Of a stretch of DNA of 35,925 nucleotides, positions 1 to 35,925 are shown one piece after another. This DNA is from Lachnospiraceae bacterium (lineage in GTDB: Bacteria; Bacillota; Clostridia; Lachnospirales; Lachnospiraceae): the NCBI GenBank assembly GCA_017548765.1, contig JAFYZH010000016.1:1-35925 (forward strand), read 5' to 3'. Every line of letters begins with the position of its first letter. Position 1 is the stretch's first letter. The position numbers and the translations under genes were made by a program. The notes under the pieces are model-generated. The model did not search any database. It saw only the letters and a list, made by a program, of their open reading frames with translations, and was not told the origin of the DNA.

Positions 1-541
1 CGTTGATCGACATGCGGCAGTTGAATACATAGTTCTCCGCGCTGTAGATCCTGACCTCGGGGCCGTGGATCAGTGCCTCCTCCACATCACAAACGAGGTC
101 AACATATTCCTCCGTGATATCCCAGAGCAGTTTCAGATCCGCGTACGGCTCCTCATACTCGGCGATGTTGTGGTACGACATAAACGACGCAAAACCGGTA
201 TAATCCCCGGCATCCAGGTAATTTTTGATCATGACCGAGTACTCGTCATACTTTTTGACCGACTCCTTACGCATCGCATCCTCGCGGAAATGGTAAGCGT
301 TCTCGCTGATATAGTTCGCTACACAAATGCCGATGATGAGCAAAAGCATCACGACCGAACTGATAACTAACGGTATGTTTTCGGACAATGCTTTTCGAAG
401 ACCCCTTTGGGATCTCTCACTTTTCTCCTTATACTGCTCAGGCTCCGCCTGATGTCCGGCCGTTTCGGTCAGCACCCGCCCGCAATAGGGACAGGTTTTA
501 TCCTGCAGACTGACCTCACCGCCACAACTTTTACATTTCAT
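1..541 (-). CDS. Zinc-ribbon single-pass membrane protein, partial (C-terminus outside window)
   Basis: The frame opens with ATG at 541 and stays open to the left edge (180 codons seen, no stop). A strong AAAGGAG lies 6 bases before the ATG. The N-terminus carries a four-cysteine zinc ribbon (C3-x2-C6 and C17-x2-C20), followed by a charged linker. Residues about 55-78 form one hydrophobic membrane segment. The following part, probably extracellular, is rich in Tyr, Asp and Glu. This is the usual layout of zinc-ribbon membrane proteins of Clostridia, whose function is unknown. Its own promoter lies at 584-613. No enzymatic motif is visible in the part present. Confidence 0.8.
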   Translation of the reverse strand, partial: MKCKSCGGEVSLQDKTCPYCGRVLTETAGHQAEPEQYKEKSERSQRGLRKALSENIPLVISSVVMLLLIIGICVANYISENAYHFREDAMRKESVKKYDEYSVMIKNYLDAGDYTGFASFMSYHNIAEYEEPYADLKLLWDITEEYVDLVCDVEEALIHGPEVRIYSAENYVFNCRMSIN

Positions 542-583
542 AGCACACTCCTTTAGGCAGTTATGGTTTTTCTCAACGCCCCT

Positions 584-613
584 ATTGTAGCACAGGCTAC
601 CCGAAAGCGTCAA
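584..613 (-). promoter_or_regulatory. Promoter for the zinc-ribbon protein gene
   Basis: On the minus strand TTGACG (608-613) and TACAAT (584-589) are separated by 18 bases, each 5/6 to the sigma-A consensus. The start codon is 42 bases downstream of the -10 box. Confidence 0.65.
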
Positions 614-633
614 ATCACGCGGGTTCTGCACGC

Positions 634-676
634 AAAAGCGGCGAGGAGCGGAGTCTAATCTCCACACCTCACCGCT
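634..676 (-). terminator. Intrinsic terminator after the CapA-like gene
   Basis: The minus strand has a 10-bp outer stem (one G-U pair) and a 6-bp inner stem around an ATTAGA loop, separated by one T-T mismatch, followed by a TTTT run. It lies just past the stop codon at 700 and ends the DUF3160-CapA operon. Confidence 0.8.
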
Positions 677-699
677 TAAGTTTCCCTCCGGCCTGTCGT

Positions 700-2298
700 T
701 CAGTTTTCCGTTTCCTCTTCTACCCAGCAGCCTTCTTCACTCAGGGTCATACGAGTCTTCTGCAGGGAATGATCTTTCACACGTACCTCGCCGTCCTCCT
801 CGCGGGTGATCGTGATCTTCGCGATCCCGCCTTCCTGCGTTCCCGGCTTCATCTGGCCGGAAACGAAATTCCCCAGGGAGTAGTATACGATGGTCTCATG
901 GCCGGTCTCGGGATCTGCGACCACATCCGTCTTCTGCAAGACGTGCGGGTGCGATCCGATCACGATGTCCACCTTCTGCTGTGCGAAAAACTTCGCCCAA
1001 GAGATCTGATTTCTCGACGGCTCGGTCTTGTATTCATGGCCCCAGTGCGCATATACGACCACGATGTCTGCGTTCGCACGGGCATATTCGAGCTGGCGGA
1101 TCATACGGTCCGTGTTACCGAAGGTCTCCGTCATGTACGGATATCCTTCCGGGCAATGCAGTCCGTTCATACCATAGGTGTAACCCAGGAATGCCACGGT
1201 AATGCCTTCCTTCTCGACAAAGGCGATGCTGTCTTTGTAGTTTCCGGTGTAACCGGCGGTCCCGTTTGCGCCGAAGTACGTCACACCCTGCTCCTTGAAG
1301 AACGCCACGGTCGTGTCGACGCCGTAGGCGCCCTTATCGAGCACATGATTATTTGCCATGTTGAACACGTCAAAGCCTGCATTCACCAGAGCCTCGCCGA
1401 CTTCGATCGGTGTTCCGAAGCGCGGATAATCACTGACCGCGCGCTTTTCATCCACGAGCATCGTTTCCAGATTTATCGCCGCGATGTCCGCCTCCCGGAT
1501 CGTCGGTGCGATCTTCTCATAAAGGCCGTTTCCGCTCGGATCCGCCTTAAGTATCGGCAAGTGAATGAGGTTGTCGCCGACACAGACCAGGTCGATCTCT
1601 GCGGGTTTCGCGTCACATACATATTTGATACCGAAGTGCTTCCACGCCCACAGCTGCGGGCCTGCGCCCTTCACGTTCAGGATGAGCTGATCTCCGGTTC
1701 CGGATGCGATCGAAACGATATCGAATTTGATCTCCGAGGACATCCAGATCGAATGCATCCGGATCTCTTCGTTCTGGTCGTACGAGAAGATGAAGATGTG
1801 CTGCCGGAAGCGGTTATCATTTTCCTTCACCCAAAACGGCATGCTCGTTCCAAAACTGCCGTGTTTCCACACCAGCAGGACGAGTTCTTCATTTCCGTCA
1901 CCATCCACATCCTTTATGACCATGTCCTGAACGGACCAGTCCTCTTTTCCGCTCCAACGCAGAGTCGTACAAGAGGCATCCGTGTAGAGGTCGATCTTTT
2001 TATCCTTCAGGACTACGTAGGAATCTCCAAAATCCGATGCACCCTCTTCCCACTCTGCCCAGAACGGGAAATCCTCTTCGGCCTCTGTGGGGAGCGCCTC
2101 ATCCTTAAGCAAGGGCTGAAGCCTCTCATCCGGTTCCTCTTCGGAGGTCGTCTCCGCGATCGTCGGTGAAACCGGTGTTTCATTTCCGTAATCGGCAGGA
2201 GACGGCTCTCCGAGGGGGAGTAAGCTGAGGATCAACGCCATGGTGAGGATCACCGTGGCCACAGCTCCGATGGATAAATATTTTACGATATGGCTCAT
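700..2298 (-). CDS. Membrane-anchored CapA-like protein (PGA_cap, metallophosphoesterase-like fold)
   Basis: The protein has 532 residues. Residues 8-30 are an uncleaved signal anchor, followed by a Glu/Thr/Pro-rich linker (31-75). Residues 80-230 form an extra domain with a calcium-loop-like DVDGDGNEEL at 130-139, of the FG-GAP/VCBS kind. Residues 234-500 match the capsule synthesis protein family PGA_cap: GDNLIH (241-246), NLE (276-278), NNHVLDKG (316-323), HWGHEY (418-423), GSHPHVLQ (448-455) and YSLGNF (473-478). These His/Asp/Asn motifs resemble metallophosphoesterase metal ligands. The family is named after Bacillus CapA, but clostridial homologues without capB or capC nearby, as here, have no proven role in poly-glutamate synthesis. 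It lies 41 bases downstream of the DUF3160 gene, in the same operon. The start has GTGAGGTG upstream. Confidence 0.88.
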   Translation of the reverse strand: MSHIVKYLSIGAVATVILTMALILSLLPLGEPSPADYGNETPVSPTIAETTSEEEPDERLQPLLKDEALPTEAEEDFPFWAEWEEGASDFGDSYVVLKDKKIDLYTDASCTTLRWSGKEDWSVQDMVIKDVDGDGNEELVLLVWKHGSFGTSMPFWVKENDNRFRQHIFIFSYDQNEEIRMHSIWMSSEIKFDIVSIASGTGDQLILNVKGAGPQLWAWKHFGIKYVCDAKPAEIDLVCVGDNLIHLPILKADPSGNGLYEKIAPTIREADIAAINLETMLVDEKRAVSDYPRFGTPIEVGEALVNAGFDVFNMANNHVLDKGAYGVDTTVAFFKEQGVTYFGANGTAGYTGNYKDSIAFVEKEGITVAFLGYTYGMNGLHCPEGYPYMTETFGNTDRMIRQLEYARANADIVVVYAHWGHEYKTEPSRNQISWAKFFAQQKVDIVIGSHPHVLQKTDVVADPETGHETIVYYSLGNFVSGQMKPGTQEGGIAKITITREEDGEVRVKDHSLQKTRMTLSEEGCWVEEETEN

Positions 2299-2339
2299 AG
2301 GCTCACCTCACATTCACGTTTCAATCCGTTTCCGGATCA

Positions 2340-4808
2340 TCATCTGAATATTTTATAATCATATGTCCACTCCGGGATCCAACCGGCGGATCTGTCATTC
2401 ACCTTGTTATACAAGCCCTGACGCCACTCCTGATCGGACAGACGATCTACGGCCGGCTGCTCGAACTGGTACTGCGTATAGACCGCTCCGCACGCTATAT
2501 GCAGTTCTCCATCGATCGGGAAGATCACATATACAACGGATATGCTCGTTCCCTCTTCGAGACACACATTCTCATCCGTTGTAGGGTTTGTGCCCGTAGC
2601 TACATCCGCTACGATAGCTCCCTCCGGATTAGGTACGGAATAGTAATACTCTCCGGTCTCGACCCATTCCATCTTAATAGGATCCCACTCAACCTCGGCA
2701 TCAATAGGCACCTCTTCTGCAGTGTCATCCCAGAAATGTTCCAAACTGCCTCCGTAACTCCGGATCAGATCGTATTCCTCGTCCGTCAGGCCCTGCCCCT
2801 GCAGTTCCTTTACGGAAATGTCTTTCAGTCTGAGGCTTAATTCGATCAGGCGGTTCAAAGCCTCTTCCTTACCAGCCGGCAGATAGCCCAAATCTTTAAG
2901 GCCATCTCTGGTAGCTGCGGCCAATGTGGCAAGCCGCTCGTAAAGTTCCGGCTCCGGCTCCACATATCCGCGGTCGTCATGGCGATATATGTAACCTTCG
3001 CCTCCGCTTTCCGAGACTTCATAAGCCTGCTTTGCGTACAAGATCGTGTCATGCTTGAGCTCGGTCCAGCTTCCGAGGAAGCCTTCCAGGCTTCTCTGCG
3101 CCCATGCTCTGTTCGTCATAAACGAGGGGTAGCCTGCACCCTTTTCCTCAAGCAGCGGCATCAGGGTGTACAACCATCCGCCGGTAACGGAAGATGTCCA
3201 ATACATATCGGATGAGGATACTGTTTCCCGCATCTGAGCCATCTTCTCCAGGTAGTTGGGGTATTTATCATTGCCCTTTTGGATCAGGATATCCAGAGCG
3301 ACATCGGATCCGAAAGCCGCCGGAATATCCAGTGCATCCGGCAGATATCTTCTGGAACCATCGTCAGCATCTTTGATATCACTGTAGATCAGGTTCTGGA
3401 ATATCTCGGCATCCAGGACATAGCGCTGACCCATAAAGCGAAATCCTTTTACCTCGGCGCGCCATTCTTCCGGGTCGTCCGGCCACGCCATCATGGAGTT
3501 GATCTTCGGGTCACGAAGAAGGGAGATGGCATTTAAGAACTGTTCCCAGGCGGCGTCGTTCCCGATCAGGGCATCCAGCGAAAAATCGCTTCCGTAGATC
3601 GCGGTGATGATCGGAATGTACTCATTGTAAAGAAGGTCATCGCTGGAGCCGACTAAGAAAGAGGTCACTTCATTGATCGTGTACCATTCCTGATAGCACT
3701 CCGGATCTGCCAGCGCGATATTCATCAACAGTGCGCTACGGTTTTCCTGCTCATATTTCTGCGAGAAGTTGATGCGGCCATACCACATCATAACGCGGAA
3801 ATATTTCTGCAGTTTATTCTCAGAATCTTCTGCATAATAGCTTCTGGGCTCGTACTGCGTGTAATCCTCGCCCATTCTCTGCTCAGGCGTTACCAGGTTC
3901 GCTGCATTTTCCGTAGCCTCCATCACTTTTTTTACTTCTTTCGAGATCATGACTCTAAGCTCAACCGGCACCGCATTCTCGATCCCGAGGATTTCAGCTG
4001 CAACGCCGAAATAAACAACGTTTCTTCCGGCTGCTTCTTCCCATTCGCTTCCCTTAAGGCTGACATACTGCTGAAGGGACAGCTTAAGCATTCTCTCCGT
4101 CAGCTTCGTCATGCAGTCGTACAGGTACTGCCTCTCCGTATTCTTCTGAAGATTTAAATAGAACAGATGGAATGTATGCATAAGGGAGTCGGTCGTAACA
4201 AAACTCGGATCCTCATAATAACGGTTTGTCTCATACACCTCGTAAAACTCCCAAAAGTCCGCCGGTACCACTGCAAAATTATATGCGGCCAATATGTCTT
4301 TCATTTCTTGTGAGAATCCAAACTGGTCTAAATTCGTCACAGTGCTCAGTTCATTGTCCACCTTATAGCCCGGTACGGACGGCGTATAGTTCTTTGCGTC
4401 ATCCTTATACTTCGTGGAGAGAAGTTTCGGCTTCACCGCTCCTACCTTCACATCCTTAGAAACCTGGCCGATCCACTCTTCCCAGTTTTCTTCGGCAAGC
4501 TCCGTCGGAGCCTCGGTCGGAGCCTCAGTCGGCTCTTCCGTCGCTTCCTCGGTGCTCTCCTCCGGCTCTGTGGTCGGAGCCTCAGTCACTTCCTCCGTGC
4601 TCTTCTCAGGCTCTGTCGCCGGAACTTCGGTCGTTCCCTCCGGCTTCGCTTCGGTGGTATTCTGCGCTACCGCCGCTCCGGTGGTCTCCTCATCTGCCGG
4701 TGTATCGCCTTTGTGGGAAATAGCTTTGATCCCCCAAACGATCCCGATGACCACTGCGCACAGGCAGAGCGCAAGTCCGATCCATTTTAATACTTGCTTC
4801 TTCTTCAT
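2340..4808 (-). CDS. DUF3160 protein, membrane-anchored and extracellular
   Basis: The protein has 822 residues. Residues 8-27 form an N-terminal membrane segment behind a basic MKKKQ start. A Thr/Glu/Pro low-complexity stalk (about 35-105) follows, with repeated TEAPTE and STEE units. The remaining 700 residues match my memory of the DUF3160 family, including the region with VVPADFWEFYEVYE and the FVTTDSLMHTFHLFY block. The fold is probably mostly helical and the function is unknown. AAGGAGG lies 8 bases before the ATG. It is first in an operon with the CapA-like gene, and a promoter is at 4839-4866. The stalk and anchor imply display outside the membrane. No catalytic motif can be named by eye. 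Confidence 0.85.
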   Translation of the reverse strand: MKKKQVLKWIGLALCLCAVVIGIVWGIKAISHKGDTPADEETTGAAVAQNTTEAKPEGTTEVPATEPEKSTEEVTEAPTTEPEESTEEATEEPTEAPTEAPTELAEENWEEWIGQVSKDVKVGAVKPKLLSTKYKDDAKNYTPSVPGYKVDNELSTVTNLDQFGFSQEMKDILAAYNFAVVPADFWEFYEVYETNRYYEDPSFVTTDSLMHTFHLFYLNLQKNTERQYLYDCMTKLTERMLKLSLQQYVSLKGSEWEEAAGRNVVYFGVAAEILGIENAVPVELRVMISKEVKKVMEATENAANLVTPEQRMGEDYTQYEPRSYYAEDSENKLQKYFRVMMWYGRINFSQKYEQENRSALLMNIALADPECYQEWYTINEVTSFLVGSSDDLLYNEYIPIITAIYGSDFSLDALIGNDAAWEQFLNAISLLRDPKINSMMAWPDDPEEWRAEVKGFRFMGQRYVLDAEIFQNLIYSDIKDADDGSRRYLPDALDIPAAFGSDVALDILIQKGNDKYPNYLEKMAQMRETVSSSDMYWTSSVTGGWLYTLMPLLEEKGAGYPSFMTNRAWAQRSLEGFLGSWTELKHDTILYAKQAYEVSESGGEGYIYRHDDRGYVEPEPELYERLATLAAATRDGLKDLGYLPAGKEEALNRLIELSLRLKDISVKELQGQGLTDEEYDLIRSYGGSLEHFWDDTAEEVPIDAEVEWDPIKMEWVETGEYYYSVPNPEGAIVADVATGTNPTTDENVCLEEGTSISVVYVIFPIDGELHIACGAVYTQYQFEQPAVDRLSDQEWRQGLYNKVNDRSAGWIPEWTYDYKIFR

Positions 4809-4838
4809 AAGCCCGTCCTCCTTACTCTATATGGAAAA

Positions 4839-4866
4839 ATAATACTCTTCGGTCGATGTGTGTAAA
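4839..4866 (-). promoter_or_regulatory. Promoter of the DUF3160-CapA operon
   Basis: On the minus strand TTTACA (4861-4866, 5/6) and TATTAT (4839-4844, 5/6) are separated by 16 bases. The -10 box ends 30 bases before the ATG at 4808. Confidence 0.6.
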
Positions 4867-4960
4867 CCCTTGTATTTACAGGGTCCGTACATCTTAACCA
4901 CCTTGAGCATATCGGATTAAAAAAACGAAATCAATACCTTCGGACGAAATATAAAACTTC

Positions 4961-5030
4961 TGTAACAAACTTTAAAACAAACGAAACACAAATACACAAA
5001 TCTGTAACAAGCTGTAACAGATTTGTCACA
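4961..5030. repeat. TGTAACA direct repeats with an 8-bp inverted repeat
   Basis: TGTAACA occurs at 4961-4967, 5003-5009 and 5013-5019, with a related TTGTCACA at 5023-5030. The last two copies sit in an inverted repeat with arms AAATCTGT (4998-5005) and ACAGATTT (5017-5024). The block is about 95-190 bases upstream of the DUF3160 promoter and could be a regulator binding array. No known regulator is assigned. Confidence 0.4.
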
Positions 5031-5074
5031 AAGCCCCGATTTTTGCGTGTGCGGGCAATGCTTGAAAAGAGCGC

Positions 5075-5112
5075 AAAAAAAGAGCCGGCACACGGTAAAC
5101 GTGCGTCGGCTC
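5075..5112 (-). terminator. Intrinsic terminator after the phosphatase gene
   Basis: The minus strand forms a 13-position GC-rich stem (one mismatch, one G-U) with arms GAGCCGACGCACG and CGTGTGCCGGCTC, a short loop and then seven T residues. It lies 16 bases past the phosphatase stop codon. Confidence 0.9.
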
Positions 5113-5127
5113 CCGACGTATGTATCC

Positions 5128-5601
5128 TTAAAATCCGAGGTCTTCGAGCAGCCCCCGGCAACCTTCTTCGATATCGCGATAGGCCGTCTCGAAATCCCGC
5201 GTATACCACGGGTCCGAGACCTCGTGGCCCACGCGGTCCGTGTAATCCAGCAGCATGCGGATCTTTCCTTCGTCGCGGGAATGCCCGCACATCCGCTCCA
5301 TGTTGCGGACATTCGCCCGGTCCATGCCGATCAGCAGGTCGAAGCGGTCATAGTCCGCCCGCGTAAGCTGGCGCGCCCTCTTCCCTTCAAATCCCCGGAT
5401 GCCGTGCGTCAGCAAAACACGCGCCGCCGGCGGATACACCGGGTTTCCGACTCCGTTCCAGATCTCCTCCGTGCTCGTCGCGGCGGACTCGATGTAGAAC
5501 CTATCGTCCAGTTTATTCTTCTTCACCAGATCCTTCAGCACAAACTCCGCGATCGGCGAACGGCAGATATTGCCGTGGCAGACAAATAACACTTTTATCA
5601 T
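5128..5601 (-). CDS. Low-molecular-weight protein-tyrosine phosphatase
   Basis: The protein has 157 residues, the usual LMW-PTP length. It hydrolyses phosphotyrosine in the cytoplasm. The phosphate-binding loop CHGNICRSP (8-16) fits C-x5-R-S with nucleophile C8 and R14. The general acid loop is DPWYT (130-134, D130). In bacteria this family often opposes tyrosine kinases of exopolysaccharide assembly, but none is in the window. The start was set at ATG 5601 because TTGGGAG lies 8 bases upstream. A GTG at 5637 in the same frame overlaps the previous stop codon and has no ribosome binding site. It is second in an operon with the GNAT gene. Confidence 0.93.
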   Translation of the reverse strand: MIKVLFVCHGNICRSPIAEFVLKDLVKKNKLDDRFYIESAATSTEEIWNGVGNPVYPPAARVLLTHGIRGFEGKRARQLTRADYDRFDLLIGMDRANVRNMERMCGHSRDEGKIRMLLDYTDRVGHEVSDPWYTRDFETAYRDIEEGCRGLLEDLGF

Positions 5602-5633
5602 CTGTTTCACTCCCAACATCCTCCCGGAAACGG

Positions 5634-6086
5634 TCACAGCTTATACTGCATGAAGTTTCCGTTTTTCACGAAACCAAAGTCAGTGTACAGGAGCACGCCC
5701 ATGTCCGACGCGGTGATCTGCACCGAACCGCACCCATAGCTTCGCGCCTCCTCCACCACGCGGGACAGGAGTTCCTTCGCGATGCCCAAACGGCGGTAGT
5801 TCGGATCGGTATACATGCTCGAAAGCAGGCCGATCCTGCCGCTCGGGCAGCTGAAATACGGCGGCTTCTCTACGAACGACATGCCACTGGTACCGACGAT
5901 CTTATCGCCGTCCACCGCCAGCCAGGACACGAAGGTCCCGTCCGCCATGTGCCTGTGGTAATAGTCCAGCAAGGCCGGCTTCAGATCGATATCCTCGGTC
6001 GCGCCCTCTTCGCGTAATTGGTTGATACGTAACCCGATGAATACGTCCAGGTCGTCAGCAGTCATTTTCCTATATTCCAGTTTCAT
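5634..6086 (-). CDS. GNAT family N-acetyltransferase
   Basis: The protein has 150 residues and carries the acetyl-CoA binding motif A of the GNAT fold, MYTDPNYRRLGIAKELL, where RRLGIA fits the R/Q-x-x-G-x-A pyrophosphate loop. The C-terminal part with LLYTDFGFVKNG is the usual motif B region. The substrate is unknown. The chosen ATG (6086) follows GGAGGGAG by 5 bases; a TTG 15 bases upstream in the same frame would lie inside the ribosome binding site. The stop codon is 33 bases before the phosphatase ATG, so the two are one transcription unit from the promoter at 6159-6187. Confidence 0.88.
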   Translation of the reverse strand: MKLEYRKMTADDLDVFIGLRINQLREEGATEDIDLKPALLDYYHRHMADGTFVSWLAVDGDKIVGTSGMSFVEKPPYFSCPSGRIGLLSSMYTDPNYRRLGIAKELLSRVVEEARSYGCGSVQITASDMGVLLYTDFGFVKNGNFMQYKL

Positions 6087-6158
6087 TTTTTCTCCCTCCA
6101 AAAGTTATAAAGTGGTGATGGAACTTCCCGAAGTCCCCCTTTGAAAAGATATTGACCT

Positions 6159-6187
6159 ACTATAACACGCGAGGCCCTATCTGTCAA
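6159..6187 (-). promoter_or_regulatory. Promoter of the GNAT-phosphatase operon
   Basis: On the minus strand TTGACA (6182-6187, perfect) and TATAGT (6159-6164, 5/6) are separated by 17 bases. The promoter faces away from the one at 6262-6290. Confidence 0.82.
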
Positions 6188-6261
6188 TACTATTTTCCGA
6201 AGAAATTCGAGTTTTCAGAATTATACCCGGAAATTCGGATATAAAATCCGTCAAATAATTG

Positions 6262-6290
6262 TTGACACGGGTCGATGTCTGTGCTAATAT
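6262..6290 (+). promoter_or_regulatory. Promoter of the C_GCAxxG_C_C-GNAT operon
   Basis: TTGACA (6262-6267, perfect) and TAATAT (6285-6290) are separated by 17 bases. The leader to the ATG at 6365 is about 67 bases long and holds a short hairpin, ATCCCCGCGGGGAT (6308-6321). Confidence 0.8.
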
Positions 6291-6364
6291 GCAATGCATA
6301 TATAGTCAAATCCCCGCGGGGATCGCATTCATGATCCCCGAAAAAGAAAGGCAGGTGGAGGAAA

Positions 6365-6844
6365 ATGACTCGAAAAGAAAAGGCCTTGCAGATATTTGCA
6401 CAGGATTTTCATTGTTCACAGGCAGTTTTGGCGGCCTATGCCGACCTGGGCGGGATCACGGAGAAACAGGCGCTGAAGCTCGGCGGCTGCTTCGGTTCCG
6501 GCATGAGACAGGGCGAGGTTTGCGGCGCCTGCACGGGCGCGCTTATGGTTTTAGGACTTTTGTACGGTCAGTACGACAAAGCAGACACGGCCAGCCGACA
6601 GCGATCCAACGAAGTGAACGACGAGATGATGAAACGCTTTGCCGATCAGTGCGGTTCCTATATCTGCAATACGCTCCTGGGATGCGACATCCGAACGAAG
6701 GAAGGCGTGCAGCGCGCACGCGAAACCAAACTCTTCACCGAACTCTGCCCGAAGATGGTCGCCCATGCGGTCGACATTTTGGAGGAGATCATCGCAGAGC
6801 GTGGCATAAACGAACAACCGAAAGGAGATCACGAAGATGAGTGA
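6365..6844 (+). CDS. C_GCAxxG_C_C family redox-type protein
   Basis: The protein has 159 residues and belongs to the cysteine-rich C_GCAxxG_C_C family, common in anaerobes and of unknown function, sometimes thought to bind metal or take part in redox chemistry. The conserved elements are HCSQAVLAAY (16-25), GGCFGSGMRQGEVCGACTGA (40-59), then CGSYIC and LLGCDIR, and a late Cys in LCPKMV. The ribosome binding site GGAGG ends only 3 bases before the ATG, which is short. The last 8 bases overlap the next gene, so translation is coupled to the second GNAT. Confidence 0.87.
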   Translation: MTRKEKALQIFAQDFHCSQAVLAAYADLGGITEKQALKLGGCFGSGMRQGEVCGACTGALMVLGLLYGQYDKADTASRQRSNEVNDEMMKRFADQCGSYICNTLLGCDIRTKEGVQRARETKLFTELCPKMVAHAVDILEEIIAERGINEQPKGDHEDE

Positions 6845-7352
6845 ATACATGATCCGGGACGTTCGCCCGGAAGACGCCGCGAGACTGGCGGAGATCTATT
6901 CTTATTATGTGCGAAACACGGCGGTTTCTTTTGAGTACGATGCTCCGACGGCCGATGAATTTGCGGAGAGGATCCGCAACATCAGCGGGAAATATCCCTA
7001 CCTGGTGTGTGAGGTGGACCACGAGGTGGTCGGCTGTGTTTATGCCAGCGCTTACAGCGTCCGCGAAGCCTACTCTTGGACTGTGGCGACTTCCATCTAC
7101 GTCGACCATGACCACCGCAGGAGGGGCATCGGCTCGCGGTTGTATCGGGCGTTGGAGGAGCGACTGAAGAGCCGCGGGATCGTCAACCTTCTAGCCGGAG
7201 CTGCATTTTCCGAGGAGGAAGATGAATATCTGACACACGACAGCTACAAATTCCACATGAAGGAAGGGTACGAAAAAGTCGCACACATGAAGGGCGTGGG
7301 GAAGAAATTCGACCGATGGTACGACCTTCTGTGGGTGCAGAAGAAGCTTTAA
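6837..7352 (+). CDS. GNAT acetyltransferase of the phosphinothricin acetyltransferase type
   Basis: The protein has 171 residues. The order of conserved blocks, IYSYYVRNTAVSFEY near the N-terminus and then IYVDHDHRRRGIGSRLYRAL (acetyl-CoA loop RRRGIG), is that of the Pat/Bar-like GNAT branch. The true substrate is often an amino acid or its analogue and cannot be read here. The C-terminal YKFHMKEGYEKVAHMKGVGKK block is also typical. The ATG overlaps the preceding stop by 8 bases, with AAAGGAG upstream. Its link to the C_GCAxxG_C_C gene is translational coupling; a joint role is not known. Confidence 0.88.
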   Translation: MSEYMIRDVRPEDAARLAEIYSYYVRNTAVSFEYDAPTADEFAERIRNISGKYPYLVCEVDHEVVGCVYASAYSVREAYSWTVATSIYVDHDHRRRGIGSRLYRALEERLKSRGIVNLLAGAAFSEEEDEYLTHDSYKFHMKEGYEKVAHMKGVGKKFDRWYDLLWVQKKL

Positions 7353-7374
7353 GTCATTCTGTAAAGTTAATATT

Positions 7375-7389
7375 TTAACCTATGGTTAA
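7375..7389. promoter_or_regulatory. Perfect palindrome, possible operator of the XRE regulator
   Basis: TTAACC-TAT-GGTTAA is a perfect 6+6 inverted repeat. It lies 22 bases upstream of the putative -35 region of the regulator gene, a position that would suit autoregulation. Confidence 0.4.
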
Positions 7390-7410
7390 GCGTTTCTAGC
7401 CGTTTATTAT

Positions 7411-7439
7411 CTTTCATTTTCCGCAGGATCCGCTATAAT
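7411..7439 (+). promoter_or_regulatory. Promoter of the XRE regulator
   Basis: A perfect TATAAT (7434-7439) is preceded, at 17 bases, by a weak CTTTCA (7411-7416). The weak -35 suggests dependence on a regulator or low basal activity. Confidence 0.6.
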
Positions 7440-7513
7440 GAGGGTGTAAGGAAGGTACAGGCCTGTTACCGGGACATTGCATCATATGCGAACCAACATA
7501 AGGAGAATGAATT

Positions 7514-8410
7514 ATGGATATACGGATCGGTGAAAATATCAAACGTCTGCGCGGCGAAAAAGGCGTCACGCAGGAACAATTGGCGGAGATCCTGCACGTG
7601 TCTTCGGTCGCCGTCAGCAAATGGGAACGCGGGGAGACTATGCCGGATATCAGCCTGCTGCCGCAGCTTGCGTTCTACTTTCAGACCACCATCGACGAAC
7701 TGATGAACTACGATGCCTGCGCGGTCGAACTGCAGATCACACAGTTCATCCAAAAGCACACGGAGGCCGCCGCGGCTTATCAGAACGAGTTCTGCCTGCA
7801 GTTAGCTAAGGATGCCTTTCAGGCCTACCCGAACGACTATCGCGTCATGCTGATCTACATGTGGGACCTCATCGGGGGTGCCGCGGACGGTGATGACGCC
7901 GTCATCCGGCAGCATAACGGGGAGCTTAACAACCTCTGCAACCGCATCCTGGCAGGGTGCCGGGACGCGACCATTCGGGCCGATGCCCATGTCATCCGCG
8001 GTAAGATCCTGAAAGCCGAAGGCCGCGCCGAAGAAGCCCTGGCGCTCTACCGCAGCGAACTGCCGGACTGGTACCGCACCGCCGGCCAGAAGAGCGAGCA
8101 ACTCTTCGCAAAAGACACGCCGGAATTCGCTACGCTTCTGCGCGAAAACATCACGCAACTTCTGCGGCTGGCCCTGAATAAGAAATCCAAAGAGATCTGG
8201 TTTTGCATGGACGGTTCCGCCGAAGAAAAAGCCAGGCAGGCGGCCGCATTCTGCGACGCCTTGCAGACGCTGGCGCCCTTCTTTCCGGACGACAGCCTGC
8301 CGGGACTGATCTCCTACTTCGCCGAAGACTTCACGGCGAAACTGCAGTATCTCGCGAACGCAGACGCAGAAGTGATCGCGAAATTGAAGCCATACAGGAT
8401 CGCAAATTAA
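7514..8410 (+). CDS. XRE-family transcriptional regulator with helical C-terminal domain
   Basis: The protein has 298 residues. Residues 5-60 are a classic helix-turn-helix of the Cro/CI type (IGENIKRLRGEKGVTQEQLA, then VSKWERGETMPDISLLPQLA). The remaining 235 residues are Ala/Leu-rich helices that look like tetratricopeptide-like repeats, a common arrangement in clostridial XRE regulators that sense peptides or other small ligands. No sensor partner is adjacent. AAGGAG lies 8 bases before the ATG. A palindrome at 7375-7389 may be its operator. The gene is single and ends at a strong bidirectional terminator. Confidence 0.88.
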   Translation: MDIRIGENIKRLRGEKGVTQEQLAEILHVSSVAVSKWERGETMPDISLLPQLAFYFQTTIDELMNYDACAVELQITQFIQKHTEAAAAYQNEFCLQLAKDAFQAYPNDYRVMLIYMWDLIGGAADGDDAVIRQHNGELNNLCNRILAGCRDATIRADAHVIRGKILKAEGRAEEALALYRSELPDWYRTAGQKSEQLFAKDTPEFATLLRENITQLLRLALNKKSKEIWFCMDGSAEEKARQAAAFCDALQTLAPFFPDDSLPGLISYFAEDFTAKLQYLANADAEVIAKLKPYRIAN

Positions 8411-8456
8411 AAGTTATACCACTACGTATAAACAATAAACGAGTGCTGTAAAAGCA

Positions 8457-8492
8457 GGCAGGCCGTTTGGTTATTATACCAAACGGCCTGCC
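8457..8492. terminator. Bidirectional terminator between convergent genes
   Basis: A perfect 15-bp inverted repeat (arms 8457-8471 and 8478-8492) surrounds a 6-base TATTAT loop. The minus-strand transcript is followed by TGCTTTTA and the plus-strand one by ACTTTCTATT. It lies between the convergent XRE and lipoprotein genes. Confidence 0.85.
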
Positions 8493-8532
8493 ACTTTCTA
8501 TTCCGTATTACATCTGCGATGTAATCACATTG

Positions 8533-9090
8533 TTATTCATTGGTATTCCCACCAAAATCTAGAATTAGTTCCATTTCCTTAGTGCTTCGGTCGCGATAAT
8601 AGACAGACCCCAACATAACATCTATGTACGTATTTCGACTTTCATCGGTATAATAGATGCGGTGAATAATACCACTTCCACCTTCAAAATCGGGAGCAAA
8701 TGCATATGCATTAAAAGCCTTTGTTACTTCCCATTCAAATTCGCCCGCATTGTCAGGAAGATCCTTTAATCCCCGGCATATCCCGATGGCTTTCTCTCTG
8801 GTCAGATACGGGGCATCCGCCGGGATCTCTCCGTACAAGATTTTGAGTTGTTTTACGTAGTTTCCTGCCTCCGGAAATTCCGGATCTTTCACAACTCGAT
8901 CATCCGATATGATCTCACTGTACGGATACTCGGGTAAAGTAGACGGGATTGCTTCTGTTGTGATCGAGGCCTCGTTTTTCTCTTCCTTTTCCATACTGTT
9001 GTTCTCTGGCTTCACGTTGTCATTGCTGCATCCGATCAGACAAAACAAAGCAAATGCCATGACACATAACAAATTGATTTTATGTCTCAT
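8533..9090 (-). CDS. Small lipoprotein of unknown function
   Basis: The protein has 185 residues. It starts with a lipoprotein signal peptide; the lipobox LIGC puts the lipidated Cys at residue 21. An Asn/Glu/Lys-rich linker (22-50) leads to a globular domain with many Tyr and acidic residues, which I do not recognise. It has no catalytic motif I can name. It should be anchored on the outer face of the membrane. AAAGGAGG is placed 8 bases before the ATG. It is transcribed alone. Codon use looks more AT-rich than in its neighbours, so it may have been acquired more recently. Confidence 0.82.
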   Translation of the reverse strand: MRHKINLLCVMAFALFCLIGCSNDNVKPENNSMEKEEKNEASITTEAIPSTLPEYPYSEIISDDRVVKDPEFPEAGNYVKQLKILYGEIPADAPYLTREKAIGICRGLKDLPDNAGEFEWEVTKAFNAYAFAPDFEGGSGIIHRIYYTDESRNTYIDVMLGSVYYRDRSTKEMELILDFGGNTNE

Positions 9091-9171
9091 AATCTTGTCC
9101 TCCTTTCATGCGTTTTGGCCCCTACGAAAAGCCTCGTAAGGTTTTCTGTTTATATGAAGACCAAAGAGCAC

Positions 9172-9200
9172 ATTATTTACCCTTCTACTACATATATCAA
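9172..9200 (-). promoter_or_regulatory. Promoter of the small lipoprotein gene
   Basis: On the minus strand TTGATA (9195-9200, 5/6) and AATAAT (9172-9177, 5/6) are separated by 17 bases, about 80 bases before the start codon. Confidence 0.6.
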
Positions 9201-9296
9201 CTTTTTTTCTCGTTGGTTGCACGTTTTTTGTATTTTCATGTGTTTTTTCTCATCGTCATTTCGAAAAAGCACTCAATTATATAGTACACACAACCT

Positions 9297-9587
9297 TCAT
9301 TCGCTCCGCTTTCGGTTCAAATACGCCGTGTAGCTTGCATTGGCCTGCTCAGACTCTTTCTTATCCCGCCAGGCGTCGATCTCCGAGGAGATCGCGAGCA
9401 TCTCGTCCACGATCTCCTCGATGGTGCGCGGCTTCGCCTCGCGCAGGTACGACGTCATCCGCCGGATCGCCTTCGGACTTCCGAGCTGCTTTGCGAACGC
9501 GTCGGCAAATTCTACGGGGTGCCCCATCGCGGCGAGTGTCCTCGCCAGTTCGTCGCGCGCCCGACTCCATTCCATTTGATTATCCAT
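9297..9587 (-). CDS. Small helical protein of unknown function, coupled to the GH31 gene
   Basis: The protein has 96 residues, strongly charged and predicted helical throughout. The segment with EEIVDEMLAISSEIDAW suggests an amphipathic or coiled-coil stretch at about 57-75. It has no signal peptide, membrane segment or Cys. The ATG comes 4 bases after the TGA of the GH31 gene, with only a weak GAGTGAGAG upstream, so translation probably depends on coupling. I do not recognise the family. The coupling and lack of any competing reading frame with a ribosome binding site make it a likely real gene. Confidence 0.65.
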   Translation of the reverse strand: MDNQMEWSRARDELARTLAAMGHPVEFADAFAKQLGSPKAIRRMTSYLREAKPRTIEEIVDEMLAISSEIDAWRDKKESEQANASYTAYLNRKRSE

Positions 9588-9591
9588 ACTC

Positions 9592-11862
9592 TCACTCGAT
9601 CACTTTCAACGTGTATTCGCCGCGTTCGTACGCGTAGCCGTCACCGGCATCGTCGTACATTTCGTAGTGTGCATTGTCCCCGAAACGGCGGTAAATGATC
9701 TCGTCCGTCTGCTCTTCGGTCGAAAGCGCCGCCACGCGCATCGGGATGATACTACCGGCCTTCACGAAGACCGGAATGCGAGGAAGCGGCGCGTCCACGG
9801 TCGCCGTGGTGCCGCCCTCGTACTTCTGGCCAGTCTCGAAATCGAACCAGTCACAGCCCTTCGGGAAGTAGACCTCGCGGGTTTTCGCCACGTTAAACAG
9901 TGTCTTATTATCCTTGTCAAAATACAACGGGCAAATGACGGGGCAGACCATCATCGACTCGCCGAACAGGAACTGGTCGGTGATCTCCCAGGTCTGCGGA
10001 TCCTCCGCGAAATCAAACGCAAGGAAGCGGATCATGGAGCGATCCTGCAGCCACACACGCCCTGCCTCCGAATAAATGTACGGCATCAGCTGGTAGCGCA
10101 GGCGGTTCGCCTTCAGCAAAGCATCGTAGAATTCGCCCTTAAAATTCCAGATCTCGCGTCGGCAGTCCGTGCCGTGTGCGCGGAACATGGGCAGGAAGGC
10201 CGCGAACTGGAACCAGCGTGTGTAGAGCTCACAGTAACCATTGTCGTCGAGCGCCTCGTCGTAGTCCCCGTCCCAGTACCAGTTCAGGCCGCGCTTCACG
10301 AAGAACGCGCCGATGTCCATGGTCCAGTACGGCAGACCGGACGCGCAGAAATGCAGGCCGATCGCGATCTGGTTGCGGTAGGTCTCCCAGCTGGCGGACG
10401 TGTCGCCCGACCACATGATCGTGCCGTAGCGCTGCTGCCCGGTGTAGGCGCTACGCGTCAGGTTGCAGACACGCTTCTCCGGCACCTCCGGGTGCTCCTG
10501 CATTGCCCCGCGCTGCCCCTCGTAGATGCCCATCGCATGGTACAGGGGAAATGCGTTCGCGTATTCGTAGGACATGCGAAGTCCCGCTTCCGTGCAGAAT
10601 TCGTGGTAGTTCTCGCTCTCCTCCATGCGCATGAGGCGGCTCCATTCGGGCGTGAACGGCTCGCTGCTGTCACACCACCAGGCGTCCGTCCCGTACGAAT
10701 AGTGCGTCCGCTTCAACTGGTCGAAGTACAGGTCACGCGCCTCCTTCTTAAAAGGATCGTAGGCCGTGCATGCCGGCAGCAGCAATCCTTTCGCGGCAAA
10801 TTCCGCATTGTCCGGCGTACCTTCAGCCATGGTCGGCCAGATGGAGATCATGTAATGCACATGCTGCTCGTGCAATTTGTTGATCATGGTGACGGGATCC
10901 GGGTAGCGGGACGCGTCATAGGATTTCTGGCCCCACTCGCCGTCCGGCCACGTGAACCAGTCCTGCACGATGCAGTCCATGCCAATGCCGAGCTCGCGCG
11001 ACTTCTGCGCGGTCTCCACGAGCTCGTCCTGGTTCTCGTAACGCTCCATCGACTGCACATAGCCATAGGCCCACTTCGGCAGCATGGCCGCCTTACCGGT
11101 CAGGAAACGGTAGCCCGCCACCGCCTCGTTCATGGTGCCTGCGATGAAGTAATAGGTCAATTCGCGGTCTGCCTCAAGATAGAGGTAGGCCCCATCTTTG
11201 TCGTCGTGGAAAATGAACGGGCTGTATGTGTCGGTCAATATGCCGTAGCCCGCCGTTGAAACGAACATTGGAATGGCGATCTTGCGGTTCGCCTGATGGA
11301 TGTACAGCGTCCGCCCGCGCAGGGAGCCGAAGCCCTTCTCCTGCTGGCCCAGGCCATAAAGTGCCTCATTGGCCGGCATAAAATGCCAACGGATATGGTA
11401 GGACGGCCCCGTCGGGATCTTCAGCGGATCCTCGAGGATCTCCTTCTTACCATCCGCGGTCTCAACGATCCGCGTCTTCTGCTCAACGTCCGCCAGCCGA
11501 TAGGTCTCGAACTGCTCGAACTCCTTCGACTCACTGTTTCGCTCCGCGAACAGAAGCTTCCCCTCGGGCGTGAAAAACGACACCGCGCCGCTCTTTCTCT
11601 TCACGCTCACGGTGACCTTCGGCAGGATCATCACGATCCGCTCCTCCGTCTCCCGGAAACTCCACTCACCAAACGTCTCCTTGCAGACCACGCCCGGCCG
11701 CTCCTTCCCGGACAACTCCTCCGGCGCGTACGTCACATGTACGATCCGCTCCGACTTCGGCTCCAGGTACAGCGTCCCATAGTCCGCGCGAAGGACCAGC
11801 ACATCCTCCCTTCGCTCCACCTTACCTATCTCTCTACTCTTCTGCTTGATCACAGGCAACAT
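9592..11862 (-). CDS. Glycoside hydrolase family 31, alpha-xylosidase-like
   Basis: The protein has 756 residues and no signal peptide, so it acts in the cytoplasm. GH31 enzymes are retaining alpha-glycosidases. An N-terminal beta-sandwich (1-250) precedes the TIM barrel (about 260-610) and C-terminal beta domains. The nucleophile is D398 in WWCDSSEPF and the acid/base is D487 in WSGD. The blocks DWFTWPDGEWG (301-311) and PMFRAHGTDCRREIW (558-572) resemble the alpha-xylosidases of Cellvibrio and Bacteroides (xyloglucan) more than maltase-type enzymes, but alpha-glucosidase cannot be excluded by eye. AAAGGAGG lies 10 bases before the ATG. It follows the GH10 gene after 53 bases and is coupled to the small protein downstream. 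Confidence 0.9.
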   Translation of the reverse strand: MLPVIKQKSREIGKVERREDVLVLRADYGTLYLEPKSERIVHVTYAPEELSGKERPGVVCKETFGEWSFRETEERIVMILPKVTVSVKRKSGAVSFFTPEGKLLFAERNSESKEFEQFETYRLADVEQKTRIVETADGKKEILEDPLKIPTGPSYHIRWHFMPANEALYGLGQQEKGFGSLRGRTLYIHQANRKIAIPMFVSTAGYGILTDTYSPFIFHDDKDGAYLYLEADRELTYYFIAGTMNEAVAGYRFLTGKAAMLPKWAYGYVQSMERYENQDELVETAQKSRELGIGMDCIVQDWFTWPDGEWGQKSYDASRYPDPVTMINKLHEQHVHYMISIWPTMAEGTPDNAEFAAKGLLLPACTAYDPFKKEARDLYFDQLKRTHYSYGTDAWWCDSSEPFTPEWSRLMRMEESENYHEFCTEAGLRMSYEYANAFPLYHAMGIYEGQRGAMQEHPEVPEKRVCNLTRSAYTGQQRYGTIMWSGDTSASWETYRNQIAIGLHFCASGLPYWTMDIGAFFVKRGLNWYWDGDYDEALDDNGYCELYTRWFQFAAFLPMFRAHGTDCRREIWNFKGEFYDALLKANRLRYQLMPYIYSEAGRVWLQDRSMIRFLAFDFAEDPQTWEITDQFLFGESMMVCPVICPLYFDKDNKTLFNVAKTREVYFPKGCDWFDFETGQKYEGGTTATVDAPLPRIPVFVKAGSIIPMRVAALSTEEQTDEIIYRRFGDNAHYEMYDDAGDGYAYERGEYTLKVIE

Positions 11863-11885
11863 AACAATTCATCCTCCTTTTCGAG

Positions 11886-11914
11886 GTGACAATGGGGACG
11901 GTTCCGTTTGTCAC
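11886..11914. repeat. REP-like hairpin element
   Basis: A 29-base imperfect palindrome with perfect GTGACAA/TTGTCAC ends and a core of the type GGGGACGGTTCCG. From memory, elements with this core are dispersed in many Firmicute genomes and relate to REP elements mobilised by TnpA-REP (Y1) transposases; no such transposase is in the window. It sits between the GH10 stop codon and the GH31 ribosome binding site. Confidence 0.6.
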
Positions 11915-11915
11915 A

Positions 11916-13061
11916 TTATTCGGCGGGGTCGTAGCCCGCGTGTTCTTTGATCTGCATTACGCCGTAGAGTGCGTACTTCGGGTCCAGGTCGCTGTCGTAG
12001 AGCTGCGGGCTGTACTCGCGTCGCCACGAAAATCCATCCGAGAAGCCCCAGAACGTCACCGCGTCCATCCGGATCTTCCCGGCGTCCGCGCGCTCAAACA
12101 GCCCCTGGAACAGCTCATAGCAATACCGACCCTGCGTCTTCAGGTTCGTGTCCGTATTCACTAACGCGCCCTGGTATTTTCCGAGGCCCACGTCCACCTC
12201 CGTAAGCTCCAGCTTAAGGCCGGTCTCGGCCAATATATCCACGCCCTCCAGGTAGGTGGTCACATCGTCCGCCGTGAACAGGTGCGCCTGCAGGCCGATG
12301 CCGTCGATCAAGGACCGCCCGTCATCATCCTTCAGCGTCTTTACAAACTCCGCGATGCAATCCGCCTTATACTGTTCATTGTAGTCGTTGTAGTACAAAT
12401 CGATCGACTCCGGCGCATACTTATCCGCATAGTAGAAAGCATACCAAAGGTAATCGTCGCCGATGATCGTCCGCCAGTTGCTCGCACGCATGCTGCCGTC
12501 CTCCATCCACGCTTCATTGACCACGTCGTACGCGTAGAAAAGGTCAATGTACCCCAGAGTCTTAAGTTCTTCAAACACGCCGCTGATCAGCGCCTCCATG
12601 CGAGCCAGCATCTCCTCGCGGTCGACATAATCTCCGTTGATCGCAAAGTCCTTGCGGAAGATCCAGTCCGGCGTCTGGCTGTGCCAGATCATCGTGTGCC
12701 CACGCATCGAAAATCCGTTCTTCTTCGCCCAACCCATGAGCGAGATCGCTTCCTTGTTGAATTTGACGACCGGCTTCCCCGCCGCCTTGCTCTGCGCCTG
12801 ATCCAGGATATAGTCCGGCTTCATGGCATTTTCCATGGTGCAGCTGTTGAACTGCGCGACCATCAGGTTCGACGTCGCCTCCTTTTGCGTCACATTCGCG
12901 GAAATACAAGTTCCGACCTTCATACCGTGCTCTGCGAACACATCCTTCAGCACCTTATCCGTGACTTCGCTCTGCGCCGGCAGTTTCACCTTACCCGCAC
13001 TGCAGCCCGCCAGAACCACCAGGAAAATGAATAAAATGCTGATAATACCCTTTCGTTTCAT
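11916..13061 (-). CDS. GH10 endo-1,4-beta-xylanase, lipoprotein
   Basis: The protein has 381 residues from the chosen start. The lipobox LAGC places the lipidated cysteine at residue 20, so the enzyme is anchored at the cell surface. It is a single GH10 barrel of usual size that cleaves beta-1,4-xylan with retention. The acid/base is E183 in DVVNEA and the nucleophile E288 in LTEVD. The family signatures NAMKP (78-82) and WHSQTPDW (126-133) are present. There is no carbohydrate-binding module. ATG 13061 was chosen because GGTGGAGG lies 8 bases upstream and the signal peptide begins there; a start at 13103 would add 14 residues that contain the ribosome binding site. Xylo-oligosaccharides it releases could feed the cytoplasmic GH31 enzyme. 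Confidence 0.94.
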   Translation of the reverse strand: MKRKGIISILFIFLVVLAGCSAGKVKLPAQSEVTDKVLKDVFAEHGMKVGTCISANVTQKEATSNLMVAQFNSCTMENAMKPDYILDQAQSKAAGKPVVKFNKEAISLMGWAKKNGFSMRGHTMIWHSQTPDWIFRKDFAINGDYVDREEMLARMEALISGVFEELKTLGYIDLFYAYDVVNEAWMEDGSMRASNWRTIIGDDYLWYAFYYADKYAPESIDLYYNDYNEQYKADCIAEFVKTLKDDDGRSLIDGIGLQAHLFTADDVTTYLEGVDILAETGLKLELTEVDVGLGKYQGALVNTDTNLKTQGRYCYELFQGLFERADAGKIRMDAVTFWGFSDGFSWRREYSPQLYDSDLDPKYALYGVMQIKEHAGYDPAE

Positions 13062-13104
13062 GTCATAACCTCCACCCATATATTTTCGGATCCGCCTGGC
13101 CATG

Positions 13105-13884
13105 TCAGTCCGGCTTCACACCCAGGAGATGGTCGGACAGTTCCTTGCGTCCGATCTCCCCAAAATTCAGTTCCTTCTTCTCGAAGTCGAAAAGCAGCAG
13201 CCCCGCCGCGTTTCGCTCCAGCTCGTGCACCACGGCCCCCGAAGCGTCGATCACGCACGTCGGCGCCGTCTGGTATGGCGCTGTCGCATCCACCGTCAGG
13301 AACGGCGTCACATTTTCCACCGCCCGCGTGATCAGATGGCTGCGTATCATCTGATAGCGGCTTGTGTCGTCCGTGTCCGCCACATCATTGAACAGGACGA
13401 TATTCAGATCCGTCCGCGCGCGGTACAGCTCGCGGAAATACTCCGGAAAGCGCACCTCAAAGCAGATCCGGACGCCGATCTTATACTCTCCGATCGTGAA
13501 CACGCCGTCTTTATCGCCTTCGGTGAAATTATCGCGGTCCCAACCGTATAGCGCCCGTTTGTCATACCACGTCGCGGGCTCGCCAGGCACGAAGAAATAC
13601 GCCCGGTTACGGTACACCTCGTCAAAAGCGATGGTCCCGGCGAGGATGCGGATCTTATATGCATCGGCCAGCTCCTGCAGCCGCGGCAGCGCCTGCGTGA
13701 CTGCCGCCATGTCGACCGACTGGCTGTCCGGCAAGTCCCGCGGCGGATAGCCGGTCAATGCGCACTCCGGGAACACGATCAGCTCCGCCTGCGAGGCGGC
13801 GGCCTGACGGATCGCATTTTCCATCTCGACCATATTTCGCCGGATATTTCCGGTCACTCCAAACTGGTAAGCAGCGATCTTCAT
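13105..13884 (-). CDS. Carbon-nitrogen hydrolase (nitrilase superfamily)
   Basis: The protein has 259 residues and the Glu-Lys-Cys triad of the nitrilase superfamily: E40 in FPECALTGYPPRD, K109 in YDKRALYG and C141 in RICFEVRFPE. These enzymes hydrolyse amides, carbamoyl groups or ureides in the cytoplasm. The exact substrate is not readable. ATG 13884 has AAAGGA 9 bases upstream; earlier in-frame ATGs at 13908 and 13944 have none. It is first of the unit nitrilase-GH10-GH31-small protein. Its position beside the xylanase could be chance; an amidase acting on amide decorations is speculation. Confidence 0.87.
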   Translation of the reverse strand: MKIAAYQFGVTGNIRRNMVEMENAIRQAAASQAELIVFPECALTGYPPRDLPDSQSVDMAAVTQALPRLQELADAYKIRILAGTIAFDEVYRNRAYFFVPGEPATWYDKRALYGWDRDNFTEGDKDGVFTIGEYKIGVRICFEVRFPEYFRELYRARTDLNIVLFNDVADTDDTSRYQMIRSHLITRAVENVTPFLTVDATAPYQTAPTCVIDASGAVVHELERNAAGLLLFDFEKKELNFGEIGRKELSDHLLGVKPD

Positions 13885-13901
13885 ACGCTCGTTTCCTTTC
13901 G

Positions 13902-13915
13902 TGTACATGTTTACA
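13902..13915. promoter_or_regulatory. Possible LacI-type operator upstream of the nitrilase-xylanase unit
   Basis: TGTACATGTTTACA is an imperfect palindrome like the TGTAAAC-type half-sites of LacI-family operators. It lies between the sortase terminator and the nitrilase ribosome binding site. It is a weak match, given only because it precedes sugar hydrolase genes. Confidence 0.2.
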
Positions 13916-13923
13916 ACCGTGTA

Positions 13924-13961
13924 TTTAAAATCGTCGGTCCGCACGCTGTACGGACCGACGA
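13924..13961 (-). terminator. Intrinsic terminator after the sortase gene (end of pilus operon)
   Basis: Perfect 11-bp arms (13931-13941 and 13951-13961) around a 9-base loop, followed on the minus strand by TTTTAAAT. It separates the pilus operon from the nitrilase-GH10-GH31 unit. Confidence 0.82.
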
Positions 13962-13983
13962 ATTATTTATGTATTTGTGTTGA

Positions 13984-15423
13984 TCATTCTTCAGTTTCCT
14001 GCTTTACGGCCTCGCGGTCATCGCGATGGTAGCGGGTAAACAGAACGTCCGCTGTCCAGGTGCCGATCATCAGGATCAGCATGAGCGGTGTCCATTTATC
14101 GATAAGGATCATAGGCAGGCGCATATTCTCCGTAGCGATGAATGCGAGCAATGCCAGCAATGTGAGTACAGCCTCGATCGCGATACCGGTGTAGAACTTA
14201 CGAGCGAACGGCTCGACATCGTAGATCTTCTCGTTCTTCGCTTCGTTAACCTTACGCATCTTGCGGATGCGGCCGTACTTACGCTTCAGCATCGTCACAG
14301 GTGCCAGGATGTAGATCGTGACGAGCAGGCAGATCAGGTTGACAAACGCCCAGGCGTTCCGTCCGTAGGAGCTGCCACCCGGCATAAACAGATCGAAGAA
14401 ACCGCTGAAGATGGGCCAGCGTTCCTTAACGCCGGTTCCCGCCGCGCTCTCCGGGCTGACGGTGTAATCCGAGGTCGTAGGCTCTTCAGAAGAAGCCTCC
14501 GGTGTGGATCCTGCTTCGGTCGATGCTTCCTCCGTCGTCTCTGCCTCCGTTGAAGCTGCCGGTGTCGACTCTTCTTCAGTCGATGCTTCTTCGGTCGTCT
14601 CTTCTTCCGTTGACTCTTCCGGAGTCGACTCTTCAGAGGAGATCTCCTCCGTCGTCTCTTCCGTGGTCGGTTCGATCGGCGTGATCGACGGTTCCAATAC
14701 TCCGAAGAGTACCAAACGTCCATTCGTCACGGCGCCGGCGCAAGTGGAGAGGCAAATGATCTGCTTCGCTCCCTTTGCCGCATTCGCGTCCATGATCGTA
14801 GCATGTTGCGCTATATATTGAACCAGTTCATCCAGGTTCCGGTTTCCGACGGAATAGATCGCATTCTCGTAAGCATCGGTCTGAAGGACCGCAAAGAAAG
14901 TGATCTCATCGAGTCCGCCCGGGTAAGCCAATGTACCCTTTTGATGCTTGTAGAAAAACTCCTCATCGAGGAAGCGATCCAGATCGCCGAACATCGCACC
15001 ATTGTCCATGTGGTGACCGAAGATCACGATATACGCATCGCTCATATCCGGAGCATTATCGTATGCCATGTAGATGGCGCCGGTCAGGCTGGAGTTGCCA
15101 TCGATGTCATGGTTCGCATAGTAAAGGTCATTATCCGACTGCATGACCGGATAATCGATGTGTGTATCATCAACGCGAAGCCATGCACGGTAGTCCTCAC
15201 GGGACTGCGCAAGCTCATCCTGAACTTCATCCTTCAGGACGTCGTCGCCGAGGTCCAGGCCTCCCGAGGCAAATGCACGGTTTTGCGTATAGAGCTGCTC
15301 ATACAGGGAATAGCCACTGTACAGAACCAGTACTGAACCCAGCATGACAGAAGCAGCTACGAGGACACGGATACCGGTGACACTCAACAGATCGATCAGT
15401 TTGATTTTTCTTAAGAAACGCAC
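13984..15423 (-). CDS. Class B sortase with Thr/Glu stalk and multi-pass membrane tail
   Basis: The protein has 479 residues from a GTG start at 15423, chosen because AAAGGAGG ends 7 bases upstream. An in-frame ATG at 15441 lies before that site. Residues 16-38 are a membrane anchor. The sortase domain (about 60-245) has the catalytic His in GHHMDNG (136-142), Cys228 in CLSTCAG and Arg236 in TNGRLVLFG. The GHHMDNG..MF block is typical of class B. After it come about 75 residues of Glu/Thr/Ser repeats (250-325) and a tail with at least three membrane segments (about 358-378, 412-430, 440-460), absent from classical sortase B. The gene is third in the pilus cluster and probably polymerises or anchors the pilin through its ISPTG motif. 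Confidence 0.92.
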   Translation of the reverse strand: MRFLRKIKLIDLLSVTGIRVLVAASVMLGSVLVLYSGYSLYEQLYTQNRAFASGGLDLGDDVLKDEVQDELAQSREDYRAWLRVDDTHIDYPVMQSDNDLYYANHDIDGNSSLTGAIYMAYDNAPDMSDAYIVIFGHHMDNGAMFGDLDRFLDEEFFYKHQKGTLAYPGGLDEITFFAVLQTDAYENAIYSVGNRNLDELVQYIAQHATIMDANAAKGAKQIICLSTCAGAVTNGRLVLFGVLEPSITPIEPTTEETTEEISSEESTPEESTEEETTEEASTEEESTPAASTEAETTEEASTEAGSTPEASSEEPTTSDYTVSPESAAGTGVKERWPIFSGFFDLFMPGGSSYGRNAWAFVNLICLLVTIYILAPVTMLKRKYGRIRKMRKVNEAKNEKIYDVEPFARKFYTGIAIEAVLTLLALLAFIATENMRLPMILIDKWTPLMLILMIGTWTADVLFTRYHRDDREAVKQETEE

Positions 15424-15446
15424 CCGTCGTCCTCCTTTCATTCTTA

Positions 15447-16073
15447 CTACAGTTTACTTCTTCGGATCACGGTGATGACCGTTCCGAGGATCTCATCCTT
15501 CTTAACCGGTCCGAAATAGCGGCTGTCCATGCCATCCTTTCGGCCGTCCACGAGGATGAAGTATTCATCGACCCCCAGCACCAAGGGGTAGTTTACTCTC
15601 TCGCCGCGTTTCGGCGTATCGTAGAAGATCATCGGCTCGGAAATCGAGCGCCCGTTTACGACGGGACGATTTCCCATGTTGATGTCTACCGAGTCACCCG
15701 GTACCGCGATCACACGGCCGACAAACATCTGTTTCTTACCTTCATCGACTTCCTTCTCAAAAACGACCAGCTCCTGGAAAGCGGGGCTGCGGTCCAGTCG
15801 ATAGAAGATCAAAAGGTCACCCGCATCTACACGAGGCGACATATCCTCATTCGGCATATGCGTGATCCCGATGATCTTGAAAAACAGGATCCATATCAGG
15901 AACAGGAATACGCCGAGGTAGATCAAAAACCAATGGTAACTCTTCAGGCCTTTTTCGTCCTGATCCAGTTCCTTCATCAGTTCGTCCCGGTCGGGCTCGG
16001 CCTCCTTCGCGATCTTCGGATCGACTGTCTTATCCTTTAAGACAGGCTTTATTTTCTTTTGTTTCGTAGCCAT
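15447..16073 (-). CDS. Signal-peptidase-I-like protein lacking the Ser/Lys dyad (SipA-like pilus factor)
   Basis: The protein has 208 residues, with a long charged cytoplasmic N-terminus (1-45), one membrane segment (47-66) and an extracellular S26 domain. The position of the catalytic Ser (canonical G-x-S-M-x-P) reads E76-D77-M78-S79-P80, so Asp replaces Ser. The position of the catalytic Lys (canonical K-R-V-I-G-x-P-G-D) reads G119-R120-V-I-A-V-P-G-D, so Gly replaces Lys. Other boxes, such as DSRYFG (183-188), are kept, so the fold should be intact. From memory, S. pyogenes SipA has the same Ser-to-Asp and Lys-to-Gly changes and is needed to polymerise FctA pilin. Placement between a Spy0128-like pilin and a class B sortase supports the same role here. 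Confidence 0.88.
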   Translation of the reverse strand: MATKQKKIKPVLKDKTVDPKIAKEAEPDRDELMKELDQDEKGLKSYHWFLIYLGVFLFLIWILFFKIIGITHMPNEDMSPRVDAGDLLIFYRLDRSPAFQELVVFEKEVDEGKKQMFVGRVIAVPGDSVDINMGNRPVVNGRSISEPMIFYDTPKRGERVNYPLVLGVDEYFILVDGRKDGMDSRYFGPVKKDEILGTVITVIRRSKL

Positions 16074-16100
16074 CGTCGACCCTCACATCCAATTAAGGTA

Positions 16101-16143
16101 AAAGACCCGACAGCTGTATAGGATATATAGCCGTCGGATCTTT
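16101..16143 (-). terminator. Hairpin between pilin and sipA-like genes, partial terminator
   Basis: Arms 16101-16115 and 16129-16143 give a 15-bp minus-strand stem with two G-U pairs and a 13-base loop, followed by UUUUACC. It lies 44 bases after the pilin stop. The same operon seems to continue, so it may reduce read-through and keep pilin mRNA more abundant than sipA-sortase mRNA. No separate promoter was seen after it. Confidence 0.7.
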
Positions 16144-16187
16144 ATGTGCCCCGACTATCCGTGGGACTGTTTATCATTCGCGTGAGA

Positions 16188-17501
16188 TCACGCGTTTTTC
16201 TTCTTTGTGCTGTTAACGGCTTTTCTTCCAAGAACGATCAACAGGATGCCGCCTACCAACAGGAGAACATACGGAGCGAACCGTGTGATAAATCCGGTCG
16301 GGGAAATGGTATCCAACGTATTCGTCAGATCGATCGTCGTGGTGGAAGACATGGTCAGAGCAGTAAATGTACCGGTTGTGGCGCTCGCTGCAACGATAGC
16401 CTCTGCGAGAGGTGTCGAAGCTGTCGAACCAACGGTAGCCTCAGCCTTCACCTTGTAGGAGTCGGGTGTATTGTTCGTCTCAACAAGGGAAACGGTCGCG
16501 CCCTCCGGAACACCGATGAAGGAAATGGAACTTCCGTTATCTACGGTACCACTCAAATCGCCTGCACAAGCTGCAAGCGTTACATAGGTACCGATCGCAT
16601 CGGACGATGTACCAGCCAGCGTAGCATCATCAACAAGCGTAACATCTACGGGAATATTTGCCATGCCGTCTGCGGGAGCAGTAAATGTAATAGTCAACGG
16701 GAAGTCGTTGTTCTTATCTGCCATCAGACCGGTGGTCGTCTTGTTGATCGTCACGTTCTGTGTGCGATATACGTCAACGTTTGTATATTCTTTGTTAGCC
16801 GTATTGGACGTATTTACATAACCGGAAGACTTCTTCGCAATGTTGGTCTGGCTTGTCGTTCCGTCAAAAGAGATCGTAGCATCGTCCGACTCAAACAAAA
16901 CGTAGCCATAGATCACAGGAGTATCATCCGTCTCCGAGGTCTTCTTAACATATACGTCCAGATAACGAGTATCGTTGTAAGTAGCCATTGCATCGATGCC
17001 AACAGTTGCTTTGGTAGCATTGGCCTCTACGATCTTGTAACGATAGATGCCCGGACCCGGGAACTTGGTTCCTGCGAGGTCGAATGTGAAATCCGCATAA
17101 CGGGTCTGGGTAACACCGGCTTCCGAAGTCGCAGACGTAGCCGTGCTGGCAAATGTGATCGTTGCAGTCTTCGTAGTGATCGCATCTGCAACGCCGCTCT
17201 TTACCGGACTGGACATGCCGTCGGAGTCCTTAACGGTAGCTGTCGCCGCCGACATATCTACTGCAGACAGAGTGTACGTATACGTGGTGTTCGGCTCACG
17301 CACAGCGGTAGCTGCATCATTGATGAAGATCAAATCCTTACGGATGCTGACTGTATTATTCGTATCCGTTACCGTAACCGTAGGCGCAGGAACTCCGCCA
17401 CCTGCAGTAGTACCCGCAGCGGAAACGATCGATGCACGGGCAAATGCAAAGATCAGCATCAACATAAGAACTAAGTTAATACCCTGAAGTCTTTTCTTCA
17501 T
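16188..17501 (-). CDS. FctA/Spy0128-type major pilin with sortase sorting signal
   Basis: The protein has 437 residues. A signal peptide (1-28, cleavage near VSA/AG) is followed by two isopeptide-type domains (about 50-245 and 246-395). In Spy0128-like pilins, a Lys in the first strand, a Glu in the middle and an Asn in the last strand form an internal isopeptide bond. Here the second domain offers K254 (TINKTT), E341 (SLVETN) and N394 (DLTNTL). The first offers K55 (IRKD) and E159 (YKIVEA); its Asn cannot be placed by eye. The sorting signal is ISPTG (399-403), then a hydrophobic stretch (411-425) and a basic tail. GGAGGAA is 8 bases before the ATG. Thr and Ala are abundant and there is one Cys at 312. 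Confidence 0.9.
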   Translation of the reverse strand: MKKRLQGINLVLMLMLIFAFARASIVSAAGTTAGGGVPAPTVTVTDTNNTVSIRKDLIFINDAATAVREPNTTYTYTLSAVDMSAATATVKDSDGMSSPVKSGVADAITTKTATITFASTATSATSEAGVTQTRYADFTFDLAGTKFPGPGIYRYKIVEANATKATVGIDAMATYNDTRYLDVYVKKTSETDDTPVIYGYVLFESDDATISFDGTTSQTNIAKKSSGYVNTSNTANKEYTNVDVYRTQNVTINKTTTGLMADKNNDFPLTITFTAPADGMANIPVDVTLVDDATLAGTSSDAIGTYVTLAACAGDLSGTVDNGSSISFIGVPEGATVSLVETNNTPDSYKVKAEATVGSTASTPLAEAIVAASATTGTFTALTMSSTTTIDLTNTLDTISPTGFITRFAPYVLLLVGGILLIVLGRKAVNSTKKKNA

Positions 17502-17602
17502 AAATTCTCTTCCTCCATTCGAGTTTATTACTCAAAACAACATCCTTTTATATCTCTTCCCTCTCCGCATAGTCACAATTGGAGAGAATCAGTCGCATAA
17601 TC

Positions 17603-17631
17603 ATTATAGCACGGTTTTTTCGGGATTTCCA
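17603..17631 (-). promoter_or_regulatory. Promoter of the pilus operon
   Basis: On the minus strand a perfect TATAAT (17603-17608) follows TGGAAA (17626-17631, 4/6) at 17 bases. The leader to the pilin ATG is about 95 bases. Confidence 0.65.
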
Positions 17632-17688
17632 CCCATAATATCGAAAATTATGTGAATTTTTATGAATTTTTTACCGATTTTCACCGAT

Positions 17689-19092
17689 TTAACCCTCGGT
17701 TGCCTGTTTTCGGCCGGAAAATCGCTCTTCATCCGAAGCAGATTTCACCCTCTTGATCCATTTTCCGCTACGCAGACGCAGGATGCACCAGAACGCTTTT
17801 ATCACCTGATCGATCTTCAGCAGGAAGTAGATCCAGAATGCATCCAGTTCCCAGACCAGACCGGCCGCCGCGCCTAAAGGAACCGAAGCGACCCACAAGA
17901 ACAGGATGTCGGCGACCATCAGGAATTTTGTGTCGCCTCCTCCGCGGAGCACGCCCTTCGTCATAATGCTGTTGATCGACTGGAATACTACGATGATCGC
18001 GATGGAGTTCATCAACTGCGCGGCGAGGGTCTTCGTCTCCTCTTCAACATTGTACATGCCGATGATGAACGGGCTTGCGATCAGTATGATGACCGCACCG
18101 ACCAGACCGACGATGGTGCCGAGCGCGTAGAACGTGACCGCCTGCTCCTGGGCTTCTTTTACCTTACCCTCACCCAAGGTGTGGCCCGTGATGATGCAGC
18201 CCGCCTGGCAGATGCCTTGGATCAGCACGGTACTGAGTTGCTGTGTAACGACGGTGATGGAATTTGCCGCGACGAAGCTTCCGCCGATCTGGCCCATGAT
18301 CATCGCAACGATGCTGTTTCCGACCGCCAGAAGGGTATCCGAGATCAGAACAGGGATACTGATGCGGATGTACTCCGGCACCATGTTCTTACACTTCATG
18401 AACAGATCGCGGACGCGATATCCGATGCGCTTATCCACGAAAAATACATATCCGCAGATCAATGTAAACTCGAATACGCGGGCGATCAATGTGCCGAGGC
18501 CGGCACCGGCCACGCCCATCTCGGGAGCGCCGAATTTACCGAAAATGAACATGTAGTTGAAGAACACGTTCACGAAAAACGCGCCGATCGACACCAATAG
18601 CGGAACCAGCGTCTGCCCTGTAGTTCGCAGGACGATGGTGCTCGTCAGCGAGAGACCCAGGAGGATGTAGCAAGGCACCATGTATACAAAATAGCGTGTA
18701 GCCACATCGATGATCTCGGGCTCTTTGATGTAAAGCCGCAGGATCCCTCTCGGGAAGAAAATGGATGCCAGTGTGAAGAGACCCGCCAAAAGAATGGTCA
18801 ATCGCAACATGATGGTGACCGCTTTCTTCAGCGATTTGTTATCTTTCATGCCCCAGTAGCGCGACGTGAGCACACTCGCGCCCATACCGAGACCCATACA
18901 GCAGATCTGGAAAATGCTTACAAACTGGTTGGACTGCGCTACCGCGGTCAGCGGCGCATCGCCGGGCAGTGCCCCGACCATGACCGTATCCGCCAGGTTT
19001 ATACCGATGGTGATCATACTCTGCCCCGCGATGGGGAGAGCGATCAATGCCGTCTTCTTATAGAATTCAGGGTTTTTTACAAATATCCTCAT
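17689..19092 (-). CDS. MATE family multidrug/Na+ antiporter
   Basis: The protein has 467 residues with about twelve hydrophobic helices in two halves, the size and layout of MATE efflux pumps. Family blocks include IALPIAGQSMITIGINLADTVMVG near the N-terminus, GMGASVLTSRYWG, and QGICQAGCIITGHTLGEG in the second half. Substrates are usually cationic drugs or metabolites exchanged for Na+ or H+; the exact one is unknown. ATG 19092 was chosen because GGAGG lies 10 bases upstream and the first helix starts 20 residues later. A start at 19212 would add 40 residues from the promoter region. The gene is divergent from the beta-galactosidase and is a single-gene unit. Confidence 0.92.
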   Translation of the reverse strand: MRIFVKNPEFYKKTALIALPIAGQSMITIGINLADTVMVGALPGDAPLTAVAQSNQFVSIFQICCMGLGMGASVLTSRYWGMKDNKSLKKAVTIMLRLTILLAGLFTLASIFFPRGILRLYIKEPEIIDVATRYFVYMVPCYILLGLSLTSTIVLRTTGQTLVPLLVSIGAFFVNVFFNYMFIFGKFGAPEMGVAGAGLGTLIARVFEFTLICGYVFFVDKRIGYRVRDLFMKCKNMVPEYIRISIPVLISDTLLAVGNSIVAMIMGQIGGSFVAANSITVVTQQLSTVLIQGICQAGCIITGHTLGEGKVKEAQEQAVTFYALGTIVGLVGAVIILIASPFIIGMYNVEEETKTLAAQLMNSIAIIVVFQSINSIMTKGVLRGGGDTKFLMVADILFLWVASVPLGAAAGLVWELDAFWIYFLLKIDQVIKAFWCILRLRSGKWIKRVKSASDEERFSGRKQATEG

Positions 19093-19116
19093 GGTTACCA
19101 AACCTCCAACGAAATA

Positions 19117-19145
19117 ATAATAGCGTATCCTTCCCAAAGATACAA
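19117..19145 (-). promoter_or_regulatory. Possible promoter of the MATE gene
   Basis: TATTAT (19117-19122, 5/6) with TTGTAT (19140-19145, 3/6) at 17 bases on the minus strand. The -10 box is 24 bases before the chosen start. Confidence 0.45.
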
Positions 19146-19191
19146 TACGTAAGTTGCTATGTTTTTCGCAGATGATATGATTCCCCCGTAA

Positions 19192-22347
<3,156 letters not shown>

Positions 22348-22358
22348 GCCCTACCCTC

Positions 22359-22387
22359 TTGACAATCGCTGCCCGCTCGTATATACT
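22359..22387 (+). promoter_or_regulatory. Promoter of the mazEF pair
   Basis: TTGACA (22359-22364, perfect) and TATACT (22382-22387, 5/6) separated by 17 bases. It starts 12 bases after the beta-galactosidase stop, so the pair has its own promoter. The AT-rich TATATACTATGTATATA stretch (22381-22397) is a near palindrome and could be the autorepression operator. Confidence 0.82.
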
Positions 22388-22418
22388 ATGTATATACCGC
22401 CGGAAAGGAGTGATCTGC

Positions 22419-22664
22419 ATGACTACAACCATTCAAAAATGGGGGAACAGCCAAGGTATCCGGCTACCCAAAAGCATTTTAATCGCCTTGAAATGGTCGG
22501 TCAACGAAAAGATCGAAATCAAAACTCAGGGAAACAAAATCGTGATAGAACCAGCGGAAGAAAACAAACACAAGACCATCACAGAACTCTTTGACGGTTA
22601 TAGCGGCGATTACGCTCCGGAAAAAGTCGATTGGGGTAAGCCTGAAGGGAGAGAGGTATGGTAA
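22419..22664 (+). CDS. mazE: MazE-type antitoxin (AbrB/SpoVT fold)
   Basis: The protein has 81 residues. The N-terminal half, TIQKWGNSQGIRLPKSILIAL, is the AbrB-like swapped-hairpin DNA-binding motif of MazE antitoxins. The C-terminal half is polar, ends in acidic and Trp residues and should be the flexible toxin-binding tail. It would bind its own promoter together with the toxin. AAAGGAG lies 8 bases before ATG 22419, which fixes the start. The stop overlaps the toxin start by 7 bases, giving coupled translation. Confidence 0.88.
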   Translation: MTTTIQKWGNSQGIRLPKSILIALKWSVNEKIEIKTQGNKIVIEPAEENKHKTITELFDGYSGDYAPEKVDWGKPEGREVW

Positions 22665-22993
22665 AACAAGGAGATATTATCAAAGTAAGTTTCAATCCGC
22701 AATCGGGGCACGAACAAGCCGGCTATCGTCCCGCGCTGATCGTCAGCAACGATGTGTTCAATCAGAAAACTCAATTGGTCATTGCTTGTCCTATCACTAA
22801 CACAAATAATAAATTTCCTCTTCACATTCCGCTCGATGACCGCACAGCGACCACTGGAGTGATCCTATGCGAACATGTCAGGACTCTGGATTTGAATTCC
22901 AGAACTTATAGTTTTATAGAGCGAATACCAGATGATATTCTTTCAAAAGTGGTTGATGTTATTTATGCGGAGTTAGAGATTACAGCAAAATGA
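22658..22993 (+). CDS. mazF: MazF/PemK-type mRNA interferase toxin
   Basis: The protein has 111 residues, the usual MazF length. It should cleave single-stranded mRNA at short specific sequences. Family marks are GDIIKVSFNP (5-14), GYRPALIVSN (22-31) with the conserved Arg24, and CPITNTN (44-50) with Thr47 of the active site; both catalytic residues are present, so the toxin looks intact. Its start overlaps the antitoxin stop. It is followed by a strong terminator. The Arg-Thr pair is as in known MazF enzymes; the cleavage sequence cannot be read. Confidence 0.9.
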   Translation: MVKQGDIIKVSFNPQSGHEQAGYRPALIVSNDVFNQKTQLVIACPITNTNNKFPLHIPLDDRTATTGVILCEHVRTLDLNSRTYSFIERIPDDILSKVVDVIYAELEITAK

Positions 22994-23006
22994 CCACAGA
23001 ATCGCA

Positions 23007-23043
23007 ACGGCCCTTCGGCGTCATGCCGAAGGGCCGTTTTATT
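23007..23043 (+). terminator. Intrinsic terminator after mazF
   Basis: Perfect 13-bp arms (23007-23019 and 23025-23037) with a 5-base GTCAT loop, then TTTTATT. The stop codon of the convergent tenA gene abuts the T run. The minus-strand version lacks a T run, but the hairpin could still form the 3' end of the thiamine operon. Confidence 0.9.
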
Positions 23044-23698
23044 ATCCCATTTTGTACGCTGCTTCCCAGAAGCAGTTCTCGTGTCCGGCGCAGGTCACGA
23101 AGATCTCGCAAAGCTGCGCGCGTTCAACATTATCTGCTGCTTCCGCCAAGCGGTCGACCAGATCGACCCAGGCGTCACGGGCAGCGACATACTCCGGCGC
23201 GGTGTAGGCCGCGAACCAGGTGTTGTACGGCGAAGCAGCGATCGTATCGGCGCTTTTTCCCATCCATTCGCGGGCAATGTATGCGTAGAGCCAGCAGCAC
23301 TGCAAAAGTGCCGTCAGGCCGCGCAGAACGGGCCCATCCGACACCTTACGAAGGTAGTCGAGGTAAGCCTTACCTGCATCCGAAAGTCCCACCGTGTCGA
23401 TCTGCTCCTGCGTGATGCCCATCTGGGCCATGCTCGGGATATGCACCTGCGTGAGCTCGTCCTTCGTCACCTGAATGGTCACGTCGATGAACTCCCTCTG
23501 CTCATCCGTCTCCGCATGGGAACGGATGATATTCAAAATGTCGATGTAAACCTGCAGGTAATAATAGTCCTGCAGCATGTAGTAGCGGAAGCGCTCGGAA
23601 CTGAGTTTTCCGCTCGCCATCTCGGCAACGAACGGCTGCGCCGCAGCCTGCTGCCATTTTCCCTTTGATGCTTCAAAAAGTAAATTTGATATCTTCAT
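23042..23698 (-). CDS. tenA: TenA, aminopyrimidine aminohydrolase (thiaminase II)
   Basis: The protein has 218 residues with the all-helical TenA fold. In salvage it hydrolyses amino-HMP from degraded thiamine to HMP. D44 in MLQDYYYL binds the pyrimidine, the Cys pair C134/C135 in LLQCCWLYAY holds the catalytic nucleophile, and E207 in AGHENCFWEAAY is the expected acid/base. GGAGG is 10 bases before the ATG. It is the last gene of the thiM-thiE-thiD-methyltransferase-tenA operon. HMP it makes can be phosphorylated by ThiD. The length and motifs are complete. Confidence 0.93.
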   Translation of the reverse strand: MKISNLLFEASKGKWQQAAAQPFVAEMASGKLSSERFRYYMLQDYYYLQVYIDILNIIRSHAETDEQREFIDVTIQVTKDELTQVHIPSMAQMGITQEQIDTVGLSDAGKAYLDYLRKVSDGPVLRGLTALLQCCWLYAYIAREWMGKSADTIAASPYNTWFAAYTAPEYVAARDAWVDLVDRLAEAADNVERAQLCEIFVTCAGHENCFWEAAYKMG

Positions 23699-23712
23699 GG
23701 TTCCTCTGCCTC

Positions 23713-24420
23713 CTATTTATGCGCGACGATCGCCACGTAGCCGCCGCTCTTGTAGCCGTCCGAAACCTCTTCGGGCTCCTCGTTTGTGTACATCGGGTTT
23801 TTGATCAAGGTCTGGTAGAACTCGAACTTCTCGATGCCGAGCTCCTTCAGCAGGCCGATCTTCTCCTCGGTGGAATGCCATACGCCCGACGCGGCGAGCG
23901 CCAGCGGGTACGGGCAGGCCGGCATAACGCCGTCCAGGAACTTCGTGTCATAGGACTGCGCGCAGGTCCCGAGCATGTACATGAAACCAAACGCGCTCTC
24001 CTTCGGAACGTCGATGAAGATCAGTTTTCCGCCGTCCTTCAGGGCGCGCAGGCTCTTCTCCATCACGGGCTTCAGATCCTCCATGTAGCTGGAGCTTCCG
24101 TTGAAATAAATGATATCGTACGCCTGCTCCGGAAGATCCACGTCCTCGATGAGGCCGTACTTCAGGATCTTCAGGCCGCGCTTCTCGGCGATGGCGCCCA
24201 TATCTCTGGAAGGCTCGATGCCTTCGATATTGCTATTGTCAATGTAGCTCTCGAACAGACCGCTGCCGCAACCTACGGACAGGAGTTTCTTCCCCGCGAT
24301 GTCGCCGAGCGCCTTCTTAAAAAGCAGAAGCTCACTGGTGAACAGATTGTCATTTTCCATGAACCACTGGTCATAGTGGTTCGCATAACCGTCAAATTTC
24401 TGCCGGGTCACTTCGCTCAT
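23713..24420 (-). CDS. Class I SAM-dependent methyltransferase, unassigned, inside the thiamine operon
   Basis: The protein has 235 residues. The SAM-binding motif I reads LLSVGCGSG (46-54), followed by an acidic motif II in IEGIEPS and motif IV at about IIYFNGSSSYMED, so it is a Rossmann methyltransferase. The substrate is unknown. The ATG follows the thiD TGA by one base, so the two are translationally coupled, and the stop is 14 bases before tenA. Methyltransferases of this kind are not a known step in thiamine salvage, yet its position suggests a link to TPP-repressed metabolism. Confidence 0.85.
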   Translation of the reverse strand: MSEVTRQKFDGYANHYDQWFMENDNLFTSELLLFKKALGDIAGKKLLSVGCGSGLFESYIDNSNIEGIEPSRDMGAIAEKRGLKILKYGLIEDVDLPEQAYDIIYFNGSSSYMEDLKPVMEKSLRALKDGGKLIFIDVPKESAFGFMYMLGTCAQSYDTKFLDGVMPACPYPLALAASGVWHSTEEKIGLLKELGIEKFEFYQTLIKNPMYTNEEPEEVSDGYKSGGYVAIVAHK

Positions 24421-24421
24421 C

Positions 24422-25213
24422 TCAATACTCTCCTTTTACGTCGAATGCGTGGTTCATCGGGCCGCTTCCCTTACCGAGGTCCAGCATGGCTGCCAGCGCG
24501 CCGGTAATGTAGCGCTTCGCGGCAGCGACGGACTCCGCCAGGTCCTTCCCCTTCGCCAGGTTCGAGGCGATGGCGGAAGACAGCGTGCATCCGGTGCCGT
24601 GGGTGTTCGGGTTGTCAATGCGGGTTCCATGGAACCATCTGCACTCGCGCCCGTCGTAAAGCAGGTCGTTCGCGTCGTTGAGCTGGTGGCCGCCCTTCAG
24701 CAGCACCGCGGTGCCGAACTTCTCGTAGATCGCGCGCGCGGCCGTCTCCATGTCCTCGGCAGAGCGGATGGGCTGTCCGAACAGGACCTCCGCCTCCGGG
24801 ATGTTCGGCGTGATGACCAGAGCCAGCGGGATGAGTTTTTTACACAAGGTGTCGATCGCATCGTCCGAGATCAGTTTCGCCCCGCTGGTCGCGACCATGA
24901 CGGGATCGAGCACGATATTACGCGCTTTGTAGAAACGCAGCTTCTCGGCGATCACTTCGATCAGTTCTGTTTGTGAGACCATGCCGATCTTCACGGCGTC
25001 CGGGAAAATGTCGGTAAATACCGCATCCAGCTGGGCTGCCATGAATTCGGGCGTGGAATTTAATATGTCTGTAACGCCGGTCGTATTTTGAGCGGTCAAT
25101 GCGGTGACTGCGCTCATGGCATAGACGCCATGAGCCGTCATCGTTTTGATATCTGCCTGAATGCCGGCGCCTCCGCAGGAGTCGCTTCCTGCGATCGTTA
25201 ATGCTGTCTTCAT
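24422..25213 (-). CDS. thiD: ThiD, HMP / HMP-phosphate kinase
   Basis: The protein has 263 residues and belongs to the ribokinase-like fold. It phosphorylates HMP to HMP-PP in two steps. The N-terminal TIAGSDSCGGAGIQAD (6-21) holds the substrate site, KIGMV (75-79) is a family mark, and the anion-hole motif GTGC is at 206-209 in THGTGCTLSSAIA. Length and motifs are complete. GAAAGAGAGG lies before the ATG. A hairpin (25281-25309) separates it from thiE. It feeds ThiE with HMP-PP. The stop is coupled to the methyltransferase. Confidence 0.95.
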   Translation of the reverse strand: MKTALTIAGSDSCGGAGIQADIKTMTAHGVYAMSAVTALTAQNTTGVTDILNSTPEFMAAQLDAVFTDIFPDAVKIGMVSQTELIEVIAEKLRFYKARNIVLDPVMVATSGAKLISDDAIDTLCKKLIPLALVITPNIPEAEVLFGQPIRSAEDMETAARAIYEKFGTAVLLKGGHQLNDANDLLYDGRECRWFHGTRIDNPNTHGTGCTLSSAIASNLAKGKDLAESVAAAKRYITGALAAMLDLGKGSGPMNHAFDVKGEY

Positions 25214-25280
25214 AATGGTTTCCTCTCTTTCAGCATACGTTTTATATCGCGGGTGAAAGTGGTGCCCCCGATCACTCGCT

Positions 25281-25309
25281 GTAACAGGTTCACAAAGCGA
25301 ACCTGTTAC
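25281..25309. repeat. Perfect 11-bp inverted repeat between thiE and thiD
   Basis: Arms GTAACAGGTTC (25281-25291) and GAACCTGTTAC (25299-25309) with a 7-base loop. No T run follows on the minus strand, so it is not a terminator. It could stabilise or separate mRNA segments. Confidence 0.6.
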
Positions 25310-25324
25310 GTGAGAAATTTGGAT

Positions 25325-25963
25325 TTATTTAACCAGCTCCTCACACAGTCCCTTCAGTTCCTGCGTCGCGGCGAGGATGTCCGGCTGCGCGAAGATCGCG
25401 CTAATGACCGAAACGCCGCAGATGCCGGTCCCTTTCAGTTCCAACAAATTGTTTTTCGAGATGCCGCCGATGGCTACGACCGGTATCTTTACGGCCTTGC
25501 AGATCGCGGCCAATGTCTCGTGGCTGACGTCGTCTGCGTCGTCCTTCGAGCCTGTGGGAAACACTGCTCCCACGCCCAGGTAGTCCGCGCCGTTTTTTTC
25601 CGCGAGGATGGCCTGCTCCACCGTCTGCGCCGAAACGCCGAGGATCTTATCCGGTCCCAAGAGGCGGCGTACATTCCCCGCTTCCATGTCTTTCTGGCCC
25701 ACGTGGATGCCGTCTGCGCCGACCTTCAGCGCCACCTCCACGTTGTCGTTCACGATGAAGGGCACGCCGTATTTGCGGCACAGCTGCTGGATCTCTTTCG
25801 CCTCCTCGAGGAAGGCCTCGTCGCCGAGGTTCTTCTCGCGCAGTTGGAGGATGGTCGCGCCGCCCTGCAGAGCGAGCTCCGCCTGGCTCACGAGCGTCTT
25901 CCCGTTCAGCCAGCTCCGGTCGGTGATGGCATACAGAAGAAGATCCTTCTCATCGAATTTCAT
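25325..25963 (-). CDS. thiE: ThiE, thiamine-phosphate synthase
   Basis: The protein has 212 residues, a TIM barrel of usual length. It joins HMP-PP and thiazole phosphate to thiamine phosphate. LQLREKN (39-45) and NDNVEVALKVGADGIHVGQ (72-90) carry pyrophosphate and pyrimidine contacts, and GVGAVFPTGSKDD (130-142) is the flexible loop. ATG 25963 is preceded by GAGAGGTG at 7 bases. An in-frame ATG at 25981 is less likely. It overlaps the end of thiM by 14 bases. Its substrates come from ThiM and ThiD. Confidence 0.95.
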   Translation of the reverse strand: MKFDEKDLLLYAITDRSWLNGKTLVSQAELALQGGATILQLREKNLGDEAFLEEAKEIQQLCRKYGVPFIVNDNVEVALKVGADGIHVGQKDMEAGNVRRLLGPDKILGVSAQTVEQAILAEKNGADYLGVGAVFPTGSKDDADDVSHETLAAICKAVKIPVVAIGGISKNNLLELKGTGICGVSVISAIFAQPDILAATQELKGLCEELVK

Positions 25964-26771
25964 ACTTAGCACCTCTCTCAAGTGTATCTCCGTCCATGTT
26001 GTAGATGGCGTCGATGATGCGGTTGCGGTAGGACGAATTGCCCTCGGTCGGCTGCAGGTTCGCGTAGCCGATCTCGCCCGCGAGTCCCATGGTGCAGACC
26101 GCTGCCGCCGCTGCTTCCAGGATGCGGTCCGGGTTCGCCACGATAAATGCGGTCATCAGGCCGGACAGCTGGCAGCCGGTTCCGGTGATGCGTCCCATCT
26201 CGGGACGGCCGTTGCGGATCACGTAGCACTTCTCCGCATCTGCCACCAGGTCGATCGCTCCGGTGATCGCGACCACGCAGCCGCTCGCTTTCGCAAAGGA
26301 TTTGGCAAATGCGACCGAGCGCTCCAGGTTGGCTTCAGTCACGGCGTCGGCAACGTCGGCGTCCACGCCCTTCGTGGTGCCCGCGCCCGTGGCCAGCGTC
26401 TTGATCTCGGAAATGTTTCCGCGGATCACGTCGAATTTCACCTGCTCCATCAGGTCGACCGCAGTCTTCGTACGCAGCGCGCTCGCGCCCGCACCTACCG
26501 GGTCGAGCAGGACCTTATGTCCCAGTTCGTTGGCTCTCTTACCCGCGGCAAACATCGCCTCGATGGACTGCTTATTCAGCGTTCCGATGTTGATGTTGAG
26601 GCCGCCGCAGATCGACGTGATGTCCACGACATCGTCCGGTTCGTCGGACATGATCGGGCTGCCGCCGCAAGCCAGAAGGACATTTGCCACATCATTGACC
26701 GTGACATAGTTTGTGATGTTGTGCACCAGAGGCGTCGTCTTGCGCACGTTTTCGGTGATTTCTTTGAACAT
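25950..26771 (-). CDS. thiM: ThiM, hydroxyethylthiazole kinase
   Basis: The protein has 273 residues and phosphorylates the thiazole alcohol THZ for thiamine salvage. It has a ribokinase-like fold. The GTGC motif with catalytic C200 (197-200, RITGTGCQLSG), the N-terminal PLVHNITNYVTVNDVAN and DPVGAGAS (90-97) are family marks. AAAGGAGAG precedes the ATG. It is the first gene of the operon, 46 bases after the riboswitch terminator. The presence of thiM and tenA with no thiC or thiG in the window points to salvage. Confidence 0.95.
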   Translation of the reverse strand: MFKEITENVRKTTPLVHNITNYVTVNDVANVLLACGGSPIMSDEPDDVVDITSICGGLNINIGTLNKQSIEAMFAAGKRANELGHKVLLDPVGAGASALRTKTAVDLMEQVKFDVIRGNISEIKTLATGAGTTKGVDADVADAVTEANLERSVAFAKSFAKASGCVVAITGAIDLVADAEKCYVIRNGRPEMGRITGTGCQLSGLMTAFIVANPDRILEAAAAAVCTMGLAGEIGYANLQPTEGNSSYRNRIIDAIYNMDGDTLERGAKYEIR

Positions 26772-26817
26772 AAAATCTCTCCTTTCCAGAGGGATTCGGA
26801 CAATGTAACTTCAATAC

Positions 26818-26847
26818 AAAAAAAAGCACGCAAAAAGGACTGCGCGC
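26818..26847 (-). terminator. Riboswitch-controlled intrinsic terminator
   Basis: On the minus strand GCGCGCA (26841-26847) pairs with TGCGTGC (26826-26832, one G-U), followed by eight T residues. It lies between the TPP aptamer and thiM, so TPP binding most likely promotes termination. Confidence 0.8.
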
Positions 26848-26857
26848 GGTTCATCAT

Positions 26858-26945
26858 ATCTCCCTACGTTGGCATTATCCAAATCAGGTTAAAGGGTCAA
26901 AGCATTCGCTTACTCTCAGCCTGCCTACGCAAGCTCCCCTATATT
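26858..26945 (-). ncRNA. TPP riboswitch (Thi-box)
   Basis: The minus strand contains the Thi-box landmarks in order: GGGGAGCTTGC, GCTGAGAG, ACCCTTTAACCTGATTTGG and ATAATGCCAACGTAGGGA. The first and last elements pair to close P1. It senses thiamine pyrophosphate and lies upstream of thiM. Confidence 0.95.
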
Positions 26946-26958
26946 CAGTTACGAGGTC

Positions 26959-26987
26959 ATTATAATACGGGGACTTGGAAAAATCAA
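26959..26987 (-). promoter_or_regulatory. Promoter of the thiamine operon
   Basis: TATAAT (26959-26964, perfect) with TTGATT (26982-26987, 4/6) at 17 bases on the minus strand, about 14 bases upstream of the riboswitch. Confidence 0.8.
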
Positions 26988-27016
26988 GCCCCCGTAAGTA
27001 TCGAAGTTTATTTTGA

Positions 27017-28891
27017 TCAGTTGATGTGGTTTACCAGGCCAATGAAGATCGGAAGCCCGTAGTTTGTTTCATAGATCACGTAAACAAACGGTCTGTCAAA
27101 ATCGATGCTATCGCTGTAGCCGCCGGTTTGCGTCGATCCCGCCGCGATCCGGGTGCCTCTTTCGTTTAACTCGATGCTCGTCTTATGGATCGCGCGAGTA
27201 ATGCACAGGGGCTGATCTCCGGTCATATTCGAAAAGTCCGCCCGTTCCAGATCAAATGCGTCCTTTATCCCCAACGCTTTCAGCGGATCCGCGAGGTCAT
27301 ATTCAGCCGAATAATTAAATTTCGGCATATAAATTTCTATGTAAGGCTCTTCCTGAGGCCCCCATTCTTTCCAAGCCTGGAACAGTTTTCTCAGTTTCTC
27401 AGCGTCAAGTCTTCTCAGCAGATCCTCTGCGCTCTCACCCCGATCCGACAGAAATGCTCCAAATGTAAACGGAGTATTTCCAAAGGATTTCATCACTCCT
27501 GTCGGGTACCTGTCCGAGTCCGAAACATATAGGTCGATGTCCGCAAAACCGCACATCATCTCCACGTCTTCTATATTACCCTTACTATCCGTGAATTCTC
27601 TGATCCGCGTAGCCCCGGGATTAAACGGCTGAAGCCACTGGGCATCAAAAGCCAGCGTATTCAGCAAGACGATCACGTCACCATCCTCAAAACGATCCAG
27701 CATATTGGGGATCATACCGAAGGTCTTCGATCTGCACCAGTTGTTGACATCCTCCAGGCCCTGCGCGTCAAACGGGGTCGAATAGATGCCGGCATCCAGC
27801 GTATTAATGCTCTTTCGCAGGAAATCTTCCCGGATCTGTTCTTCTATGCCCGAACCCTCATTGAGCCAGATCGAATTAGCAAATGTGAGTGTATCTGCAA
27901 CTTTATCGCCACAATATGCATACCAGCTCTGAAGGCCCTTATTGATCTCCTCTATGTTGACGTTCTCGCCGAGTGCTGCTTCCATCTGGGCCAATGTATC
28001 ATTGGCCGCTCCGTTTGCAGCCATGGATATGCTCGTCATAACGGAAAGCGGCGATATCAGAAGGTTGCTTCCCTCTTCAGCCTGATCCAACATCACGTTC
28101 GTCAGTTTCTCGGAAAATGCCATGTATTCGGCAACGAATTCCTCTGAAACGACATCTGACGCCGTAGATGCGTCTTTCAGTCCCTCGGTCAAATTCTTTG
28201 CAGAGATCGCATCGTCAAGCCCGGTTGCTTTTTGAGGGTTCAGAAAGCGCTCCATGGCCTCCGCAGTCAAAATGCCATCCTGTGTGAAATTGAAAGGAAT
28301 GATCCCCTCACAAATGGAAGAGGTACGTGGAGCTTCAAAATGAAATACCGCGTATCCTCTCTCGGTACGGATGATGAGATAGGTATCAGGATCGGACTTA
28401 TATACCTGAATACCGGCCTCGCCGTCCTGTCCCACTTCCGGTATACCGAAAGTTTCGATCACCTCACTATAGACGAGGCTTTGCACGCTGATCAATCGAT
28501 CCACCTTCCATGGATCTCCCGAACCGACTGTGGCATCCGCCACGATCTCAACAAACGAGCCCACATTAGGCCAACGGATGTCACCGTTTATTCTCCAATC
28601 TTCCACTATGATCGGGCACCATGGATCCACAACATAATGCTCAGTATATGACTTGCAAAAGATCGTAAACTTAGCTTTTTCGACCTTCACCGGGCCGGTC
28701 TCGGCCGGTGTCGTTTCGACTTTTGTGGTTTCGACAGGTGTTGTTTCCGGCAGTGTTGCTTCCTGTGTCGTTGCTTCTACACTTTGTGAAAGTGTAGAGT
28801 CTCCGGCTTCCGTCGAAGGTACATCCTTAGACGGCGAACAACTCGCCAGCGAAAGCAACAACATAAGCGCTAACGAACTGTATTTTTTCAT
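27017..28891 (-). CDS. Serpin-family protease inhibitor, lipoprotein
   Basis: The protein has 624 residues from ATG 28891 (GGAGGAG upstream; a TTG four codons earlier falls at the ribosome binding site). The lipobox LASC puts the lipidated Cys at residue 18. A Thr/Glu/Pro stalk (20-68) and an unrecognised domain (72-220) precede the serpin domain (about 250-624). Serpin marks are NLLISPLSVMTSISMAANGA (276-295), NSIWLNEG, and the C-terminal DRPFVYVIYE (599-608). The reactive centre loop runs about 577-598. Its hinge E577-R-G-T-R-I-A-A-G keeps Gly P15 and Thr P14 but has Arg at P13 and Ile at P12, so inhibition is likely but not certain. Gut Firmicute serpins (siropins) are known. It lies 17 bases after the HD-GYP gene. 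Confidence 0.9.
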   Translation of the reverse strand: MKKYSSLALMLLLSLASCSPSKDVPSTEAGDSTLSQSVEATTQEATLPETTPVETTKVETTPAETGPVKVEKAKFTIFCKSYTEHYVVDPWCPIIVEDWRINGDIRWPNVGSFVEIVADATVGSGDPWKVDRLISVQSLVYSEVIETFGIPEVGQDGEAGIQVYKSDPDTYLIIRTERGYAVFHFEAPRTSSICEGIIPFNFTQDGILTAEAMERFLNPQKATGLDDAISAKNLTEGLKDASTASDVVSEEFVAEYMAFSEKLTNVMLDQAEEGSNLLISPLSVMTSISMAANGAANDTLAQMEAALGENVNIEEINKGLQSWYAYCGDKVADTLTFANSIWLNEGSGIEEQIREDFLRKSINTLDAGIYSTPFDAQGLEDVNNWCRSKTFGMIPNMLDRFEDGDVIVLLNTLAFDAQWLQPFNPGATRIREFTDSKGNIEDVEMMCGFADIDLYVSDSDRYPTGVMKSFGNTPFTFGAFLSDRGESAEDLLRRLDAEKLRKLFQAWKEWGPQEEPYIEIYMPKFNYSAEYDLADPLKALGIKDAFDLERADFSNMTGDQPLCITRAIHKTSIELNERGTRIAAGSTQTGGYSDSIDFDRPFVYVIYETNYGLPIFIGLVNHIN

Positions 28892-28908
28892 AATCTCCTC
28901 CAAAATGG

Positions 28909-31065
28909 TCAGAACTGCTCGCGAAGCAGTTTACCCATGTCGTTGCCGAACGCCTCGGCGACCTTACGAACCTCTTCCTCTTCCGCGAGGAAAGCTTCTG
29001 CCACCAGCGGATCGAAGTGCGAGCCCGCATCTTCCTTGATGATGCTGAGCGCCTTCTCGATCGTGAACGGCGGCTTGTAGACGCGTTTCGAGATCAGTGC
29101 GTCAAATACATCGGCCACGGCCATGATACGGGCCGCCAGCGGGATCTCCTCGCCGCTCAGGCCGCGCGGATAGCCCTTACCGTTCCACTTCTCGTGGTGA
29201 CCGCCCGCCAGGTTACGCGCCTCGATCAGGTAGCCGGAATGCGGAACGGTCGCGATAACCTTATCCAGGATATCTTCGCCGATCAATGTATGCTTCTTCA
29301 TCTCCGCAAACTCTTCGTCGGTGAGTTTGCCGGGTTTATTCAGGATCAGATCGGAAACGCCGATCTTACCGATATCGTGTAACGGCGCCGAATGGAACAC
29401 ATCGTGCATGAACTGGTCGGTCAGCTGCTCTGTATAATAGCCCTTCTTACGCAGGCCATTCATGATGATCCGTGTGTAGGCTGCGGTCTTTCGGATGTGG
29501 TCACCGGTGTCTTCGTCACGGCCTTCCACCATGTCCGCGAGGACCATGATCAGCGCCATCTGCATCTTCGAGATGGTATCGTTCTTCGCTTCCAGTTCCT
29601 CAACGTAATTAACGGAATCGGAGCTCACCTTAACCAGAGCATTATACAGGTTCTCGATCTCATCTCCCGTGTGGATCTCCAAATTCTTTAAGTTTTCAAC
29701 GCTTTCAACCAGGCCCTCATCGCTACCGCCAAATGCAAAGTTGTTGGCGCCTCTGGCCATCGTATTCACCGGGAAGGTAATGCTGTATTCCGCAAACCAC
29801 CAGCCGAAGACCAAAGCCAGCAACAGGAAGCCCAGGTAGAGGGAGATCATCTTCGTCATGAAGATGATATAGTTCGCCGTCAACTGCTTCATAGAGATGT
29901 CTACGCAGGCATAGGCAACGCACTTATCAAATTCATCATAAATAGGCTGATATATCGTAAGAAGCCAACCGAAGGCATCATCCGAAACGATGGGGTCGAT
30001 CTCCTCGCCGGCCAGGAGGGCAGGCAAATATTCCCGAAAAGCATCTTCGATCTCCAGAACATCTCCGGGCTCGGAAGCTTCGACAGCCTCCGTATCCAGG
30101 TCGAAGATGACATGGCATCCGTCTTCCCTGATCTGATACACATAGACATACTCAATATCCGGAGAAGTAGCTTTGATCTCCTTCAGCAGATTCTCGGTGC
30201 GTGAATAACCATTGGCCGCGCGCTTCAAAGCGAGAACATCGTCAACGATATCGGGGCCGACGACAGCGGCGGCCAGAGAAGCGGTCTCCTTAGCAAAACG
30301 TTTCTTTTCCTCTACGGAATTTTTCCGATACAGGGAAACGCTGACGATGGTCGCGAAACCGGAGATCACTAAGGAGAAGACTACCAAAAGCAGAACGACT
30401 TTCGTACGAAGCGAAGTCTTCCGCGTCTCCATCTTCATCATCTCGTCCTTCTCTTCACGGCTGAGGGCGCGCTGCTGCCAGCCGCGGTAACGAAGGTTAC
30501 GGCGCAGATCCGTCGGGAGCAGGTTATACGGGATCGCCGCGATCAGGACTGTGATCGCCTTATCGAGGATATCTATGTAGAGATTTGCTATGATCGAATG
30601 GAAGAATTCGCCCCAATGTCCTGCGGAAAACAGTTCATGGTTTCCGACCTCATCTTTCAGGTCGCCACTGATACACCAGCTGATCGCCGAGCCGAGGATA
30701 CCGCCGATCGCCGCGAGCGACAGGATAAATACCAGGATCCCGAGAGGCTTCCGCAGATAATGTTTCCGTGCAAAGTACGCAGAAACCAGAGCGATCAAAA
30801 CATTCAGCGATCCATAGAAGAACGACGTTCCGTCGATCAGGAAACCGGTGAAGATGTTCGTTGAGATACCGGTTATAACGCCGGGGATATACCCGCCGAA
30901 GACCGCTGCCAGAACGGTTCCGACCGTATCCAGATAGACCTTCCATGAGAATGTATTGGCCAGGAACGAGCCTAAGATATTAATGGCTATGCCGATGATG
31001 CACATAATGATCATCTGAAGAAAGCGAAGCCCGCGTCTCTTCTCTCTTTTTTTAATCTTTTCCAT
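28909..31065 (-). CDS. HD-GYP cyclic-di-GMP phosphodiesterase with membrane and extracellular sensor
   Basis: The protein has 718 residues. The N-terminal 190 residues form about five membrane helices that resemble ECF-transporter S-components, in particular YLDTVGTVLAAVFGGYIPG (44-62). Helix 221-245, an extracellular sensor of the Cache kind (about 246-400), helix 401-425, a HAMP-like linker (425-480) and a coiled coil follow. The C-terminus (500-690) is an HD-GYP domain: HD at 563-564 in APLHDIGKIG, HH at 623-624, GYP at 631-633 and AVADVFDAL (649-657). All HD-GYP metal ligands appear present, so cleavage of c-di-GMP is expected. AGAAAGG precedes the ATG. It shares an operon with the serpin gene. 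Confidence 0.9.
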   Translation of the reverse strand: MEKIKKREKRRGLRFLQMIIMCIIGIAINILGSFLANTFSWKVYLDTVGTVLAAVFGGYIPGVITGISTNIFTGFLIDGTSFFYGSLNVLIALVSAYFARKHYLRKPLGILVFILSLAAIGGILGSAISWCISGDLKDEVGNHELFSAGHWGEFFHSIIANLYIDILDKAITVLIAAIPYNLLPTDLRRNLRYRGWQQRALSREEKDEMMKMETRKTSLRTKVVLLLVVFSLVISGFATIVSVSLYRKNSVEEKKRFAKETASLAAAVVGPDIVDDVLALKRAANGYSRTENLLKEIKATSPDIEYVYVYQIREDGCHVIFDLDTEAVEASEPGDVLEIEDAFREYLPALLAGEEIDPIVSDDAFGWLLTIYQPIYDEFDKCVAYACVDISMKQLTANYIIFMTKMISLYLGFLLLALVFGWWFAEYSITFPVNTMARGANNFAFGGSDEGLVESVENLKNLEIHTGDEIENLYNALVKVSSDSVNYVEELEAKNDTISKMQMALIMVLADMVEGRDEDTGDHIRKTAAYTRIIMNGLRKKGYYTEQLTDQFMHDVFHSAPLHDIGKIGVSDLILNKPGKLTDEEFAEMKKHTLIGEDILDKVIATVPHSGYLIEARNLAGGHHEKWNGKGYPRGLSGEEIPLAARIMAVADVFDALISKRVYKPPFTIEKALSIIKEDAGSHFDPLVAEAFLAEEEEVRKVAEAFGNDMGKLLREQF

Positions 31066-31184
31066 AAGGCACCTTTCTGATCTCCCGTTCGGAAATCGCC
31101 TGAAATGCGGAAATAATTTGCCAAAAATCGGTTCAATTCTGTAATTCTTGCTGAAAATGGGTAAATTGTCCCATCATTACCTCC

Positions 31185-31213
31185 ATTATACTTAAGAAAA
31201 TACCAAAATGCAA
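31185..31213 (-). promoter_or_regulatory. Promoter of the HD-GYP-serpin operon
   Basis: A perfect TATAAT (31185-31190) and TTGCAT (31208-31213, 3/6) at 17 bases on the minus strand. Confidence 0.65.
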
Positions 31214-31267
31214 ATAAAATATTTATAAACCCTTTGCTACCACATCGCCCGAGATGTGATTTTTGAA

Positions 31268-31316
31268 GGAAAGGGCCTGTGAAAAACGATTACTCGTTTT
31301 TTCACAGGCCCCTTCC
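31268..31316 (-). terminator. Long hairpin terminator after the giant repeat protein
   Basis: Arms of 17 or more bases with GGGCCTGTGAAAAACGA and its complement (one unpaired base), and flanking GGAA/TTCC pairing that extends the stem. A short T-rich tract (TTTCC) follows on the minus strand. Confidence 0.75.
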
Positions 31317-31374
31317 TAGGGTATACTTTACTACTAATGGATGTATTATCCGTTCTTATTGCCCGATTATTAGT

Positions 31375-34300
31375 CTATGGCTGTAAAGAGAACTTCAATT
31401 CACCCTTTTGTGAAATACTAGTAGAATCCCATGGAGTAACATTAACCTTCTGCAATCGTGAAGCAGCTTCAAACGCTGCTTCAGAACCTGTAACTGCTTC
31501 TCCCTTAGCCCCATAACGCATAGAAACATTCGTACAATCCCACTGTTTAAGATCTCCACCCGGTATATTAAACAACGTATCCTTTGTAGGATCTGAATTA
31601 TGCACCAATATCGTGAAGTGAATGCCGTAATCAACCCGTACTAATTTATACTTTAGATCCTTATAATTCGACGGATCAGTTCCAGGTTTCATATATTCTG
31701 ATACATCCAATGCTGGTTCATCAATATACTCAACCCGCTTGATGTTTTCTACACTCTTTGAAAGCCAATCAACCATCGTTCGTTGAGACTCGGCCGATTT
31801 ACCGACTGCAGGTTTATTATTTAAATCCGCAAATATATCAAAAATACTCTTTCCTTTTCTTAAATATCCAATAAACTTAACTATATTACTCACATACGGG
31901 ATATCAAGCTTAGAAACAACTGTCATGGCGGTCTCAAGACTTGCTTTACCAATTCCGATAGCGTTTTTCCAAAAAGTGTCTTTGCTTATGTTAATGTATT
32001 GTTCCACTTCTTTGAGTTTCTTTTGCATTTCATCCATAGTCAAAATCATGGATATGTCATCCGGGCATAAATACACCTCCCAAATTGAACAATTGTCAGG
32101 CGCCGGAAATGAACTCAATGCATAGGGGTTAACTTTCCACACCATAGATGTATGTCCATCCAGAGTGTACGAATATTGATCCGAAACAAAACTCAATTTT
32201 ACATATTTGGGCTCATCAGCATTGTTATAGATATATAGATCATTGCTTGAAACCTGCGCATTCGGTGCACTTCCATCCGGAAGCAAATGAATATATCCAT
32301 CTAATTCGCCATCCGCAAACGGAGCTGTTATATCGTAACCGTTAACCATGATAGTAAAATCCGGATTAGAATATTCGGACTTATACAATCCCGTACTAGA
32401 AGCAGGAACAGTTGCCGGTTTTACAAAGGGTATATACACATATGTCTTGGGCAATACCCATGCTTCATACTTAAAGGTTTTTCCGCTGTCTGTCGATGTG
32501 ATCCTATCTGACCGCCACTGCGCAAACAGTCTAATGGTCTCATTATTCTGCGCATCAAAGCCTTTCTTAAGTATCTGTCCTGCAGTGTAACACGTTCCGG
32601 TACCGTCTGACTTCGTATTCCAAAGGACGAATTCACTGTTCGACTTCTCGAACGTATTCGCTTCTATCACCACTTCCTTGCCGCCCTTCATAGCTACCGT
32701 TTTGAGTGTCGGCGTCCCATTGTTCGGATAGTAAACGATGGAATACTTGTTCTGACTCCATATTGCATACAAAACTATGGTTTCGCCATTTGTGGACGAA
32801 AGGTTCTTTACTGGTTGCTCATCCCGGTAGGTCGCTGTAGTAGCTTTTTTATCTGTCGACCATCCCATGAAAGTATAACCGGTACGCTTGAACGCATTTT
32901 GGGTGAGCGCCGTACTTTCACCGTAAACATGCTGCTGGATGCTCATTAAGCCTGAGCCGCCGTTTGAGTCAAATCTCACCTTATACACAGGAGCCACCTC
33001 CCAGATCGCGTACAGAGTGACGATCGCCTTGTCTGTTGCGGTAACTCTGGATACAAACTGACCATCGGAGTATTTCTTCACGAGCGGGTCCTTTGTAAGG
33101 CTCCAACCGGCAAAATAATAACCTTTTTTCTTAAACGTATTCACGCGGATGCTTTCCGACACATCGTAAGTCATGGGCTGGTCTGCCATGGTTCCGGTGC
33201 CGCCGTTTGAGTTGAATCTTAATGTGTAGGTAGTCGAATCCTTCCAAACAGCAAACAGTTCAACAACAGCGCCTTCTTGCTTGATGACCGAAGAAACTAC
33301 CTGCTCATCAACATAGTCGGCTTTGGTTCCGTTTCTGGTTTTAGACCATCCGACAAATACCTTCCCAAAGTATTTAAACTGGTTCTTTTGGATCTTCTGA
33401 GGAACACCCCATACAAAATATTCCTGCTCCATGTAACCTGTGCCGCCCATGGGGTTAAAGATCAATGAATAGGTCGGATTTCGATGCCAAACCGCATAAA
33501 GCGTCACTACCTGTCCCTGACGCGGTGCCAGTGTTGCAACCGCCTGCTCATCTTTTAAATCAATTGTTGTGGAGCCCTTTGTACGCGTCCAGCCGGCAAA
33601 TGTGTAGCCGGTCTTCGTAAAGGTATTCAAGCTCAGCTTCTTCGACGTTCCGTAGACCATAACCTGATCATCCATGTTGCCTACGCCGCCGCTCGGGTCA
33701 AACTGAACCGTGTAGGTATTCCCTTTCCACTGAGCCGTAGCCACGACTTGACCGCCGGTGCAGAGATTCTTTACCCTATCGCCTGCTTTGTAGACCGTTC
33801 CGTTGATCTTCCATCCCGCAAAGCTGTAACCGGTGCGGGTGAAAGAACACGCGGGCAATGTCACCGTCGCGCTGTACATTGTACTGATATTAGCCTGCGT
33901 TCCGGTTCCGCCGTTTTCTTCAAAAACGATCGTGTAGGGATTTCCCTTCCACTGAGCGATTGCCACAACCTGCTCGTCGGTGCAGAGATTCTTCACCTTT
34001 TCGCCTGCTTTATAGACCTTGCTACCGATCTTCCATCCGGCAAAGCTACAGCCGGTGCGTGTGAACGAGCATGCGGGCAATGTCACCGTCTCGCCGTACG
34101 TAGTATTGACAGAAGACTGCTTTCCGGTTCCGCCATTTGCTGCAAAGACGATCGTGTAAGGATTGCCCTTCCACTGAGCCGTAGCCACGACTTGACCGCC
34201 GGTGCAGAGATTCTTTACCTTATCGCCTGCTTTGTAGACCGTTCCGTTGATCTTCCATCCCGCAAAGCTGTAGCCTGTGCGGGCGAACGAACAAACGGGC

Positions 34301-35925
34301 AATGTAACCGTCGCGCCGTACGTTGTACTGATATTAGCCTGCGTTCCGGTTCCGCCGTTTTCTTCAAAGACGATCGTGTAACTGTTCGCCTTCCACTGCG
34401 CGGTAAATGTTAATGTCGCTCCGTTCGTTGAAGTAAGGTTCTTTACGGAAGCTCCGTTTGCGTATGTCTTTCCGTTCCATTTCCATCCGGTAAACGAACT
34501 TCCGGTGTAGCTGAACGCGCATTTCGGCAGCGCTTTGGTCTCATCGTACTTCAACGTAATGCTCGACATCGTACCGGTTCCGCCATTTGCCGCAAAGGCG
34601 ATCGTGTAGGTGATCGGTGTCCACTGCGCCGTAGCCACGACTTGGCCGCCGGTGCAGAGATTCTTTACCTTATCGCCTGCTTTGTAGACCGTTCCGTTGA
34701 TCTTCCATCCCGCAAAGGTGTAGCCCGTGCGTGCGAACGAACATGCGGGCAATGTAACCGTCGCGCCGTAAGTTGTACTGATAGAAGCCTGCGTTCCGGT
34801 TCCGCCGTTATCTTCAAAGACGATCGTGTAGCTGTTCGCCTTCCACTGCGCGGTAAAGGTAATCGTTGCTCCGTTTGTAGATGTAAGGTTCTTTACGGAA
34901 GCTCCGTTTGCATATGTCTTATCATTCCATTTCCATGCGGTAAATGAGCTCCCGGCTTTGCTGAACGAACATTTCGGAAGTGTTTTCGTCTCATTGTACT
35001 TCACCGTAATGTTCGACATCGTACCGGTTCCGCCGTTTGCCGCAAAGGCGATCGTGTAGGTGATCGGTGTCCACTGCGCCGTAGCCACGACCTGGCCGCC
35101 GGTGCAGAGATTCTTTACCTTATCGCCTGCTTTGTAGACCGTATCGTTGATCTTCCATCCCGCAAAGGTGTACCCCGTGCGTGCGAACGAACATGCGGGC
35201 AATGTCACTGTTGCGCCGTATGTTGTACTGATATTAGCCTGCGTTCCGGTTCCACCGTTTTCTTCAAAGACGATCGTGTAACTGTTCGCCTTCCACTGCG
35301 CGGTAAACGTTAATGTCGCTCCGTTCGTAGAGGTAAGGTTCTTTACGGAAGCTCCGTTTGCGTATGTCTTATCATTCCATTTCCAGTTTGCAAACGTACT
35401 CCCGGCTTTGCTGAACGAACATTTCGGAAGCGCTTTTGTTTCATCATATTTGACGGTAAGTTTGGACATCGATCCGGTTCCGCCATTTGCTGCAAAGACG
35501 ATCGTGTAGGTGATCGGTGTCCACTGCGCCGTTGCAGTGATTTTGCCGCTTGTTGCGAGATCCTTGACTTTATCTCCTGCTTTATAGACCTTGCTGCCGA
35601 TCTTCCATCCCGCAAAGGTGTAGCCGGTGCGTGTGTACGAGCATGCAGGCAATGTCACCGTCGTACCGTATGTTGTACTGATAGAAGCCTGCGTTCCGGT
35701 TCCGCCGTTTGCTGCAAAGGTGATGGTGTAAGGATTGCCCTTCCACTGAGCCGTAGCCACGACTTGACCGCCGGTGCAGAGATTCTTTACCTTGTCGCCT
35801 GCTTTGTAGACCGTTCCGTTGATCTTCCATCCCGAAAAGCTGTAGCCTGAACGTGCGAACGAACATGCGGGCAATGTAACCGTCGCGCCGTATGTTGTAT
35901 TGATGGGAGACTGTGTTCCGGTTCC
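31375..35925 (-). CDS. Giant InlB-repeat (Listeria-Bacteroides repeat) secreted protein, partial (N-terminus outside window)
   Basis: The frame is open to the right edge, so at least 1516 residues are present without the start. At least fourteen complete repeats of 74-80 residues and one partial repeat occupy about 32505-35925, then a unique C-terminal region of about 370 residues. Each repeat has the family pattern NGGTGT, then TGYTFAGW and ending AQW. The repeats nearest the N-terminus alternate in two types. The last five diverge and look like the classic Listeria-Bacteroides repeat (FDSNGGSG, GYTFMGWS, LYAIW). The C-terminal region has an amphipathic helical part and no LPXTG or membrane segment. 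The family is found in adhesins and internalins; here the ligand is unknown. Confidence 0.9.
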   Translation of the reverse strand, partial: GTGTQSPINTTYGATVTLPACSFARSGYSFSGWKINGTVYKAGDKVKNLCTGGQVVATAQWKGNPYTITFAANGGTGTQASISTTYGTTVTLPACSYTRTGYTFAGWKIGSKVYKAGDKVKDLATSGKITATAQWTPITYTIVFAANGGTGSMSKLTVKYDETKALPKCSFSKAGSTFANWKWNDKTYANGASVKNLTSTNGATLTFTAQWKANSYTIVFEENGGTGTQANISTTYGATVTLPACSFARTGYTFAGWKINDTVYKAGDKVKNLCTGGQVVATAQWTPITYTIAFAANGGTGTMSNITVKYNETKTLPKCSFSKAGSSFTAWKWNDKTYANGASVKNLTSTNGATITFTAQWKANSYTIVFEDNGGTGTQASISTTYGATVTLPACSFARTGYTFAGWKINGTVYKAGDKVKNLCTGGQVVATAQWTPITYTIAFAANGGTGTMSSITLKYDETKALPKCAFSYTGSSFTGWKWNGKTYANGASVKNLTSTNGATLTFTAQWKANSYTIVFEENGGTGTQANISTTYGATVTLPVCSFARTGYSFAGWKINGTVYKAGDKVKNLCTGGQVVATAQWKGNPYTIVFAANGGTGKQSSVNTTYGETVTLPACSFTRTGCSFAGWKIGSKVYKAGEKVKNLCTDEQVVAIAQWKGNPYTIVFEENGGTGTQANISTMYSATVTLPACSFTRTGYSFAGWKINGTVYKAGDRVKNLCTGGQVVATAQWKGNTYTVQFDPSGGVGNMDDQVMVYGTSKKLSLNTFTKTGYTFAGWTRTKGSTTIDLKDEQAVATLAPRQGQVVTLYAVWHRNPTYSLIFNPMGGTGYMEQEYFVWGVPQKIQKNQFKYFGKVFVGWSKTRNGTKADYVDEQVVSSVIKQEGAVVELFAVWKDSTTYTLRFNSNGGTGTMADQPMTYDVSESIRVNTFKKKGYYFAGWSLTKDPLVKKYSDGQFVSRVTATDKAIVTLYAIWEVAPVYKVRFDSNGGSGLMSIQQHVYGESTALTQNAFKRTGYTFMGWSTDKKATTATYRDEQPVKNLSSTNGETIVLYAIWSQNKYSIVYYPNNGTPTLKTVAMKGGKEVVIEANTFEKSNSEFVLWNTKSDGTGTCYTAGQILKKGFDAQNNETIRLFAQWRSDRITSTDSGKTFKYEAWVLPKTYVYIPFVKPATVPASSTGLYKSEYSNPDFTIMVNGYDITAPFADGELDGYIHLLPDGSAPNAQVSSNDLYIYNNADEPKYVKLSFVSDQYSYTLDGHTSMVWKVNPYALSSFPAPDNCSIWEVYLCPDDISMILTMDEMQKKLKEVEQYINISKDTFWKNAIGIGKASLETAMTVVSKLDIPYVSNIVKFIGYLRKGKSIFDIFADLNNKPAVGKSAESQRTMVDWLSKSVENIKRVEYIDEPALDVSEYMKPGTDPSNYKDLKYKLVRVDYGIHFTILVHNSDPTKDTLFNIPGGDLKQWDCTNVSMRYGAKGEAVTGSEAAFEAASRLQKVNVTPWDSTSISQKGELKFSLQP
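34384..35733 (-). repeat. Three tandem 450-bp units within the giant repeat gene
   Basis: Units 34384-34833, 34834-35283 and 35284-35733 each encode one 74-residue A repeat and one 76-residue B repeat. The same CTGTTCGCCTTCCACTGCGC word recurs at exactly 450-base spacing. The A type ends QWTPI and has LPACSF; the B type ends QWKAN and has LPKCSF. Confidence 0.85.

What the first reader, a model, noticed from the sequence alone, without database searches (positions are those of the whole stretch)
15447..17501. SipA-like pseudo-signal-peptidase next to a Spy0128-type pilin and class B sortase
The signal-peptidase fold is kept but the catalytic Ser is Asp77 and the catalytic Lys is Gly119, seen directly in the sequence. 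The same double change is known to me for S. pyogenes SipA, which is needed for pilus polymerisation. With the pilin (ISPTG signal) and a class B sortase this is a minimal three-gene pilus system, in a probable gut Clostridium rather than a Streptococcus. It may define a wider SipA family.
Basis: partly seen in the sequence, partly recalled or inferred. Interest (0 to 1): 0.75.

Follow-up and report, generated by a model that had tools for sequence, protein, structure and literature searches.

The report
Enzyme-dead pilus assembly helper
A bacterium related to rumen Lachnospiraceae carries a surface-fibre operon whose middle gene is a signal-peptide-cutting enzyme that has lost its cutting site and very likely helps to build the fibre instead; relatives without the cutting site sit with the same kind of fibre genes in many clostridia.

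Summary
ORF 15447-16073(-) has a signal-peptidase fold with Asp77 and Gly119 in place of the catalytic Ser and Lys, as in Streptococcus pyogenes SipA (4n31), its best match by sequence and fold. It lies between a Spy0128-type pilin and a class B sortase in one operon-like unit. A wider SipA family exists. Among the 75 hits that I classified, 56 lack the dyad (21 different residue pairs) and 18 have it. A class B-type sortase lies within 4.5 kb of 55 of the 56 and of 0 of the 18 (one at 4.9 kb). Reciprocally, the 14 best sortase hits of a class sample all lie beside SipA; 39 fetched lower-scoring loci do not, though one lower hit does. No Ser-Lys row falls inside the clostridial group on the trees; whether S. 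pyogenes SipA shares its origin is unresolved. The old active site has drifted, but all 56 end in Arg-x3-[Ile/Leu/Phe], as does 4n31. One genome has two pilus clusters without sipA and one SipA gene far away, so SipA probably acts in trans. Best reading: a non-enzymatic SipA-type assembly factor. A new member of a known kind; the breadth of the family and the C-terminal signature are the new parts.

The parts
17603..17631 (-). promoter-like site TGGAAA-17-TATAAT with TG before the second hexamer
   Evidence: best-scoring (10 of 12) of 6 sites in 13700-18000 (3.6 expected by shuffling); consensus match only
16188..17501 (-). major pilin, 437 aa, Spy0128 (FctA) type: signal peptide, two domains each with a Lys/Glu/Asn set (K55/E159/N230; K254/E341/N394), ISPTG sorting signal; K223/K224 are candidate acceptor lysines
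   Evidence: sequence match to T18.1 pilin 7.9e-12; AlphaFold model pLDDT 79.9, best folds Spy0128 3gld E 7e-18 and 3b2m; conservation over 39 pilins
16101..16143 (-). hairpin with U-rich 3' side between pilin and sipA, possibly a partial terminator
   Evidence: 86 nt folded: MFE -35.4 against -20.62 +/- 3.1 kcal/mol in 200 shuffles, z -4.77
15447..16073 (-). SipA-like pseudo-signal-peptidase, 208 aa, one N-terminal helix (29-67) that holds the membrane stretch
   Evidence: Peptidase_S26 1.3e-20; 4n31 SipA best in sequence and fold; model pLDDT 88.6
15843..15845 (-). Asp77 codon at the catalytic Ser position
15717..15719 (-). Gly119 codon at the catalytic Lys position
15450..15464 (-). C-terminal signature RRSKL (R204 to L208): Arg exactly 4 residues before the end, last residue Ile/Leu/Phe
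   Evidence: 56 of 56 family members, window included; 4n31 ends RVRGI
13984..15441 (-). class B sortase, 485 aa (perhaps starting at GTG 15423, 7 bases behind AAAGGAGG), with H143/C234/R242, a Ser/Thr/Glu-rich linker and a C-terminal FILTED domain
   Evidence: TIGR03064 5.3e-41 (below cut-off) and NF052597 FILTED 3.6e-16; best PDB sequence 3psq 9.3e-31, which is Spy0129 (PMC3019223, passage); catalytic triad invariant in 25 sortases
13931..13961 (-). intrinsic-terminator-like site behind the sortase gene, 14-pair stem
   Evidence: longest stem of 12 sites (3.7 expected by shuffling)

Best explanation
The gene encodes a SipA-type protein: a membrane-anchored signal-peptidase fold that no longer cuts and is needed, as a non-enzymatic helper, for a class B sortase to polymerise the neighbouring two-domain pilin. 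Shown here: the (predicted) fold, loss of the dyad, linkage to pilus-type class B sortases, drift of the old active site in the clostridial family, and a fixed C-terminal signature Arg-x3-[Ile/Leu/Phe]-COOH. Inferred: that it is required for polymerisation in this organism (from published S. pyogenes / L. lactis experiments on SipA), and that it works by holding the pilin, near its sorting signal and membrane stretch, in reach of the sortase, using the cleft and the membrane-side C-terminal strand and tail rather than the dead active site. It probably acts in trans on pilin and sortase.
For: Best match 4n31 SipA by sequence (2.6e-15 single; 1.1e-45 with the family profile, against 1.5e-19 for the best true signal peptidase) and by fold (E 3.1e-12, TM 0.88 and 0.90 by target length for its two chains). 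The neighbours match the S. pyogenes pilus counterparts best: Spy0129 (3psq) for the sortase, T18.1 and Spy0128 pilins for the pilin. Of 56 relatives without Ser-Lys, 54 have a class B-type sortase within 4.5 kb on the same strand and 1 on the other strand; of 18 with Ser-Lys, 0. None of 53 Ser-Lys hits in the genome-search loci (mostly 1.5 kb flanks; some genes twice) has one. Reciprocal: the 14 sortase hits of 200 bits or more (13 genomes) in a 391-genome class sample all lie in SipA clusters; 39 fetched lower-scoring loci hold no SipA. With the two catalytic columns removed no Ser-Lys row falls in the non-dyad group (SH-aLRT 95; Ser site at least 21 changes, Lys site at least 13). C-terminal signature 56 of 56 against 0 of 56 Ser-Lys proteins in full. 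One genome has two pilus clusters without sipA and one SipA far away. Literature: deleting sipA abolishes polymerisation, while D61A, D61S and D61A/K98A do not (PMC4049620, passages and Discussion).
Against: No experiment on this protein. The binding step is unproven: in S. pyogenes, pull-downs found no SipA-pilin or SipA-sortase contact, and a cleft mutation (V99R) had no effect. The tree does not settle a common origin with S. pyogenes SipA: AU tests do not reject placing 4n31 with the true signal peptidases (p 0.18 on the set; p 0.636 on the larger set, where that tree even has a log-likelihood 7.73 higher than the free quick tree). Eleven of 56 members keep the Ser. One intact Ser-Lys copy lies in a pilus cluster, 4.9 kb from the sortase (L133). 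The 200-bit line in the reverse test was drawn after seeing the hits, and one hit below it (G644, 176.5 bits) does lie beside a SipA (L129).
Confidence: 0.87

Rival explanations
1. A pilus-dedicated signal peptidase that still cuts, with another nucleophile (Ser79, Asp77) or another base.
For: The signal-peptidase fold is kept; all 56 members match the NCBIfam signal peptidase I model at E 0.001 or better; an intact Ser-Lys copy sits in one pilus cluster (L133); PMC4049620 notes S. suis and S. agalactiae homologues with an apparently intact dyad.
Against: Ser79 is Ser in only 10 of 56 and no Lys column exceeds 33 of 56; columns 175 and 181, invariant or nearly so in Ser-Lys proteins, are relaxed too; 21 different residue pairs occur; S. 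pyogenes SipA shows no detectable peptidase activity.
Confidence: 0.04
2. A decaying duplicate of a housekeeping signal peptidase with no function, kept by linkage.
For: The active site is lost and variable.
Confidence: 0.02
3. The three genes anchor a single surface protein rather than build a pilus: the sortase attaches the pilin-like protein to the wall, with SipA as helper.
For: No basal pilin gene in the operon; the sortase has an added C-terminal FILTED domain in this subclade; fibres were not demonstrated here.
Against: The predicted pilin fold matches Spy0128 best, with two Lys/Glu/Asn sets and Lys residues at -7/-6 where Spy0128 has its acceptor Lys161 relative to Asn168; the best PDB sequence match of the sortase is the polymerising Spy0129.
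Confidence: 0.12

Closest known systems
Streptococcus pyogenes SipA/LepA (PDB 4n31, 4k8w)
   Same: fold, Asp/Gly at the two catalytic sites, C-terminal R-x3-[I/L], gene beside a two-domain pilin and a class B sortase
   Different: 31-32% identical over the fold alignment with 4n31; gene order pilin-sipA-sortase here, cpa-sipA-fctA-srtC-fctB in S. pyogenes (PMC4049620, passage)
Clostridium perfringens VR-10B (NE pilus) locus, class B sortase plus 'signal peptidase' (PMC8088525, passages)
   Same: clostridial pilus locus with a class B sortase and a signal-peptidase gene; pili seen by electron microscopy there
   Different: three pilins in the locus; the passages seen call the gene a signal peptidase; its active-site residues were not examined here
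Spy0128 (FctA) major pilin and Spy0129 class B pilus sortase
   Same: fold of the pilin; class and catalytic triad of the sortase
   Different: ISPTG instead of EVPTG/QVPTG; [quoted passage not shown]
Type I signal peptidase (SpsB, LepB)
   Same: S26 fold
   Different: Ser-Lys dyad absent here; different C-terminal end

Membership tests
SipA (pilus-associated signal-peptidase-like protein) | S26 signal-peptidase fold with one N-terminal membrane anchor | tested here: met
   Pfam match and predicted model
SipA (pilus-associated signal-peptidase-like protein) | catalytic Ser and Lys absent | tested here: met
   Asp77 and Gly119
SipA (pilus-associated signal-peptidase-like protein) | gene in a pilus operon with a class B sortase | tested here: met
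SipA (pilus-associated signal-peptidase-like protein) | C-terminal R-x3-[ILF] end (signature proposed here) | tested here: met
   RRSKL; 56 of 56 and 4n31
SipA (pilus-associated signal-peptidase-like protein) | common ancestry with S. pyogenes SipA to the exclusion of true signal peptidases | tested here: inconclusive
   4n31 nested in the tree, but AU tests do not reject the alternative: p 0.18 and p 0.636
SipA (pilus-associated signal-peptidase-like protein) | required for pilin polymerisation | not testable with these tools
   needs deletion and blots
Type I signal peptidase (active) | Ser-Lys dyad | tested here: not met
Spy0128-type major pilin | two domains with Lys, Asn and assisting Glu for internal isopeptide bonds | tested here: met
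   residues present and kept in 32 to 39 of 39, fold match; distances and bond formation not tested
Class B pilus sortase (Spy0129 type) | class B sortase core with His/Cys/Arg | tested here: met
   (below the model's curated cut-off)
Class B pilus sortase (Spy0129 type) | polymerises the pilin | not testable with these tools
   needs enzyme assay or deletion

The most novel reading that the evidence does not exclude
SipA is the signature subunit of a whole class of class-B-sortase pili spread through Clostridia: a pilus-dedicated signal peptidase lost catalysis long ago, its active site has drifted since, and its working part is now the membrane-side C-terminal end (invariant Arg at -5, hydrophobic last residue), which docks sortase or pilin and acts in trans, so that one SipA can serve several pili.
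Probability: 0.4. Interest if true: 0.7.

Novelty: new member of a known kind. Interest (0 to 1): 0.5.

Why it matters
What SipA does is an open question in the S. pyogenes literature; mutating the old active site did nothing (PMC4049620; PMC7900414, passages). The family seen here gives the question a handle: the active site is the part that drifts, and a few positions, above all Arg204 and the exact C-terminal length, are the parts that do not. It also points to likely misnaming: all 56 members match NCBIfam's 'signal peptidase I' equivalog model at E 0.001 or better. And it suggests pili of one common type in many Lachnospiraceae and other Clostridia.

Tried and rejected
Rejected: Ser79 or a shifted Lys as a family-wide active site. 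Rejected: sequencing error or frameshift (8 relatives agree). Considered and not adopted: a defence role (no PADLOC match at E 0.01). The in-frame stops that the genome search flagged in G138, G178 and G088 were not pursued as pseudogenes; for G178 a later search gives an open frame of 188 aa without stops. The VIA-align library was not available. Model coordinates were not in the Python box, so distances within the models (Lys/Glu/Asn sets, place of Arg204) were not measured.

Sampling limits. The 60 stretches were picked from the hit lists, not all of them. From, G013, G223:C45, G036:C27, G155 and G085 were seen only with 1.5 kb flanks (all Ser-Lys); nine further G149 copies, G154, G179, G120:C10, G275, G152 and G026 were not classified; most low hits were seen only with 1.5 kb flanks or not at all. 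One hit (L145 at 3455, 47 bits) had no residue in the Ser column and was dropped from the table; rows under 60 bits were dropped from the tree and, among added rows, under 50 bits from that. 'Class B-type' means a hit to a profile started from the window's own sortase; the nearest hits to non-dyad genes score 124 to 237 bits. Sortase profile A5 was built from 25 sortases in SipA clusters, some of them from the class sample later searched with it, so only part of the 14 hits is independent; G494 (L172) was new. The 39 fetched lower loci are next-ranked hits (plus one own-genome hit), not all lower hits, and several are cut by contig ends (such as L184, L193, L195, L202, L203, L209). L004-L007 were left out of the conservation count. 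One search counts own-genome and some genus genes twice.

Full report
The observation. The window holds three genes on the minus strand in the order pilin (17501..16188), SipA-like protein (16073..15447), sortase (15441..13984). Codons 77 and 119 of the middle gene are GAT and GGC. In the alignment with S. pyogenes SipA, 4n31, Asp77 stands over the Asp of DMSP and Gly119 over the Gly of VGR; the SipA paper names these as the residues that replace the catalytic Ser and Lys (PMC4049620: outline, passages, the Discussion and the cleft section seen). Eight relatives in named genome records (six titled Lachnospiraceae, one Clostridiales, one Firmicutes; four titles name rumen) carry Asp (7) or Gly (1) at the Ser site and Gly (6), Ser (1) or Cys (1) at the Lys site. 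The genome's own signal peptidases, on contigs C104 (two) and C22, keep Ser and Lys.

The operon. A promoter-like site lies at 17631-17603 and a 14-pair terminator-like hairpin at 13961-13931 (consensus matches only). Between pilin and sipA a hairpin with a U-rich 3' side folds at -35.4 kcal/mol against -20.62 +/- 3.1 in shuffles. I read it as a partial terminator that would give more pilin than machinery; that is inference. Five bases separate sipA from the ATG of the sortase frame; a GTG at 15423 behind AAAGGAGG is the more likely start.

The neighbours. The pilin's best sequence match in the PDB is the T18.1 backbone pilin (7.9e-12). Its model (pLDDT 79.9) matches Spy0128 best (3gld, 7e-18), then other T pilins and PitB of pilus islet 2. 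Over 39 pilins taken from beside SipA genes, domain 1 keeps K55 (35), E159 (35) and N230 (32), domain 2 keeps K254 (35), E341 (38) and N394 (39). Lys residues lie 7 and 6 positions before N230; in Spy0128 the acceptor Lys161 (PMC3019223, passages) lies 7 before Asn168 (number from the 3gle entry title). Of the 32 pilins with Asn there, 23 have a Lys 5 to 8 before it. The sortase matches TIGR03064 (5.3e-41, below its curated cut-off) and best in the PDB 3psq, which is Spy0129 (PMC3019223, passage); His, Cys and Arg are invariant in 25 cluster sortases. Its C-terminal FILTED domain (NCBIfam NF052597) was found in the window and 11 other loci (L004-L011, L100, L101, L104) of the 69 sources scanned with a profile of it; these 12 form one branch of the SipA tree (100/97).

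The wider family. A profile of nine SipA-like proteins was searched in 299 family, 391 class, 398 phylum and 6 genus genomes (some genomes occur in more than one sample); the genus has it in 6 of 6, five of which appear to be the sources of L004-L008. Sixty stretches around hits were fetched. With the window and L004-L011 these are 69 sources with 75 hits: 56 lack the dyad, 18 have it, 1 is unclear. The 56 show 21 different residue pairs, Asp/Gly being the commonest (21 of 56). A class B-type sortase lies within 4.5 kb on the same strand in 54 of 56, on the other strand in 1 (L155), and is absent in 1 (L108); for Ser-Lys hits it is 0 of 18. One Ser-Lys copy (L133 at 8539) lies 4.9 kb from a sortase, inside a pilus cluster that also has a Ser/Arg copy, just beyond the distance limit. 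In the loci as first fetched (mostly 1.5 kb flanks), 0 of 53 Ser-Lys hits and 30 of 48 non-dyad hits have a sortase in the locus; some genes count twice, and L004-L011 have longer flanks.

The reverse test. A sortase profile from 25 clusters was run on the class sample. The 14 hits of 200 bits or more, in 13 genomes, all lie in SipA clusters. Forty stretches around other hits were fetched: L172 is one of the 14, and the other 39, among them one from the window's own genome, hold no SipA-like protein. The 200-bit line was drawn after the fact: one hit below it, G644 at 176.5 bits, does lie beside a SipA (L129), while G332 at 179.5 does not (L173). L172 was missed by the SipA search at 1e-20; by eye its SipA has Phe and Ala at the two sites, and it ends FRWRSF. 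Some cluster sortases of this sample were in the profile, so the 14 are not all independent.

The tree. With 57 non-dyad rows (56 and 4n31) and 18 Ser-Lys rows (17 and 4nv4), the non-dyad rows are one side of a branch (93/92; 94% of 200 bootstrap trees). With 57 Ser-Lys rows and the two catalytic columns removed the split stays (SH-aLRT 95), and the Ser site needs at least 21 changes, the Lys site at least 13. Against one common loss with streptococci: 4n31 entered as a fragment on a long branch, and AU tests do not reject 4n31 on the Ser-Lys side. On the set that tree has a log-likelihood 10.35 lower, p 0.18; on the larger set it is 7.73 higher than the free quick tree, p 0.636. So the trees keep the clostridial group free of Ser-Lys rows, but do not settle where S. 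pyogenes SipA belongs; its profile score and C-terminal end speak for kinship. The nearest rows outside the group are the intact copy L133_8539 and L159_4482 (90/67), which would fit an origin from a pilus-linked active peptidase; that is a suggestion only.

What is kept and what is not. Compared column by column (53 non-dyad and 57 Ser-Lys rows), the dyad sites and columns 175 and 181 are relaxed. Those two columns are equivalent to Gly272 and Ser278 of E. coli SPase I by the motif GDN..S.DSR (motif numbering recalled); PMC4049620 reports both changed in SipA. P80, D86, R120, D176, D183, R185 and R204 are invariant in the family. T153 and P163 are firmer than in true peptidases. Arg204 stands exactly four residues before the end in 56 of 56; the last residue is Ile 23, Leu 20, Phe 13. 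Of 56 Ser-Lys proteins 3 have Arg in that column and 1 has it in that register (L133_8539, ending in Asn). 4n31 and 4k8w end RVRGI. In the model this end follows the last strand, 195-203, which in S. pyogenes SipA belongs to the sheet whose counterpart in E. [quoted passage not shown]

Action in trans. The one SipA without a sortase nearby (L108, genome G178, ending RRSSL) led to a further check. G178 has two pilus-type sortases, 247 and 235 bits, each beside a pilin and without SipA in about 6 kb on either side, about 1.06 and 0.88 Mb from the SipA gene; its two other S26 hits at E 1e-5 have, by eye, Ser and Lys. So one SipA appears to serve two pili, as expected of a helper that acts in trans.

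Mechanism. Steps shown in the literature for S. pyogenes: SipA is needed for polymerisation; the Asp at the Ser site and the nearby Lys are not; no cleavage or binding was detected (PMC4049620). That paper already proposes that SipA holds the pilin in a conformation fit for the sortase. Steps shown here: the same protein kind, gene company and C-terminal end. Inferred: SipA holds the pilin's membrane-near part for the sortase, using its cleft and C-terminal side. I put 0.87 on a non-enzymatic SipA-type assembly factor; the docking detail is much less sure.

Known and new. SipA itself, its dead site and its link with class B sortases are known in streptococci (PMC4049620; PMC7900414, passages), and a clostridial locus with a class B sortase and a 'signal peptidase' is known in C. 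perfringens (PMC8088525, passages). My searches of the open-access library listed no paper whose title or abstract start, as shown, treats SipA across Lachnospiraceae, and a search with words for a C-terminal motif or invariant arginine gave none. Only listings and the passages named were seen; most subscription papers and all bioRxiv preprints are outside that library.

Noticed in passing
L108, L224, L225 (genome G178): Two pilus clusters without sipA and a single SipA gene about 0.9-1.1 Mb away; a natural case that suggests action in trans.
   Followed up: yes
window 13984-15441, C-terminal part of the sortase: Sortase fused to a FILTED domain in 12 loci that form one SipA subclade; many other clusters have a separate small protein with a PKTG/PQTG-type signal behind the sortase (L104 seems to have both).
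   Followed up: partly
L133:8539-9120 (-), genome G826: Intact Ser-Lys signal peptidase inside a pilus cluster that also holds a Ser/Arg SipA; has Arg at -5 but ends in Asn. Possible relic of the ancestral state.
   Followed up: partly
own genome C32, locus L212: 2252-aa open frame with VAPTG sorting signal, likely tip adhesin of this pilus, unlinked here but near the operon in relatives L007 and L011.
   Followed up: partly
all 56 members of alignment A3: All match the NCBIfam equivalog model for signal peptidase I at E 0.001 or better, so automatic annotation may well call these dead proteins enzymes.
   Followed up: partly
window 31375-35874 (-): Long ORF with many tandem FxGW-type repeats (Listeria-Bacteroides repeat look, name recalled), possible further surface protein.
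   Followed up: no
window 27017-28903 (-): Lipoprotein-like ORF that looks like a serpin (recalled, not searched).
   Followed up: no
own genome C9 (L163) and C102 (L161): Two sortase-like ORFs, nearly identical by eye over the shared part and cut by contig ends, perhaps one gene split or duplicated in assembly.
   Followed up: no
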